Source of the DNA: Zetaproteobacteria bacterium CG1_02_55_237
Lineage (GTDB): Bacteria > Pseudomonadota > Zetaproteobacteria > Mariprofundales > Mariprofundaceae
DNA: 64,000 nucleotides
Direction of reading: 5' to 3'
NCBI GenBank assembly: GCA_001871195.1
Contig: MNXA01000015.1
Location: 1-64,000, forward strand
In this document: positions 1-64,000 of the stretch, in pieces
Numbering within the stretch: position 1 is the stretch's first letter
Layout: each line of letters opens with the position of its first letter
Notes under the pieces: generated by a model
Seen by the model: the letters and a program-made list of their open reading frames with translations, nothing else
What the model was told of the DNA's origin: nothing
Databases searched by the model: none
Position numbers and translations under genes: made by a program

Positions 1-40
1 ATGCCGGTGGTTGTGGGTTCGAGCCCCATCATCCACCCCA
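1..40 (+). tRNA. tRNA-His, 5' part outside the window
   Basis: Only the 3' part is present. The T arm (GTGGG, loop TTCGAGC, CCCAT at 13-29) is followed by acceptor strand CATCCAC at 30-36 and an encoded CCA at 38-40. Base 73 (position 37) is C, which is characteristic of tRNA-His, where it pairs with the extra G at position -1. The first two bases, AT, fit the end of a GTG anticodon loop. The anticodon itself lies outside the window, so the identity is inferred from the acceptor and discriminator. Confidence 0.8.
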
Positions 41-115
41 GTTTGGAGCTTTTCCCATAGCGGGAGGCTTCCAAAGTTGCGCGGCGATGTTTTGACGATA
101 TGATTCGCCCCGCAT

Positions 116-191
<76 letters not shown>

Positions 192-197
192 TACGCA

Positions 198-231
198 GGG
201 AGCAAGGTTACAAGCCTTGCTCCCTTTTTTT
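198..231 (+). terminator. Rho-independent terminator after tRNA-Lys
   Basis: A perfect 10-bp stem GGGAGCAAGG / CCTTGCTCCC with a 7-base loop is followed by seven T. It ends the tRNA-His/tRNA-Lys transcript. Confidence 0.93.
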
Positions 232-278
232 CATCGTCTGTGCCTTGAGCTGGTTGCAGTCGTTTGTTGGAAGTGAAC

Positions 279-363
<85 letters not shown>

Positions 364-428
364 GATTGCAAGCGCCTCTGGAGACATCCGGGTCCGGGGA
401 CGCAACGATAAATATACGGAGGTTTGCA

Positions 429-1772
429 ATGATTCGGACGGAAGTGAAGAAGATCGGAGATGACGAGCACGAAGTGCATGTGCAGGTGCCGCAGGCGGAA
501 TATGACCGCATTTATGCCGTACAGGTGGATAAGCTCATCTCCAAGTTGAAACTGCCGGGCTTCCGTCCGGGCAAAACCCCCAAGGGCGTGGTTGAGAAAC
601 AGTTCGGTCCTCAGGCACATGAGGATACGATCAGCGAGCTGGTGCAGACGCACTATGCCGATGCTATTGAACAGAGTGGTCTGATTCCGGCTTTGCAGCC
701 GCATCTCGACGTGCCTGCCGTGCAGCCGGACACCGGCTTCAGCTTCACGCTGAAGGTTGTGACCTGGCCCGAGGTCAAGCTTAAGCCGCTCAATAAGATT
801 TCCGTTGAAACCACCGAAGTGAATGTGACCGATGCCGATATGCAGTCGGTGATTGATCGCCTGATGGCAACGCAGGTGAGTTATGAGGAAGAAGCCGGGC
901 GTGCAGCCGAGAAGGGCGACCAGGTAAGCATTGATTTCACCGGCTTTGTCGACAACGAGGCTTTTGAAGGCGGACGTGGCGAGGATGTGAAGCTGGTGAT
1001 TGGCGCCGGGCAGTTTATCCCTGGTTTTGAAGAGGGCCTGACGGGTGCTGTGGCCGGTGATGAGCGTTCGCTGGATGTGAACTTCCCCGAGGACTATCAG
1101 CACAAACCGCTGGCCGGCAAGGCAGCGCGCTTTGAAGTGCTGGTCAAGTCGGTGGCAGCTTCCAAGAAGGCGAACAACGAGGATGAACTGGCCAAGCTGG
1201 TCAATTTCGATGATGCGAACGCCTTGCGTGCGGACATCCGCAGCCGTCTTGAGCAGGAGGCCGAAGAAGGCTCCTACAACAGCAGCCGCGATGCCTTGTT
1301 CGATGCCATGATTGCGGCACACGATATCAAGTTGCCGGAGGCGATGGTGCAGCAGGATATGCAGCACAGCAGCCAGCGCGTCATGAAGTCCATGCAGCAG
1401 CAGGGCATGGAAGTGAAGCCGGGCATGTTCGATGATCCGGCCTGGAAAGAAGAGCTGCGTAATCGTTCGGAACGTGCTTTGGCAATTTCCTTGCTACTGT
1501 CTGCAGTGCGTGAGGACAACAATGTCGAGATTGCCGAGGCCGATGTTGAGGCTGAGCTTGAAGCGCAGGCCAGGCAGTATCCGGCCGATCAACTGGATGC
1601 ATTCAAGAACTGGATGAAGAGCCAGAAAGAACAGATGGCTCAGTTGCGCGACAAGCTGCTTGAGAAAAAATGCGTGGCATGCATCATGGAGCAGGTTAAA
1701 ACCAAGCCTGTGTCCATGAGTCTGGATGCTTGGCAGGCAAAGCAGGACGCCGCTCTTGGGCAGGATGCCTGA
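429..1772 (+). CDS. tig: Trigger factor, ribosome-associated chaperone and prolyl isomerase
   Basis: Trigger factor binds the ribosome exit tunnel and shields nascent chains in the cytosol; its middle domain is an FKBP-type peptidyl-prolyl isomerase. The 447-residue product has the family order: an N-terminal ribosome-binding domain with the signature GFRPGKTPK, an FKBP domain around residues 155-235 (GDQVSIDFTG, FIPGFEEGL), and a long helical C-terminal domain. The frame stays open upstream through the tRNA-Leu gene, but the ATG at 429 is preceded by GGAGG at 418-422 and starts the recognisable domain. It lies directly upstream of clpP-clpX-lon, a common proteobacterial order. Confidence 0.96.
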   Translation: MIRTEVKKIGDDEHEVHVQVPQAEYDRIYAVQVDKLISKLKLPGFRPGKTPKGVVEKQFGPQAHEDTISELVQTHYADAIEQSGLIPALQPHLDVPAVQPDTGFSFTLKVVTWPEVKLKPLNKISVETTEVNVTDADMQSVIDRLMATQVSYEEEAGRAAEKGDQVSIDFTGFVDNEAFEGGRGEDVKLVIGAGQFIPGFEEGLTGAVAGDERSLDVNFPEDYQHKPLAGKAARFEVLVKSVAASKKANNEDELAKLVNFDDANALRADIRSRLEQEAEEGSYNSSRDALFDAMIAAHDIKLPEAMVQQDMQHSSQRVMKSMQQQGMEVKPGMFDDPAWKEELRNRSERALAISLLLSAVREDNNVEIAEADVEAELEAQARQYPADQLDAFKNWMKSQKEQMAQLRDKLLEKKCVACIMEQVKTKPVSMSLDAWQAKQDAALGQDA

Positions 1773-1806
1773 GTAGATACAAGCAAGGCTGTCATAAGGA
1801 GCAAGC

Positions 1807-2433
1807 ATGAATCTGGTCCCTATCGTTGTTGAGCAAACCCCGCGGGGTGAGCGTTCCTACGATATTTTTTCGCGCCTGCTCAAAGAGCGCATTATTTTTC
1901 TTGCCGGTCCGGTGGAGGATCATACCGCTGATCTGGTGACCGCGCAGATGCTGTTTCTCGAATCCGAGGCGCCGGACAAGGATATCTATCTGTATATCAA
2001 CTCACCGGGTGGTTTGGTGACGGCAGGTATGGCCATTTATGACACCATGCAATACATCCGCTGCGATGTATCCACGCTTTGTCTTGGGCAGGCGGCCAGC
2101 ATGGGCGCGCATCTCTTGACCGCAGGCGCTGCCGGCAAGCGTTTTTCATTGCCCAACGCCCGCATTATGATTCATCAGCCGCTGGGTGGATTTCAGGGGC
2201 AGGCCACTGATATTCAGATTCATGCCAAGGAAATCCTCAAGCTCAAAGACCGGCTTAATGAGATGATGGCGCACCATACCGGCCAGCCGATTGAGAAAAT
2301 TGCCGACGATGTAGAACGAGATTATTTCTTGACCGCGCAAGAGGCTTGCGATTACGGTTTGATCGACAAGGTTCTTACCCACCGTCCGGATACCGGTACG
2401 GAACAGCCTGGAGGTGACAATGGCGGAGAATAA
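1807..2433 (+). CDS. clpP: ATP-dependent Clp protease, proteolytic subunit
   Basis: This serine peptidase forms the tetradecameric barrel of ClpXP in the cytosol. At 208 residues it has normal family length. The catalytic triad is visible as Ser98 ([11 protein letters not shown]), His123 (MIHQP) and Asp172 (ERDYF). AAGGAG at 1796-1801 precedes the ATG. The 3' end overlaps clpX by 14 bases, so the partner ATPase is likely translationally coupled. Confidence 0.97.
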
Positions 2434-3679
2434 AGGCGGCGATTCGACCCTGTATTGTTCCTTTTGTGGCAAGAGTCAGCATGATGTAAAGAAGCTGATT
2501 GCAGGGCCCACTGTCTTTATCTGCGACGAGTGCATTGAGCTGTGCAACGAGATTATTCAGGAAGAGGTTGCATCTGCTGATAAACCGATCGGCAAGGACG
2601 AGGATGGCATCCCGCGTCCGGCTGACATCAAGGCATTCCTTGATGAGTATGTGATTAGTCAGGAACAGTCGAAACGCATGCTGGCGGTAGCGGTGTACAA
2701 CCACTACAAGCGCATCGAGCACAACAAGAAGTCGGATGTTGAAATTGCCAAGAGCAATGTGTTGCTGCTGGGTCCCACCGGTTGCGGCAAGACCCTGCTG
2801 GCTCAGACTTTGGCGCGCCTGTTTGAGGTGCCGTTCACCATGGCCGATGCCACCACACTGACCGAGGCCGGTTATGTTGGTGAGGATGTGGAAAATATCA
2901 TTCTCAAGCTGTTGCAGGCTGCCGATTACGATGTTGAAAAGGCGCAGCGCGGTATTGTGTATATCGATGAGGTGGACAAGCTGTCGCGCAAGACCGATTC
3001 GCCGTCCATTACCCGTGACGTTTCCGGTGAGGGTGTGCAGCAGGCCCTGCTCAAGCTGATCGAGGGTACCGTTGCCGCTGTACCGCCGCAGGGCGGACGC
3101 AAGCATCCGCAGCAGGAGTTTTTGCAGGTGGATACCACCAATATCCTGTTTGTGCTGGGCGGCGCATTTGCCGGTCTGGAGAAGCTGATCGAGGCACGTG
3201 GCGAGAAGCGTTCCATTGGTTTTGGTGCCAAGGTGACGGAGCAGAGCGAGCGGGATATCGGCGCCGTGCTCAGTCAGGTTGAGCCGGAGGATCTGATCAA
3301 GTTCGGCCTGATTCCGGAACTGGTCGGGCGACTGCCGGTCATCGCATCGCTGCACCAGTTGGACAAGAAGGCTCTGCTGACCATTCTGACCGAGCCGAAG
3401 AATGCGCTGGTTAAACAATATCAGGCGCTGCTGGAATATGACGGCGCTCAACTGACCTTCACCGAGGATGCGCTTGAGGCGATTGCCGACAGGGCGATTG
3501 CACGCAAAACCGGTGCTCGCGGCCTGCGTGCCATCATGGAATCAGTGATGCTTGATGTGATGTTTGATATTCCCTCGCAGGGCAATGTTGAACAGTGCGT
3601 TATCAATGGCGAAGTGGTGAATGGCAAAGCCAAGCCGATGCTGGTGCTGAAAAGCGAATCCAAGGCTGAGGCTGGTTGA
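2420..3679 (+). CDS. clpX: Clp protease ATP-binding subunit, unfoldase
   Basis: ClpX is the hexameric AAA+ unfoldase that recognises tagged substrates and feeds them to ClpP. The N-terminal zinc-binding domain has Cys13, Cys16, Cys35 and Cys38. Walker A is GPTGCGKT and Walker B lies in VYIDEVDKL. The pore and ClpP-contact regions look normal for a 419-residue protein. A GTG at 2414 is in frame, but the ATG at 2420 has GGAGG at 2410-2414 and gives the usual N-terminus. It overlaps the end of clpP. Confidence 0.97.
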
Positions 3680-3691
3680 TTCTGAAGCCGC

Positions 3692-3720
3692 AAAGCAGGG
3701 GTGCTCACGGTCCTGCTTTT
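3692..3720 (+). terminator. Weak hairpin between clpX and lon
   Basis: AAAGCAGG (3692-3699) pairs with CCTGCTTT (3712-3719) around a 12-base loop. Only four T follow, so it may attenuate transcription rather than end it. Confidence 0.45.
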
Positions 3721-3774
3721 CAAGCCAAATTCCGTTACACATTGCTAAATACCAATCAATCTGAGGAGTAGCCG

Positions 3775-6207
3775 ATGGCTGAATTGAACAGAGAAGCACT
3801 GGCTGGGTCCGCAGACGAAGGTTTTCTGCCGGTTCTGCCCCTGCGCGATATCGTCGTATTTCCGCATATGATTGTGCCGCTGTTTGTCGGCCGCGAGAAA
3901 TCGGTGCGGGCTCTGGAAGAGGTGATGCAGAACGGCAAGCAGATTCTGCTGGTCGCGCAAAGGGATGCATCCGATGATGATCCAGCTGCCGAGGGTCTGT
4001 ATAACATCGGTGCGGTAGGCAATATTCTGCAATTATTGAAGCTGCCCGACGGCACCATCAAGGTGCTGGTTGAAGGCGGGGCACGCTGTGAAATCAGTCA
4101 GTTTGATTTAAGCGATGATTGCCTGCGTGCCACTTACCGCGTGCTGGAAGATCAGGTGGAAGATGAGGTCGAGCTTGATGCCGTAGCCAGAAGCGTGCTG
4201 CAGCAGTTCGAACAGTATGTAAAACTGAACAAGAAGATGCCGCCGGAAGTGCTGGTATCACTGTCTGGTCTCGATGATGCCGGCAAGCTGGCCGATACCA
4301 TTGCCGCGCACCTTAATCTGAAGCTGGAAGACAAACAGTCCCTGCTGGAGATTGCCTCGATTACCGCCCGGCTTGAGCAGCTGTATGCCATGATGGACGA
4401 CGAAATGGAGATGCTTCAGGTAGAGAAGCGCATCCGCGGTCGGGTCAAGCGGCAGATGGAGAAGTCGCAGCGCGAGTATTATCTCAGCGAGCAGATGAAG
4501 GCCATCCAGAAGGAACTGGGCGATGATGAAGGCCAGTCCGATGTCGATGAGCTGAGCAAGAAAATCGAGACGATTGGCATGAGCCCCGAGGCGCGTGAGA
4601 AGGCCGAGGCGGAGCTGAAAAAGCTGAAGATGATGCCGCCGATGAGTGCCGAGGCAACAGTGGTGCGCAATTACCTCGACTGGCTGGTCGATGTGCCATG
4701 GAGCAAGCGATCCAAGGTGCGTCGTGATCTGAATGTGGCCGAAAAGGTGCTCGACGAGGATCACTTCGGGCTGGAGAAGGTCAAGGAACGCATCCTTGAG
4801 CACCTTGCCGTACTGCAGCTGGTACGCAAAATGAAGGGACCGATCCTATGTTTTGTCGGACCGCCGGGCGTTGGTAAAACCTCGCTGGGTCGTTCCATTG
4901 CACGTGCCACGAATCGCAAGTTTGTGCGCATGAGTCTGGGTGGCGTGCGTGACGAGGCTGAGATTCGCGGTCATCGGCGTACCTATATCGGTGCGTTGCC
5001 GGGCAAGATTATCCAGTCGATGAAGAAAGCCGGTACCCGCAATCCGATGATCCTGCTCGATGAAATCGACAAGCTGGGCGCCGATTTTCGCGGCGATCCG
5101 TCTTCAGCGCTGCTTGAGGTGCTGGATCCGGAGCAGAATCACACCTTCAATGATCACTACATGGAGGTTGATTACGATCTCTCTGATGTGATGTTTATTA
5201 CCACGGCGAACAGCCTGAATATTCCGTCGGCACTGCTTGATCGCATGGAGATTATTCGCATCCCCGGTTATACCGAGGATGAAAAAATCGGTATCGCCAA
5301 GAGCTATCTGTTGCCCAAGAAACTCAAGGATCATGGACTGAAGGTCGGGCAGCTTGAGGTCGGAGACGACGCGCTGCTGGGCATTGTGCGTTATTACACG
5401 CGTGAAGCCGGCGTGCGCAATGTGGAACGTATGCTGGCCACGCTGTGTCGCAAGGCGGCGCGAGAAATTGTGCAGTCACCAAAGGGGACCAAGCACCAGA
5501 TTCGTGTGGGGGCGGACGATCTCGAACACTATCTGGGCGTCAAGCAGTTCCATTTCGGTATCGCCGAGGAGGAAGACCAGATCGGTGTGGTGACAGGCCT
5601 TGCCTGGACCGAGGTGGGTGGCGAGCTATTGCAGATTGAGGTTGCGCTGATGCCGGGCAAGGGCAAGCTGACAGTGACCGGGCAGCTTGGTGATGTCATG
5701 CAGGAATCGGTGCAGGCTGCCTTGACCTACGTGCGTTCGCGGGCCATGCAGTTGGGCCTGAAGCCTGATTTTCACCAACAGGTGGATTTCCATGTGCATG
5801 TGCCGGAAGGGGCCATACCCAAGGATGGGCCTTCTGCAGGGCTGGCCATGGCAACAGCGCTGGTTTCGGCATTGACCGGTATTCCGGTCAAGCGGAATGT
5901 CTGTATGACCGGGGAAATAACCCTGCGCGGCAAGGCCTTACCCATTGGCGGACTGAAGGAAAAACTGTTGGCTGCGCACAGAGGCGGGCTGACCGAAGTG
6001 GTAATTCCGCATGAGAATGAGAAAGATTTGCGGGATATTCCAGAGAATGTGCTCAGTGGCCTGAATATTCATAGCGTGACACACATGGATGCCGTGCTAG
6101 GCTATGCCCTCACACGGCTTCCGGATGCTATGGATTCGGCAGGTCCATATGTTCCCCAGCTTATTGATGGGATTTATAGTGAAAAGGATGTACCGCGGAC
6201 ACATTAG
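3775..6207 (+). CDS. lon: ATP-dependent protease La (Lon)
   Basis: Lon degrades misfolded and regulatory proteins in the cytosol. The 810-residue protein has the LonA layout: an N-terminal substrate-binding domain opening with [12 protein letters not shown], a helical region, an AAA+ module with Walker [12 protein letters not shown] and Walker [10 protein letters not shown], and a C-terminal peptidase with the Ser687 (KDGPSAG) and Lys730 (GLKEKLL) dyad. The spacing between Ser and Lys matches E. coli Lon. The ATG follows GAGGAG at proper distance. It sits between clpX and hup, the usual order. Confidence 0.97.
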
Positions 6208-6219
6208 TACAAATAATAG

Positions 6220-6250
6220 TTGACAGGATATAGGGCAAACCCCTTATAGT
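6220..6250 (+). promoter_or_regulatory. Sigma-70-type promoter for hup
   Basis: A perfect TTGACA at 6220-6225 is followed 18 bases later by TTATAG at 6244-6249 (TATAGT if read one base later, with a 19-base spacer). It sits about 30 bases before the hup start, in the short gap after lon. An independent strong promoter suits the high expression expected of HU. Confidence 0.6.
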
Positions 6251-6281
6251 TGCCCAATCTAACGATATCTCGGGAGGAAAG

Positions 6282-6554
6282 ATGAACAAAGCAGATTTGA
6301 TTAACCATGTAGCAGCGGCCGCAGGCCTGACCAAGGCATCGGCTGGCGATGCAGTAGAAGCAGTTCTGGGTGGCATCACTGGTTCATTGTCCGGTGGCGA
6401 TTCAGTAAGCTTGGTTGGTTTTGGTACCTTCTCAGTGGCAGCCCGTTCGGCTCGTACCGCACGCAACCCACGCACCGGTGCAACCATCAACGTGCCAGCT
6501 TCCAAGGCACCGAAGTTCAAGGCCGGTAAGGCCCTGAAGGACGCCGTTAAGTAA
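6282..6554 (+). CDS. hupB: DNA-binding protein HU-beta
   Basis: A 90-residue histone-like protein that bends and compacts DNA as a dimer. It shows the HU/IHF fold: MNKADLI start, GFGTF turn, the DNA-clasping arm with ARNPRTG, and the C-terminal FKAGKALKDAV. It resembles HU-beta rather than IHF. GGAGG lies just before the ATG, and a strong promoter and a downstream hairpin make it a single-gene unit after lon. Confidence 0.96.
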   Translation: MNKADLINHVAAAAGLTKASAGDAVEAVLGGITGSLSGGDSVSLVGFGTFSVAARSARTARNPRTGATINVPASKAPKFKAGKALKDAVK

Positions 6555-6599
6555 TTCCTCAAGCTGGGCGGGCCACGCGTCCGCTCCATCTTGCGAAAT

Positions 6600-6622
6600 G
6601 GGGCCGGTTTTCCGGCCCCTCT
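6600..6622 (+). terminator. Hairpin terminator after hup
   Basis: GGGGCCGG, loop TTTT, CCGGCCCC, then TCT. The 8-bp GC stem is strong but the T tail is poor. Confidence 0.65.
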
Positions 6623-6633
6623 GCATGGCATCC

Positions 6634-6709
6634 GGGCGCTTAGCTCAGCTGGTAGAGCACCGCCCTTACAAGGCGGTGGCCGTAGGTTCGAGTCCTACAG
6701 CGCCCACCA
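6634..6709 (+). tRNA. tRNA-Val (TAC)
   Basis: Acceptor GGGCGCT (6634-6640) pairs with AGCGCCC (6699-6705). The anticodon stem CCGCC/GGCGG holds CTTACAA, giving anticodon TAC. The T loop is TTCGAGT and CCA is encoded at 6707-6709. Confidence 0.97.
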
Positions 6710-6724
6710 TTTCCGGATAGTATT

Positions 6725-6784
6725 CAGTGCTGCATGTTTGCAGCACTGGTCAAGTCGGGCATGCGCCAGCATCGCCCGTTTTTT
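6725..6784 (+). terminator. Double hairpin and terminator after tRNA-Val
   Basis: First comes a perfect 9-bp hairpin CAGTGCTGC / GCAGCACTG (6725-6748). A second stem follows, CGGGC-ATGC / GCAT-GCCCG with one bulged C (6756-6778), and it runs into six T (6779-6784). The second is the likely terminator; the first may protect the tRNA 3' end or act as a processing signal. Confidence 0.8.
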
Positions 6785-6870
6785 GTCTGATTTAGTTGTT
6801 GCATTTATAGGGTTGAATCATTAAGTTGCGCAACCTGTCAAATGACGTTGTAAAACGTTCTTTGCCAAGT

Positions 6871-6947
6871 GGAGCGGTAGTTCAGTTGGTTAGAATGCCG
6901 GCCTGTCACGCCGGAGGTCGCGGGTTCGAGTCCCGTCCGCTCCGCCA
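6871..6947 (+). tRNA. tRNA-Asp (GTC)
   Basis: Acceptor GGAGCGG (6871-6877) pairs with CCGCTCC (6937-6943), discriminator G, encoded CCA. The anticodon stem CCGGC/GCCGG holds CTGTCAC, giving anticodon GTC. The 86 bases before it carry no gene and no convincing promoter hexamers. Confidence 0.97.
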
Positions 6948-6953
6948 CTATTG

Positions 6954-6981
6954 AAAGGGTTGCTTCGGCAACCCTTTTTTT
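6954..6981 (+). terminator. Rho-independent terminator after tRNA-Asp
   Basis: GGGTTGC, UUCG-type tetraloop TTCG, GCAACCC, followed by seven T. The stem may extend through three A-T pairs. Confidence 0.95.
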
Positions 6982-7019
6982 ATGCCTCCCTATAACTTCA
7001 ACCGCACTCAAATTGCCTT

Positions 7020-7048
7020 TTGAATCTTGCCCGATTGTTTGCTACCCT
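7020..7048 (+). promoter_or_regulatory. Possible promoter of the fructose-bisphosphatase gene
   Basis: TTGAAT at 7020-7025 and TACCCT at 7043-7048 are 17 bases apart and lie 45 bases before the start codon. The -10 match is poor, so this is a weak call based mainly on spacing and position after a terminator. Confidence 0.3.
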
Positions 7049-7092
7049 GTGTGCGCTCCAAAAAACGCTATTTCTTCTGTGGAGGGGAAATC

Positions 7093-8040
7093 ATGACAGT
7101 TACACTGAATCGCATTGCTCAAGAGGGTGAACACGGCTCGGCTATGATGCCGATTATGCAGGGGGTTGGCCGGGCTGCTATAGAAATTGCCTACCTGTTG
7201 CGCAGTGCAGTATTCCGCGGTGCTCTGGGTGCCGCCGGTGGTCAAAATGTTCAGGGCGAACAGCAGCAGAAACTGGATGTTCTGTCCGATGAAATCTTCC
7301 TCGATGAAATGCGCTCGACAGGCCATGTCTGTGCCGTCGGCTCCGAAGAGCAGGAAGAGCTTCTGGTGATTGAGGAATATACTTCCGCACCTTATCTGGT
7401 TCTGGTTGATCCACTGGATGGCTCCTCCAATCTGGATGTGGACGGCCCGGTGGGCACTATCTTCTCCATTGTGAAACGTAAAACCCCAAGCGATCAGCGT
7501 CCGGATGTCAGCGATACCCTGCAATCGGGGCGTGAGGTGCTGGCCGCCGGTTATGTGCTCTACGGTCCGGCAACCATGCTGGTCTGTTCCGTAGGTGCTG
7601 GCGTTAGCGGATACACCTACAATGCCAACAATGCCCGTTTCGAAGTCAGCCATCTGGATATGAAGATTCCACAGTCCGGCGGTTACTATTCTGTTAATGA
7701 GTCCAATTCTGCACAGTGGCTGCATGGTATGGCCGACAAGTTGGTCTCGGTACGTCATACGCAGAAACTCGGCATGCGTTATATCGGTGCCATGGTTGCC
7801 GATATGCATCGCACGATCATCAAGGGTGGTGTGTTTCTTTATCCTGCCGATTCCACGAATGTGACTGGCAAACTTCGCCTGTTGTATGAAGCCATTCCGA
7901 TGGGCTTTATCATGGAGCAGGCCGGTGGCAAGGCGCATACCGGCGAGATTCCTGTACTTGATGTGCAGCCGGAAGCCCTGCATCAGCGTGTGCCGGTCTA
8001 CCTCGGTGCACATAATGCCGTGGATGGTCTGATCAACTGA
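7093..8040 (+). CDS. fbp: Fructose-1,6-bisphosphatase, class I
   Basis: The enzyme hydrolyses fructose 1,6-bisphosphate to fructose 6-phosphate in gluconeogenesis; in autotrophs it also serves the Calvin cycle, often acting on sedoheptulose bisphosphate too. The metal and phosphate site DPLDGSSN is at residues 106-113, and YPADSTN and the C-terminal half fit the class I fold. At 315 residues it is slightly shorter than E. coli Fbp. The frame opens earlier at 7027, but GGAGGGG at 7081-7087 points to the ATG at 7093. A promoter-like pair lies just upstream. Confidence 0.92.
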   Translation: MTVTLNRIAQEGEHGSAMMPIMQGVGRAAIEIAYLLRSAVFRGALGAAGGQNVQGEQQQKLDVLSDEIFLDEMRSTGHVCAVGSEEQEELLVIEEYTSAPYLVLVDPLDGSSNLDVDGPVGTIFSIVKRKTPSDQRPDVSDTLQSGREVLAAGYVLYGPATMLVCSVGAGVSGYTYNANNARFEVSHLDMKIPQSGGYYSVNESNSAQWLHGMADKLVSVRHTQKLGMRYIGAMVADMHRTIIKGGVFLYPADSTNVTGKLRLLYEAIPMGFIMEQAGGKAHTGEIPVLDVQPEALHQRVPVYLGAHNAVDGLIN

Positions 8041-8046
8041 TTTTCC

Positions 8047-8835
8047 ATGCCCGTGCCCGATAGCGGGAATTTTCAAACCTATTACCTGCGCCAGATTGGC
8101 GTAGCAAGGCCGATAGCAGAGGCCCTTTCCCGCAAGGGGGAGGGTCTCTCTTCTGCTATAGAGCCAAGTGTGCTCCAGACCGGACTTCCCCCTGTGCCGA
8201 CTGAGCAAATGCCTGCTGAAGAAACGTCTCCCTTTGCAAACGATGAGCCTGTCGTTTACCCAGAGCCTGGGACACTGCCTACCGATCTGGCCGGTTTACG
8301 CAATGCGGCAAGTAGCTGCACCGCATGCGAGCTTTCCACCAGTCGCAATCAGGTGGTATTCGGGGTTGGTTCCGGGCATGCCGATGTGTTGTTCATTGGT
8401 GAGGCACCGGGCGAGCAGGAGGATGTGCAGGGCGAGCCCTTTGTCGGACGTGCAGGGCAACTGCTCAATCAGATGCTGGCTGCCGTGCAGTGGTCGCGAG
8501 AAAATGTCTACATCATGAATGTGATTAAGTGCCGTCCACCGGGCAATCGCGATCCGAAGCCGGAAGAGGTGCAGGCTTGCAGTCGCTGGTTTGATGCGCA
8601 GTGGGATTTATTGCAACCGAAGGTGGTTTGTTTGCTGGGGCGGGTGGCAGCTCAGAGAGTTTTGGAAACCGATGCCCCTCTGTCCGCCCTGCGTGGGCGC
8701 TGGCACGAATACCGGGGGATTCCTGTATGGGTTACCTATCATCCGGCCTATTTATTGCGTTCGCCAAGCAAGAAGGCGGTTGCGTGGCAGGATTTCCGTA
8801 AGCTAAAAGTACACTGCGAGAGCCCCGGAACATAA
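8047..8835 (+). CDS. Uracil-DNA glycosylase, family 4 ([4Fe-4S])
   Basis: The enzyme excises uracil from DNA to begin base excision repair. The C-terminal 200 residues carry the family 4 motifs GEAPGEQED and HPAYLLR, the bound-uracil loop region [13 protein letters not shown], and cysteines (CTAC early, the Cys in IKC, and the Cys in VQAC) able to hold the [4Fe-4S] cluster. The first 75 residues are a poorly conserved linker, as in relatives, and begin with a YYLRQIG segment typical of them. It starts six bases after fbp with no clear ribosome site, so it may be coupled to fbp. It is convergent with the next gene, with 12 bases between them. Confidence 0.9.
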
Positions 8836-8847
8836 AACACCGCAAAG

Positions 8848-10131
8848 CTATTTTTCGGGAGCGACATCCTGTTCGCTTTCACTGATGCGCACGCGACGAA
8901 TCGAGTTGCCTTCCAACTCTGAAATCTCCAGTCGAACCCCGGCGACAACCAGACACATGGCTGCCTCCGGTTGCGCGCCGATACGCTCGATAATCAGGCC
9001 GCCCAGAGTCGTGGCACCCTCTTCAGGCAACTCCAGATCCATTTCCTGATTGATATCGTGCAGACTGACGGTGCCTGCAGCCACCACGCTACCGTCAGGT
9101 TGCGGCCACATTTCGGGAACTGCCGGCATATCGGATTCATCTTCAATCTCACCGACAATCTCTTCGAGGATGTCTTCCATGCTGATCAAACCATCGATAT
9201 CGCCATACTCATCAACCACGATGGCCATATGCTGGCGATGGTTCTGAAAATCAAACAGCTGTTGCAGGGCATTCTTGTTGGCCGGGGCATAGGGCACGTC
9301 GCGCCAGATCATGACATCCAGCATCGGGCCCTTGCGGTGGCGGTATTTGACCAGATCGCGCAGATGCACGATGCCGACAATATGGTCGTGTTTACCGTGG
9401 TAAACAGGATAGCGTGAATGCGGCCGGTTCATGGCCTCCTGCAGACAATCCGCAGTGCTGTGTGTCGCATCCAGCCAGTACACGTCTTTGCGCGGCGTCA
9501 TCAACGCCTTGATAGGTACGTTATGCAGATGCAGGCTGTTCATCAGCATCTGTTCGCGGGCGGCATCCAGCACACCCGCTTCGGCACCCACATCGATAAT
9601 GGTGGAGAGTTCCTGATGGGTGATGATTTTCCTGTCGGTGTTTTGTGGCACCTTGAGCATGCGCTGCATGATATGAATCATCCACATCAGCATGGTGATC
9701 AGCGGGGAAAAAATATTGACGATTAATTGCAGTATGCCGGCCACTCTGCAGGCAATCGGCTCGGCATGTGCCACAGCAATGGTTTTGGGAAGAATTTCGG
9801 CCAGCAGCACAACAACCATGGTCATGGCCAGGGTGGCATAGACGATACCGTTTTCACCGAAATAAGAGACAAAGATCACCGTGGTCAAGCTGGAGGCGGC
9901 AATATTGACGAAATTGTTACCAAGCAGAATGCCGGAAAGCATGCGTTCCGGATGCTCCAGTAATTTTTCCGCCCGGCGCGCACCCTGATTCCCCTCTTCG
10001 CCCAGCATGCGCAGGCGAAAGCGCCGGGCGCGGGTTAGCGCTGTTTCAGCGCCGGAAAAAAAGGCAGAGGCAAGGAGGAGGAAAAACAGGATGCCGACAG
10101 CTGCCGGCCAGGATAATCCGATGTCGATCAT
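8848..10131 (-). CDS. CNNM/CBS-domain membrane protein (CorB/CorC/HlyC family)
   Basis: A 427-residue inner-membrane protein. It begins with a DUF21/CNNM transmembrane domain (helices near residues 8-28, 60-85, 95-120 and 130-155, with the SAFFSGAETAL motif), followed by two CBS domains (about 205-330) and a C-terminal CorC_HlyC domain (about 345-425). Family members are linked to magnesium and cobalt efflux or resistance; the substrate here is not shown by sequence. It follows the YpjD-type gene on the same strand by 33 bases, a pairing seen in many proteobacteria, so the two probably form an operon. Confidence 0.9.
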   Translation of the reverse strand: MIDIGLSWPAAVGILFFLLLASAFFSGAETALTRARRFRLRMLGEEGNQGARRAEKLLEHPERMLSGILLGNNFVNIAASSLTTVIFVSYFGENGIVYATLAMTMVVVLLAEILPKTIAVAHAEPIACRVAGILQLIVNIFSPLITMLMWMIHIMQRMLKVPQNTDRKIITHQELSTIIDVGAEAGVLDAAREQMLMNSLHLHNVPIKALMTPRKDVYWLDATHSTADCLQEAMNRPHSRYPVYHGKHDHIVGIVHLRDLVKYRHRKGPMLDVMIWRDVPYAPANKNALQQLFDFQNHRQHMAIVVDEYGDIDGLISMEDILEEIVGEIEDESDMPAVPEMWPQPDGSVVAAGTVSLHDINQEMDLELPEEGATTLGGLIIERIGAQPEAAMCLVVAGVRLEISELEGNSIRRVRISESEQDVAPEK

Positions 10132-10164
10132 ATGGGTGTTAACAGTCCTTGTTGCAGATGCAAA

Positions 10165-10971
10165 TCAGGTCAGCAGGGATTGCACCATGCGCACGCCGAA
10201 GTAGGCAAGCAACAACAGTACATAGGCGGCAATCACCATCCAGCCGGCCCGGCGACTTTGCCAGCCGGCTTTGCGGCGCATGCCGAGCAGGGCAATCAGC
10301 ACGATCCATGAGAATGTGGACAAGATCACCTTATGCGACAGCAGGCTGAAGTGTCCCAGTTCCTCCCATTGCCAGGACAGACCACTGAGGATACCAAGGC
10401 CAAGTATCAGTGCGGCTGTGCCGACCTGGGCATACATATGGGTTTCGACCTCCAGCAGGGAAGGCATGGCCTGAACAATCGGGCCGATCTGCTTGCGCTT
10501 GAGCGCACGGTCGAGCAGCAGGTGCATCACCGCGTGCAGGGCGGCCAGGGTCAGAATGGCATAGGCAAGCAAGGATAGAAGCAGGTGACCTGCCTCCATC
10601 ATCGAGCTGACCTGAACACGCAGGATGGGGTCATCGGACAGCAGTGGAATGATGAGCAGCGGAATGGCTGTGGCCGGCAGAAGAAACAGGCCAAGGCCGT
10701 GTATGCCATGCCGTAGCAGGCCGAGAACATAGATGTATTGCACGATGAGGACGCAGAAGGAGATGGCGGCAACCAGGCGGAAATCAAGCCCCCAGTCGGT
10801 GATCGGTTCCAGCCGGAACAGGGCATAGAATGTGATCAGCATGGAAAATGACAGAATCTTTACCAGCGTCTTTGCACTGATCTGCGGCGGATGCCAAACA
10901 CTGCGCCACAACATCATGGCGCAGCCAGCGGTGATAAGCCCGGCAAGGGGAAAGAGGTGGATAAAAGTCAT
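10165..10971 (-). CDS. ypjD: YpjD/CcsA-type cytochrome c assembly-like membrane protein
   Basis: A 268-residue protein with eight or so predicted membrane helices. The middle holds the CcsA/CcmC-like core, including HLLLSLLAYAILTLAALHAVMHLLLDRAL and, near the C-terminus, LSHKVILSTFSWIVLIALL. The conserved histidines could bind haem, and the family is related to cytochrome c assembly proteins. E. coli YpjD itself has no firmly established role. It is first in the minus-strand pair with the CBS protein; 151 bases of divergent spacer separate it from ispD. Confidence 0.85.
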   Translation of the reverse strand: MTFIHLFPLAGLITAGCAMMLWRSVWHPPQISAKTLVKILSFSMLITFYALFRLEPITDWGLDFRLVAAISFCVLIVQYIYVLGLLRHGIHGLGLFLLPATAIPLLIIPLLSDDPILRVQVSSMMEAGHLLLSLLAYAILTLAALHAVMHLLLDRALKRKQIGPIVQAMPSLLEVETHMYAQVGTAALILGLGILSGLSWQWEELGHFSLLSHKVILSTFSWIVLIALLGMRRKAGWQSRRAGWMVIAAYVLLLLAYFGVRMVQSLLT

Positions 10972-11128
10972 GCTTTTTCTACTTTGTTTGCATCAATTCG
11001 GCACATGGGCGTGTTATATCGGATGAAGGGGCTGCTCGCAATGCATGGATGCACTTGCAGGGCGATTTGCGACGCTTGGTGGCGGTGATTTAGTGGGAAT
11101 GATTCAGAGCAATTGACCTGCCGTGGCA

Positions 11129-11833
11129 ATGCGACACAATCCGACTATGCGGGTAGGTGTTCTATTTCTTGCGGCCGGCAGCGGCCGGCGTTTTGGTGGG
11201 GATATTCCCAAGCAATACGAGCGAATCAACGGGCTGACGCTGGTTGAGCTTGGCCTGCGTCATCTGGCTGCCGAGGCGCGTATCGCCTGGTTGCAGCCTG
11301 TTCTTGCCGAGGGCGACAATCGTTTTGCCGCCTGTCTCGCCGCGCAATCCCTGCCGTATACCGTTTTACCTGCCGTGACCGGTGGTGCCGAGCGATCCAT
11401 CTCCATGAGCCGTGGGCTGGCAGCCCTGCCTGCTGAATGTGATTGGGTGGCGGTACAGGACGCAGCGCGTCCGATTCCTTCGCCGACCCTGCTGGCTGCT
11501 GTTCTGGATGCGGCACAGGAACATGGTGCTGCAGTGCCGGGTATGGACGTGCACGACACCATCAAGCAGGTGGATGAAAAGGGGATGGTTGTAGCCACAC
11601 TGGATCGAAGCGTACTCAGGGCTGTGCAGACCCCGCAGGTGGCGCGACGCTCGTCGTTTGAGGAGGCATTGGCCCGTTTCTCCGGCGAGTTGCAGCATTT
11701 TACCGACGATGCATCGTTGCTTGAAGCGGCAGGTTATCCTGTATTCATCAGCCCGGGTGAGGCGGCGAACCGTAAAATCACTACCCGGCAGGATATGGAC
11801 TGGCTGCGCCGTCACTGGGAGGAGGTCGCATGA
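11129..11833 (+). CDS. ispD: 2-C-methyl-D-erythritol 4-phosphate cytidylyltransferase
   Basis: IspD joins CTP to methylerythritol phosphate, the third step of the MEP isoprenoid pathway. The N-terminal nucleotide loop [11 protein letters not shown] followed by PKQY is diagnostic, and VQDAARP and VQTPQ match the cytidylyltransferase core. Three starts are possible: GTG 11123, ATG 11129 and ATG 11147. None has a good ribosome site, so the exact N-terminus is uncertain; 11129 gives 234 residues. The stop overlaps the ispF start by 4 bases (ATGA). Confidence 0.93.
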
Positions 11834-12309
11834 ACATACGCATTGGACAGGGTTTTGATGTGCATGCCTTCGCCAAAGGTCGCAAGCTGATTCTGGGTGG
11901 TGTGGAGATTGCGCATCCCGTGGGTCTTCTGGGTCATTCCGATGCCGATGTGCTGACGCATGCCTTGTGTGATGCACTGCTCGGAGCTGCTGCTTTGGGT
12001 GATATCGGGCATTTATTTCCCGATACGGATGCAAGCTACAAGGGTGCTGACAGTCTGTTGTTGCTTGCGGAGGTGATGCGACAGGTGCGCGCCAAAGGGT
12101 TCGAGCTTGGCAATGCCGATGTCACGGTGATGGCGCAGGCTCCGAAACTTGCACCACACATTGCCACCATGCGCCAGAAACTGGCTGCCGCCATGCAGGT
12201 GGATGTGGATTGCATTGGTGTGAAGGCTACGACCACCGAGAAGCTTGGTTTCACCGGCCGTGGTGAAGGTATCGCCGCCATGGCTGTAGCCCTCCTGACG
12301 CGGGATTAA
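11830..12309 (+). CDS. ispF: 2-C-methyl-D-erythritol 2,4-cyclodiphosphate synthase
   Basis: IspF cyclises the CDP-methylerythritol phosphate product to the cyclodiphosphate with release of CMP, two steps after IspD. The 159-residue protein has the zinc ligands Asp10 and His12 (FDVH) and His44 (VLTHAL), plus GHSDADV and the [17 protein letters not shown]-terminal motif. It is coupled to ispD by a 4-base overlap. Confidence 0.97.
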
Positions 12310-12363
12310 ACCCTCTGCTTATTAGTTAAGCTAACCATTAACATAAGAAAATGCGCAGGTGAT

Positions 12364-12966
12364 ATGATGAAACGCACCGATATTAATTTTACCATCGATA
12401 TGATCGCATTCATCGGATTTGTCGTCATGACGATAACCGGCGTGCTTATGCGCTATGTTCTACCGCCTGGCAGTGGACACTACTCGACAATCTGGGGCCT
12501 GGATCGGCACGAATGGGGGGACATCCACTTCTGGATATCGCTTGTTTTCTTTTCCTTGCTGGCACTCCATTTGGTGTTGCATTGGCGCTGGCTTGTGAGC
12601 GTTGTTACGGGAAAGCCTCGCGAAGGATCAGGATTTCGGGCTGGATTAGGAATTGTGGGGCTCGTAGCCGTCATCGCACTTGCCTTATCTCTATTCTTAA
12701 CCCCGGTAGAGAAAGATTTAACCAGCAACGGTGCATCAAGTCGTTCCGGGCATGTATATGAAGACGGGGAAATACGCGGTTCAATGACCTTAAGGGACAT
12801 AGCAGCGGCATCAGGCGTGCCTGCTGCTTATATAGTCGAGTCACTGAAATTACCTGAATCAACATCAGTTGACGAACAGCTGGGTTCTTTAAAAAGAAAA
12901 CATCGGTTTGAGATGGCTGATGTCAGAATAATCGTTGAAAAATATAATGATGGAAAAGCAAGGTAA
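12364..12966 (+). CDS. DUF4405 membrane protein, possible di-haem cytochrome b-like
   Basis: A 200-residue protein with three predicted helices (about residues 10-35, 52-78 and 93-112), then a soluble tail. The helices carry His41 and His47 (DRHEWGDIHFW) and the motif ALHLVLHW, an arrangement used for haem ligation in cytochrome b-type proteins and typical of DUF4405. The tail segment MTLRDIAAASGVPAAYIVESL looks like a small helical domain found in related redox proteins. Function is unknown. AGGTGAT precedes the start; ATG 12364 or 12367 could be used. Confidence 0.7.
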   Translation: MMKRTDINFTIDMIAFIGFVVMTITGVLMRYVLPPGSGHYSTIWGLDRHEWGDIHFWISLVFFSLLALHLVLHWRWLVSVVTGKPREGSGFRAGLGIVGLVAVIALALSLFLTPVEKDLTSNGASSRSGHVYEDGEIRGSMTLRDIAAASGVPAAYIVESLKLPESTSVDEQLGSLKRKHRFEMADVRIIVEKYNDGKAR

Positions 12967-13340
12967 GCCAGCTTGGTGAATTGTCGATCTATAGCGAATG
13001 ACCTGCATGAGCGGCGCGTCCAGCATACAGACTGTACCGTTTGGTTTACCATCAGGGGTGATGGGAACTGACCCGAAAAAGGTTTTTTCTATATACACCT
13101 TATTGACTTGAGGTTATCCGATTATAGGGTGCGACCAATTCAATTTTCTTGGAAGTAAAATGACCTTCACGGTTCTAAAGTACCGGCAATTTATGCCTAC
13201 GGGTTTGAACAAAAACCCTTCTCCGCTTTACCCTCCACGGGCAGGGCGCCCTTCACCCTCTATTCATATTTGTTCGTAAAGCTGCAGAGAAAACACAGTC
13301 TATGGCACCTGAACCCCACTCGATAAACAAAGGCTCCTTC
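12967..13340. other. 374-base spacer between the DUF4405 gene and pflB
   Basis: No intact gene. It holds a GAF-domain fossil on the minus strand, an inverted repeat CCATCA-GGGG-TGATGG at 13049-13064 and a hairpin GGGTTT-GAACAA-AAACCC at 13201-13218. The pflB promoter must lie here. TTGACT (13103) and TTATAG (13122) are too close together to be one promoter, and no clear FNR box was found. Confidence 0.6.
13012..13098 (-). pseudogene. Fossil fragment of a GAF domain
   Basis: On the minus strand the bases read YIEKTFFGSVPITPDG, then KPNGTVCMLDAP. This matches the last strand-loop-strand of a GAF domain (G-V-P-I, DG, GT-C-LD). An in-frame stop lies about ten codons upstream, and nothing recognisable follows. 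It looks like a decayed end of a sensor gene. The match is by motif only and short, so the call is moderate. Confidence 0.45.
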
Positions 13341-15593
13341 ATGAATTCACCAGTAAAAAACCCAGACCTTCAACCATGGCTCAACTTCAATGGTAGTGAA
13401 TGGCAGGCGCGCATCGATGTGCGCGATTTCATTCAGCAGAACTACTCACCCTATACCGGAGATGACAGCTTCCTGACGCCTGCTACCGAGCGCACCAGTC
13501 AACTGTGGGTGGAGATTTCAAAGCTGATCGAGCAGGAGCGACTCAAGGGCGTGCTGGATGTATCCAGCGATATCGGCTCTTCAATCGTTGCCCATAAGCC
13601 TGGCTACATCAATGAGAATCTTGAGCTGATCGTCGGCCTGCAAACCGATGCACCTTTAAAGCGCGCCATCGTGCCGAACGGCGGCTTGCGCATGGTGGAA
13701 GCAGGTCTTGAGGCCTATGGTTTTGAGCTTGATCCAGCTGTTAAAGAGGCTTATCGCCTGTATCGCAAGGACCACAATCAGGGCGTGTTCGATGTATACA
13801 GCCCCGACATCCTTGCCTGCCGTCGTTCGGGCATCATCACGGGCCTGCCTGATGCCTACGGGCGTGGCCGCATCGTTGGCGATTATCGCCGCGTGGCCCT
13901 TTATGGTGTCGATTTCCTGATTGCGGACAAAAAACGCGAAAAAGCCGAGCTGGATCATGAAGTATTCAGCGAAGAGGTGCTGCGCACCCGTGAAGAGCTT
14001 TCCGAGCAGACAAGGGCACTGGAAGAACTCAAGCAGATGGCGGCCAGCTACGGTTTCGATATTGGCAGGCCGGCGGCTACAGCCCGGGAGGCTGTGCAGT
14101 GGACTTACTTCGGCTATCTGGCGGCCATCAAGGAGCAGAATGGCGCGGCCATGTCGATTGGCCGTATCTCTTCCTTCCTGGATATTTACATCGAGCGCGA
14201 TATGCAGGCGGGCCTGCTGGATGAATCGGCGGCACAGGAACTGATTGATGATCTGGTCATCAAGCTGCGTATCGTGCGCTTTTTGCGCACCCCGGAATAC
14301 GATCTGCTGTTCTCGGGCGATCCTGCCTGGGTGACCGAAGCCATCGGCGGTATGGGCGAGGATGGGCGCACTCTGGTGACCCGGAGCAGCTTCCGCTTCC
14401 TGCATTCCCTGTACAACCTCGGCCCAGCTCCTGAGCCGAATCTGACTGTGTTGTGGTCGAATGCGATGCCCAAGGGCTTCAAGGATTTCTGTTCCAAGGT
14501 TTCCATCGAGACCAGTGCCATCCAGTACGAGTCGGACGATCTGATGCGCGAGCATTGGGGTGATGACTATGCGATTGCCTGCTGTGTATCGGCCATGCGC
14601 ATCGGCAAGCAGATGCAGTTCTTCGGCGCACGCTGCAATTTGGCCAAAACCATGCTCTATGCGATCAATGGCGGGGTGGATGAAAAGACCGGTATCAAGG
14701 TGGTCCACGGTTTTGAGCCCATCATCTCCGATTATCTGGATTATGATGAGGTTGTGGAGAAATTCGATGAAATGATGGATTGGCTTGCCACGACGTATAT
14801 CAAGGCACTCAATGCCATCCACTTCATGCACGATAAATACCATTACGAGCGGCTTGAGATGGCGCTGCATGATCGCGATGTAATGCGCACCATGGCATGC
14901 GGTATTGCCGGCCTGTCGGTTGCTGCCGATTCCCTTTCGGCTATCAAGCATGCCAAGGTACGTGTGCTGCGCGATGAACAGGGCCTGGCCACGGATTTTG
15001 CGATTGAAGGCGAGTATCCGGCCTATGGTAACAATGACAACCGTGCGGACGAGATCGCCGTTTGGCTGGTCGAGACCTTCATGGAGAAGATCCGCAAGCA
15101 CAAGACCTACCGTGGCAGCGTGCCGACCCAGTCGGTGCTGACCATCACCTCGAATGTGGTCTACGGCAAGAAGACCGGCAACACGCCGGATGGCCGTCGT
15201 GCCGGCGAGCCTTTTGCTCCCGGCGCCAATGCCATGAACGGGCGCGACAAGAAGGGGTTTATCGCTTCCGGAGCATCGGTCGCGAAGCTTCCCTACCGGG
15301 CCGCACTCGACGGCATTTCCTGGACAGCAACGTGCACACCGGATGCCTTCGGTCACACCGTGGCAGACCGCGTGAACAATCTGAGTAACTGCATTGATAT
15401 GTTTTGCAACTCGAGCGGTTTTCACGTCAATGTGAACGTGCTGAGCAAAGAGACCCTGCTTGATGCGATGGAGCATCCGGAGAACTATCCCCAGCTCACG
15501 CTGCGCGTTTCCGGTTATGCGGTGAACTTCATCAAGCTGACCCGGGAGCAGCAGCTTGATGTCATCAACCGGACTTTCCACCTGCATTTTTGA
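13341..15593 (+). CDS. pflB: Formate acetyltransferase (pyruvate formate-lyase)
   Basis: A glycyl-radical enzyme converting pyruvate and CoA to acetyl-CoA and formate without oxygen. The catalytic Cys414-Cys415 pair lies in [18 protein letters not shown] and the radical glycine is Gly725 in RVSGYAVNF. Both match E. coli PflB rather than a choline or glycerol lyase. An in-frame ATG at 13302 would add 13 residues; ATG 13341 gives 750 residues and aligns with the usual start, followed by VRDFIQ. The activase gene lies 55 bases downstream after a perfect hairpin. Confidence 0.95.
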
Positions 15594-15600
15594 GATTGCG

Positions 15601-15629
15601 CTGCCTTGCCATCAGTGATGGCAAGGCAG
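15601..15629 (+). promoter_or_regulatory. Perfect hairpin between pflB and pflA
   Basis: CTGCCTTGCCATC (15601-15613) and GATGGCAAGGCAG (15617-15629) form a 13-bp stem with a tiny loop. There is no T run, so it is more likely to stabilise the pflB message or reduce read-through into pflA than to end transcription completely. Confidence 0.7.
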
Positions 15630-15648
15630 CCATCCACGGGACTCACGC

Positions 15649-16443
15649 ATGACTGAGAACACCACGCTAAAACCTCCGGGAGTGATTGCTCCCGTCTGTG
15701 TTGATGAACAGGGCAGGCTTTCGGGTTTTGTGCATTCCTTTGAAATGGGCAGTGCTGTCGATGGTCCCGGCATGCGTTTTGTGCTGTTTGTTTCCGGTTG
15801 TCAGTTCCGCTGCCTGTATTGCCATAATCCCGACACCTTCAAGATGCATAACGGCACGGTGATGACGGTCGATCGTGTCCTCGAAGAGATAGCCGAATAC
15901 GCCACTTTCCTTCGCTTCTCAGGCGGGCTGACGATTTCGGGGGGGGAGCCCCTGATGCAGGCGCATTTTATCCGCGAAATCTTTTATCTGGCCAAACACG
16001 ACCTGCATCTGCATACCACGCTGGATACACAGGGTTTTCTGGCGGCCCATCTGGAAGACGAATGGTTCGATGATGTTGATCTGGTGCTGCTCGATATCAA
16101 ACATATGGATGCAGAGAAGCATCTGGCCTTGACCGGGCAGCCGCTACAACCCACTTTGGACTTTGCCCGCCGTCTGTCCGCCATAGGCAGAAAAATGTGG
16201 ATACGTTATGTTCTCGTTCCGGGTTACACCGATGACTTCGATGATGTGGAAAGGCTGGCCGATTTCGTTGCCACATTGCAGGGTGTTGAGCGCGTGGAAG
16301 TGCTTCCCTTCCATAAGATGGGTGAGAATAAATGGGCCGAATTGGGTTTGAAATACCAGTTGAAAGGGGTTTTGCCTCCCGACGCGGCTTTGCTGAAGCG
16401 CGTGATTGCCCAGTTCAGCGAACGTGGCCTGTATACCTGCTAG
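15649..16443 (+). CDS. pflA: Pyruvate formate-lyase 1-activating enzyme
   Basis: A radical SAM enzyme that installs the glycyl radical on PflB. The cluster motif CX3CX2C is Cys51, Cys55 and Cys58 (SGCQFRCLYCHN), and the GGEPL SAM-binding segment follows near residue 103. At 264 residues it is slightly longer than E. coli PflA because of a 15-20 residue N-terminal extension. Its position after pflB makes the pairing secure. Confidence 0.94.
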   Translation: MTENTTLKPPGVIAPVCVDEQGRLSGFVHSFEMGSAVDGPGMRFVLFVSGCQFRCLYCHNPDTFKMHNGTVMTVDRVLEEIAEYATFLRFSGGLTISGGEPLMQAHFIREIFYLAKHDLHLHTTLDTQGFLAAHLEDEWFDDVDLVLLDIKHMDAEKHLALTGQPLQPTLDFARRLSAIGRKMWIRYVLVPGYTDDFDDVERLADFVATLQGVERVEVLPFHKMGENKWAELGLKYQLKGVLPPDAALLKRVIAQFSERGLYTC

Positions 16444-16524
16444 GTGAACCGGCTTGCAGGTTGGACATTCGCACTATCCGCTCTTAAAGTCGTCAGCCAT
16501 AATCATTCAAGGATTCGGCAGGTG

Positions 16525-18591
16525 ATGAAGCACAAGACCAGAAGAGGAAAGACCCCGGTCAGCAGGGCTGGAAACCGCCTCCCGGCGCAGGCGCCGGCGC
16601 AGATAAATGCCGTTGCTGAATGCATGAACAGCGGGCAGCTGGATGTGGCTGAACAGCAGGCATTGGACCTGACTCGTGATTTTCCCGGCCACTCGCATGC
16701 ATGGACTATGCTGGGCATTGTGTTGGCGCAGCAGGGGAAAGTGGAGGCATCGCTCCCGGCCCTGCAGAAGGCTGTCGAGCTCATGCCCGGGGCTGCCGGC
16801 ACGCACGCCAATCTGGGTAATGCATTCAGGGAACTCGGGCAATTCAGGGAGGCCGAGGCCTGCTACAGCCGGGCTGTCGCCTTAAACCCAAGGCATCCCG
16901 ATTCGTATTTTATGCTGGGCCAGGTGCACAGGCAGCTTGGCAACCTGCAGGAAGCCGAAACGAGTTTTCGTCGTGTCCTAACGCTGCAGCCCGACCATCA
17001 GGCCGCAAGGCTGGCGTATGTGCGCTGCATTTCGCTGATGCGCTTCAAGAGCTTCAGCCCTTTTCTCTATACAACCACCGCACGTGCGCTGACCGAGGCC
17101 TGGATTCGCCCAACCGATCTGGTGGGCCTCGCCTGCAACCTGCTTGCGATCAACCCCCTGATCAGCCCGTTTCTTGGCTCAGCCGACAAGCCGGGCCGGG
17201 CCATCAGGAAGCTGTGTGAAGGCGATAGGCTGGGCAAGCTTGGCCGTGACCCGCTGTTCAACGCCATGCTACGCTCGGTACCCATTTATGACGAAGTTCT
17301 GGAGCAGTGGCTGACGGACGCGCGGTTACTGTTGCTGCAAATCGCCGCCGATTCGACAGGCGCGTCGAAGGCAGATGCCTCGCGGCTCGCCTTTTTCGGG
17401 CCGCTGGCCGAACAGTGCTTCATCAACGATTATGTGTTCTGGTGTTCGCAAGAAGAAATGCAGGCGGCGACCGCCCTGCGGGATTCACTTGTTGATGCGA
17501 TCGAGAACGGGCCCGAAACCGTTTCCCCATTGCAGATTGTCGCAGTAGCCGCCTATTTCCCGCTTTATTCGCTTAACAGCGATCCCAAGCTGCTGGAGCG
17601 ATCGTGGCCCGATGGAGTCCGGAACCTGCTTATCCAGCAGATCAGGGAACCGCAGGAAGAAATGGCGCTGCGCTCCTCCATTCCCTCGCTGACCCCCATC
17701 GAAAACGACGTATCCCTGGCGGTGCAGAGCCAGTACGAGGAAAACCCATATCCGCGCTGGGTGAAATTACCGGCATCCATCGAGTCTGTCGCAGTCGATG
17801 CCTATCTGCACAGCATGTTTCCGGAAGTGTTGATTGCATCCATCGAGCGCGCCGCGCACCCCGATGTGCTCATAGCCGGCTGCGGCACAGGCCAGCACCC
17901 CATCGAAACGGCACAGTTGCTCAAGGACTCGAAGGTGCTCGCGGTGGATTTAAGTCTCGCCAGCCTGAGCTATGCCAAGCGCAAGAGCCAGGAAATGGGC
18001 ATTGAGAATATCGAATTCGCCCGCGCGGATATTCTGAAGCTTGGCACGCTGAACCGGAGCTTCGATGTTATCGAGTCCGTCGGTGTACTGCACCACCTTG
18101 AAAATCCGGAAACAGGCTGGAAGGTGCTCGTCTCCATGCTGCGACCGAACGGTGTGATGCGTCTCGGCTTTTACAGCGAGATTGCCCGGCGTCATGTTGT
18201 CCGTTCACGGGAACTGATTGCCGGGAAAGGCTTTGCGGCCACGGCCGACGGCATCCGGCAGGCCCGTCCATACCTGCGCGAGGTGGATCTCACCGAAACG
18301 CTTGGTTGTGCTGTTCGCTCCACCGATTTCTATAGCCTCAGCGCATGCCGGGACCTGCTTTTCCATGTTCAGGAGCATCGCCTGACCCTTGAACAGATTC
18401 AGGATTTCATCCATGCAAACGGCTTGAGCTTCCTTGGGTTCACATGCGAACCCATGACCCTTGGCGACTATCACGGGCGCTTTCCAGATGATCCGGCAGC
18501 AACGAATCTTAAGAACTGGGCTGTCTTCGAGCAGGAGAATCCCGACACTTTCTTCGACATGTACCAGTTCTGGCTGCAAAAGCGGCATTAA
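16525..18591 (+). CDS. TPR-repeat protein with C-terminal class I methyltransferase
   Basis: A 688-residue soluble protein. Residues about 30-165 form three or four TPR units (AWTMLGIVLAQQGKVEASL; THANLGNAFRELGQFREAEACY; SYFMLGQVHRQLGNLQEAE). A helical middle follows, then a SAM-dependent methyltransferase from about residue 445, with motif I IAGCGTGQHPIETA and the acidic VDLSLASL strand, then VGVLHHL. Such TPR-methyltransferases occur widely; the substrate is unknown. The frame opens at GTG 16444, directly after pflA, but ATG 16525 after AGGTG gives a better N-terminus. Confidence 0.8.
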   Translation: MKHKTRRGKTPVSRAGNRLPAQAPAQINAVAECMNSGQLDVAEQQALDLTRDFPGHSHAWTMLGIVLAQQGKVEASLPALQKAVELMPGAAGTHANLGNAFRELGQFREAEACYSRAVALNPRHPDSYFMLGQVHRQLGNLQEAETSFRRVLTLQPDHQAARLAYVRCISLMRFKSFSPFLYTTTARALTEAWIRPTDLVGLACNLLAINPLISPFLGSADKPGRAIRKLCEGDRLGKLGRDPLFNAMLRSVPIYDEVLEQWLTDARLLLLQIAADSTGASKADASRLAFFGPLAEQCFINDYVFWCSQEEMQAATALRDSLVDAIENGPETVSPLQIVAVAAYFPLYSLNSDPKLLERSWPDGVRNLLIQQIREPQEEMALRSSIPSLTPIENDVSLAVQSQYEENPYPRWVKLPASIESVAVDAYLHSMFPEVLIASIERAAHPDVLIAGCGTGQHPIETAQLLKDSKVLAVDLSLASLSYAKRKSQEMGIENIEFARADILKLGTLNRSFDVIESVGVLHHLENPETGWKVLVSMLRPNGVMRLGFYSEIARRHVVRSRELIAGKGFAATADGIRQARPYLREVDLTETLGCAVRSTDFYSLSACRDLLFHVQEHRLTLEQIQDFIHANGLSFLGFTCEPMTLGDYHGRFPDDPAATNLKNWAVFEQENPDTFFDMYQFWLQKRH

Positions 18592-18623
18592 CGTCAGTCG
18601 CCGATCAGTCAAAGGACACACTT

Positions 18624-18884
18624 ATGACCACAGACTCTGAATCTGCCAAAGAACCAAGCATTGAAGTGTGTTTCGGCCCTGAGTGCAGCGACTGTGGTGG
18701 ACGGGAGCTTGCTCAGGAACTGCAAGCCCTTGGCATGAAGACGTTTGAAGGCGACTGCCGGGATCAGTGTCCGAATGCGCCGCTCGTGCTGGTCGACAAC
18801 CGGATGATTACCGATGCCAGCCTAGAAAAGGTTCAGGCCCGTATCACTGCTCTGCGGGCTACATCGCCATTGAAGCAAGATTAG
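18624..18884 (+). CDS. Small thioredoxin-fold [2Fe-2S] ferredoxin-like protein
   Basis: An 86-residue protein with the cysteine pattern CFGPECSDCGG near the start and GDCRDQCPNAP about 35 residues later. This resembles the thioredoxin-like [2Fe-2S] domain of NuoE and hydrogenase subunits, which has ligands CX4-5C and CX3C. It probably carries one [2Fe-2S] cluster and moves electrons in the cytosol; no partner is evident nearby. AAGGA precedes the ATG at proper spacing. Confidence 0.75.
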   Translation: MTTDSESAKEPSIEVCFGPECSDCGGRELAQELQALGMKTFEGDCRDQCPNAPLVLVDNRMITDASLEKVQARITALRATSPLKQD

Positions 18885-18901
18885 TTGAATACAGCTATAA
18901 T
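18870..18901 (+). promoter_or_regulatory. Possible promoter immediately upstream of the small lipoprotein gene
   Basis: A perfect TATAAT at 18896-18901 lies only six bases before the lipoprotein ATG. The best -35 is TTGAAG at 18870-18875, with a 20-base spacer that is too long to be ideal. If active, it would give an almost leaderless message. Confidence 0.3.
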
Positions 18902-18907
18902 GGGTCT

Positions 18908-19129
18908 ATGAAAGTCTTTCTGATTGCATGTCTCTTTCTTATTAGCTTGGTCACCCTGCAGGGGTGTGCGGTACAGAAACCTGCCGGCCAGCCTGAAGTC
19001 GAAGCACCCGCTGAAACTACTGAGCATGGGGATGAGCGGAACATCGGTGGGGATCTGTATCGGCATGGGCGGAATATTCATCACCATCCTGAACGCACGT
19101 TGCCTGTAGAGGAAAAAGCAGGGCAATAA
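18908..19129 (+). CDS. Small lipoprotein of unknown function
   Basis: A 73-residue product with a clear lipoprotein signal: MKVFLIACLFLISLVTLQGC, with the acylated Cys at position 20. The mature 54 residues are hydrophilic, rich in Glu and His (GRNIHHHPE), and match no family I recognise. No good ribosome site precedes the ATG, and a TATAAT box six bases upstream hints at leaderless translation. Confidence 0.55.
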   Translation: MKVFLIACLFLISLVTLQGCAVQKPAGQPEVEAPAETTEHGDERNIGGDLYRHGRNIHHHPERTLPVEEKAGQ

Positions 19130-19217
19130 CAGCGTGGATGGATGAAGCGCTTTGTCTTTCACAGATCTTTGATGAATCCTTGCGATTACCTTAGCAAAAA
19201 GAAATGGGGCGTTTTTA

Positions 19218-19430
19218 GTGAGAGAAGTGACGATTTCCAGTGAACCGATTGAGCTTTATAAGCTGCTGAAGTTTGAGAGCATGGTGGCCAGTGGCGGAGA
19301 GGCTAAACATGTCATTACTGCAGGGCTGGTTCGGCTGAATGGACAGGTGGAAACACAGAAACGGAAAAAGATTATTGCAGGCGATATCGTCGAATTCGGG
19401 AATGAGAAAATTCGCATACAAAAGCTGTGA
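19218..19430 (+). CDS. S4-domain RNA-binding protein (YbcJ type)
   Basis: A 70-residue protein that is almost entirely an S4 RNA-binding domain: ELYKLLKFESMVASGGEAK, then VRLNGQVETQKRKKI and GDIVEFG. It resembles E. coli YbcJ, which may act in ribosome or RNA maintenance. It starts with GTG behind a GGGG stretch. A divergent second copy of its last 17 codons lies 1.2 kb downstream after the efflux gene, indicating an old recombination here. Confidence 0.85.
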   Translation: MREVTISSEPIELYKLLKFESMVASGGEAKHVITAGLVRLNGQVETQKRKKIIAGDIVEFGNEKIRIQKL

Positions 19431-19464
19431 GCAGGCAGGGAAACAAGACGGTGCCTGAATAAGC

Positions 19465-20655
19465 ATGCAGACTGCACAACGAACAGGCCGTGTGCCCCTG
19501 TCGCTGATGGTAGCGGGGCTGGCAGCGCTGGCGCCTTTCACCATCGATACCTATTTACCCTCGTTTCCCGATATCGCCAGAGAACTGGCTGCCAGCCCTG
19601 CACAGATGCAGCTCACGTTGAGTCTGTACCTGCTGGCGGCAGCGATTTCGACCCTGATCTACGGCCCGCTTTCCGACGGGTTCGGGCGTCGCAGGGTTAT
19701 CATGAGCGCGCTGTGCATCTATGCGCTGGCCTCCATCGGCTGTGCCCTTGCCGAGAATATCAACCAATTGATCCTGCTGCGCATCGGGCAGGGCTTGTCG
19801 GCAAGTGCAGGCATGGTTATCGGCCGGGCGATGATCCGCGATGTGTATCATGGTACCGAGGCAAGGCGGGTGATGGCGCGGGTTACGCTGCTGTTCAGTA
19901 TCGCCCCGGCGGTAGCGCCTATCCTTGGCGGCTGGATGCATGACATATTCGGCTGGCATTCGGTCTTTCTTTTTCTGGCTCTGTTTGCAGTAGTGCTGTT
20001 ACTGATGATCTGGAGGGGGACAGGCGAGACGCTGGCTATGGACAAGCGCCACAGTGTTCATCCCCTTGCCATCGCACGGGCTTACGGTATGGCGCTGCGT
20101 AACCGGCATTATCTGGCGTTGGTATTCAGCTTTGCCATGATGTTCAGCGGTTTTTTTATCTATGTGGCTGGAGCACCCAGCGTCATATACGGCTTTCTGG
20201 GGCTCGGCGCGAACGATTTCTGGGTGATGTTCGTGCCCATCGTGGCAGCCATCATGCTCGGTTCGCAGATAGCAGGCTGGCTGGCCGCAAGGCTTACAAG
20301 TGAGCAAACAGTCTGGCTCGGCTTTGCCCTGCTGTTACCGGCATCCCTGCTGAATATCGTGCAAAGCCTGCTGCTGGCGCCTTCGCCACTGTATGTGATC
20401 GCGCCGCTGGCGCTGTATGTGCTCGGCATGGCCGTGAGCATGCCCAACATCAACCTGATGGCGCTGGATCGTTTCCCGCACAATCGCGGCATGGCCTCGG
20501 CGATGCAGAGCTTCGTGCAGATGGGCTTCACCGCGCTTGTTGTGGGCGCACTGGTGCCGCTGCTGACGCCGGCCCTGCCGTACATGGCCCTCGCCATGTT
20601 TGGTTTGAGCCTGACGGGTCTGGCACTATGGCTGCTGCGGGGTCGAGGGGAGTGA
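19465..20655 (+). CDS. Bcr/CflA-family drug efflux transporter
   Basis: A 396-residue major facilitator protein with 12 predicted helices. The N-terminus AALAPFTIDTYLPSFPDIA and the loop YGPLSDGFGRRRV are hallmarks of the drug:H+ antiporter group that includes Bcr and CflA. The substrate cannot be read from sequence. It begins 34 bases after the S4 gene and is followed by a fragment of a second S4 gene, as if it had been inserted beside or together with the S4 locus. Confidence 0.9.
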   Translation: MQTAQRTGRVPLSLMVAGLAALAPFTIDTYLPSFPDIARELAASPAQMQLTLSLYLLAAAISTLIYGPLSDGFGRRRVIMSALCIYALASIGCALAENINQLILLRIGQGLSASAGMVIGRAMIRDVYHGTEARRVMARVTLLFSIAPAVAPILGGWMHDIFGWHSVFLFLALFAVVLLLMIWRGTGETLAMDKRHSVHPLAIARAYGMALRNRHYLALVFSFAMMFSGFFIYVAGAPSVIYGFLGLGANDFWVMFVPIVAAIMLGSQIAGWLAARLTSEQTVWLGFALLLPASLLNIVQSLLLAPSPLYVIAPLALYVLGMAVSMPNINLMALDRFPHNRGMASAMQSFVQMGFTALVVGALVPLLTPALPYMALAMFGLSLTGLALWLLRGRGE

Positions 20656-20670
20656 TGCGAAGGTCCAGTG

Positions 20671-20724
20671 TTAGTAGATATTGGAGAGTTTGGGGACGAG
20701 AAGATTCGTGTCCAGATGAAGTGA
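20671..20724 (+). pseudogene. Stranded 3' end of a second S4-domain gene
   Basis: In frame, the bases read LVDIGEFGDEKIRVQMK then stop. The intact S4 protein ends AGDIVEFGNEKIRIQKL then stop. Ten of the last 15 residues are the same, while most codons differ at the third base, so this is a diverged homologue and not a recent copy. No upstream part of the gene remains. Confidence 0.8.
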
Positions 20725-20731
20725 GCATGGT

Positions 20732-21445
20732 ATGAGCGGCATGCATCCAAACGACAGTGCCATATTGGCGGAGAACGGCCTGCTGTTGCAGGCGGTGTTC
20801 AATCTTGCCGGGTTGCCGGCTGATATGCGGGCGGCTATTGAAGCAGTCGAAACAACTGAGGGTTATCGGCAGTTGCTTGTTTTCGGGCATGGGGGTCACC
20901 GCATGTGGCAGGCACTTGCCGGCTCGAAGTGGAAGGGCGATGAACACCCGATTGACCGTTTTTCGGCCGATGTCGTTGCCCGCTTTTTTGCCGAAGAAAA
21001 CCGGACAAGTCGTTACACACTGCTTTTTCCGCAGCAGCCCGGCGTCATTCCCTTGCAGCAGTTGGGAAAGCTTGCCGGCTGGCATCATGCCTCACCTTTC
21101 CGCATCGGTGTGAATGCCCGCTGGGGCTCCTGGTTTGCCTACCGCGCCGTCGTTCTGGCCGACACCTCGTTTACACCGACGGCCCCCATGTCTGAACCCT
21201 CGCCGTGCGAAAGCTGCCCGGATAAGCCCTGTCTCTCCGCCTGCCCGGTGGCATCAGTCGATGGCCTTATAAAGCTTGATGCCTGTATGGACGAGCGCCT
21301 TCAAGATAGTTCACCGTGCGCTGTCACTTGCCTTGCCCGTCTTGCCTGCCCGGTAAAGGCCATGGAACGCTACAGTGAGGAGCAGATCGCCTACCACTAT
21401 GGTCGTTCGCTTGAGACCATTCGTCGTTACAAGGAGCAGGTTTAG
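20732..21445 (+). CDS. Orphan 4Fe-4S protein with a QueG-like iron-sulfur end
   Basis: A 237-residue protein. The C-terminal third has two cysteine clusters, PCESCPDKPCLSACPV and SPCAVTCLARLACPV, able to hold one or two [4Fe-4S] clusters, as in the ferredoxin-like end of epoxyqueuosine reductase. The N-terminal region contains LVFGHGGHRMWQAL and RIGVNARWGSWFAYRAVVL, which recall the same family, but the protein is much shorter than QueG and lacks clear cobalamin-binding features. It may be a distant redox relative; the function is not known. It begins eight bases after the S4 fossil. Confidence 0.6.
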   Translation: MSGMHPNDSAILAENGLLLQAVFNLAGLPADMRAAIEAVETTEGYRQLLVFGHGGHRMWQALAGSKWKGDEHPIDRFSADVVARFFAEENRTSRYTLLFPQQPGVIPLQQLGKLAGWHHASPFRIGVNARWGSWFAYRAVVLADTSFTPTAPMSEPSPCESCPDKPCLSACPVASVDGLIKLDACMDERLQDSSPCAVTCLARLACPVKAMERYSEEQIAYHYGRSLETIRRYKEQV

Positions 21446-21523
21446 GAAGGGGATAAGAAGCAGAAGTTTTCAAACTCGTCTGCGCTGGCTGTTCATCTTT
21501 GTGCTAGGCTGGATGGCATGACA

Positions 21524-21537
21524 TCTCGCGCGCGAGA
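21524..21537. promoter_or_regulatory. 14-base perfect palindrome upstream of the GGDEF gene
   Basis: TCTCGCGCGCGAGA is its own reverse complement. It sits 82 bases before the start of the PAS-GGDEF gene in a 173-base spacer, where an operator could be. A short hairpin, GCGCA/TGCGC, follows at 21558-21575. No regulator is known for it. Confidence 0.35.
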
Positions 21538-21618
21538 CATAATCCGGAAAAAAAATAGCGCAAATTTTTCTGCGCACGAACCTTTTTATGAGATGACTGC
21601 TGTGGGTGGTCTGCGCTG

Positions 21619-23187
21619 ATGTATCGCTTTCGTGCGACAGCTATGCAGGGCTATCTTCTGGTCGCCATTCTGGCAGCGATTGTTTTGAGCGTTACCTTCA
21701 TCACCACCTTTTCCCTGTACAGGACTGCTCTTGAAGGGCAACGCGCCCGTCTGGTGGAAACCGCCCAGAGTCAGGCCCGACTGATGGAAGCTATTGCGCG
21801 TTTTGATCGCATTCACGCGGTACATGATCCGGATAGACCTCCCTTTGAATCAACCTTAAGCCAAATCAGGGATGCGCATGAGAATTTCAAAGGATTCGGC
21901 GAAACAGGCGAATTTACCCTGGCCCGACGGGAAGGAAATCAAATCGTCTTTCTATTAAGCCATCGTTTTGCTGATTTGAATAAGCTTCACCCTGTGGCTT
22001 TTGACTCAAAGAAAGCAGAGCCGATGCGGCGGGCTTTGCGGGGTGAGTCCGGATCAATGATAGGTCTGGATTATCATGGAGATATTGTGCTTGCCGCCTA
22101 TGAGCCCGTAGCACAACTTAACCTGGGCGTCGTTGCCAAGATCGATATGGCGGAGGTTCGTGCGCCATTCATCAGGACGGGGTCACTGGCCATCTTCATT
22201 GCATCCATTCTCATCTTCATTGGTGCATGGCTGTTCCGGCGCATCACCCATCCCATGCTCAAACGTCTCGAAACAAGTGAAGAGCGGCTGAAGATTGCAA
22301 CAGATGGAACCCATGAAGGCTTTTGGCTCTGGGATATCAAGACGGAACACAGTTGGTTTGCACCCAACTTCAAATCGCTATTGGGATACGCTAAGGATGA
22401 AGCGTTTCCTGAAGAATTCAGCACCTGGGAATCCAGAATTCATCCGGAAGACAAGGAGCGGGTTCTCGAGTCGCTCAAACAGCACCTTGAAAACAATGTT
22501 ACCTACGACTGCGATCATCGCTTGAGGATGAAATCCGGCGAATATAAATGGTTCAGAGATCGTGGTGTCGCAGTAAGGGATGATTCCGGCCAGCCTATAC
22601 AGATGGGGGGCTCGATTCAGGACATCAACGATCTCAAGCAGGCTGAAGAACAACTTAAGCTGAGAAACGAAGAGCTTCAGAAGCTCTCCCTGCACGACTC
22701 ACTGACCGGTATTGCAAACCGGCGCATGTTCGATCGTTTGCTGGAAATCGAATGGGCCCGTGCGCAGCGCAGCAAACAAATGCTTTCACTTCTGTTTATC
22801 GATATCGATTTTTTCAAGCAGTACAATGACCATTATGGCCATCAAGCGGGGGATGCCTGCCTGAAACAGATCGCCAAGACCTTGAGCTTTATAGCCAGGC
22901 GGCCTGCCGATCTGGTGGCCCGTTATGGCGGCGAGGAATTTGTTGTGTTGCTGCCGGAAACAGCGGAAGAGCATGCGCTTCGTTTGGCTCAGCTGTGCCA
23001 AAGTGCAGTGGTCGAACAAGACATTCCGCATGAGGCATCAGCGGTTAAGGATGTCGTGACCATCAGTGTCGGTGTCTGCTCTGTGGAAGTCACTGCCGGG
23101 ATGCAAGCGAAGGCGCTTATTGAAGCTGCTGACAAGGCGCAATATCAAGCCAAGAAAAATGGCCGGAATCGGGTGGAAGTCCTTTAA
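21619..23187 (+). CDS. Membrane sensor diguanylate cyclase (PAS-GGDEF)
   Basis: A 522-residue protein predicted to make cyclic di-GMP from GTP. Helices at about residues 10-32 and 190-210 bracket a periplasmic sensor region. A PAS/PAC domain (about 220-345) reads FWLWDIKTEHSWF and DINDLKQAEEQL. The GGDEF domain has the active motif GGEEF at residues 437-441 and an RxxD inhibitory site (Arg428-Asp431) five residues before it, so product feedback is likely. No strong ribosome site is seen. A diverged copy of its last 26 codons lies at 26746. Confidence 0.9.
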   Translation: MYRFRATAMQGYLLVAILAAIVLSVTFITTFSLYRTALEGQRARLVETAQSQARLMEAIARFDRIHAVHDPDRPPFESTLSQIRDAHENFKGFGETGEFTLARREGNQIVFLLSHRFADLNKLHPVAFDSKKAEPMRRALRGESGSMIGLDYHGDIVLAAYEPVAQLNLGVVAKIDMAEVRAPFIRTGSLAIFIASILIFIGAWLFRRITHPMLKRLETSEERLKIATDGTHEGFWLWDIKTEHSWFAPNFKSLLGYAKDEAFPEEFSTWESRIHPEDKERVLESLKQHLENNVTYDCDHRLRMKSGEYKWFRDRGVAVRDDSGQPIQMGGSIQDINDLKQAEEQLKLRNEELQKLSLHDSLTGIANRRMFDRLLEIEWARAQRSKQMLSLLFIDIDFFKQYNDHYGHQAGDACLKQIAKTLSFIARRPADLVARYGGEEFVVLLPETAEEHALRLAQLCQSAVVEQDIPHEASAVKDVVTISVGVCSVEVTAGMQAKALIEAADKAQYQAKKNGRNRVEVL

Positions 23188-23258
23188 CTGGATGGCCTTC
23201 TCAATGTGCGGCAGGTGAAATGAATTTCTTACAACACCAATTGATTGGAGATGAAACG

Positions 23259-23426
23259 ATGAGAAAGAATATTCCTTTTGCGCTTTTGGCTGCCCTTGCC
23301 CTGATGGCTGCAGGCTGTTCACCGGAAATAGGCAGTGAAGGCTGGTGCAAGCAGATGAAAGAAAAATCAAAAGGGGATTGGACAGCAACTGAAACCAAGG
23401 ATTATGCTAAACACTGTATTTTTTAG
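23259..23426 (+). CDS. DUF3012 small lipoprotein
   Basis: A 55-residue product with a lipoprotein signal (lipobox MAAGC at about residues 16-20) and a short mature part containing GSEGWCKQMKEKSKGDW and DYAKHCIF. That is the DUF3012 pattern, with two conserved cysteines that probably form a disulfide in the periplasm. Function is unknown. The frame opens at 23220, but the ATG at 23259 has GGAG at 23247-23250 and starts the signal peptide. Confidence 0.8.
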   Translation: MRKNIPFALLAALALMAAGCSPEIGSEGWCKQMKEKSKGDWTATETKDYAKHCIF

Positions 23427-23509
23427 TAATTTCGGTGGATATTGCTGTGCAGATCAGTGGGGATGATATAAATGCCGGCTATCAATTATTTGCAACAGGT
23501 GCGATTTAG

Positions 23510-24016
23510 ATGAAGAAGGCTATGAAGAAGACATTCAAATTGGTTGCTACAGGGTTCCTCGCCGCTGTATTTCTCGGCGTTGTTTATTTCTCCTATGTTG
23601 CCTATGAGCAACGCCAACAACGGATCACCCATGCTGAAGCTGTTGAAGCAGCCAAGCAGCGGGAGTTGGCACTTTTTCAGCAGCGCATGCTGGAGGAGCA
23701 GCAGCGCGAGCAGGAAGCCCAGCGACAGAAGGCCATTGAAGACGAGTTAAGACAAGCGGAGGAAGAACGCAAACTCACTTTTGAATATCGAAGCCGTCAG
23801 AGCGAGATTGCCAGAGAGGAGCAGCGCAGGAGAGAACAGCAACAAAAAGAAGAGCAGGAGAAAAATAAGAATATCGCCTGGGAAAGATATTATACCCTGC
23901 CGGAACAATGCAAAAATCCGGCAAGCAAAAGTAAAAAAGATTGGTGTTTCAAGCATCTAGTAGAGGCAAAACTCAAATTCGATCAATTGTGGGCCAAAGG
24001 ATTGGAAGCCAAATAA
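23510..24016 (+). CDS. Membrane-anchored coiled-coil protein, unknown
   Basis: A 168-residue protein I do not recognise. It has one N-terminal helix (about residues 10-30, LVATGFLAAVFLGVVYFSYVAY), then about 85 residues of charged Glu/Gln/Arg-rich heptads (QRQQR to EEQEKNK) that should form a long coiled coil. The end is a compact segment with two cysteines (EQCKNP and DWCFKHL) likely to be periplasmic. Two start codons are possible, 23510 and 23522. Confidence 0.55.
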   Translation: MKKAMKKTFKLVATGFLAAVFLGVVYFSYVAYEQRQQRITHAEAVEAAKQRELALFQQRMLEEQQREQEAQRQKAIEDELRQAEEERKLTFEYRSRQSEIAREEQRRREQQQKEEQEKNKNIAWERYYTLPEQCKNPASKSKKDWCFKHLVEAKLKFDQLWAKGLEAK

Positions 24017-24147
24017 ATATGCTTTGCCGGCGTTTTGTGTAATACGCCAAGGCTGGATGTATGGCGTTCCGAATTCATCACAACAAGGACAGGTTTGAAA
24101 GCCGGGGGTGTACCCCAGCGATGCATGCTGCATGTGTCGGAGGCTGA

Positions 24148-25245
24148 ATGAATAAGGTGTTGGTCCTTGGCGGTTACGGAAATTTCGGGCAAACGATTTG
24201 CCTTCTTCTGGCACAGGATGCAGACATCAGACTGCTGATTGGTGGTCGTGACGGGGCTCGGGCGGCCGACTTTGCTGCTTCGTTCGACAATAAAGTCACA
24301 GGCATTGCCATCGATGCGCAGGCAGTTGATCTGGCCGGGCGCTTGCAAAACTTAGGCGTGGATACGCTGATCCAGACGGCCGGACCTTTTCAGGGACAGA
24401 ACTATGCGGTGGCAGAGGCGTGCATAAATGCACGCTGCAATTATATCGATCTTGCCGATGGTCGGGATTTTGTGGATGGAATCAGCTCGCTCGATGCCAG
24501 GGCAAATGCTGCAGGAGTGCTGGTGACGAGCGGAGCCAGTTCGGTGCCGGCACTGACCTCTGCTGTTGTCGATCATTTCCTGTCCGAATTTAAAGAGCTG
24601 CATGAGATTCGCCATGGTATCAGTGCAGGTGGCCATACACCGGGACTGGCAACCATGCAGGGTGTGCTTGGTTATTGCGGCAAGCCGTTTCTGCGTCTTG
24701 AAAACGGTGAGTGGGTGACAACATACGGCTGGCAGGATTTGCATCGTTACCGCTATGCAGCGCCTGTGGGAAGCCGTTGGCTGGGCAGTTGTGACGTGCC
24801 CGATCTTGAAATCTTTCCCAAGCGCTATCCTGATGTCAGGAGCGTCGTGTTTCATGCAGGCGTTGGTAATCCCGTCTCGCATCTTTCCACATGGGCCATA
24901 TCAGGACTGGTGCGCGTTGGTTTGCTAAATAGCCTTGCGCCATTGGCCCCGGCATTCAGGCGGGTGAACCGCTGGCTTGAACCGGTAAGCCCGGATGTGA
25001 GTGCCGTGCATGTCGAAATGCGTGGTATCGGCCTTGATGGCAAAGCTCACAGCCGTATCTGGCAACTGATCGCTTTTGACAATCACGGGCCGCAAATCCC
25101 CTGCGGCGCGGCCGTTGCGCTGGCACGGAAACTGGCAGCCGGAAAGGTGGGGGTGAAAGGTGCAGGGCCCTGCGTTGGCTTGCTTACGCTGGAAGAATAC
25201 CTCGGCGCACTTGCGCATCTGCATATCAAGCAGGTGATGCTGTAA
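24148..25245 (+). CDS. Saccharopine dehydrogenase-like NAD(P)-binding oxidoreductase
   Basis: A 365-residue protein with an N-terminal Rossmann fold: LVLGGYGNFGQTI (GxGxxG-type turn) followed by GGRDGARAADFA, and LIQTAGPFQGQNYAVAEAC, as in saccharopine dehydrogenase-like oxidoreductases. The family is broad and includes enzymes unrelated to lysine metabolism, so a specific reaction cannot be assigned. AGGC-type ribosome signals are weak. Its end is 28 bases from a minus-strand yaiI fossil. Confidence 0.75.
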   Translation: MNKVLVLGGYGNFGQTICLLLAQDADIRLLIGGRDGARAADFAASFDNKVTGIAIDAQAVDLAGRLQNLGVDTLIQTAGPFQGQNYAVAEACINARCNYIDLADGRDFVDGISSLDARANAAGVLVTSGASSVPALTSAVVDHFLSEFKELHEIRHGISAGGHTPGLATMQGVLGYCGKPFLRLENGEWVTTYGWQDLHRYRYAAPVGSRWLGSCDVPDLEIFPKRYPDVRSVVFHAGVGNPVSHLSTWAISGLVRVGLLNSLAPLAPAFRRVNRWLEPVSPDVSAVHVEMRGIGLDGKAHSRIWQLIAFDNHGPQIPCGAAVALARKLAAGKVGVKGAGPCVGLLTLEEYLGALAHLHIKQVML

Positions 25246-25272
25246 AACCTTGCAGGCCGGCCTGTACGGGAA

Positions 25273-25380
25273 TCAATATCTGGAGTCTTTCAGGTGCCTG
25301 GTCAAGAAACGGTCGAGTTGGTTGGCGAAGCCATCCGTTTCAATTACTTCGGCGGCTAGCGGGATGGCCTCAGCGATTCA
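25273..25380 (-). pseudogene. Fossil 3' part of a YaiI/YqxD-family gene
   Basis: On the minus strand it reads IAEAIPLAAEVIETDGFAN, then QLDRFLTRHLKDSRY and stop. The intact gene at 29.5-30.0 kb has [19 protein letters not shown] early and [17 protein letters not shown] at its end. The fossil therefore joins two separated segments, with about 45 codons lost between two FA-containing spots. Stops interrupt the frame upstream. About 300 bases around it hold no other gene. Confidence 0.8.
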
Positions 25381-25538
25381 GAAGAGTCAGGCGATATCGT
25401 GGCAATGCTTGTGAAGCGTTTAATCGGGGAGTTCAGCACACATAGTGTCCATGATGTACACTGGTTGTGTTGATCCCAACTCGCGCGACGGATTCTGGTC
25501 GAGATGGTTGGTAACAGCGCTTCGCGGAGGGCCGAAAA

Positions 25539-26756
25539 GTGATAAATAACCGGTTGAGTATCAACGAAGCATCACGGGTGTTGCTGCTTTTTGCTTTGCT
25601 TATCACATCAGGCTGTGTGAGCAGCGGAGGTCTCGATCGGGGAAGGGGGCTGCAGGCTCTGGTCGATAGCCAATGGGCTGCGTACAAGGCCGACAAGGGG
25701 GTGACCGCAGGTGGACTTGCCCTGTATATCGTCGCGCCGGACGGCAGCTATTCTGCATCCTCCGGGCTCGGCGGTGCAGCAGTTCCCGGGCTTCACTTCA
25801 GGATCGCGAGTAACACGAAAACCTTTACCGCTGCCGGGATCATGCTTCTCTACCAGCAAGGCCGGCTCAATATCGATGATACGATCACCTCGCTTATTAA
25901 GGACAAGGGAATTCCCTACATACCCGATATCCCCGCATATGCCATACCGTACAAGAGCAGTATCACCATCAGGCAGCTCCTGAGCCATACTGCCGGTGTA
26001 TTCGACAGTACCAATGACAACACGCCCGAGGCGTGCCCCGTCCCCTATGCAGGGAAGATTTACGAGGAGTACGTGCTCAATGATCTCGGCCTGAGTGACC
26101 ACACCTTCACCTTTGATGAATTGGTCGGCGTGAACGCGACCTGCCAGCTTTCCTATTATCCACCGGGTGGTGGCTACCACTATTCCAACATCGGATATAA
26201 TCTGCTTGGCAAGATTATCGAGCGCGTATCCGGTTTATCGTATGTGGATTTCATCAGCCAGAATCTGGTGACGCCAAACAAGCTGACGCAAACAAGCCTG
26301 CCATATCTCGGTACCGATAAAGCAATCCCTGCGCCTTATGCAGAAGGTTATCGAAGATTAAACGGGGATTTTGTGATCTGCACACAGGACAACCTTTCAG
26401 GCCAGGTCGCAGAGGGTAATATCATCTCGACCCCTGCGGATCTTGCCCGCTGGGTGAAGCTTCTGGTAACCGGGCACTCAGGCGTAACCAAGCCGTATGC
26501 CGACATGATGCTTGCCTGTGGCCGGCAAGGGAAAGATTGCTACGGCCTCGGCGTGTTTTACCGCAAGAACCTGGGATATGGTCATAACGGCGCTCACCAA
26601 GGTTATCTCTCGCTCATGCTATACAATCCGGATGATGATGTGGCGCTTATCGTGTTCTCCACCATCGTTGACAGCGATCATCTGAAAGACGAGATGACAG
26701 TCCAGATGAGGGTTGCCTCTAGGGCGAGGCAAATTCTTGGCTTCAGCGCTTATTGA
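25539..26756 (+). CDS. Serine beta-lactamase-fold lipoprotein (class C/esterase-like)
   Basis: A 405-residue putative lipoprotein (lipobox ITSGC, Cys26) with a penicillin-binding/beta-lactamase fold. Active-site motifs are Ser91-x-x-Lys94 (SNTK) and Tyr215-Ser-Asn217 (YSN); the third box is HNGAHQG rather than KTG, which is more like esterases and D-aminopeptidases of the family than true antibiotic hydrolases. GTG start with GGAGG at 25526-25530. The last three codons and the stop lie inside a GGDEF fossil, so the present C-terminus may come from a recombination joint. Confidence 0.8.
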   Translation: MINNRLSINEASRVLLLFALLITSGCVSSGGLDRGRGLQALVDSQWAAYKADKGVTAGGLALYIVAPDGSYSASSGLGGAAVPGLHFRIASNTKTFTAAGIMLLYQQGRLNIDDTITSLIKDKGIPYIPDIPAYAIPYKSSITIRQLLSHTAGVFDSTNDNTPEACPVPYAGKIYEEYVLNDLGLSDHTFTFDELVGVNATCQLSYYPPGGGYHYSNIGYNLLGKIIERVSGLSYVDFISQNLVTPNKLTQTSLPYLGTDKAIPAPYAEGYRRLNGDFVICTQDNLSGQVAEGNIISTPADLARWVKLLVTGHSGVTKPYADMMLACGRQGKDCYGLGVFYRKNLGYGHNGAHQGYLSLMLYNPDDDVALIVFSTIVDSDHLKDEMTVQMRVASRARQILGFSAY

Positions 26757-26844
26757 AGCTGCGGACAAGGTTCAATATCGAGCCAGGAAGAAAGGGCGCA
26801 ACCGGGTGGAAGTCCTTTCATTGAAAGTATCATTTCATTCTTGA
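26746..26844 (+). pseudogene. Fossil 3' end of a GGDEF gene
   Basis: In the frame beginning at 26746 the bases read ALIEAADKVQYRARKKG, then RNRVEVL and nine extra residues to a stop at 26844. The intact cyclase ends ALIEAADKAQYQAKKNG, then RNRVEVL. The first 17 bases (26746-26762) are identical in both copies. No other part of the gene survives. Confidence 0.85.
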
Positions 26845-27022
26845 TTTAGATTTCCATGAGGATGAATGGGCTTCGAGATACCGGGATGCAGAACGGGTTT
26901 TCTTACTGGATGAATGACCTGTTTATTGCTTGCGCTTGATATTGTAATACTGACAATCAGGATACCTGACACATACCGGGCCGTTTGCCGGTTGTGCATC
27001 GCTGCATACAAAGGATTTACGC

Positions 27023-29482
27023 ATGACGAGCAGCATCAAACAGCTTGAGTTCATCGGCCTGCTGACAGATGTCGTGGAAAACGTTCCCATCCGCATCTTC
27101 TGGAAGGACAGGGCGGGGCACTATCTCGGGTGCAACACGCTGTTTGCCAGGGATGCCGGTCTCTCGCATCCGGCTGAACTGATCGGCAAGACCGATTACG
27201 ATATGGGCTGGAAGGATCAGGCCGAGCTCTACCGCGCCGACGATGCCAGCGTCATGGAATCGGGAATCCCAAGGCTCGATTATGAAGAGCCACAGACCAC
27301 ACCTGACGGAAAGGACATCTGGTTGCGCACCTCCAAGGTGCCGCTGCGCAATGCCCAGAATGAAGTGGTCGGAATTCTTGGCGTTTACGACGACATTACC
27401 GTACACAAGAGGACTGCAGCGACAATCAGCCGCATGAACAATCTCTATAACGCCATGATTCAATGCAGCCACGCCATCACGCACAGCAGCAGCGGAGGCG
27501 AACTGTTTCCGAAAGTCTGTCGCGATGCCGTGGAATTCGGCGGCATGAGGATGGCGTGGATTGGTTTGGTGGATGAGGCAAGCCGGAGGGTCAGGCCGGT
27601 AGCTGCATTCGGTGCCGGTATTGATTATCTGGAGGGGGTCGAGATTTCGGTGGCGGCAGAAGATCCGGCCGGACGCGGGCCAACCGGGACCGCCATTCGC
27701 GAAAATCGTCCCTACTGGTGTCAGGATTTTCTCAATGATCCGCTTCTTGCACCCTGGCATGAGCGCGGCACCAGATCAGGTTGGCGTGGCTCCGCTGCAC
27801 TTCCTTTGCTTCGTGCAGGTAAGGTCATCGGGGCATTTTCCCTGTATGCCGGCGAGGCCAATGCCTTCGATAAAGATGAGCGCAACTTGTTGCTGGGTAT
27901 GGCTGGAAACATCTCCCATGCGCTGGATACCTATGATCTGGAAGCAAAACGCATTGAGCAGCAGTATCTGTTGGAAGCAAGCAAGAAACGTTTCCAGATG
28001 CTCTTCGACATCTCCAGTGATGGGATGTTCATCCTGGATATGCAGGGCGCCTTCATCGATGTTAATAAAACCGCACATGAGCGCTTGGGATACACAAAAG
28101 AAGAGATGCTCGCCATGCATGTTTCTGAACTGGATTCACCAGAGTTCGCAGTGCAAGTTCCCGAGCGACTGAAGGAGATATTCGCGCAGGGCATGGCGGT
28201 TTTTGAAACGGCGCATTGCCGCAAGGATGGCTCCATCATGCCGGTGGAGGTCAATAGTAAAATAATCGAAATCGATGGCCGGCAGGCCTTTTTCAGTGTT
28301 GTTCGCGATATCAGTGAGCGCAAAAAGCTGGAAGAGCAGTTGCGCCAGTCGCAGAAGATGGAGGCGATCGGCACACTGGTTGGTGGTATTGCCCACGACT
28401 TCAACAACATGCTGGCTGCCGTTCAGGGCAATGTATACCTGGCCAAAAAGCAGATGCAGAACCATGCCGCGCTTGATGAAAAACTGACCAACATCGAGGA
28501 ACTGGGCAACCGTGCTGCTGGTATGGTGAAGCAACTGCTGGCTTTTGCCCGCCAGAGTGCAGTGAGCATGCAGGTTCTCTCCCTGAATTCATTCATGAAT
28601 GAGGGATACAAACTGAGCAGAGCGCTTATCCCTGAAAATATCGATCACCGGAATAATATATGTCCGGAAGAGCTGTATATTCGCGGCGATGTCACGCAGT
28701 TGCAGCAGACGCTGTTTAATCTTCTGAGCAATGCCATCGATGCGGTTGCAGGCGTTGCGGCCCCGAAAATCCGCTGCAATCTTGTCGGGTATACGGCATC
28801 ATCTGGATTCCGCCGAAGGCATCCGGAAATTTCGGCTAAGCGGCTAGCCTGCCTGAGTTTGGAAGATAATGGTCATGGCATCCCGCAGGAAAAGCTGGAT
28901 AAAATTTTTGAGCCTTTTTTCACGACCAAGGAAGTCGGCAGGGGTACGGGCCTGGGGCTGTCCATGCTTTATGGGACCGTGCAGACGCATGGTGGCGTGG
29001 TCGAGGTCGACAGCGAGCTTGGCAGAGGCAGCACATTCCGGGTTTATCTGCCATTGTGCGAAGGCGACTTATCAACCTCTGGCGAACAGGCGTCGGAACG
29101 CACACTCGGACAAGGCGAAACCATTCTGATTGTTGACGATCAGGATGATCTGCGTACCACCTCGGCAGATGTGCTTGGCATGCTTGGCTATCATGTTTTG
29201 CAGGCCGGAACCGGCAGGGAAGCGCTGGATATCTTTCAGGTACAGCATGACAGAATCGATCTAATTCTCTCCGATGTGGTGATGCCCGAGATGGGTGGTC
29301 AGGAGTTGTTACAGGCGGTGCGACAGGTGGACGAACATCTGCCGGTTATTCTTGCGACCGGCTACGACAGGCAGCATGTTCTGGATCAGAATATTTGCAC
29401 TGATGGCTGCCATATCATCAGCAAACCCTTTGATTTCGAGGCGCTATCCCAAACTATTCGGGAACTGATCCATCCAGAATAA
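27023..29482 (+). CDS. Hybrid sensor histidine kinase (PAS-GAF-PAS-HisKA-HATPase-REC)
   Basis: An 819-residue soluble hybrid kinase with no membrane helix. Order: PAS (about 12-130, [14 protein letters not shown]), GAF (about 150-300), PAS (about 325-440, [13 protein letters not shown]), a histidine kinase core with phospho-acceptor His458 in GGIAHDFNN, ATPase boxes ([23 protein letters not shown]), and a C-terminal receiver with phospho-acceptor Asp751 ([13 protein letters not shown]). Such kinases sense cytosolic small molecules and pass phosphate to a separate partner; none is adjacent. AAAGGA precedes the ATG. The 178 bases upstream hold only the end of the GGDEF fossil and no clear gene. 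Confidence 0.92.
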
Positions 29483-29516
29483 CGGCTTTTATCACGCTGG
29501 TTCCTCTGGCCTCCCC

Positions 29517-29972
29517 TTAAGTTTTTTTCAGATGTTTGGTCAGGAAACGGTCAAGCTGGTTGGCGAAGGCGGTGCGGTCGGTGTTGCTGAAGGCGGATGG
29601 GCCGCCGGTGATAGTGCCTGCACCGCGCAGGCTGTCCATGAAGTTACGCATGGATAGCGCACTCTGCACATTATTCCTCGTGTAAAATTCGCCACGCGGA
29701 TTCAGCGCAAAGCCTTCTTTTTCGATGGCATCGGCGGCCAGTGGAATGTCAGCGGTAATCACCAGATCACCGGGCTGCATCAGGCGGGTAATTTCCTTGT
29801 CGGCGACATCAAATCCTGATTCGACAAGAATGAAATGCAGCCAGGGGGAGCGTGGGATCGTCAGTCTTGAATTGGCCACCAGTGTTGTTTTCACCTGCAG
29901 ACGCTCGGCAGCACGATAGACAATCTCCTTCACAGCCTTGGGGCAGGCATCGGCATCAACCCATATCTGCAT
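29517..29972 (-). CDS. YaiI/YqxD family protein (DUF188)
   Basis: A 151-residue cytosolic protein of the UPF0178 family. The start [17 protein letters not shown] is highly typical, and [24 protein letters not shown] carries the conserved acidic residues of its PIN-like fold, suggesting a nuclease, though no activity is established. The frame extends 25 codons upstream, but relatives begin at this Met. It is convergent with the hybrid kinase, 34 bases away. A decayed relative lies at 25.3 kb. Confidence 0.88.
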
Positions 29973-30134
29973 GGGAGGTTTGGCTGCTTCGTCGAGGTTT
30001 GCGGGCGACATATGGCGAGCGTGCCAGATGTGCAGGTCTGCTGGCAATGCATTTGCCGACTGTCAAAGCCTGTGCGATGAAATTGTTGCAGCTGTATGCG
30101 AGGATGCAGTCAGATTGACGCGCAGGAGCACAGC

Positions 30135-31109
30135 ATGTCCCATGGTTCGACAAAGGCCGTCTTGACGGCGCTGGCTGGCAACAGCCTGGTCACGGTAGCC
30201 AAATTCTTCGGTTTCTTCGTTTCCGGTTCCAGCGCATTGCTCGCCGAGGCGGTGCATTCACTGGCCGACACGGCCAATCAGGGGCTGCTCTATCTGGGCC
30301 TGCGTCGCTCGATGCGCGTGGCCGACAAGGAACATCATTTCGGCTACGGGCAGGAGCGCTATTTCTGGAACCTTGTTTCAGCGGTGACCATCTTCTTCCT
30401 CGGCTGCGTGTACACCGTTATGCATGCCGTGCATCAGCTGCAGGATGCACATCAGCCGGAGCTTTCCTGGGTTCCCTTTCTGATTATCGGTCTGGCCTTT
30501 GTTGCCGAAGGCTATTCCCTAATGGTGGCCCTGACTGAATTCCGCAGGCAGGCGGGCGAGGCAGGAAAAGCGCTGCGCGTGTATTTCGTGGAAACGCGCG
30601 ACCCGACCACGCTTGCTGTGCTCATCGAGGATGCGGTGGCGGTGCTCGGTCTACTCGTCGCCCTGCTCGGCATGGGGTTGGCGGCGTGGACCGGATCCGC
30701 GGTGTTCGACGGCATCGCAGCAATCTGCATCGGCGCCATGATGGGCGCGCTGGCAGTATTCCTTGCCTCGACCAATCGCAAATACCTGCTCAACCGCTCG
30801 GATGACGAGGTCAACGATATTGCAACCCGCGCCTGGCAGGCAGATGAAAAGGTTCAGCATGTGCAGCGCGTCAACAGCATCGTGCTCTCACCAGATGATA
30901 CCCTGCTGATGGCCGAGGTGGAGCTCAGGGAGGAGGCGATTTTCGCCGATATGAGCAAGGCTGAGGTAGCACAAGCCATCCGCTTTATGCGCAAGCTCGA
31001 TAATATCCGGCGTGCGCTGGAGGATGATGTGACACGCGTGGCACCTGAGGCCAAGCATATCTTCATTGAGTTGGCCACGCCGCCTGAAAAGCCGGAGCAA
31101 ACCCCATGA
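30135..31109 (+). CDS. Cation diffusion facilitator (CDF) family transporter
   Basis: A 324-residue inner-membrane metal exporter. Six helices are visible, with the CDF metal site S-LLAEAVHSLADT in helix 2 and IEDAVAVLG in helix 5. The sequence GYGQERYFWNLVSAVTIF is characteristic of the group of CDF proteins near mammalian ZnT9. The likely substrate is zinc, iron or manganese and cannot be told from sequence. AGGAG precedes the chosen ATG. Its end overlaps marC by 4 bases. Confidence 0.9.
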   Translation: MSHGSTKAVLTALAGNSLVTVAKFFGFFVSGSSALLAEAVHSLADTANQGLLYLGLRRSMRVADKEHHFGYGQERYFWNLVSAVTIFFLGCVYTVMHAVHQLQDAHQPELSWVPFLIIGLAFVAEGYSLMVALTEFRRQAGEAGKALRVYFVETRDPTTLAVLIEDAVAVLGLLVALLGMGLAAWTGSAVFDGIAAICIGAMMGALAVFLASTNRKYLLNRSDDEVNDIATRAWQADEKVQHVQRVNSIVLSPDDTLLMAEVELREEAIFADMSKAEVAQAIRFMRKLDNIRRALEDDVTRVAPEAKHIFIELATPPEKPEQTP

Positions 31110-31741
31110 TGCTGCAATATCCCGATTACCTGAAAATCTTTATTTCCCTGTTGGCTATCGTCAATCCGTGGGGTGCGGTACCGATCTTCATCAGCCTGAT
31201 CGGGGAGGTGGGGAAGGCCGAGCGGCAGCGCATTATCAACAGGGTCGCGGCGGCAGTCGGACTCATTCTTCTGGCCTCACTGATATTCGGCGAACCGATG
31301 CTGCAGTTCTTTGGTATATCCATCCATTCCTTCAAGGTGGGAGGCGGTATCCTGTTGCTGCTTATCGCCATCTCCATGCTCAATGCCAGGGTGAGCCCGA
31401 TTGTGCAGACCAGAGCAGAGGCCGATGAGTCCAGAGACAAGGAATCCATCGCGGTGGTGCCCTTGGCTATTCCCCTGCTGGCCGGGCCCGGCGCCATCAG
31501 TACGGTGATTATCGATGCGCACAAGGCAACGGGCATCGCGCACTATGCCATCATCGGCGGCGAAATCGTTGCCCTGAGTCTGATACTATGGCTGGTGCTG
31601 CGGCTGTCGCCGCTGATTACGCAGCGCATCAGTGCAACCGGGATCAATGTGTTCACGCGTATCATGGGTCTGATTCTGGCGGCGATTGCTATCGAATTTA
31701 TGGCCAGCGGCCTTAAAGGACTGTTTCCCGCACTGGCCTGA
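31106..31741 (+). CDS. MarC/UPF0056 membrane protein
   Basis: A 211-residue inner-membrane protein with six helices and the family motifs LLAIVNPWGAVPIF and AIPLLAGPGAIST. The MarC family has no established transport substrate, and the early link to antibiotic resistance has not held up. It overlaps the CDF gene (ATGA) and is likely co-transcribed. Confidence 0.92.
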   Translation: MMLQYPDYLKIFISLLAIVNPWGAVPIFISLIGEVGKAERQRIINRVAAAVGLILLASLIFGEPMLQFFGISIHSFKVGGGILLLLIAISMLNARVSPIVQTRAEADESRDKESIAVVPLAIPLLAGPGAISTVIIDAHKATGIAHYAIIGGEIVALSLILWLVLRLSPLITQRISATGINVFTRIMGLILAAIAIEFMASGLKGLFPALA

Positions 31742-31852
31742 GCATGTCGGGGAGGCGTCGAAATCATGGTTTGACGCCCGGTAGAAGTTGCGGCATTTTC
31801 CGCGGAAATTCACCGGGCACAGCCCGGAACAAATGATCGCGGGGCGAGCTGC

Positions 31853-33271
31853 ATGTTGATTGGTTTTGTCATCCTCTATCTCGTCGTGTCCATCGCTTTG
31901 GGCATGTATGCCGCCACCAAGGTGCACAATGCACGCGACTACATCACCGCAGACCGGCGTCTGCCGTTCTTTGTGGTGGTGGCGATGGTGTTTGCCACCT
32001 GGTTCGGTGCCGAGACGGTACTGGGCATTCCGGCGACCTTTCTGGAGGAGGACCTGGCAGGGCTTGTCTCCGATCCCTTCGGCGCATCACTCTGTCTGAT
32101 TCTGTTCGGCCTGTTTTTTGCCCGCAAACTGTATCGCCTCAATCTTCTGACCATCGTTGATTTCTATCGCCAGCGTTTCGACCGCCGGGTGGAAGTGGTG
32201 ACCGGCATCGCCATCACGCTTTCCTATCTCGGCTGGGTTTCGGCGCAGATCACGGCTCTCGGTTTGGTATTCAATGTGCTGTCCGATGGCTCCATCACGC
32301 AGGTGCAGGGTATCCTGATCGGAGCCTCGGTGGTGCTGATGTACACTTTATTCGGCGGCATGTGGTCGGTGGCTCTGACCACCTCGTTTCAGATGATCGT
32401 TATCGTCATCGGCCTTTTCTACATCGCCTGGCTGGTAGCCGGCTTGGCCGGTGGTGTTGAACCGGTGCTTGAGCATGCGATGCAGCAGGACAAATTTCAT
32501 TTCTGGCCTGGACTCAATACGGTGGCCATCATCGCCTTCATCTCGGGCCTGCTGACCATGGGCTTCGGCTCTATTCCGCAGCAGGACGTGTTCCAGCGCG
32601 CCAACTCGGGCAAGAGCGAAGGGGTGGCTGTGTGGGGAACGGTGCTTGGCGGCGTTGCTTATTTCCTGTTTGCCGCAGTGCCCATCTATCTGGCCTACTC
32701 GGCGTTTCTGATTGATCCGACACTGGTCACCAGCTTGCTGAATGAGGATGCGCAGAAAATTCTGCCCAATCTGGTGCTCGGGCATCTGCCGTTATTTGCC
32801 CAGGTTGTTTTCTTCGGCGCGCTGTTGGCGGTGATCATGAGTACCGCTTCCGGCACCTTGCTGGCACCCTCGGTGACGCTTTCGGAAAACGTACTCAAGG
32901 GCTGGCTGACTCAGGGCAACACTTCGGAAGCTCATCTACTCAAAATGACCCGCTGGGTGGTGGCTGGGTTTGCATTGCTGGTAACGGTGTATGCGCTTTG
33001 GGCCCTGGGCAACGATACGGGCATCCACCAGATGGTTGAGAACGCATACAAGGTGACGCTGGTGGTGGCCTTTGTTCCCTTGGTCGCAGGCCTGTACTGG
33101 AAACGGGCGACAACGCTTGGGGCTTACACTGCCATCATTCTAGGATTACTCACCTGGCTGCCGCTGGAGTTCTTCCTGCCTGAGGGAGAGGGGATGATGC
33201 CACCGCAGTTTGCCGGTTTCCTGATGGCGATTGTCGGCATGCTGTTCGGTTCACTGGCACGTCGGGAGTAA
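31853..33271 (+). CDS. Sodium:solute symporter (SSS family)
   Basis: A 472-residue transporter with about 13 helices in the LeuT-like SSS arrangement. The segment FATWFGAETVLGIPATFLEE matches the second helix loop and SIPQQDVFQRANSGKS the conserved loop of the family; IMSTASGTLLAPS is the sodium-site helix 8 equivalent. Substrates range over sugars, amino acids and organic acids, and none is indicated here. Its leader is a 111-base spacer after marC without clear promoter elements. Confidence 0.9.
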   Translation: MLIGFVILYLVVSIALGMYAATKVHNARDYITADRRLPFFVVVAMVFATWFGAETVLGIPATFLEEDLAGLVSDPFGASLCLILFGLFFARKLYRLNLLTIVDFYRQRFDRRVEVVTGIAITLSYLGWVSAQITALGLVFNVLSDGSITQVQGILIGASVVLMYTLFGGMWSVALTTSFQMIVIVIGLFYIAWLVAGLAGGVEPVLEHAMQQDKFHFWPGLNTVAIIAFISGLLTMGFGSIPQQDVFQRANSGKSEGVAVWGTVLGGVAYFLFAAVPIYLAYSAFLIDPTLVTSLLNEDAQKILPNLVLGHLPLFAQVVFFGALLAVIMSTASGTLLAPSVTLSENVLKGWLTQGNTSEAHLLKMTRWVVAGFALLVTVYALWALGNDTGIHQMVENAYKVTLVVAFVPLVAGLYWKRATTLGAYTAIILGLLTWLPLEFFLPEGEGMMPPQFAGFLMAIVGMLFGSLARRE

Positions 33272-33376
33272 AGGGCTGACTGAATCAAGACGCCTTTCAC
33301 ATCTGCCATTTATTTGCCAATCCGGCCAACTTACCGCACTCTATGCGTAACCAGTTTGTTGCGGAGAGGGATAACG

Positions 33377-33415
33377 ATGAGCGCAAGAATATCTGAAATC
33401 GGAATTGCACGATGA
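33377..33415 (+). CDS. Possible 12-residue leader peptide before the mechanosensitive channel gene
   Basis: ATG at 33377 follows GGAGAGGG and reads MSARISEIGIAR, then TGA at 33413-33415, overlapping the ATG at 33412 of the next gene. It may couple translation to the channel gene. Short frames of this kind also occur by chance. Confidence 0.25.
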   Translation: MSARISEIGIAR

Positions 33416-34725
33416 TGGAGACAATCCAGAACACGTTTACCCAATGGTTGAGCTATACCTCCCAGCCTGAATTCTGGTGGCAATTGGCGATTCTGGTTCT
33501 TGCTGTAGTAACGGCTCTGATAATACGAAACATGATGAAGCACAGTGGCGGTACAGCTGCAGATGAGGGCGAAGGCCAGAGCCGGCTGCGCAAGATGTCC
33601 CGCAAAGGCTTGAATCGTATCCAGTTCCCGATTTCCATGTTGATGGTAACGCTGATCGGCCAGGCTATACTCAATCATCAGGAGATGGTTACGCCGCTGC
33701 TGGCTATTGCCACTCCCTTGCTATTGTCGCTGGCCGGTATTCGTATCGCCGCCTATATCCTGCGCAAAGGTTTTTCTCCCAGCCCCTTGCTGAAGTCATG
33801 GGAAAACATCATCGCCACGATGGTCTGGCTGATGGTTGCCCTGCATCTGCTCGGCTGGTTGCCCGGTGTGCTGGTAGCTCTCGATGGGCTTGCCTTCAGT
33901 CTGGGAACAAGCCGGGTCTCCCTGCTCCTCGTACTCAAACTAATCCTGACCATTGGTATTTTCTGGATGCTGGCCCTGTGGCTGGCCAGGCTTATTGAAC
34001 AACGCTTAAGCCGTTCTGTGCATTTCAGTGAGAGCTCCCGCGTTGCCCTCGCCAAGTTCAGCAAGTTCATGTTGCTGGGCATTGCCATTCTTGTGGCGCT
34101 TGATGCGGCAGGCGTTGATTTGACCGCCCTGACCGTATTCAGCGGAGCGGTCGGTGTTGGCATCGGTTTCGGTCTGCAGCGCATTTCCAGCAATTTTATC
34201 AGCGGCTTCATTCTGCTTTTCGATAAATCAATCAAACCGGGTGATGTCATCACCATCGGTACCAAGTTTGGCTGGGTTCAGGAGTTGCGCGCCCGCTACA
34301 TCGTCGTGCGTGACCGTGATGGCGTGGAAACACTCATTCCCAACGAGAATCTGGTTACCACGGACGTCATTAACTGGAGCTACTCGGATAAGGCCGTGCG
34401 CCTGAAGTTGCCGGTGCAAATCAGCTATAACGATGATCCTGAACAGGCCATGCAGATCATGCTCGACTGTGCTTTTTCCTCACCACGCGTATTGCGTGAG
34501 CCCGTGCCTCTGTGCCGTCTGATGCAGTTTGCCGACAGCGGTATCGCACTTGAGTTGCGTATCTGGATTCAGGATCCGGAGAATGGTCTGGGCGGTGTTC
34601 GCTCGGAAGTGAATCTAGCCATCTGGCGTGCCTTCAAACAGGCTGGTATCACCATTCCCTACCCGCAGCGCGATATTCACATCAAGAGTGGTGGCACTTT
34701 TAATACGGTTGAATCAGCCGATTGA
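33412..34725 (+). CDS. MscS-type mechanosensitive channel
   Basis: A 437-residue inner-membrane protein that should open under membrane tension to release solutes. Four or five N-terminal helices precede the pore helix, VFSGAVGVGIGFGLQRISSN, with its small-residue pattern. The beta domain follows (VRDRDGVETLIPNENL), then the C-terminal alpha-beta domain. It is longer than E. coli MscS, closer to YbdG or YnaI. Start choice is ATG 33412 or 33415; the upstream 140 bases hold only a possible leader peptide. Confidence 0.9.
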   Translation: MMETIQNTFTQWLSYTSQPEFWWQLAILVLAVVTALIIRNMMKHSGGTAADEGEGQSRLRKMSRKGLNRIQFPISMLMVTLIGQAILNHQEMVTPLLAIATPLLLSLAGIRIAAYILRKGFSPSPLLKSWENIIATMVWLMVALHLLGWLPGVLVALDGLAFSLGTSRVSLLLVLKLILTIGIFWMLALWLARLIEQRLSRSVHFSESSRVALAKFSKFMLLGIAILVALDAAGVDLTALTVFSGAVGVGIGFGLQRISSNFISGFILLFDKSIKPGDVITIGTKFGWVQELRARYIVVRDRDGVETLIPNENLVTTDVINWSYSDKAVRLKLPVQISYNDDPEQAMQIMLDCAFSSPRVLREPVPLCRLMQFADSGIALELRIWIQDPENGLGGVRSEVNLAIWRAFKQAGITIPYPQRDIHIKSGGTFNTVESAD

Positions 34726-34840
34726 GATTGGCATAGTGACCTTATCCGGAGGGGAGTCTGGGTCTGATATCACCATTTTTCGACGCATGTAGACCCGTTT
34801 AGCCCCTTACATATGTAGCAAGGTGGAGGGGGCTATCTAT

Positions 34841-35734
34841 ATGAATCAGCATTCATGGATGTCGCAGTATTCAATAACTTGGTTTGCCGTTATCTCAATA
34901 GTATTGATGTTGTCTGGATGTGTGACGCCGGCAATGTTAAAGCCGGTTGCCGAGCAAAATAGCGAAAATATCGATAATTATAATGCCAACGTAGCAATAG
35001 TTGTTGCTACGCTTAAACGAGAAGCATCGTTCCATGGGAATTTGGAGATTCAAATAGCTCGGAATAAACTTGCTAAAGAGTTGGTGACTCTACCAAAGCA
35101 ATGGATGGGTTCACCTAATCCGTCGCCCCATGATTTAACAGATTCGACCAAAGACCCACGAAGGTTTCTGCAGGGGCAGGTTGATACGGCTAAGGAATAC
35201 AGAAGTGAAATATTAAATGCTCTGCAAAACGAACAAGCCGAACAGGTTGCAATGGTGGCAAAGTATCCACTAGTAGCTGATATTGTCATGGAAAACCCTG
35301 GATTCAGTGTAACAAGAGTTATTGATGATGCATTTGCGCTGATTGAAATAAACGGGAAGATTATAAATGAACATGATAACGAAGTTCGTTTTGCTTTGAT
35401 GAGCAAAAGAAATCGATTACTTGACCCATACATGGCTGTTCAATTGAAAAATGAATTGGTGCAGGTTTATCTTGATGCGTTAGAGGATTACGCGGGCGTT
35501 ATAATAGAACAGTCACAAATTGCGACAAACCATGCGAACTCAATATTAGCTTATACCCAATCAACTCCTCGAATTTCATCTTTGGCGGGTGCTCTGAAAG
35601 ACGACGAACTTCAAACTGGAGTCCTCGACATTATCAGAAAAAAGAAGGGTGATGATTACGCGGATCGGGTCAATCAATACATAGGTCAAGCCAACAGTTT
35701 TTTTGGGACCATTGAAGGGCTTTCAGGAAAATAG
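34841..35734 (+). CDS. Lipoprotein, cassette gene 1 (unknown)
   Basis: I do not recognise this 297-residue product. Residues 1-28 form a lipoprotein signal (SIVLMLSGCVT; Cys at about residue 27). The rest is predicted mostly helical, with long amphipathic stretches (LKREASFHGNLEIQIA, LKNELVQVYLDALEDYA), and probably sits in the periplasm. The DNA is AT-richer than flanking genes, a sign of foreign origin. GGAGG at 34825-34829 is a little far from this ATG; GTG 34823 would disrupt the signal. It opens a five-gene plus-strand run. Confidence 0.6.
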   Translation: MNQHSWMSQYSITWFAVISIVLMLSGCVTPAMLKPVAEQNSENIDNYNANVAIVVATLKREASFHGNLEIQIARNKLAKELVTLPKQWMGSPNPSPHDLTDSTKDPRRFLQGQVDTAKEYRSEILNALQNEQAEQVAMVAKYPLVADIVMENPGFSVTRVIDDAFALIEINGKIINEHDNEVRFALMSKRNRLLDPYMAVQLKNELVQVYLDALEDYAGVIIEQSQIATNHANSILAYTQSTPRISSLAGALKDDELQTGVLDIIRKKKGDDYADRVNQYIGQANSFFGTIEGLSGK

Positions 35735-35751
35735 AATCGGGGGGATTATTT

Positions 35752-36117
35752 ATGCTTACTGAACAGGCAGTCGACAAATTGAAAACTTTGATCGAAACAA
35801 AGGCTGGTGAAGATAAGACTGAACTCACAGGTGCCTTAGAGGATATCAGTAGAATGATAGGCACTCAGGCACTGCTCATCAGAAACATGCAGTATGAGTT
35901 GGAGAATTATGGCGCAGGTCAAATGGCAATCGACCAAATAGCCAATCAAGCCACCTTAGACAGCCTGCTTTCCCATCTGGCGCCGGCAAAGCGCAATCCA
36001 TTCACTATGAATGAGGCCAAGACGGCAAGTGAACAACTAGTTGCTAAGGTAAATAATGCCAATGATTTCGCAGAAATACTTAAGGGTGTAGTACAGGTGG
36101 CAAAGGTCTTTATTTAA
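35752..36117 (+). CDS. Small helical protein, cassette gene 2 (unknown)
   Basis: A 121-residue soluble protein with no signal or membrane helix and no family I recognise. It is predicted all-helical, with heptad-like stretches (QAVDKLKTLIETKAG, QALLIRNMQYELENYG). It begins 17 bases after gene 1 with a GGGGGG ribosome site and shares its AT-rich composition. It may be a partner of the lipoprotein. Confidence 0.55.
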   Translation: MLTEQAVDKLKTLIETKAGEDKTELTGALEDISRMIGTQALLIRNMQYELENYGAGQMAIDQIANQATLDSLLSHLAPAKRNPFTMNEAKTASEQLVAKVNNANDFAEILKGVVQVAKVFI

Positions 36118-36147
36118 AGTGGATTTTCTTTAGTTTCAGGAGAGAGA

Positions 36148-36558
36148 ATGTATAAATGCAGTCACTTCAAGATTCAGGAGCTGGTGCCACCGGCAATATT
36201 CGAGGCGCGCGGGGAGAAGGCGTGGGAGTTGCTCGACGAACGCTTGCTGATCACATTGGATCGACTGCGTGACCGTTTTGGGCCGATTACCGTGAATAAC
36301 TGGCATTCCGGCAAAGACCGCGAATGGAGCGGACTCAGAACGAAGGAAAGCCCATATTACAGTGCAACCAGCCAGCACAGCTTCGGGCGCGCGGCGGATT
36401 GCCTTTTTTCGCATACCGATGCCGAGAGTGTGCGGCAGGAGATACTTGCTGCTCCAGATGATAAGACGTTTGAACTCATTGGAAGTGTCGAACTGGGGAC
36501 GTCATGGCTGCATTTCGATGTGCGCAACTGTAAGCGAATTAAAACCTATTATCCGTAA
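36148..36558 (+). CDS. M15-family peptidase, cassette gene 3
   Basis: A 136-residue protein with the zinc-peptidase pattern of phage and bacterial M15 L,D- or D,D-peptidases: His77 and Asp84 in SQHSFGRAADCLF and His122 in SWLHFDVRN. Such enzymes cut peptidoglycan cross-links. It has no signal peptide, so it would need a lysis or export route, as phage endolysins do, or act on a cytosolic substrate. GGAGAGAG precedes the ATG. It is 30 bases after gene 2. Confidence 0.75.
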   Translation: MYKCSHFKIQELVPPAIFEARGEKAWELLDERLLITLDRLRDRFGPITVNNWHSGKDREWSGLRTKESPYYSATSQHSFGRAADCLFSHTDAESVRQEILAAPDDKTFELIGSVELGTSWLHFDVRNCKRIKTYYP

Positions 36559-36588
36559 AAGAGTTTTCAGGGGAATCGGGAGGGCGCG

Positions 36589-37932
36589 ATGATTGTTATT
36601 CTTCATGGCTGGAGCGACGATTACAAATCATTTAAATCATTGGGAAAATTTCTTGCAGATCAAGGCTTGAGTGACGTAACAGATCTGCATCTCGGCAACT
36701 ATATCTCCATGGATGATGATGTGACCTATGATGACATCATTGCGGCCATGGAGAAGGCCTGGAAGAAAAGAGGCCTCCCCAATGATCCGCGCAGTGTGGA
36801 TGTGATTGTGCACAGTACAGGGGGGCTGGTAATTCGCGACTGGATGACCCGTTTCCGCACACCTGAGAATAATCCGATTCGCCGTCTGCTGTTTCTGGCG
36901 CCTGCCAATTTCGGTTCACCGCTGGCGCACAAAGGCAATGCATTTATCGGTCGAATTACCAAGGGATTTACAGGCAAGAAACTGTTTCAGACCGGTCGTC
37001 ATATTCTTGAAGGCCTTGAGCTTGGCAGTGAGTATAGTTGGCAGCTGGCCTGGAATGATGTTTTCTCGGATAAGGCTTGGTACGGGCCGGGTAAGGTGCT
37101 GGCAACTGTTCTGGTCGGCAATGACGGCTATTCTGGCATAGCTGCAATTGCCAATGAGAGCGGTACGGATGGCACGGTGCGGGTTTCGACTGCTAATCTG
37201 AACGCCGAATACTTTCATTGGGATTTCGCCACAGATCCGAGTAGCCCCGTACACACAAGTCAACTTGCCACCGCTCCAACTGCATTTGCACGCCTTAATG
37301 ATGAGAACCACGGTACGATCACCATGAATGGAGGGCACTGTGCGAATCAGCGCACTGCGGACATGATGCTTAGGGCGCTGCAGGTCGAAGATGGAGACTT
37401 CAATCAATATTGTCTCGATTTGCAGGAGTTTTCCGAAAACGAGAGGCAATTGACCAAGCAGATGTCTTTCGACGACAGGAAGTTCAGGGCTGGTTATCAG
37501 AATACCGTGATTCATCTAAGCGATGATACAGGACATGATGTAGAAGATTATGTCATTGAGTTTTTTGCCAAAAAATCAGGTAGCAATAAGCCGGACAATT
37601 TGTTGACGGCCCTGATTCAGCAAAAGGTCATCACCACTGTGCATCCATACGGAAATAACAAATCTTATCGCAGTATTCTTATCGATACCGATGAACTGCA
37701 AACGCTGATGGTCGAGAGGAATCGCGATCTATTTATCAGTTTGACGGCGCTGCCCGAACTTTCCCGTAACGGGAACGTTGGCTACTCTACACTTGCATAC
37801 AACGATATCGGCAGCATTCATATAGAAGCATCACGGATTCCCGTACTGATTCAGCCTGATCGAACCCTGCTAATTGATATCGTCATCAAACGGCAGCAGG
37901 GGCCGAAGGTTTTTGAATTCAAGAGCGTTTAG
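36589..37932 (+). CDS. Lipase-like alpha/beta hydrolase with C-terminal domain, cassette gene 4
   Basis: A 447-residue protein. Residues about 1-265 form an alpha/beta hydrolase with the oxyanion turn LHGWSD and a nucleophile elbow HSTGG around Ser76, as in PGAP1-like and bacterial lipases. A histidine lies in NGGHCAN near residue 250. The last 170 residues (from about EDGDFNQY) look like a beta-rich accessory domain I cannot name. It has no signal peptide. A phospholipid or ester substrate is likely but unproven. The ribosome site GGGAGGGCG precedes the ATG. Confidence 0.75.
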   Translation: MIVILHGWSDDYKSFKSLGKFLADQGLSDVTDLHLGNYISMDDDVTYDDIIAAMEKAWKKRGLPNDPRSVDVIVHSTGGLVIRDWMTRFRTPENNPIRRLLFLAPANFGSPLAHKGNAFIGRITKGFTGKKLFQTGRHILEGLELGSEYSWQLAWNDVFSDKAWYGPGKVLATVLVGNDGYSGIAAIANESGTDGTVRVSTANLNAEYFHWDFATDPSSPVHTSQLATAPTAFARLNDENHGTITMNGGHCANQRTADMMLRALQVEDGDFNQYCLDLQEFSENERQLTKQMSFDDRKFRAGYQNTVIHLSDDTGHDVEDYVIEFFAKKSGSNKPDNLLTALIQQKVITTVHPYGNNKSYRSILIDTDELQTLMVERNRDLFISLTALPELSRNGNVGYSTLAYNDIGSIHIEASRIPVLIQPDRTLLIDIVIKRQQGPKVFEFKSV

Positions 37933-37951
37933 GAATGGAGGGGGTGCAGAA

Positions 37952-38488
37952 ATGAATCAAGCAAAGAATTTGTATCAAGTGTATTTCGCCATGGTTGTAT
38001 TTTTCGCCATTGTGATGCTGCTTGAAATAAAATATGGCATACCCAAGGCGTGTGGTGAGGTTGAAGATGCAGTCGGGTTCAGTGTTCTTGTGGCTGGTCT
38101 GCTTGGTGGGTTTGTCAGTTCCCTTACGCGTGGTATTCATGACCCGACACTTGAATTGACCGCTCCGGCAGGTGTTCTGTTCATGCAGAAAGTCGCGCAT
38201 GTATTATTGGGCGGGGTTTTCTCGATTGTGCTCTATCTGATGTTTGCTGGACATATGGTTGCAGGTTCACTTTTTCCTGAGTTCGCTCAGGTTCCTGTGA
38301 ATTCGTTTGAAGAATTTTTATGTAGCGCCAGGCCTGTGGAAACAGGTGATTATGCCAAGGCCCTTGCATGGGGGTTTATTGCCGGATATTCGCAAACACT
38401 GGTGCCTAACTTTTTCGATAAACTGGTCGAGAATATTGAAAAGCCGAATGTTCCTGCAAAGAAGAAAGCAGGAAAACAGAAAGCCTAG
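37952..38488 (+). CDS. Four-helix membrane protein, cassette gene 5
   Basis: A 178-residue protein with helices at about residues 8-27, 41-58, 77-102 and 127-146, and a lysine-rich C-terminal tail (PAKKKAGKQKA). The segment GFIAGYSQTLVPNFFDKL resembles an end motif found in many small bacterial membrane proteins of unknown function. GGAGGGGG at 37937-37944 precedes the ATG. Its stop overlaps the convergent kinase gene by four bases, closing the cassette. Confidence 0.65.
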   Translation: MNQAKNLYQVYFAMVVFFAIVMLLEIKYGIPKACGEVEDAVGFSVLVAGLLGGFVSSLTRGIHDPTLELTAPAGVLFMQKVAHVLLGGVFSIVLYLMFAGHMVAGSLFPEFAQVPVNSFEEFLCSARPVETGDYAKALAWGFIAGYSQTLVPNFFDKLVENIEKPNVPAKKKAGKQKA

Positions 38489-39135
38489 CCTGAATAATCC
38501 GCCCAGAATTCGGTGCCCGAGCGCATCTTGCCGATGCGGCTGAGCAGGGCATCGATGTCTTCCGGTTTCTCGGCGAAGTTCAGCCTGTCGGTCTGCACGA
38601 TGAGGAGCGGGGTTTCCTGATAATTGAAGAAAAAGCGGTCGTATGCACCGATGATGCGGCGCAGATAATCAACCCCCAGATGGCGTTCGAAATCGCGTCC
38701 GCGATTGCGGATGCGGTTCATAATCACATCGGCATCGGATTGCAGATAAATCACTAGGTCGGGTTTCGGCAGATCGACCACGACGGCATGCAGCACCTGG
38801 TCGTACAGGGAGAGCTCTTCATCCGACAGGGTGACTGTGGCAAACAGCCTGTCCTTGGCGAAGATGTAATCGGTGACGATACCCTGATGGAAAAGATCCT
38901 GCTGATGCAGGGCCTGCCATTGGCGCAGGCGCGAAAACAGGAAGGACAGCTGTACCGGCAGTGCATGCCGCTGCGGGTCTTCGTAAAACAGGCCGATGAA
39001 GGGGTTGTCGTCGATCTGTTCCAGTATCAGGCCTGCCTGTAATCGGTCGGCAAGGTTGCGGGCCAGGGTTGTTTTGCCGACACCGATCGGCCCTTCGATG
39101 GCTATATGTTTGAGATGCAGATTACGCATTACCAT
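38485..39135 (-). CDS. Deoxynucleoside kinase (deoxyadenosine/deoxyguanosine type)
   Basis: A 216-residue cytosolic kinase that salvages deoxynucleosides with ATP. It has the P-loop GPIGVGKTT, the catalytic Glu in LILEQIDDNPF, the DR motif in AKDRLF, and the R-rich lid RNRGRDFERH. It matches the bacterial dAK/dGK group. GGAGGGTGAAAT gives a good ribosome site. It is the last gene of a minus-strand run, overlapping folK by 7 bases, a pairing with folate synthesis seen in many proteobacteria. Confidence 0.9.
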   Translation of the reverse strand: MVMRNLHLKHIAIEGPIGVGKTTLARNLADRLQAGLILEQIDDNPFIGLFYEDPQRHALPVQLSFLFSRLRQWQALHQQDLFHQGIVTDYIFAKDRLFATVTLSDEELSLYDQVLHAVVVDLPKPDLVIYLQSDADVIMNRIRNRGRDFERHLGVDYLRRIIGAYDRFFFNYQETPLLIVQTDRLNFAEKPEDIDALLSRIGKMRSGTEFWADYSG

Positions 39136-39653
39136 ATTTCACCCTCCCCGAGTGGATGTTCTCCCGCAACGATTCTTTGCCTCAACATCTCGCCGGCTGT
39201 TTTGCCCGTGATCGGGTGCCGCCAGTCGGGGCGGATGTCGCATAATGGCTGTAGAACAAACATCCTTTCCTGCATGCCGGGATGCGGCAGGGTGAGTTCA
39301 GGCGATTGCATTTGCGTATCGTTATAGGCGATGAGATCAAGATCAAGCGTTCGTTCGCCCCAGCGCTGGCCGTCCCGCCTGCGTCCGAAATGCAACTCGA
39401 TAGCCTGCATGCGGTGCAGCAGTTGCAGCGCGGAAAGATTGCATTGGATGATAACAACGGCATTTAGGTAATCTGCTTGATCCTGTGGCCCCATCGGAGC
39501 AGAGCGATACAGCCTTGATGAAGCGAGCAGGGAAATGCCGGGTTCGACAGACAGCATCTCCCGCGCGCCAATGAAACTTTTCCGTACATCGCCCAGGTTT
39601 CCTCCCAGAGCGATAATAGCTTCCACTGGCTGAGTGTCTCGACTCATGCCCAT
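39129..39653 (-). CDS. folK: 2-amino-4-hydroxy-6-hydroxymethyldihydropteridine pyrophosphokinase
   Basis: The enzyme transfers pyrophosphate from ATP to the pterin in folate synthesis. The 174-residue protein has IIALGGNLGD at the start, LYRSAPMG, and the signature RWGERTLDLDLIAYND. Starts at 39653 and 39647 are both possible. It overlaps the upstream gamma-glutamyltransferase gene by 10 bases and the downstream kinase by 7. Confidence 0.94.
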   Translation of the reverse strand: MGMSRDTQPVEAIIALGGNLGDVRKSFIGAREMLSVEPGISLLASSRLYRSAPMGPQDQADYLNAVVIIQCNLSALQLLHRMQAIELHFGRRRDGQRWGERTLDLDLIAYNDTQMQSPELTLPHPGMQERMFVLQPLCDIRPDWRHPITGKTAGEMLRQRIVAGEHPLGEGEIW

Positions 39654-41221
39654 GCCACTGCACCACCGCGGCGCGGATCGCCGGCTGCTTCGACGCGATT
39701 GTTTTTGCCGATGCTGATGGCATGTACGCCGCCGAAATACACCGAGGTTTGCGACCAGTTGCGTATCTGCCAGCCAAGCTGTCGCAATGCATGTTCATCG
39801 CTTGCAGTCAGAGCCCCCGGTTCTGCATCCAGCATCATTCCTTCGGGATGCAGGCGCGGCGCATGTACTGCGTCCTCAACGGCCTGACCAAGCACCTTGT
39901 GTCGGAACAGCACCTGCAGAATGGCACCGCGCAGTCGATTGGAGCCACCACTGCCAAGTATCATGCTCGGTCGTTTGTCTTGCATGAGGATCGTGGGGGC
40001 CATCATCGAAGACAGGGTTTCACCACCACTCAGGCGATGAAAACCGAGCGGATTGATGTCTTCTTCCCCCAGCATGTTGTTCAGATGGATGCCGGTGCCG
40101 GGCACGATGATGCTGGAGCCTTCACCATTGCTGGTGGTCATGGAAACAGCCATGCCATCTGCATCGAGCACGCTGATATGCGTTGTGCTGCCATGCCTGT
40201 TGGCGAATTCCTGTGACGAAGACGGTGTTTTTCTATCCAGGCGTTCAGCAATATCCTGGCTATGCCGCACAATTCTTTCCTTATCCAGAAAGTCAGTTGC
40301 GAAATCGGAGTTGTGAATCATGGTGTCGAAGTCTGCATTGCGTGCCATGGCAGCTTCGTGCAGGCATTCGGCAAGCAGGATGGCATCGGCTTCGCGGCGC
40401 TGACCACGCAGTGTTTCGAGCAGTTGCAGGGAAAAGGCAATCAGTGGGCCACCGGAGGAGGGTGGTGGATTGGTTAGCAGGGTGCCGTTCAGGGCGGCTA
40501 GCTTAAGCGGGCGGCGCTCGATGGCCTGTGCTTTGGCCATGTCCTGCATGCTTAACAGACCGCCGGGATGGCAGGCGGCAACGATGCTTTGCGCCACATC
40601 GCCAAGGTACATTTCCTCAACACCTTCAACGCACAGCAGTTCGAGCAGGTTGGCCAGTTCGGGATTAATGAACGGCTCGCCTTCATTGAGCAGTCTGTCC
40701 CCTTTGCTGTGCAGCGACTGGCAGGCATTGCTGGCGGAGAGTATGGGTTGCAGCAGGTGGATAAAGGATGTCTGCAGGGCATTGAGTGCCACGCCATGCC
40801 GAGCCGCATGGCATGCAGGTGCAATCACCTCGCGCATCGGGATGCGTCCGCCGCGGCTTTGCGCTGCGAACAGCATCGACATCAGGCCGGGCGTGGCAAC
40901 CGAGGCGCGGCCGATATGGAAGGTTTGTACGGTATTGCCGAAGTCCACCGGGATGGCGCGAAAGTCGGGTGCTTCTACATACTCAATGGCAGCCATGGGC
41001 ATGCGTGCAAAACCATCGAGTAGTAGAGGGGGCCTGTTCGGCTTGCAGAGAAGCATAAAGCCGCCGCCACCGGCTCCGGTAAGTACAGGTTCGGTGATAA
41101 AGGACATGCAGGCTGCTGCGACTGCAGCATCCACGGCATTGCCGCCGGCGCGCAGGATTTCGGCTCCGGCCTCGGCCGTTACCTGATGTCCGGCTGCAAC
41201 GCAGCCCTTACCCTTTGACAA
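39644..41221 (-). CDS. ggt: Gamma-glutamyltransferase
   Basis: An Ntn-hydrolase that self-cleaves and cuts or transfers the gamma-glutamyl group of glutathione and similar peptides. The nucleophilic Thr motif GSTTHISVLDADG, the ETLSSMMAPTI segment and SGGPLIA fit the family. No signal peptide is seen, although the enzyme is usually periplasmic. A start at 41326 would overlap the SPOR gene by 119 bases; a TTG at 41221-41219, just after AAGGG, gives a 525-residue product beginning one codon before the conserved SKGKGCVAAGH. The start remains uncertain. Confidence 0.87.
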   Translation of the reverse strand: MSKGKGCVAAGHQVTAEAGAEILRAGGNAVDAAVAAACMSFITEPVLTGAGGGGFMLLCKPNRPPLLLDGFARMPMAAIEYVEAPDFRAIPVDFGNTVQTFHIGRASVATPGLMSMLFAAQSRGGRIPMREVIAPACHAARHGVALNALQTSFIHLLQPILSASNACQSLHSKGDRLLNEGEPFINPELANLLELLCVEGVEEMYLGDVAQSIVAACHPGGLLSMQDMAKAQAIERRPLKLAALNGTLLTNPPPSSGGPLIAFSLQLLETLRGQRREADAILLAECLHEAAMARNADFDTMIHNSDFATDFLDKERIVRHSQDIAERLDRKTPSSSQEFANRHGSTTHISVLDADGMAVSMTTSNGEGSSIIVPGTGIHLNNMLGEEDINPLGFHRLSGGETLSSMMAPTILMQDKRPSMILGSGGSNRLRGAILQVLFRHKVLGQAVEDAVHAPRLHPEGMMLDAEPGALTASDEHALRQLGWQIRNWSQTSVYFGGVHAISIGKNNRVEAAGDPRRGGAVAWA

Positions 41222-41933
41222 CGAAACCCTTGAGTTTTGCCTTATCAAGCAGCTGTTGGCGCAGCTTGTCTGCGGCACCGCGCGATGAAACCGGGCCGAT
41301 GCGAACGGCATACCAGCCGGCGGCATTGGTCGTCACCATGCTGTTCCAACCCTTCTGCAGCAGCATTGAGGCTTGCTGCTGTGCACTATTACGCTCGCGA
41401 AAGGCGCCAACCTGCACGAAATAAATCTGTGCAGCCGCATTGATATCCTGCTGCGTGGCTTGTGCGCTGGCTGGTTTTGCGACGGGTTTGGCTTTAGGGG
41501 CTGCACTATCGTTTTGACTGGAGTGCTTCGCTATTGTCTGTACGACCGGTTTGGCAGCAGGTGATTTGACCGCGGGGGCTGGCGCAGGTCGTTTGACGGC
41601 TGCCGGTTCAGTTGGTGTGGAAGGGGTGATTACCCTGACAACCGGTGCTGCAGCCACTTCTTTTGCTGCCTGGCTGGAAAGGGATTTATCCGGAATGGCA
41701 TATCTGGGCGCGCCCGACCTTGTTTGCTCGACATGAACCGCTTTGCTTGCAGCAGCTTGCTTCTCTGTTCCTGAAGCGGTGCCATGCTGCTTGTTACTAG
41801 CGGATTTGTTGCCTGGCTGAACAACCAGAATAAGCATCATCAGAATGCTTGCGCTCGCCGCAATGCCGAGTGCAACACGATGCTCCCACAGCCCTGCAAT
41901 CCAGGATTCGTTTTTAGGTTTTGTTACGGTCAT
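41208..41933 (-). CDS. SPOR-domain membrane protein
   Basis: A 241-residue inner-membrane protein with one helix near residues 20-38 (VALGIAASASILMMLILVV), a Pro/Ala/Lys-rich periplasmic linker, and a C-terminal SPOR domain (YFVQVGAFRERNSAQQQASMLL to the end). SPOR domains bind glycan strands lacking stem peptides at the division site, so it probably acts in cell division or envelope remodelling, like FtsN or DedD. An in-frame ATG at 42029 adds 32 residues; 41933 gives the more usual short cytosolic tail. Confidence 0.82.
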   Translation of the reverse strand: MTVTKPKNESWIAGLWEHRVALGIAASASILMMLILVVQPGNKSASNKQHGTASGTEKQAAASKAVHVEQTRSGAPRYAIPDKSLSSQAAKEVAAAPVVRVITPSTPTEPAAVKRPAPAPAVKSPAAKPVVQTIAKHSSQNDSAAPKAKPVAKPASAQATQQDINAAAQIYFVQVGAFRERNSAQQQASMLLQKGWNSMVTTNAAGWYAVRIGPVSSRGAADKLRQQLLDKAKLKGFVVKG

Positions 41934-42074
41934 ATTCCGGTCCGGCTCGGGCTGCAACGATACCGTTGTTTCTGTACTCCCAAGGCCGTTCCTCCCAATG
42001 AATTGTTTACCGAGGGGAAAGCATTGCATAGCGCAATATGATTGGAAAGCACCGGTTCCCTCTGATTTTTTGAG

Positions 42075-42950
42075 TTACTGCGTGCTGTTGCTTGCAGCGT
42101 TTCCCTGTGCTGTGAGCAGGGAGGCAGGATTGATGCGCGCCTGATTGAAGCGCACCCCCCAATGCAGATGCGGCCCGGTGGCCCTGCCGGTCATACCCAC
42201 CTCGCCGATGCGTGCGCCGGCCTCCAGCCAATCACCTTTTTTAACCTTCAGCGTGTTCATATGTGAATAGACCATGACCAGGCCGTTGCCATGGCCGACG
42301 ACCACGGTGTTGCCGTTGAGGTACATGGATTCTGCAAGCAGTACACGACCGGCCAGTGGTGTGATGATCGGCGTGCCCTCAGGGGCAGCGATATCAAGGC
42401 CTGAATGCGGTGATCGGGGCTCGCCGTTGACATAGCGCTGTGCGCCGAAGGGAGTTGAAACGATACCCTCGGTCGGTTCAGCGGCGATGCTGATGTCCGG
42501 ATTCCCCTCGACCTGCATGGCATAGGTGCCCTTGATAGCCGCCTGATCGGCACGGATGCGCTTGAGGGTCGCTGCATCGAATTCCGCCATCTTTTTCTCC
42601 ACCTTGATACGCGAGATGCGGAAATCTCCGGCTATCACCTGCACCTGATGCAACTGCTCGCCTGCATCGCCGCGGACAAGGAGCTTGTGATTGCCCGGTT
42701 TGGCTTTCAGGTCAACGCCGATCCAAGATCTGATGTGTTGCCCGTCTATCTGCTTCCACGGCCATGACTTGCCGAAGGCGCGGACTTGCAGATGTTTGTC
42801 GGCTGCGGGAAGTTCAATGACTAGCACATTGCCCTGCACAGCCTGCCATTGCTGGGCTGATGCCAGTTGCGGCAGGCCGCAAGTGAGTATCAGGAGGGCA
42901 GTACACAGCACAGGCCAAAGGCGCTGGGGTAAAGAACGGGTTTGTCTCAT
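42075..42950 (-). CDS. M23-family peptidase (LytM/envelope metallopeptidase)
   Basis: A 291-residue protein with a signal peptide (residues 1-32, ending ASA) and a C-terminal M23 domain: HSGLDIAAPEGTPI and HLHWGV carry the zinc ligands. It should cleave peptidoglycan cross-bridges in the periplasm, or be an M23 activator. The intact zinc residues favour catalysis. The start overlaps xseA by 4 bases. A 141-base spacer before the SPOR gene contains no gene. Confidence 0.9.
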   Translation of the reverse strand: MRQTRSLPQRLWPVLCTALLILTCGLPQLASAQQWQAVQGNVLVIELPAADKHLQVRAFGKSWPWKQIDGQHIRSWIGVDLKAKPGNHKLLVRGDAGEQLHQVQVIAGDFRISRIKVEKKMAEFDAATLKRIRADQAAIKGTYAMQVEGNPDISIAAEPTEGIVSTPFGAQRYVNGEPRSPHSGLDIAAPEGTPIITPLAGRVLLAESMYLNGNTVVVGHGNGLVMVYSHMNTLKVKKGDWLEAGARIGEVGMTGRATGPHLHWGVRFNQARINPASLLTAQGNAASNSTQ

Positions 42951-44386
42951 GTTTTTTTGTTCCCTTTGAGATGAGTGTCGCGCACCTGGGTATCGGCTGT
43001 GCCGTCATGGAAGCGGATATGCAGGGCATCGTCTTTTTTGATCTGCTGCACCGAACGCAGGATTTGACCATCCGCCGACATGGTCAGCGTATAACCGCGC
43101 TTAAGTACACTTAAGGGGCCGAGTGCACTTAACTGCGCGCTTTGCATGGCAAGGTTGCGGCGGTGCTGTTCGACAAGTTTTCCCTGCAACAGGCGCAGGG
43201 ACTGGCGGGCATGATCAAGGTCGCGTGCTCCTACTTGCGTGTGCCGGTCCATAGCATGGTGCATGCGCTGCATGGTTTCATCGAGGCGACGCTGACGCAG
43301 GCGCAGGCGTTGGCCGGGCTCCAGCGGCGTCAGGCGTTTCTGAAGCTGTCGCAGTTGTTCACGTCGCGCCTTTTGCATCTGCCGGCTATGCGCGGCGAGC
43401 AGGTGTTGCGTACGTTCAATATGCATGCGTCTTTCATCACGACTGATCTGCCAGCGATGGCTTAGTGCTGCATCGGCCTTCAGCATGAATTGGCGGGCCT
43501 TGGATACACGATGCTCTAGCAGTTGACGCAACAGGCCGATGCGCGGCATTGCGCGACGCAGCGAGTCGGATGCAGGGCAGACCATTTCGGCGGCATTGGA
43601 GGGCGTGGCGGCATGCGCATCCGCCGCAAAATCGGCGAGGCTGGTATCGATCTCGTGGCCGATGCCGGTGATGACGGGAATGCTGCATTCAACAATGTTG
43701 CGCACCACGATTTCATCATTAAAGCACCACAAGTCCTCAGGGCTGCCGCCGCCACGCACTAGAAGAATCACATCGGGGGGCTCCTGCATGGCTTGCAGAC
43801 GCTGCAAGGCCTGCGCAATGCCAACTGGTGCGGCCTGTCCCTGCACCGGGGTTGCGGCAAGGGTAAGCGATAACCAGCCGGGCCGGGTGGACAGCACCTT
43901 GCGTACATCCTGCAGGGCGGCAGCCGTTTGCGAGGTGACAATACCGATATGCTTCGGCAGGGCAGGGAGGGGCTTCTTGAGTTCGGTATCGAACCAGCCG
44001 CGTTCGGCAAACAGGCGTTTGCGCCGTTCGAATTCGGCAGCCAGCGCACCGCTGCCTTCCTCTTCCAGTCGGGACACAACAAGTTGATAGCGCCCCTGCG
44101 GCGGATACAGCGAGATATGCCCGTGGAAGATGTATTGTTTGCCTTCCTCGGGCTTAATGCTCAGGCGAAGGGCCGTGGATTTCCAGATGACCGCAGCCAG
44201 CGCCGCATTGGCATCCTTGATGGTGAAATACATATGCCCGGCACGCTGGGTTGTCAGCCGGGAGACCTCGCCGCTCACCCGTACGCGTGAAAACCCCTGC
44301 TCCAGCAAAGTTTTGATCTGCGCGGTCAGTTCGCTGACAGAGAGGGCATCGGGTGCATTTTGTCTGGGTAGAAGGCGGGACGGCAT
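42947..44386 (-). CDS. xseA: Exodeoxyribonuclease VII large subunit
   Basis: The subunit forms the single-strand exonuclease with XseB. The 479-residue protein has the N-terminal OB fold (SGEVSRLTTQRAGHMYFTIKD), the catalytic centre in VILLVRGGGSPEDLWCFND, TGIGHEIDTSLADFAAD, and the long coiled helical C-terminus. No small subunit gene is seen here. It opens the minus-strand run, divergent from the riboswitch-controlled operon. Confidence 0.95.
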   Translation of the reverse strand: MPSRLLPRQNAPDALSVSELTAQIKTLLEQGFSRVRVSGEVSRLTTQRAGHMYFTIKDANAALAAVIWKSTALRLSIKPEEGKQYIFHGHISLYPPQGRYQLVVSRLEEEGSGALAAEFERRKRLFAERGWFDTELKKPLPALPKHIGIVTSQTAAALQDVRKVLSTRPGWLSLTLAATPVQGQAAPVGIAQALQRLQAMQEPPDVILLVRGGGSPEDLWCFNDEIVVRNIVECSIPVITGIGHEIDTSLADFAADAHAATPSNAAEMVCPASDSLRRAMPRIGLLRQLLEHRVSKARQFMLKADAALSHRWQISRDERRMHIERTQHLLAAHSRQMQKARREQLRQLQKRLTPLEPGQRLRLRQRRLDETMQRMHHAMDRHTQVGARDLDHARQSLRLLQGKLVEQHRRNLAMQSAQLSALGPLSVLKRGYTLTMSADGQILRSVQQIKKDDALHIRFHDGTADTQVRDTHLKGNKKT

Positions 44387-44537
44387 GCGCTGACTATAAT
44401 GGCTGCATGCCGCTCAATCCATGCCGGTGGTGGGGCGGGACTTCGGGATAGGCAGGTTGCAGATAAAAGCCCTTGTAAACATATGCTTGCATTTATGTTG
44501 CGCTACGGTAGAAATCGGGCTCGAAAATTTGATCCGG

Positions 44538-44682
44538 CTTTATCAAGAGCAGTGGAGGGTTTCAGGCCCTGTGAAACTGCGGCAACCGGCTAAAGATACG
44601 GCATTCTACCTTGAATGCATGTCTAAAGTGACTGGTGCCAATGCCTGCTTTCCCTGTTTTTGTTGGGGGAAGAGCGATAAGG
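44538..44682 (+). ncRNA. SAM-I (S-box) riboswitch
   Basis: The core fits the S-box consensus: CTTTATCAAGAGC, then GTGGAGGG, GGCCCTGTGAAAC, CGGCAACCGG, GGTGCCAATGCC and GATAAGG. P1 pairs 44538-44544 with 44676-44682 (one wobble pair). Downstream, GATAAGGAGCGGTTG (44676-44690) can pair with CAACCTCACCTTATT (44718-44732) in 13 of 15 positions as an antiterminator, while 44719-44748 forms the terminator. Binding of SAM should free the terminator and switch off the operon. Confidence 0.95.
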
Positions 44683-44718
44683 AGCGGTTGTCGATGTCTG
44701 CGGTATAGCCGCACCTGC

Positions 44719-44748
44719 AACCTCACCTTATTACGGTGGGGTTTTTTT
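44719..44748 (+). terminator. SAM-dependent terminator of the riboswitch
   Basis: AACCTCACC, loop TTATTAC, GGTGGGGTT, then seven T in all. Its 5' arm is the same stretch that can pair with the riboswitch's 3' end, so the two folds exclude each other. Confidence 0.9.
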
Positions 44749-44804
44749 ATGCCCGCTTTCAGGTGAACTCTTGGTAGAAATGACCGGCTATGGAGTTGGT
44801 TTTT

Positions 44805-46049
44805 ATGAGCAAGAGTTATGTACGTGCGCTGAAGTGTCGTGAATGCGGTCAGGAATATCCGATTGAGCCGACGCATGTCTGCGAGTTCTGTTTCGGGCCG
44901 CTGGAAGTGGCTTACGATTACGACAGGCTCAAGGGTAAATTCACCCGCGAACTGATCGAGTCGCGTCCGCAGACCATGTGGCGCTACAAGGAACTGCTGC
45001 CGATTGACGGAGAGCCGACGGTGGGCGTGCAGAATGGCTATACGCCGCTGGTCCGGGCACGCAATCTGGAAAAATATCTGGGCGTTTCCGAGCTTTATAT
45101 CAAGAACGATTCGGTGTGCTACCCGACCCTGTCCTTCAAGGATCGCGTGGTTTCCGTTGCACTTTCCAAGGCCGTGGAGTTCGGTTTCACCACCGTGGCC
45201 TGTGCCTCGACCGGTAACTTGGCCGGTTCCGTGGCTGCCAATGCTGCAGCGGCAGGATTGGAATCCTATGTGTTCATCCCGCACGATCTGGAGCAGGGCA
45301 AGGTGCTCGGCGCCGGCATCTTCGGTACCAAAATCATCGGTATCCGCGGCAAGTATGACGATGTGAACCGCCTGTGTTCGGAAGTGGCCGGCAAGTACGG
45401 CTGGGCCTTTGTGAACGTGAATGTGCGTCCGTTCTATGCCGAAGGTTCGAAGTCGCTGGGTTACGAAGTGATGGAGCAACTGGGCTGGAAGGCACCGAAA
45501 CATATCGTCGTGCCGATGGCCTCCGGTTCCCTGTGCACCAAGGTGGACAAGTCCATCAAGGAATTTATCAAGCTTGGTCTGATTGAGGATAACGGCACGG
45601 CCGTTTACGGGGCGCAAGCCACCGGTTGCTCGCCGATCAGTAAATCAGTCAAGGAAGGCACCGACCTTATTCATCCGGTGATTGCCGATACGATTGCCAA
45701 ATCTCTGGCCATCGGTAATCCGGCGGACGGTTACTACGCCAACCGAGTGATTCACGAATCCGGTGGCTGGGCCGAGGATATTTCCGATCAGGAAGTGGTG
45801 GATGCGATGAAGCTGCTGGCTGAAAAAGAGGGTATCTTCGCGGAAACGGCTGGTGGTGTTACATTGGGCTGTGCTCAGAAGATGATTGAGTCCGGCCGCC
45901 TGCCGCGCGATGAATCCATCGTGCTGTGCATTACCGGCAATGGCCTGAAGACGCAGGAGGCAGTGCTCAATGCATATGCCAAGCCGCGCATCATCGATGC
46001 GAGCCTGAAAGAGTTTGACCTGTTGGCGCAAGCCGACGGTGTGAAGTAA
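44805..46049 (+). CDS. thrC: Threonine synthase-like PLP enzyme
   Basis: A 414-residue fold-type II PLP enzyme. The N-terminal zinc-knuckle cysteines are Cys11/Cys14 and Cys26/Cys29. PLP should bind Lys112 (LSFKDRV), with ASTGNLAGS as the phosphate-side loop. By family this converts O-phosphohomoserine to threonine. The SAM riboswitch and the neighbouring sulfur carrier raise the alternative that it makes homocysteine from phosphohomoserine. ATG 44805 has GGAG nine bases upstream; an in-frame ATG at 44790 would add five residues. Confidence 0.85.
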   Translation: MSKSYVRALKCRECGQEYPIEPTHVCEFCFGPLEVAYDYDRLKGKFTRELIESRPQTMWRYKELLPIDGEPTVGVQNGYTPLVRARNLEKYLGVSELYIKNDSVCYPTLSFKDRVVSVALSKAVEFGFTTVACASTGNLAGSVAANAAAAGLESYVFIPHDLEQGKVLGAGIFGTKIIGIRGKYDDVNRLCSEVAGKYGWAFVNVNVRPFYAEGSKSLGYEVMEQLGWKAPKHIVVPMASGSLCTKVDKSIKEFIKLGLIEDNGTAVYGAQATGCSPISKSVKEGTDLIHPVIADTIAKSLAIGNPADGYYANRVIHESGGWAEDISDQEVVDAMKLLAEKEGIFAETAGGVTLGCAQKMIESGRLPRDESIVLCITGNGLKTQEAVLNAYAKPRIIDASLKEFDLLAQADGVK

Positions 46050-46079
46050 AGAACATAAGAGAAAAGACAGGAGATAAAC

Positions 46080-46361
46080 ATGACAGTATCCGTACGTATC
46101 CCGACCCCGCTTCGCAAGCTGACTGATGGTGCCGATGAGGTAAACGTCGAGGCGGCCAATGTCGGCGAGATGATTGATAATCTGGAGGCAGCACATGCCG
46201 GCCTGAAGGCCCGTCTTTGTGATGATGCCGGCGAAATCCGCCGCTTCGTGAATGTTTACGTCAACGATGAGGATGTGCGCTTTCTTGAAGGTCGCGCTAC
46301 CGCATTGAAAGATGGTGACGAGGTTTCCATTGTGCCGGCCATCGCCGGCGGCCGGAACTAA
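46080..46361 (+). CDS. MoaD/ThiS-type sulfur carrier protein
   Basis: A 93-residue ubiquitin-fold protein of the MoaD, ThiS and CysO group. It ends AIAGGRN, so the Gly90-Gly91 pair normally adenylated and thiocarboxylated by an E1 enzyme is followed by two extra residues. A protease would have to trim these before charging, as reported for sulfur carriers in some methionine and cysteine pathways; none is encoded here. AGGAG precedes the ATG. Context points to cysteine or homocysteine synthesis rather than molybdopterin or thiamin. Confidence 0.85.
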
Positions 46362-46365
46362 GGGC

Positions 46366-46605
46366 ATGAAACAGCGAGTCTATCTCTCCTTTTCCGAGAA
46401 GACGGTGCGCGAGCCGCTGATCTGGAAGCTGGGGCACGAGTTTGATGTGGTGACCAATATCCGCACGGCAGAAGTCCGCGAACATATGGGTCTGGTCGGC
46501 CTGGAGATTGAAGGCAAGACCGAGGTGGTGGAAGCAGCGGTGAAGTGGCTGGAAGATCAGGGCGTGCATGTGGACCCGATCGAACAGAACATCATCGAGG
46601 GCTGA
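46366..46605 (+). CDS. NIL-domain protein
   Basis: A 79-residue protein that is nearly all a NIL domain (RVYLSFSEKTVREPLIWKLG, then IRTAEVREHMGLVGLEIEG), the domain at the end of methionine ABC transporter ATPase MetN, where it senses methionine. Here it stands alone and starts five bases after the sulfur carrier. It may be a methionine sensor or a partner in homocysteine formation, as NIL proteins are in some anaerobes; this is inference. Confidence 0.85.
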   Translation: MKQRVYLSFSEKTVREPLIWKLGHEFDVVTNIRTAEVREHMGLVGLEIEGKTEVVEAAVKWLEDQGVHVDPIEQNIIEG

Positions 46606-46687
46606 TTGATCTATTGCATGTGGTTTTGCATGCAAAACACAGTTAAGCATTGCTTATGGATGCGCAAAACATTTGGTGAGGTGTGAA

Positions 46688-47620
46688 ATGGCAATATACG
46701 ACAATATCACAGAAACGGTTGGCAGCACGCCGCTGGTGCGCATGCAGCGTATCAACAAAGGGCTTGATGCCGAAATCCTGCTCAAGCTGGAGTTCTTTAA
46801 TCCGCTGAATTCGGTCAAGGACCGTATCGGTCGCGCCATGGTGGAAGCGGCTGAAAAGAGTGGAGCTCTCCAACCGGGCGGCGTGATAGTCGAGCCGACC
46901 AGCGGTAATACCGGCATCGCACTGGCCTTTGTGGCGCGTGCCCGTGGCTACCGTTGTATTTTGACCATGCCGGAGTCGATGAGCATGGAGCGACGCAAGC
47001 TGCTCAAGCTGCTCGGCGCAGACTTGATTCTCACCCCTGCAGAGAAGGGTATGAAGGGCGCGATTGCCAAGGCTGTTGAGATTACCGCAGAGACAGAGAA
47101 CGCTTTCATGCCTCAGCAGTTCTCGAATCCGGCCAACCCGGAGATTCATCGCAAGACAACGGCGGAAGAAATCTGGCGCGATACCGATGGCAAAGTGGAT
47201 GCGGTTGTCGCAGGTGTGGGTACCGGCGGTACCATTACCGGTGTGGCCGAAGTGCTGAAGTCGCGCAATCCGGCTTTTCAGGCGATTGCCGTGGAACCGG
47301 CCGACTCTCCCGTGATTTCCGGCGGCGCTCCCGGGCCGCACAAGATTCAGGGTATCGGTGCAGGCTTCATCCCGGAGAACCTGAACGTGGATATCATCGA
47401 TAGCGTTGAGCAGGTGACCAACGACGAGGCTATCGCCATGGCTCGCCGTCTTTCCGACGAAGAAGGCATAGCCGGCGGTATTTCATCCGGTGCTGCAGTG
47501 ACTGCAGCGCTGCGCGTAGCAGCCCGTCCGGATATGAAGGGTAAGCGCATCGTGGTGATTATCCCGTCCATGGCAGAGCGCTATATGTCCACCGACCTGT
47601 TCAAGGGCATCGAGGTTTAG
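46688..47620 (+). CDS. cysK: Cysteine synthase A (O-acetylserine sulfhydrylase)
   Basis: A 310-residue fold-type II PLP enzyme making cysteine from O-acetylserine and sulfide. Lys44 (NSVKDR) holds PLP, and [17 protein letters not shown] and [13 protein letters not shown] match CysK more closely than CysM. The carrier gene nearby leaves open use of a thiocarboxylate sulfur donor, as mycobacterial CysM does. GAGG precedes ATG 46688. An 82-base spacer separates it from the NIL gene. Confidence 0.9.
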
Positions 47621-47781
47621 GCAGAGGCCCATATTTGCGCCCCAGCTGCGTTGTTGCGGTGCCTGATTGTTTGCATTTGGCCTCACATATGATTCCAAAT
47701 GCTGCGGTTTTGCGCTCCTCACGCCTTGCTGGAACCACAAATCTGACCCTGTGATTTTTTAGTTATATTCTGGAGTTTGAA

Positions 47782-48606
47782 GTGATTGATTTTACCGAGA
47801 AACAAATCGAGCGCTATTCGCGCCACATTATTCTGCCCGAAGTCGGGGCGGAAGGGCAGTCGAAACTGCTTGAGTCGAAGGTGTTCATGATCGGCGCAGG
47901 CGGCCTTGGTTCGCCCGTGGCCTATTATCTGGCCGCGGCCGGTGTAGGGACGATTGGCATTGCCGATGCGGATGTGGTGGATTCGTCCAATCTGCAGCGC
48001 CAGATCCTGCATAACGAAGATCGTATTGGCATGCCCAAGGTGGAGAGCGCACGCGAAACGATTCAGGCGCTCAACCCTGATGTGAAGGTCAATACCTACA
48101 ACTACTTCGTCACCGAGGACAATATCCGCGAAATCATCCGCGAATACGACCTGATCATTGATGGTTGCGACAACTTCCCGACGCGTTTTCTGGTTAATGA
48201 CGCATGCTACTTCGAGAAGAAGCCGCTGATTTCCGGTGCGATGTTCCGTTTCGAGGGGCAGGTTGCCACCTTCAAGCCGCATCAGCAGAAGGATGCGCCG
48301 TGCTATCGCTGTCTGTATCCGGAGCCACCACCCAAGGGCTTGGTCCCGTCCTGTTCCGAGGCCGGTATTCTGGGGGCTCTGGCCGGTGCTGTCGGCACCA
48401 TTCAGGCCGTGGAAGCCATCAAGGAGCTGCTGGGTATCGGCGATTCGCTGGCCGGTAAGCTGATGACCTTCGATGCCATGCGCATGGAGTGGAAGAAACT
48501 GAAGTTGCGCAAGGATCCGGGTTGTCCGCTGTGTGGCGAGAATCCAACGATTACCGATCTGGTGACCTACGAGCAGGCCTGTGAACTGCAGTTGGGTCAC
48601 AGTTAG
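47782..48606 (+). CDS. MoeB/ThiF-type E1 sulfur-carrier activating enzyme
   Basis: A 274-residue adenylyltransferase: Rossmann loop MIGAGGLGSPVAYYLA, Arg in SNLQRQILH, catalytic Cys191 (PSCSEAGILG) and two zinc CXXC pairs (CYRC, CPLC). It activates the C-terminal Gly of MoaD/ThiS-type proteins. There is no rhodanese domain, so sulfur must come from another donor, such as the downstream sulfite reductase-TusA protein. GTG start with GGAG. The 161 bases upstream contain no gene. Confidence 0.9.
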   Translation: MIDFTEKQIERYSRHIILPEVGAEGQSKLLESKVFMIGAGGLGSPVAYYLAAAGVGTIGIADADVVDSSNLQRQILHNEDRIGMPKVESARETIQALNPDVKVNTYNYFVTEDNIREIIREYDLIIDGCDNFPTRFLVNDACYFEKKPLISGAMFRFEGQVATFKPHQQKDAPCYRCLYPEPPPKGLVPSCSEAGILGALAGAVGTIQAVEAIKELLGIGDSLAGKLMTFDAMRMEWKKLKLRKDPGCPLCGENPTITDLVTYEQACELQLGHS

Positions 48607-48728
48607 GGGTCACAGCCAGGGGTTACAGTAAATCGGGCCCGGCTGTTTGATATAAAAAGATATTTACCATGTAGGAGCGTCGCTGATTTTTCTTCGCTGC
48701 CTTCGTGGTGAGGAATTGAGGTTTTATC

Positions 48729-51071
48729 ATGGCTGAATTTAATTTTACGCGTACATCCGATGTTGATGAATTCGAGGCGGGCTACAAGGCGTTTAAGGCG
48801 GGCACCATGTCCGAGGAACGCTTCACCCCGTTTCGTCTGCAAATGGGTGTGTATGGTCAGCGTCAGGAAGGCGTGCAGATGGTGCGCGTCAAGCTGCCGG
48901 GTGGCAACCTGACCCCGGATCAACTGGATGTGATCGGCGACTGCGTGGCTGATTATGCCGGTTGCCTGCCCACCGATGGTACACTCAGCATTGCCCCCGA
49001 GAAATTCGCCCATGTGACCACACGCCAGGATATTCAGGCTAACTTCGTATCGCTGGACGATGTGCCGGCCTTTCTGCGCCGGCTTGATGCGGCGGGGCTG
49101 ACCACGCGCGAGGCCTGCGGCAATACCGTGCGTAATGTTTCCTCATGCTTTCTGGCCGGTCGCTGCCCTGCAGAGCATGCCGATGTGAGTGTGCATGCGC
49201 GCCGCTTTGCCGAGTTTTTCCTGCGCCACCCGCTGGCGCAGCAGTTCCCGCGCAAGTTCAAGGTGACCTTCTCCGGTTGTGCCACCGATTGCGGCCTTTC
49301 AGGCATGCACGATATCGGCTTTATCGCCACCCAGAAAGATGGGGTCAAAGGCTTCCAGGTGTGGGCCGCAGGTGGCCTTTCCTCACAGCCGATGAGTGCC
49401 TTGCTGCTGGAAGAGTTCATTGCTGAGTCCGAGATGCTGCGCGTCGGTGAAGCGCTGATGCGTATCCATTTCAAGTATTCCGATCGCAAGCGTCGTGCCC
49501 GTGCACGTATGAAATATGTGGCGCAGAAGTTGGGCGCCGAGGGCTTTATCGAGGAATACAGGAAACAGCGTGCAGTGATCGAGAAGACGCATGCCGAAGA
49601 TGCAGGATATCCGGAAGCCGGCTGGCGCACGCCGACAGCCGAACTTCCACAGTCGGACTCCGGCGTGGTCGATCAGCACAATGGCAAGAAAGCGATTCTG
49701 CTCAACCTGTTCCGCGGTGATATGACACCGGCGCAGTGTCATGCCGTGGCCGATGCTGCGCGTGCGGCCGGCACTGATAAGCTGAGTGTGACCACCGAGC
49801 AGGGACTGGTGATTGCCGATGTGGATGCAGGCAAGGTTGCTGCTGCACAGGCCGTGCTCAATGCTGCGGGCCTGACCACCGAGTATGCACGCGGCATTGC
49901 CGATGTGGTGGCTTGCCCGGGTACCGAAACCTGCCGTCTGGGCATTACCTCCAGCCGTGGCCTTGCCGAAGCGCTGCAACCGCTGATGGCTGATCTGAAA
50001 AAGGATGCGACGCTTGCCGGTATTACTGTGAAAGCATCCGGCTGTCAGCACTCCTGTGCCCGTCACCATATTGCCGATCTCGGCTTTCATGGACTGGCCA
50101 AGAAGATTGATGGACAGGCTGTACCGCATTACCAGTTGCATGTCGGCGGCTCGGGCAAGGCAGGTCAGCCGCTGGCCTTTGCCACCGATCCGGTGCCTGC
50201 CAAGCGTGCGCCGGAGGCCGGTATCGCCATGCTGCATGCCTACAAGGATGGGCGCACGGCAGGCGAAAGTGTGCACGACTGGGCTTCGCGTATCGGTCAG
50301 GATGGTATCAATGCGGTCCTGACACCGTTTGCCGGTCAGCCGGGCGAGATCGATGGACTGATCTACGACTGGAGCGAGAACGAGGCTTTCAACACCAAGG
50401 GTAACAAGAAGGGTGAGTGTGCCGGTGCAGTGCTGTCGATGTCCGATGCGCTGATTTCCGAAGCGGAATATGAGTTACTGATTGCCCGCGCGCATACCGA
50501 TGCGATGTTCTGGGCCGAAGCGCTCAGCGCACTGCGTCGCTCGGCGGTTTCGGCGGCACGTGCTTTCCTCGTGGCCTATGGTGAAGCGCCTGAGGACGAT
50601 GGCGAGGTGTTCGGGCTGCTGGCTGTTAATGCCGCAGCGGACAAGCCTGTCATGGCTGGTTTTCAGGCTGTGCAGTCGGCGATGATGAATATCGATCTGG
50701 CTGATCCGGGTGCAGGTGTGACCAAACTCAAGGGTGTGCAGGGCGAGTGGCTGGCTCTGGCCGAAAAACGTTTTGCCGCTGTTCCGGAAGAAGTGGTTGC
50801 AGCAGAGAAGGCTCCAGCCTCGATTGAGGCCGCTGGTGACGTCGTGCTGCTTGATCTCTCCGGTGTTGCCTGCCCGATGAATTTCGTGAAGACCAAGATC
50901 AAGCTGACCGGCATGCCGATAGGCAGCCTGCTTGATGTGATTCTCGATGACGGTGCGCCGATTGAGAATGTTCCGCTCTCGCTTCAGGAGCAGGGACAGA
51001 AGGTGCTGTCCAAAGAGCAGATATCCGACAGCCAGTGGAAAATCCGCGTCGAAAAGACCGGGAATATCTGA
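48729..51071 (+). CDS. Sulfite (nitrite-type) reductase fused to a C-terminal TusA domain
   Basis: A 780-residue protein. Residues about 1-480 form a sirohaem sulfite/nitrite reductase with the cluster ligands Cys396 and Cys402 (CPGTETC) and Cys439 and Cys443 (CQHSC), reducing sulfite to sulfide with six electrons. A helical middle (about 500-690) follows. The last 80 residues form a TusA/SirA sulfur-carrier domain with Cys715 in ACPMNFVKTK. The fusion suggests that sulfide or persulfide is passed directly to a carrier. GAGG precedes the ATG. Confidence 0.88.
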   Translation: MAEFNFTRTSDVDEFEAGYKAFKAGTMSEERFTPFRLQMGVYGQRQEGVQMVRVKLPGGNLTPDQLDVIGDCVADYAGCLPTDGTLSIAPEKFAHVTTRQDIQANFVSLDDVPAFLRRLDAAGLTTREACGNTVRNVSSCFLAGRCPAEHADVSVHARRFAEFFLRHPLAQQFPRKFKVTFSGCATDCGLSGMHDIGFIATQKDGVKGFQVWAAGGLSSQPMSALLLEEFIAESEMLRVGEALMRIHFKYSDRKRRARARMKYVAQKLGAEGFIEEYRKQRAVIEKTHAEDAGYPEAGWRTPTAELPQSDSGVVDQHNGKKAILLNLFRGDMTPAQCHAVADAARAAGTDKLSVTTEQGLVIADVDAGKVAAAQAVLNAAGLTTEYARGIADVVACPGTETCRLGITSSRGLAEALQPLMADLKKDATLAGITVKASGCQHSCARHHIADLGFHGLAKKIDGQAVPHYQLHVGGSGKAGQPLAFATDPVPAKRAPEAGIAMLHAYKDGRTAGESVHDWASRIGQDGINAVLTPFAGQPGEIDGLIYDWSENEAFNTKGNKKGECAGAVLSMSDALISEAEYELLIARAHTDAMFWAEALSALRRSAVSAARAFLVAYGEAPEDDGEVFGLLAVNAAADKPVMAGFQAVQSAMMNIDLADPGAGVTKLKGVQGEWLALAEKRFAAVPEEVVAAEKAPASIEAAGDVVLLDLSGVACPMNFVKTKIKLTGMPIGSLLDVILDDGAPIENVPLSLQEQGQKVLSKEQISDSQWKIRVEKTGNI

Positions 51072-51091
51072 TCGCCAGAACTGGTAAAGCG

Positions 51092-53725
51092 ATGGAACCC
51101 CTGAATCCATTCGAGAATCCGGGCCGCTGCAAGCTGGCACTGGTGAGTCAGGGCGTTGCCTTGCCCGGGGGCTTGCAGAATTCCTCGCATTGGGTGGCAC
51201 AGGCCAATGCGACCGAATCGGTGATCGATATCAGGCTGCCATCCGGGCATTTTGCCACGGTTCCGGTGGCGCAGCCCTATACCCAGAAGAGTTCGATTCA
51301 GCTCAGGCAGCAGGATGTTGAGGGCAATGCGGCTTTGTATTGGGGCGATGAAAAGCTCGATATTCAGGTTTTGCCTGCGCCGCGTTTTTACCGGCAAAAA
51401 ACACGAAGCGGCGCCCGCATGGGCAGCTTTGCCTCCCTGCATGAAAACCTGCTTATGCTGCATCCGCTCATGGGCTGTGGTTTTTTTGCCAAAAAGGGCG
51501 CGGCATGCCAGTACTGCCAGTATGACTCGATGCTCAATGAGGATGAGCCACCGCTGCGTGATCCTCTCGAGTTGGTGGAAGTGGTGCGTGCGGCCCTTGC
51601 TGAGCGCGAAATTGATACGGTGTATATCTACAACGGTTTTGCACCGGGCGATGATGTAGGCCTGTCCAGACTGGTGCCGGTGATTGCACTGCTCAGACGC
51701 CATCTGGGTCATCGTCAGATAGCGCTGGAAACGGTTGCACCGAAAGACACCTCGGTGATCGATGCGCTGTATGCAGCTGGTCTTGATATCTTTGTCTGCA
51801 ATCTTGAAGTGCATGATGCAGACAGGTTTGCCGAGGTATGCCCCGGCAAACAGCACGCGGGTGGTCAGGCGGCCATCTGGAAAGCGCTGGACCATGCGCG
51901 TCAGGTATTCCGTGAGGGTACAGTGGTCAGCCATCTGATTGTTGGTCTGGATGATATTGAATCGACCAAGAAGGGTATTGATGCACTGATTGCTCACGGG
52001 GTCGTGCCCTTGCTGCAGCCGTTCAGACCGCTGCCGGGAACGCCGCTGGAGAGCCAGACCAGCCCTTCACTTGAGACTATGGAGGAGTTATTCCTCTACC
52101 TGTACGCGGCATTGAAAAGAACGGATTTCCCCACGCATCGCCTGCGCCATATGGGGCGCGTGCTGACCCCGATGGAGAGTCGTGTGCTGGATGGCAGGGA
52201 AGCGATGCTCAGCGAACGCTGGGTGGCATCCTCAATCGGGCGTCATCTGGATGGCTGGGTGGATGGGTTGCGCCGCCATTTGCGGGCTGGCAATGGCGAA
52301 GAGAACGTCGCTCAGCTGGATAGCAGGCCGATCCATGTGTTGCTGGCCGGTGAGGCTTTGCCCTTTGCCGCCCTTGTGATGATCGCGCTGCTGGCATTTG
52401 CTGCCGGTTCTGTGGATGCACCGCAGGGCCTGAGCCAGAATGGCTGGAGCTCGCTGGTCGTCTTTGTGTTGTGTCTGGTTCTGTGGGTGACACAGCTGCT
52501 TCCCTTGGCGGTGACTTCACTGCTGGGTCTGGCGCTGTTGCCGCTGCTTGGCGTATTGCCGGCAACAGATGTGTTTGCCTTGTTCGGCAATCCTTCAGTC
52601 TTCTTTATTCTCGGTGCATTCATGCTGGCGGCGGGTGCGATGCAGAGTGGCCTGTCCGAGCGCATGGCATTGTTGACCATTGACCGCTTTGGCACCAGTC
52701 CGAGGCGTTTGTTGCTCACCATGCTTTTATTGCCCGCTGTCATGGCCTGCTTCATGCCCGAACATGCTGTGGCCGCACTGTTTTTACCCATCGCCTGGGA
52801 GATTGTACACAGCCTGCGACTTAAGGCGGGTAATCTTTATGCGCAGTCGATCTTTTTTGCCCTTTCCTGGGGTGCGATTATCGGTGGTGTGATCACCCTG
52901 CTGGGCGGTGCGCGCGGGCCACTGGCCATGGCGCTGAGTGAAGAGCTCACAGGTCAAACCTTCTCCTTTGCCGACTGGACACTGGCTGCAGCACCGATAG
53001 CACTTTCGGTATTGGCTGTTTCTGCGCTGGTCTTAACGCGGATTACACCCATGGGCGGCATTGATATTTCATCAGCCCGTGAACGGATTTCCCTGCGCAG
53101 GCTTGAGCTGGGCGACTTCGACCTGAAATCAAAGGCGATGGCCCTGCTGCTGCTGATCACCATGGGTGCATGGATCATGGCGGGTCACGCCAGCTCCCTT
53201 GCCGGCATTGCGCTGATCAGCGCGGTGCTGATGTTTGCCCTGCGCATGGTCAGCTGGCGGGCGGTTGAAGAGCACGTGAATTGGGGTGTGGTGCTGATGT
53301 ACGGTGGTGCCATTGCCATTGGTAAGGCGCTGACGGTAACTGGGGCCGGCCTGTGGCTGGCGCACCTGCTGTTCCCGGCGAGCCTGGCAGGCCTCGCCCT
53401 GTTGGCCATGCTGGCACTGATTACGCTGCTGTTTACCGAAGGCGTGAGCAATGCCGCAGCTGTGGCCATTGTCCTGCCTGTGGCGATTCCCGTTGCCGTG
53501 GCGGCAAACATCGATCCGGTCACTGCGGCGCTGGCTGTCGGTATTGTTTCCGGTTTTGCCTTCATGTTGCCGATGGGAACACCGCCGAATGCCATGATTT
53601 TTGCCACAGGTTATGTCAAAGCATCACGCATGCTGCGCTATGGCGCGGTTTTATCACTCGCAGCATTTGTACTATTCATGATAACTGCGTCGGTCTGGTG
53701 GCCGTTGCTGGAAAGGATCGGGTAA
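51092..53725 (+). CDS. Radical SAM protein fused to an SLC13-type anion permease
   Basis: An 877-residue open frame. Residues about 1-400 form a radical SAM-like barrel, with cluster cysteines Cys129, Cys139 and Cys142, a CX9CX2C spacing instead of CX3CX2C. Later elements such as AIALETVAPKDTSVIDALYAAGLD and VSHLIVGLDDI fit the fold. Residues about 415-877 form an SLC13/DASS-type permease with 11-12 helices. The second SNT-type motif is SNAAAVAIVLPV; the first reads MPEHAVAALFLPI. Placed between sulfite reductase and cysH, it probably imports sulfate. The radical chemistry is unknown. Confidence 0.78.
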   Translation: MEPLNPFENPGRCKLALVSQGVALPGGLQNSSHWVAQANATESVIDIRLPSGHFATVPVAQPYTQKSSIQLRQQDVEGNAALYWGDEKLDIQVLPAPRFYRQKTRSGARMGSFASLHENLLMLHPLMGCGFFAKKGAACQYCQYDSMLNEDEPPLRDPLELVEVVRAALAEREIDTVYIYNGFAPGDDVGLSRLVPVIALLRRHLGHRQIALETVAPKDTSVIDALYAAGLDIFVCNLEVHDADRFAEVCPGKQHAGGQAAIWKALDHARQVFREGTVVSHLIVGLDDIESTKKGIDALIAHGVVPLLQPFRPLPGTPLESQTSPSLETMEELFLYLYAALKRTDFPTHRLRHMGRVLTPMESRVLDGREAMLSERWVASSIGRHLDGWVDGLRRHLRAGNGEENVAQLDSRPIHVLLAGEALPFAALVMIALLAFAAGSVDAPQGLSQNGWSSLVVFVLCLVLWVTQLLPLAVTSLLGLALLPLLGVLPATDVFALFGNPSVFFILGAFMLAAGAMQSGLSERMALLTIDRFGTSPRRLLLTMLLLPAVMACFMPEHAVAALFLPIAWEIVHSLRLKAGNLYAQSIFFALSWGAIIGGVITLLGGARGPLAMALSEELTGQTFSFADWTLAAAPIALSVLAVSALVLTRITPMGGIDISSARERISLRRLELGDFDLKSKAMALLLLITMGAWIMAGHASSLAGIALISAVLMFALRMVSWRAVEEHVNWGVVLMYGGAIAIGKALTVTGAGLWLAHLLFPASLAGLALLAMLALITLLFTEGVSNAAAVAIVLPVAIPVAVAANIDPVTAALAVGIVSGFAFMLPMGTPPNAMIFATGYVKASRMLRYGAVLSLAAFVLFMITASVWWPLLERIG

Positions 53726-53728
53726 TCC

Positions 53729-54451
53729 ATGAGTGCTCTAATTGAACAGGCGGTAAGCCTGCTGAAACAGGCCAAGGAAACGCATGGCGATGGTCTTGTT
53801 TATCCGTGCAGCATGGGCCTTGAAGGCTCGGTGATGGTGGATTTAATCAACAAAAACAGCCTTGATATTCCAATTATGACGCTTGATACCGGCCGCCTGC
53901 CGCAGGCGACCTATGATGTGATCAGTGCCTTTGAAGCGCGCTATGGTATTCGTGTACAGGTCCTGTTTCCCGATTGTCACGAAGTGGAAGCGATGGTGCG
54001 CGAGCATGGCGTGAACCTGTTCCGAACATCGGTGGAGCTGCGCAAGAGCTGCTGCGAGATTCGCAAGATCAGGCCCTTGATGCGCGCACTTGAGGGCAAA
54101 GAGGCGTGGATTACCGGCAGGCGTCGCCAGCAGTCCAAGGGACGTTCCGACCTTCAATTCATTGAAACCGATCCGGTGTATGGCTTGAAGAAATACAATC
54201 CGCTGCTGGAGTGGAGTCTGGATGATGTGTCGGAGTATGTGCGTGCCAACGCTGTGCCGTACAACAGGTTGCACGATGCGCATTACCACTCCATCGGTTG
54301 CGAGTGCTGTACACGCGCGATTTCGATGGGTGAAGATGAACGTGCCGGTCGCTGGTGGTGGGAAAATGATGACGGGGCGGCAGAGTGTGGCCTGCATGTC
54401 ATGAGCCTGAAGGAAGTGACGGGCGATATCGAAGACGGCGAAGGAATTTAG
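53729..54451 (+). CDS. cysH: Adenylyl-sulfate (APS) reductase
   Basis: A 240-residue enzyme that reduces APS to sulfite with thioredoxin or glutaredoxin. Two cysteine pairs, RKSCCEIRK and GCECCTRAI, mark the [4Fe-4S] type that uses APS and not PAPS. A further cysteine in the C-terminal ECGLH matches the catalytic region. No cysC gene is present, consistent with APS use. It starts 3 bases after the permease fusion. Confidence 0.93.
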   Translation: MSALIEQAVSLLKQAKETHGDGLVYPCSMGLEGSVMVDLINKNSLDIPIMTLDTGRLPQATYDVISAFEARYGIRVQVLFPDCHEVEAMVREHGVNLFRTSVELRKSCCEIRKIRPLMRALEGKEAWITGRRRQQSKGRSDLQFIETDPVYGLKKYNPLLEWSLDDVSEYVRANAVPYNRLHDAHYHSIGCECCTRAISMGEDERAGRWWWENDDGAAECGLHVMSLKEVTGDIEDGEGI

Positions 54452-54491
54452 GGCCTGTTTCGGGTCCCAAGGTAAAGAGCAGTAGGAGAGG

Positions 54492-55418
54492 ATGATGTCT
54501 GAAAGTGAAATAACGGAGCACAAGCTGACCCAGCTCAAGGCGCTGGAGGCGGAGTCGATTCATATCATCCGCGAGGTGGTGGCTGAGTTCCGCAATCCGG
54601 TCATGCTGTATTCGGTGGGCAAGGATTCCAGCGTGCTGTTGCATCTGGCGCGCAAGGCCTTTTATCCGGCCAAGCTTCCGTTCCCGCTGTTGCATGTCGA
54701 TACCGGTTACAAGTTCAGGGAAATGTACGAGTTCCGCGACAACTACTGCAAAGAGGTGGGTGCCGATCTGATTGTGCGGCGCAACGAGGATGCCATTGCC
54801 AAGGGCATGAATCCTAAGGATTTCGGCGTGGCCCGTTGCTGTGGCCTGCTGAAAACGCAGGGCCTGCTTGATGCGCTGGAAGAGGGTGAGTACGACGCGG
54901 CCTTCGGCGGTGCGCGGCGCGATGAAGAGCGCTCACGCGCCAAGGAGCGTGTATTCTCGATGCGTGATGAATTCGGCCAGTGGGATCCGAAGAATCAGCG
55001 TCCCGAACTGTGGAGCATCTACAACGGCCGCATCCACGAGGGTGAGTCGGTGCGTGTCTTCCCGATCTCCAACTGGACCGAGATGGATGTGTGGTTGTAT
55101 ATCCGCGAGGAGAAGATTCCGATTGTGCCGCTGTATTTCGCCAAGGAACGACTGATGGTGGAGCGCAAGAACATGCTGATTCCTTATTATGAAGAAATGA
55201 AGGATCAGCTGCTTGAAGGTGAGGAGCCGAAGATGGTCATGAGTCGTTTCCGTACACTGGGTTGCAGCCCGTGTACCGGTGCGGTGCGCTCAAGTGCCAC
55301 CAATATGGATGAGATTGTGATTGAGGCTGCCGCGGCACGCCGTTCGGAACGCGAAACGCGCATCATTGATCACGGTTCGAACAGCATGGAAGACAAGAAA
55401 AAAGAAGGCTACTTCTAG
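54492..55418 (+). CDS. cysD: Sulfate adenylyltransferase subunit 2
   Basis: CysD condenses sulfate and ATP to APS, driven by the GTPase CysN. The 308-residue protein has the PP-loop [14 protein letters not shown] and the conserved [20 protein letters not shown] lies upstream; ATG 54492 or 54495 may be used. It is followed by a hairpin repeat and cysN. Confidence 0.96.
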
Positions 55419-55427
55419 GTTTGATTA

Positions 55428-55495
55428 ACCACAGAGACACGAAGGCACAAAGATTTATTCAATATTACTACTTTGTGTCTCTGTGCCTTTGTGGT
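55428..55495. repeat. Imperfect inverted repeat between cysD and cysN
   Basis: ACCACAGAGACACGAAGGCACAAAG-like arm (55428-55452) faces its imperfect complement (55471-55495) around an 18-base loop. The motif of alternating CACAGAG/CTCTGTG words is a common intergenic repeat in many bacteria. A half-copy, CTTCGCTGCCTTCGTGGTGAG, lies at 48691-48711. It could fold in RNA between the two genes. Confidence 0.6.
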
Positions 55496-55511
55496 GAAAA
55501 GAGGGTTTGAG

Positions 55512-56792
55512 ATGACGGAATTGAATATCAAGATGACCAAGGAAATCGAGTTGCTGCGCCTGGTCACTGTAGGCAGCGTGGACGATGGCAAATCAACGCT
55601 GATCGGTCGTCTACTGGTCGATACCAAGGGTGCGTTCGAGGATCAGCTGCTGGCCGTGCGCAAGCAGAGGGGGGCGGAAACTGTCGCCTCGGCTGCGGAG
55701 ATCGATCTGGCCATGTTGACCGATGGACTCTCCGCCGAGCGCGAACAGGGCATCACCATTGACGTTGCCTACCGCTATTTTGCCACTCCGAAGCGCAAGT
55801 TTATCATGGCGGATTGCCCGGGACATGAGCAGTACACCCGCAATATGGTGACCGGGGCTTCCACCGCCAGTGCTGCCATCATCCTGATTGATGCGCGCAA
55901 TGGCGTGATGCAGCAGACCAGGCGACACACCCATATCCTGGGCCTGTTGAATATTCCGCACCTGATTGTGGCCGTGAACAAGATGGATCTGGTCGGCTTC
56001 GATCAGAAGGTCTACGAGGGCATTCGCAGCGAGATGCAGGCCTACTGCGAGAAGCAGGGCGTGCAGGATCTGATCTGCATTCCGATGTCGGCACTTGAGG
56101 GCGATATGGTTGCCGTACGTGGTGAGAACCTTGCTTGGTACGAAGGACTGACCCTGCTGGAGACGCTGGAAACCCTTTCCGCTCTTGGCGATATCGACAG
56201 CAAGCCGTTCCGCTTCCCTGTGCAGCTAGTCAACCGCCCGCAGACAGCTGAATTGCCGGACTATCGCGGTTTCATGGGCGCGATTGCCTCGGGCACTGTG
56301 AAGGTCGGTGATGAGGTTGTGGTTGCATCAACGGGGCTTAGCTCGAAGGTGGCCGAGATCGTTACCTTTGATGGCAATCTGCAAGAGGCATTTGCACCGC
56401 AGAGCATCACCCTGACCCTTGAGGATGATATCGACATTTCACGCGGCGACATGCTGGTGCATCCGCAGGCCGTGCCGTCCGACACCAAGGAGTTGGTTGC
56501 CAACGTCTGCTGGATTGGCAGTGAGCCGCTGAGCGTGCGTAAGAAGTATCTGCTCAAGCACACCACCAGCACCGTCAAGGCGATGGTCAACAGCATTGAT
56601 TTTCGTCGCAATATCAACACGCTCGATAAAGAGAGTGCAGATGAGCTCGAAATGAACGAGATCGGCCAGATTACCTTCAAGCTGCTCAAACCCTTATTCT
56701 ATGATTCTTATGCGGACAACCGCAGCACGGGCAGCTTTATCGTTATCGACACCTTCACCAACAATACCGTTGGTGCCGGCATGATCGTCTGA
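55512..56792 (+). CDS. cysN: Sulfate adenylyltransferase subunit 1 (GTPase)
   Basis: The GTPase partner of CysD, 426 residues, without the APS kinase domain that is fused in some species. It has G1 GSVDDGKST, G3 DCPGHEQY and G4 NKMDL, followed by two EF-Tu-like beta barrels. An earlier in-frame ATG at 55473 lies inside the hairpin repeat; ATG 55512 has GAGG and the usual N-terminus. A terminator ends the operon. Confidence 0.96.
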   Translation: MTELNIKMTKEIELLRLVTVGSVDDGKSTLIGRLLVDTKGAFEDQLLAVRKQRGAETVASAAEIDLAMLTDGLSAEREQGITIDVAYRYFATPKRKFIMADCPGHEQYTRNMVTGASTASAAIILIDARNGVMQQTRRHTHILGLLNIPHLIVAVNKMDLVGFDQKVYEGIRSEMQAYCEKQGVQDLICIPMSALEGDMVAVRGENLAWYEGLTLLETLETLSALGDIDSKPFRFPVQLVNRPQTAELPDYRGFMGAIASGTVKVGDEVVVASTGLSSKVAEIVTFDGNLQEAFAPQSITLTLEDDIDISRGDMLVHPQAVPSDTKELVANVCWIGSEPLSVRKKYLLKHTTSTVKAMVNSIDFRRNINTLDKESADELEMNEIGQITFKLLKPLFYDSYADNRSTGSFIVIDTFTNNTVGAGMIV

Positions 56793-56812
56793 TTACCACG
56801 CAACAATGAGTT

Positions 56813-56846
56813 AATCGGGCGTCCAACAGGGCGCCCGATTTTTTTT
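56813..56846 (+). terminator. Rho-independent terminator after cysN
   Basis: AATCGGGCG (56813-56821) pairs with CGCCCGATT (56832-56840), and the stem runs into eight T. It closes the sulfur-assimilation unit. Confidence 0.93.
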
Positions 56847-56952
56847 ACCTCGCATCTTTTGAGCAGGTGGAGTTTCTACACTTACTGCTTATAGATATGC
56901 TTTATAGAGGGCCTACAATTGGTCTGTGCCATTTAATAATTACTTATCGACC

Positions 56953-58647
56953 ATGCGGGCTGTTCTGTTTGCCGCAGGGCTTGCCATTCTGCTGGCCAGT
57001 GGTGGAACTGCATGGGCACAGGGTATGGCAAGGCACATCGACGGGCTGCCCATAGCATGGTCTGACACGCTGGAGAAAAGCCTGCATACGCCTGTGCTGG
57101 AAAAACAGGGTAAAAAAGAGGCCGTGCAGCTGCGCTATGCTGCTGTGGATGATGCTGCAGCGATTCGTGAGTGGCTGCGCAGCGAGGGGTTTCTCGATGC
57201 CTCGGTGAGTGTTGAGTCAACGGAGGGTAAATCCATTCGCTGGCGGGTAAAAGCGGGAACCCGCTGGCAGATCGGCGAGGTGATTGTGGAGCCTGCTGCG
57301 CCGGGAGCGATAAACCTTCCTGAGCCAGGCACATGGTTCCGCAGCGAGGATTATGAAACGGCCAAAACCGCCTTGCGCGGTGTCTGGACGGATGCCGGTT
57401 ACCTGCGTGCTGCCTTCAGCGAATCAGCCGTGTATCCCGATCACGAGAATAAACGCGTGCGTATTGTCTGGCGGATTGAGCCGGGCAAGCTTTATCACAT
57501 TGCTGAGGTGGAAGTGCTGAATGCAGCTCAGTATCGCCCTGATCTTGCCAGACGCTTGAGCCTTTTGCATGAGGGGGATGTGCCGAGTGCGGCGGCTATC
57601 CGTGCAGCAATCCGAAGTATCAGCAAGGACAGCCATTATCGCAGCGCTTCGGTGGTGCCGGTATTGCCGGAGGGTGATGAGGATCGGGTGCCGATGCGCG
57701 TCGATGTTGTAGAGGCCGATCGTTATGTGCTCAGCGGTACGGCTGGTTACAGCACCGATAGTGGCCCTGAGGCTGGTGCGGCGTGGAACGATCGCGGGCT
57801 TGCAGGCGGTCTGTTTGAATATGGCCTGCAAGGTTCGGTATCGCGTATCGGTAGCGCAGCAGGGATCAGCATTGCCCGGCCCGTATGGCCAGGCCTGCGC
57901 GATAAAACCGGCCTTTCGCTGAATTACCTGCGCGAAGATACTGCCGGCCAGCGCTTTGACACGGTCAGTGGCGGACCTTTCTGGCTGCACGAGTTCGACG
58001 ACAGGGAGACCTTGCGCATTGACGTGCGGCAGAACTGGATCACTGGCGGCGGTGAGTATATTCGCACACTGGAGCCGGGCTTCGCCCTGCACTTGGACAG
58101 ACGTGTTGGTGAAGGGATTCCACATGGAGGGTGGAAAGGAAGCCTGCGTATGAGCTTCCCATGGCAGACCAACGGTAACGGGCGCTGGTTCCTAACGCAT
58201 GCTGATATGCGCTACTTTCAATCATTGGGCAGGCGTTTTCTGGCTGCACCACGTATTGGTTATGGACGCTCCGTATCGCTGGTCGGGATAGTTCCGAAAT
58301 CGCTGCGCCAATACGGCGGCGGTTCGACTTCGGTGCGTGGCTATAAACTGGATTCGCTGGGGCCGATCGGTCCGGATGCGCTGGCACAGGGCGGGCTGCA
58401 ATCTGCCAATGCAGGGATTGATCTGCTGTGGAAGGTGAACGAGCAGTTTTTTCCCGTGCTGTTTTCGGATGTCGGGCAGGTTTGGAGTACGCCGCAAAAC
58501 CGCCAAAAACCGGTTTGGTCGCTTGGTTTCGGCCTGATTGCGCAGACCCCGGCAGGCCCGGTTCGAGCCGACCTTTCTTTTCCGCAGGTCCGCCGTCAGC
58601 AGGATGCGTCCTTTCAATTTTACATCAGCCTTGGCGAGGTGTTTTAG
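56953..58647 (+). CDS. tamA: Outer-membrane Omp85-family protein (TamA-like)
   Basis: A 564-residue outer-membrane protein. A signal peptide (about 1-25, ending AWA) is followed by two or three POTRA domains (about 50-270) and a C-terminal 16-strand barrel with the lid-loop motif GGGSTSVRGY and a terminal Phe. TamA works with TamB in outer-membrane assembly or lipid transport. The frame opens at GTG 56926; ATG 56953 begins the signal peptide. No strong ribosome site is seen. The gene ends two bases before tamB. Confidence 0.88.
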   Translation: MRAVLFAAGLAILLASGGTAWAQGMARHIDGLPIAWSDTLEKSLHTPVLEKQGKKEAVQLRYAAVDDAAAIREWLRSEGFLDASVSVESTEGKSIRWRVKAGTRWQIGEVIVEPAAPGAINLPEPGTWFRSEDYETAKTALRGVWTDAGYLRAAFSESAVYPDHENKRVRIVWRIEPGKLYHIAEVEVLNAAQYRPDLARRLSLLHEGDVPSAAAIRAAIRSISKDSHYRSASVVPVLPEGDEDRVPMRVDVVEADRYVLSGTAGYSTDSGPEAGAAWNDRGLAGGLFEYGLQGSVSRIGSAAGISIARPVWPGLRDKTGLSLNYLREDTAGQRFDTVSGGPFWLHEFDDRETLRIDVRQNWITGGGEYIRTLEPGFALHLDRRVGEGIPHGGWKGSLRMSFPWQTNGNGRWFLTHADMRYFQSLGRRFLAAPRIGYGRSVSLVGIVPKSLRQYGGGSTSVRGYKLDSLGPIGPDALAQGGLQSANAGIDLLWKVNEQFFPVLFSDVGQVWSTPQNRQKPVWSLGFGLIAQTPAGPVRADLSFPQVRRQQDASFQFYISLGEVF

Positions 58648-58648
58648 G

Positions 58649-61600
58649 GTGCGGCGCTGGATGAAAAAGGCCCTGTTTGTCCTGCTGTTGAGCCTTGCGG
58701 GCTTGCTGCTTGCTGCCGGTGCAGGGCTGCTCTGGCTGGTAACGGATTCGGGACGCACATGGCTGACAGCGGAGATTGAAAAATGGTCGGCGGGGACCTT
58801 GCACATCGAGCAATTGAGGGGAAACCCGCTCTCCGCATGGTCGGCCGGCAGGCTGCTTTATGCCGATGCAGGTAGCAGGGTTGAGATCGATGGTCTGGAG
58901 ATAGCCTGGAATCCTTGGCAATTACTGACCGGCCGCATGCATCTGCGCCGCATCACGGCTGACGCGTTGCAGGTGACGGTGCCGGCAGGGCCTTCAACGA
59001 TTGATATCGAGGCCCTCTGGCCGGTATGGGTGGTGCAACTGGATCGTCTTGCGCTTGGTTCGGTGGAATATCATGAAGAGGGGCAAGCGCTTACGCATTT
59101 CTCCCGGCTTGAGATGGATCATATCGAGCTGGGGCCGACCCTGAACGGGCAATGGGCAGTGGAGAATGAAACCTGGCGCATGCATGGCCGGCTTGATGGT
59201 AAGCCGAAGACATGGACGAGCCGCATCGGCATGGCCGCCATATCAGGTGGTGATCACCTTGAACTGGAATTTCAGGGCAAGGGAAGCAAGGCCGGCAGCC
59301 TGAGGCTGGACGGTGAACTGGCCAGTACTCAGTTGGCAATGTCGGGGGACTGGACCCGGTCCGGCAACATCATCAAGGGAGAGGGTGGGCTTAGCATGCA
59401 GCAGGGGCCGGTTTTGCATGCGGGGACATGGGGCTTGCAGACAGATATCGGCACAGCTGCGACTGAGGCCCGGATCAAGGGTACATCCACCGGGGTGAAT
59501 CTGCTGCGTGCGCTGCAGTGGCGCGTTTCCGCCAGGCGCGAAAGTGATGGGCGCATGTACGGGGAACTGAGCGAGACTGCCGGCTCTTCAGAAAAGAACG
59601 AGTTGCAGCTGCAATGGCAAATGCCGGTTCCCGGACGATGGACAGCGAAGGGCGAACTTGAGCATTGGTCCGTACCCGTGAAAGGCGCCGATGGGACGTT
59701 AAGCGGTGTGTTTACGGCTGAGTATCAGGATACGGGCTGGCAAATGAATGTCGCCATCAGCGAAGGGCGCATGGGAGGGCTGGCAGCAAGTCTGGACGTG
59801 CAGGCTCATGGCCTTGCGGACAGTTGGAAATTGGTGCGCGGCCATATGCAGATGCTCGGCCTGACTATGAGCGCGACAGGGCAGGGTGATGCCGGGCATG
59901 TGCATGTTGCGGGAAAGCTGAGCAGCGAAAATCTGCATCAGGCCTTCACGCTTGCCGGTCTGGAAGGTTCCGGGCGGTTGAACGGCAGCTTTGCTGTCAG
60001 CGGTTCTCCAGAGCATCCGATGCTGACATGGCAGGGCGAAGGACGCGCTATCAAGCTGGATGAGGCAGAAATCGGCAGGGTGAGTGCACAGGGAAGCTGG
60101 TTGCATATCAGCCGGGAAGGTGAGGTGAAGCTCAGCGCCTCCGGGCTACGCTGGCAGAAGAAACGTTGGGCTGATTTGCAGATGCAGGCAAAGCTCGGCA
60201 AGGATGCTGTTTCATTTGCAGGCAAGGCCGATGGTGATATCGCTGCTGCTTGGCGTTTGCAGGGCCAGAAAAAGCCTGATGGCGGATGGCAGGGCAGCCT
60301 CGACCAAATGGATGTGCGGGATGCGGAGGCGCAATGGTTGCAAGTGCGCGATATGCCATGGTTGTTCGATGGCGAGCGGCTGAACCTGGAGCGCACCGCC
60401 CTGAAGCTTTTTGGCCATGCGGCGCTTCTGGCCGGAGATCTGGGCAAGTCGCAACTGGACATAAATCTGGATATGACGGATATGCCGCTACAGGTCCTGG
60501 CCCCATGGTTCAAATCCACGCTGAGCAGCATTGCAGGCAAGGCAAGCCTGCACGCCCGACTGGGAGGTGCCTGGGATAATCCGGAACTTGATATGAAGGT
60601 GACGGCGGATGAGGTCAAGCTGGTGTTGGCGGGGAATGAGGACAGCTTGCCGCCGCCGATTCTCAAGCAGGTGAATGCTGATATCAGCGTGCATCGCGAA
60701 TCTTTGGGCTGGAAGGCCGCCGCCAGTATGTCGCAGGCCGGTAGCATTGACACATCCGGGGATATTCCCTGGCTGTTTTCTCTACAGCCCTATGCTTTTG
60801 AGCCGGCACAGCAAGCAGGTGGTCAGGCACGTTTGGCAGTCGAACTTGCTGATCTTGCGTCACTTCAGGCATGGCTGCCACGCATTGATCCGCTCAGCGG
60901 CAAGGCAAAGCTGAATCTTGTGGTGGACCAGCCACTGGGCAAAGTGGCCATGTCCGGGGATGGGGAGTTTGATTTGCCGGGATTCGGTATTCCCGAATTC
61001 GGCTTGGACATGTCCGGTAAGGGCAGGGTTGTCTGGCAGGGTGAGGGCGGGCAACTTGATCTGAGCTTCACATCGGGTAAGGGATCGATGCTGACCAAAG
61101 GTGCGTTTTCGATATCCGAAAAGAAGTTCCCGGAGATTGTGTTCAAGAAATTCCAACTGATGAACACGCCCGATCAGCAACTGGTCGTGGATGGGTATCT
61201 TGCGGGTAAGAATAAGGACGGGAATCTGTGGTTGCTGGGCGAGCTTACAGCCGATCCTTTGCTGGTGGTGTTGCCCGAAATCCAGCCGAGGGCAACGCAG
61301 GATCTGGTTTGGGAGGAGGAAAAGCCTGCAGGCGAACGCTTTAAGAACCTGCGTCTCACACGACTGGATGTGGGGCTTAATCTGGCCGACCATGGGCAGA
61401 TCAGCGGGCGCGGCATGCGCATGCAACTGGGTGGCAAGCTGAGATTCGGCGGCAGTGTTGCCTATCCAATGCTCACCGGTAATCTGAATATCGTCTCCGG
61501 CGGTATTGATTACCGTAATATCCACCTCGATGTACTACCGGATAGCCATGTTGTCTTCACAGGCGACCCAGACCGGCCGCTGTTGCATGTGCGCGCGGGC

Positions 61601-62092
61601 AGAAGGGTGGATGGAATGCTGGTCGGTGTGGCGATTGACGGGCCTGCCGATCGCCCGTTTTCCGAGCTGTTTTCCGAACCCGTCATGACGCAGGCTGAGA
61701 TTCTTTCCTATCTTGCCACAGGCCGACCGCTCGCCTCACTCGGTCAGAGCGGCTCCTCCGACGCGATAAGTCTGGCAGGTTTTCTGTTGGGTTCCGGAAC
61801 AGGAGGGCAAGGCCTGCAGGACAAGGTTCGGCAAAGCCTGGCTCTTGATGAACTTACCGTAGATGCGGGTGCGGACAGGAAAAGCGTCGGTGCCGCCAAA
61901 CGGCTTGGTGAGAAAACCACCGTGCGTCTGGAAGAGGTGGTGACCACGCAGGCCAGCACGGCCGTAACGCTGGAATACAAGCTGTTCAAAAGCCTTTCCC
62001 TGTTTACCAGAAAGGTGCAGAACCTTGCGCCGATGGTGGGCCTGAAACTCAGTCACGAGTGGCCGGGTGAAAAAGTGCAGGCCGAAGATTAG
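58649..62092 (+). CDS. tamB: TamB-like translocation and assembly module protein
   Basis: A 1147-residue protein with an N-terminal inner-membrane helix (VLLLSLAGLLLAAGAGLLWLV) followed by long beta-rich repeats spanning the periplasm and a C-terminal DUF490/TamB domain (from about residue 770, with SGGIDYRNIHLDVLPD and MTQAEILSYLATGRPL). It partners with TamA and may shuttle lipids or help assemble outer-membrane proteins. GTG 58649 gives the usual start (VRRWMKKALF); ATG 58661 is an alternative without ribosome site. It overlaps the convergent antiporter gene by four bases. Confidence 0.88.
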   Translation: MRRWMKKALFVLLLSLAGLLLAAGAGLLWLVTDSGRTWLTAEIEKWSAGTLHIEQLRGNPLSAWSAGRLLYADAGSRVEIDGLEIAWNPWQLLTGRMHLRRITADALQVTVPAGPSTIDIEALWPVWVVQLDRLALGSVEYHEEGQALTHFSRLEMDHIELGPTLNGQWAVENETWRMHGRLDGKPKTWTSRIGMAAISGGDHLELEFQGKGSKAGSLRLDGELASTQLAMSGDWTRSGNIIKGEGGLSMQQGPVLHAGTWGLQTDIGTAATEARIKGTSTGVNLLRALQWRVSARRESDGRMYGELSETAGSSEKNELQLQWQMPVPGRWTAKGELEHWSVPVKGADGTLSGVFTAEYQDTGWQMNVAISEGRMGGLAASLDVQAHGLADSWKLVRGHMQMLGLTMSATGQGDAGHVHVAGKLSSENLHQAFTLAGLEGSGRLNGSFAVSGSPEHPMLTWQGEGRAIKLDEAEIGRVSAQGSWLHISREGEVKLSASGLRWQKKRWADLQMQAKLGKDAVSFAGKADGDIAAAWRLQGQKKPDGGWQGSLDQMDVRDAEAQWLQVRDMPWLFDGERLNLERTALKLFGHAALLAGDLGKSQLDINLDMTDMPLQVLAPWFKSTLSSIAGKASLHARLGGAWDNPELDMKVTADEVKLVLAGNEDSLPPPILKQVNADISVHRESLGWKAAASMSQAGSIDTSGDIPWLFSLQPYAFEPAQQAGGQARLAVELADLASLQAWLPRIDPLSGKAKLNLVVDQPLGKVAMSGDGEFDLPGFGIPEFGLDMSGKGRVVWQGEGGQLDLSFTSGKGSMLTKGAFSISEKKFPEIVFKKFQLMNTPDQQLVVDGYLAGKNKDGNLWLLGELTADPLLVVLPEIQPRATQDLVWEEEKPAGERFKNLRLTRLDVGLNLADHGQISGRGMRMQLGGKLRFGGSVAYPMLTGNLNIVSGGIDYRNIHLDVLPDSHVVFTGDPDRPLLHVRAGRRVDGMLVGVAIDGPADRPFSELFSEPVMTQAEILSYLATGRPLASLGQSGSSDAISLAGFLLGSGTGGQGLQDKVRQSLALDELTVDAGADRKSVGAAKRLGEKTTVRLEEVVTTQASTAVTLEYKLFKSLSLFTRKVQNLAPMVGLKLSHEWPGEKVQAED

Positions 62093-63948
62093 GCCCTGTT
62101 CACACCTTTCGCATCGGGCTGGACAGGGGTCTCGGATGGCTCCATGGCTGGCGTGGGAACAGGGGAAGACAGGCTGATCAGGATGCTTCCGGCAGGCGGG
62201 ATGTATTCCTGACCTCCGATAAAGGCTTTGGCTTCACCTTCCTTGGGGATGGCAAAAAGAGGAAGGGCATCGGCATCGTTCTGCTCCTTCCATTTGGCGA
62301 AATCGTATTCTTCCGATAATCGCGTGCTGTGAATGATGTAGCCTTCCTTCAATCGATGATCCAGCGATGCGTAATCCGCTGTATTGGAAAACAGGGTCTG
62401 CCCGAAACTCATGTTTGCAAAGCGCGATTGTTCGTTCTCTTCGCCATCGGCATTGCCGGACAGTGTAAAGGTATTGGCGGCTCCGAATTCAGCGCGATAG
62501 CGCAGGCAGGCCAGCGAGTTCACGTCGTTTCTCCAGGAAAGGGCGAGGACTCCTGTCAGGCCGACCAGGTCCATATGCCGGTCGGCATGTTCAGACACGG
62601 CATTACCGAAATACACCGGCAGGCCCTTCATGCGGGCCCTGCGGGTATTCTGCCAGCTACCGTCAGCCATCAGGATGCGCAGCCCCTGTTCTTGTAGTTC
62701 TTCGGCGATGGCCAGAGCGACACTGTTGGCGCCGATAATGAGAAAGCCGTGTCCATTCGGCTCTGCCACATCCAGCATTCGGGCGACCCCGCGGGCCGTG
62801 ACGCTTTGTAGAACCACGCTTGCAATGATCGCCAGAAAGGTCAGGGGGACCAGAAAATCGGCCTCAGTCATGCCCTGATGTTGCAGATGCAGGGCAAAAA
62901 TGGCGGACACGGCAGCGGCAACAATACCGCGCGGGGCTACCCAGCTGATCATGGCACGTTCCTGCCAGCTCAGCCCCGAGCCTAGACAGGATAATTGCAC
63001 GCTGAGCGGCCGGGCAAGCAGTTGCATGGCCAGCAGGACAACCACGGCCCCCCAGCCGAGCACCTGAAAATCCTGCCAGTTGATGCGCGCGGCCAGAATG
63101 ATGAACAGGCCGGAAATGAGCAGTAGGCTGAGTGATTCCTTGAAGTTGAGCAGGTCGGTGATATCAACGTTCTTCATGTTAGCCAGCCAGATGCCCATGA
63201 CAGTCACCGTCAGCAGGCCCGATTCATCTGCCAGTTCATTGGATAGGGAAAACAGCCCGATAAGTAGCGCCAGCGCACCGAAGTTATGCAGATATTCCGG
63301 TAACCAATGCTTGCGCAGGGCCAGGCCAAGAATCTGTCCACCCAGCGCTCCCAGTACAAAACCGACCAGCAGAATCTCTGAAAAGGTGAGTAGTGAATGA
63401 CCGATTGCTGAGCCACCGGTTCCGGCGACGATGAATTCATACACCAGCACGGCAAAGATCGCCCCGATAGGGTCGATGATAATGCCTTCCCAGCGCAGCA
63501 CATTGGCTACGGCTGCCGTGGGGCGAACGGTGCGCAGCAGGGGGATAATCACGGTGGGCCCGGTCACGACCGTGATGGCACCAAACAGGAAGGCAGCTTC
63601 CCAGGAGCAGTCAATGGCCCAGTGCGTCACGATGGAAGTGATCAGCCATGTGATGACTGCACCAAGAGAAACAAGCCGCTGAATCGCGCCACTTACCTCC
63701 CGAATTTCGTTGAAGCGAAGAGACAGGCTGCCTTCAAAGAGAATGATGGCTACGGCAATTGAAACAGTTGGAAACAGCAGGTCACCAAACAGGGCGTCCG
63801 GATCAAGCAGGCCGCTCGCAGGCCCCGCCAGCAGGCCAATAATTAACAGGAAGAGAATGGCTGGCAGCTTCATCCACCATGCCAGGACCTGTGCAGCAAA
63901 GCCAAGCACCAGAATGCCAGCCAGCACGGCTAAGGTATGTAGTTCCAT
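62089..63948 (-). CDS. CPA-type cation:proton antiporter with TrkA-N domain
   Basis: A 619-residue inner-membrane antiporter. About 12 helices carry the CPA fold (FLFGAITVVTGPTVIIPLL, WEGIIIDPIGAIFAV), then a cytosolic nucleotide-binding TrkA-N-type domain from about residue 400 (FLIIGANSVALAIAEEL) and a C-terminal tail. It likely exchanges sodium or potassium for protons, gated by nucleotide or redox state. AGGTGACTT precedes the start. The 52 bases beyond it to the window end hold nothing I can support. Confidence 0.9.
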   Translation of the reverse strand: MELHTLAVLAGILVLGFAAQVLAWWMKLPAILFLLIIGLLAGPASGLLDPDALFGDLLFPTVSIAVAIILFEGSLSLRFNEIREVSGAIQRLVSLGAVITWLITSIVTHWAIDCSWEAAFLFGAITVVTGPTVIIPLLRTVRPTAAVANVLRWEGIIIDPIGAIFAVLVYEFIVAGTGGSAIGHSLLTFSEILLVGFVLGALGGQILGLALRKHWLPEYLHNFGALALLIGLFSLSNELADESGLLTVTVMGIWLANMKNVDITDLLNFKESLSLLLISGLFIILAARINWQDFQVLGWGAVVVLLAMQLLARPLSVQLSCLGSGLSWQERAMISWVAPRGIVAAAVSAIFALHLQHQGMTEADFLVPLTFLAIIASVVLQSVTARGVARMLDVAEPNGHGFLIIGANSVALAIAEELQEQGLRILMADGSWQNTRRARMKGLPVYFGNAVSEHADRHMDLVGLTGVLALSWRNDVNSLACLRYRAEFGAANTFTLSGNADGEENEQSRFANMSFGQTLFSNTADYASLDHRLKEGYIIHSTRLSEEYDFAKWKEQNDADALPLFAIPKEGEAKAFIGGQEYIPPAGSILISLSSPVPTPAMEPSETPVQPDAKGVNRA

Positions 63949-64000
63949 CTAAGTCACCTGCGTATGGAAATACTGCATGCGGGCAGCGTGTAGGGCGTTT

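Follow-up and report, generated by a model that had tools for sequence, protein, structure and literature searches.

The gene at positions 51092–53725 of the analysed window, a 64,000-nucleotide stretch of a Mariprofundus-like genome, encodes in one chain a radical SAM domain followed by a permease of the DASS/SLC13 family. This rSAM::DASS architecture is real, unites two known protein families and is found class-wide in the Zetaproteobacteria, which are iron oxidisers. It is apparently new to the literature: the initial annotation knew of no described enzyme that couples radical SAM chemistry to a sulfate-type permease, and our searches for radical SAM together with SLC13, or radical SAM together with Zetaproteobacteria, found no relevant paper. 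The same is true of a search of literature titles for the CX9CX2C motif, which gave no relevant radical SAM paper.

Domain architecture, distribution and constraint

The uninterrupted frame noticed at the outset extends from the ATG at 51092 to the stop codon at 53725 and encodes 877 amino acids without an internal stop. About 20 bases separate the ATG from the preceding gene's stop codon, and homologous proteins begin near the same residue. Residues 42–341 match the NCBIfam model NF045502 (variant_rSAM) with 171.6 bits, the cut-off being 125. All 19 aligned members match this model (171.6–174.2 bits for the domain from the window), and the score of the generic Pfam model Radical_SAM (28.6) falls narrowly below its cut-off of 29.5. 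The permease part matches TIGR00785 (DASS) at residues 443–870 with a score of 238.7 (cut-off 198.6), covering profile positions 2–444 of 444, and Pfam Na_sulph_symp at residues 432–873 with a score of 198 (cut-off 27), so that the complete anion transporter proposed earlier is borne out over its full length. The features of the gene and its neighbours are collected in the table.

Table. Features of the fusion gene and adjacent operon genes in the window; residues are numbered in the fusion protein
Feature	Position	Strand	Basis
Radical SAM module, residues ~1–400	51092..52291	+	NF045502, AF2/Foldseek, dN/dS ~0.06
Predicted cluster-binding motif Cys129-X9-Cys139-X2-Cys142 (CGFFAKKGAACQYC)	51476..51517	+	sequence, invariance, NitD spacing
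Cys236 and Cys250 (CNLEV...CPGK)	51797..51841	+	invariant in all aligned Zetaproteobacteria
Variable linker, residues ~401–432	52292..52387	+	3% of positions invariant
DASS/SLC13 permease, residues ~433–877	52388..53725	+	TIGR00785, PF00939, structure match, motif check
Sulfite/nitrite-reductase-like protein fused to TusA (SIR::TusA), directly upstream	48729..51071	+	Pfam NIR_SIR, NIR_SIR_ferr, TusA
ThiS/MoaD-like carrier, NIL, PLP-dependent cysteine synthase-like protein (CysM), ThiF/MoeB-like E1	46080..48606	+	Pfam, conserved order
cysH (PAPS/APS reductase family), cysD, cysN	53729..56792	+	Pfam

Structure modelling, suggested with the initial annotation as a check, agrees with the profile match in pointing to the radical SAM-like barrel that had been claimed. 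The AF2 model of the domain has a pTM of 0.85, and its top Foldseek matches are HydE, RlmN, PylB, BioB and LIAS (E-values down to 7.5e-10). A small β-rich N-terminal part (residues ~20–94) is followed by a predicted barrel of the BioB/LipA/HydE type. The PDB sequence search gave no relevant match for the radical SAM domain. The three-cysteine cluster motif of the radical SAM superfamily is present with CX9CX2C spacing at the three residues originally named, and it is invariant in both alignments (A1 and A2).

The loss of a stop codon between two genes by sequencing error, named at first as a possible refutation, is ruled out by conservation across independent genomes. Full-length fusions at 60–88% identity were found in many of them (25 loci with such relatives in the genome collection), and the fusion is no artefact because it recurs in independent isolates and in MAGs; the isolates include Mariprofundus sp. 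KV, M. micogutta ET2, M. ferrooxydans PV-1 and M. erugo P3. In whole-genome searches the radical SAM gene was found in 74 of 78 Zetaproteobacteria, the four genomes lacking it being 57–88% complete. No close relative of the domain was found in about 320 other Pseudomonadota, where the best matches are about 27–33% identical and are mostly NIT1C-type proteins. A profile of the domain separates the two groups: Zetaproteobacterial members score above 580 bits (fragments left out) and the top outsider scores 63. The viral contigs contained no relatives, and relatives on plasmids are only about 27% identical and mostly annotated as MSMEG_0568. In these searches, which centred on the Pseudomonadota, none of the NF045502 members found outside the Zetaproteobacterial set had a DASS permease as fusion partner or paired gene.

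The search for split neighbours, also proposed with the initial annotation, found separate radical SAM and permease genes in several lineages (G004, G005, G007 and G262), where they overlap or sit a few bases apart. Where a locus has both domains, they are fused in 56 cases and separate in 11, counts that include some duplicates of one genome. In a tree of 48 rows the split rows cluster near one part, and at least two changes between the fused and split states are needed. Covalent linkage is thus not essential, and models that need it are weakened. One genome of an otherwise fused lineage, G039 (L052/L106), has a single in-frame TAG between the domains; an error, readthrough and recent fission are all possible. 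That operon neighbours with unrelated jobs were merged neutrally by stop loss would fit the variable linker, the presence of both states in neighbouring lineages and a relative, described below, whose permease manages without the radical SAM domain. We nevertheless regard this as distinctly improbable, since the fused state is dominant in the same counts and spread over the order, and the genes adjoin even when split.

Purifying selection acts strongly on both domains, with dN/dS of about 0.06. Nei–Gojobori comparisons of the window gene with three relatives gave 0.057–0.070 for the radical SAM domain and 0.040–0.067 for the permease. The proportion of invariant positions is 37% in the radical SAM domain and 33% in the permease, compared with the few in the linker. 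Five cysteines of the radical SAM domain are invariant, the three of the cluster motif together with Cys236 and Cys250.

Operon context and the permease

The cys operon setting is upheld both by Pfam matches of the neighbouring genes and by conserved gene order. The order recurring across loci is ThiS-like, NIL, CysM, MoeB, SIR::TusA and the fusion, usually followed by cysH, cysD and cysN. The cysH gene is absent from the operon in some relatives and is located elsewhere in several of those genomes; a cysH match was found in 67 of the 78 genomes, which makes sulfate reduction a general trait. In one family (f3) the genes downstream of the fusion vary, and SIR::TusA remains upstream.

Several features of these operons were noted in addition. 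In the window the operon is opened by a threonine-synthase-like PLP enzyme (44790–46049), whose match to Pfam NinF at residues 15–39 is probably a small cysteine motif. The SIR::TusA protein scores far below the cut-offs of its top NCBIfam equivalogs and therefore forms a distinct subgroup. In genome G040 an ORF of 379 amino acids with a Walker-type start (GARQTGKT; L107:5113-6252) is located between SIR::TusA and rSAM::DASS. An extra small TusA-like gene, with 39–53% identity to the TusA part of SIR::TusA, follows cysH and, where cysD is in view, precedes that gene at loci L014, L021, L034, L038-L040, L044-L047, L049, L061 and L111.

The predicted structure of the permease matches NaCT, the sulfate carrier NaS1 and VcINDY (Foldseek, with TM-scores reaching 0.87 when normalised by target length). 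The sodium-coupled subgroup of DASS transporters has two SNT signature motifs. In the fusion the first of these is replaced by an invariant PEH (residues 556–558, window positions 52757–52765), and the second reads SNA (residues 786–788) and is also invariant. Sodium coupling is doubtful because PEH stands in for the first motif. The sequence has an Arg-rich stretch ahead of the first transmembrane segment and none in the loop immediately following it, which by the positive-inside rule would place the N-terminus in the cytoplasm. No sulfate ABC permease scored above cut-off in any Zetaproteobacterium searched. A SulP-family protein was also found in them, so the DASS permease need not be the sole sulfate route.

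An informative comparison is provided by a genome from another family of the same phylum (G041). Its operon encodes a threonine-synthase-like enzyme, a ThiS-like carrier, a cysteine synthase, an E1, CysH, sulfate adenylyltransferase and a sulfite reductase with a TusA-like end, together with a DASS permease that is 36–40% identical to that of the window and has the same PEH motif; no radical SAM gene is present in this genome. Since such an operon has the permease without the radical SAM domain, the latter looks like an addition. For the same reason plain sulfate is favoured over an exotic compound, and the comparison supports sulfate as the probable substrate of the permease.

This bears on a possible organosulfur route, by which a sulfonate or a compound like it would enter through the permease and be cleaved by the radical SAM domain, giving sulfite for the adjoining reductase. 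The gene does lie between the sulfite reductase and the sulfate-activation genes, and sulfite would feed SIR directly. However, a permease of the same PEH subgroup accompanies sulfate adenylyltransferase in G041 with no radical SAM domain, and cysDN and cysH are retained beside the fusion. In addition, we know of no sulfonate cleavage by BioB/LipA-like enzymes, and we consider the route quite unlikely.

Proposed role of the radical SAM domain

The initial annotation had offered three candidate roles for the fusion: it could modify a substrate during uptake, put transport under the control of SAM or sulfur state, or serve an unknown sulfur compound. The reading that we prefer, and to which we give about an even chance, is that the radical SAM module lies in the cytoplasm, is probably catalytic, is tethered to the sulfate-type importer of a cysteine pathway of the thiocarboxylate type and acts within the same route. 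The cysteine operon of the Zetaproteobacteria would then specify an inner-membrane protein with two domains, encoded in a single chain or by two paired genes beside SIR::TusA. The permease would supply CysDN, CysH and SIR with imported sulfate or a closely related sulfur oxyanion, and the N-terminal domain would hang in the cytoplasm, where it may bind a [4Fe-4S] cluster and SAM and be catalytically active on a component or intermediate of this sulfur-assimilation route. The tether would fix the stoichiometry and put the domain at the entry of the pathway. We favour a catalytic role since conservation of the enzyme core is as strong as that of the permease, which does not hold for the connector. 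The narrower proposal that the enzyme works at the importer itself, with uptake coupled to a radical reaction on a sulfur substrate, the transporter or its sulfur-relay partners, seems to us rather doubtful.

The domain could instead act as a sensor or gate, with the Fe-S cluster and bound SAM reporting sulfur sufficiency and the domain turning sulfate import down or up while catalysing no net reaction. The pathway yields SAM and Fe-S clusters as end products, the domain is fused to a transporter, and cytosolic regulatory domains are known on other SLC13-family proteins. We judge a sensor unlikely all the same, as the two parts can be encoded by separate genes, the unconserved linker is unusual for an allosteric connector, and the barrel retains enzyme-like conservation.

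Whichever reading applies, a near-universal part of Zetaproteobacterial cysteine synthesis is a radical SAM domain without an assigned function. Through the operon it is linked with sulfate uptake, with sulfite reduction and with a protein-bound sulfur relay, and this narrows the search for its substrate. The locus thereby makes the poorly understood NF045502/COG2516 group of radical SAM proteins, the NIT1C protein included, accessible to testing. Were the enzyme to act on uptake or on the relay, it would represent a step of sulfur assimilation absent from current pathway maps. Coupling at the importer would amount to a transport-coupled radical SAM system fixed across a whole bacterial class; we know of no earlier system of this kind.

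Relation to known systems

The radical SAM domain belongs by score to NF045502, a family curated as a domain of unknown function. Among its closest known counterparts is NitD (TIGR04043, COG2516, biotin synthase-related), the radical SAM protein of the NIT1C clusters (PMC1199592), with which it has in common the CX9CX2C spacing, the PGK motif and the general fold at about 27% identity. The cysteine loop called expanded in the initial annotation is therefore present but not peculiar to the fusion, given the same spacing in NIT1C NitD/MSMEG_0568. A relative from genome G084 has CX3CX2C, lacks the loop residues and scores 121 bits against NF045502, narrowly below the cut-off. Taken together, NitD and the G084 relative indicate that the spacing varies within the family and is no mark of fusion; on the alignments, the nine-residue spacing is one gained or lost inside the wider family. 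A wider-family relative with the canonical CX3CX2C lies at L100:6539-7621.

Membership of NitD itself was discarded, as the domain scores 108–111 against TIGR04043, far below the cut-off of 303.7. Unlike NitD, the Zetaproteobacterial domain is without the C-terminal GCxxCGxC cysteines, and its locus has no nitrilase neighbours of the kind found in NIT1C clusters. Conversely, neither NitD nor the G084 relative has Cys236 or Cys250.

LipS2, LipA, BioB and HydE share the predicted barrel fold, and their profile matches are weak and far below cut-off. Lipoyl and biotin synthases have the canonical CX3CX2C and auxiliary clusters, and LipS2 requires two C-terminal cysteines (PMC9585515). A sulfur-inserting enzyme of this type, fed by the TusA/ThiS relay, would suit the TusA and ThiS neighbours, the LIAS and BioB structure matches and the low-scoring profile hits to LipS2 (18 of 19 members), LipA and BioB. 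The LipS2 model, however, gives the domain only 23–25 bits against a cut-off of 270, and a census of its cysteines found none of the LipS2-type auxiliary-cluster residues. LipS2-like sulfur insertion is disfavoured because the C-terminal cysteines of both NitD and LipS2 are lacking, and we hold it very unlikely. A stand-in for a missing lipoyl synthase was likewise discarded, since the genome encodes a dedicated LipA (405 bits).

Sulfur-assimilation operons combining a carrier, an E1 and SirA (TusA) were described in 2006 (Iyer et al., row 4e; PMC1779556). The present operon has in common with them the carrier, the E1-like protein, the TusA-type domain, sulfite reductase, PAPS reductase and cysteine synthase. 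In contrast to those operons, no JAB peptidase was found among the operon genes scanned here, the permease is of the DASS and not the ABC type, and a radical SAM domain is added. The permease in turn resembles the DASS/SLC13 transporters VcINDY, NaCT and NaS1 in profile and fold, and differs from them in the PEH motif and in the N-terminal radical SAM module.
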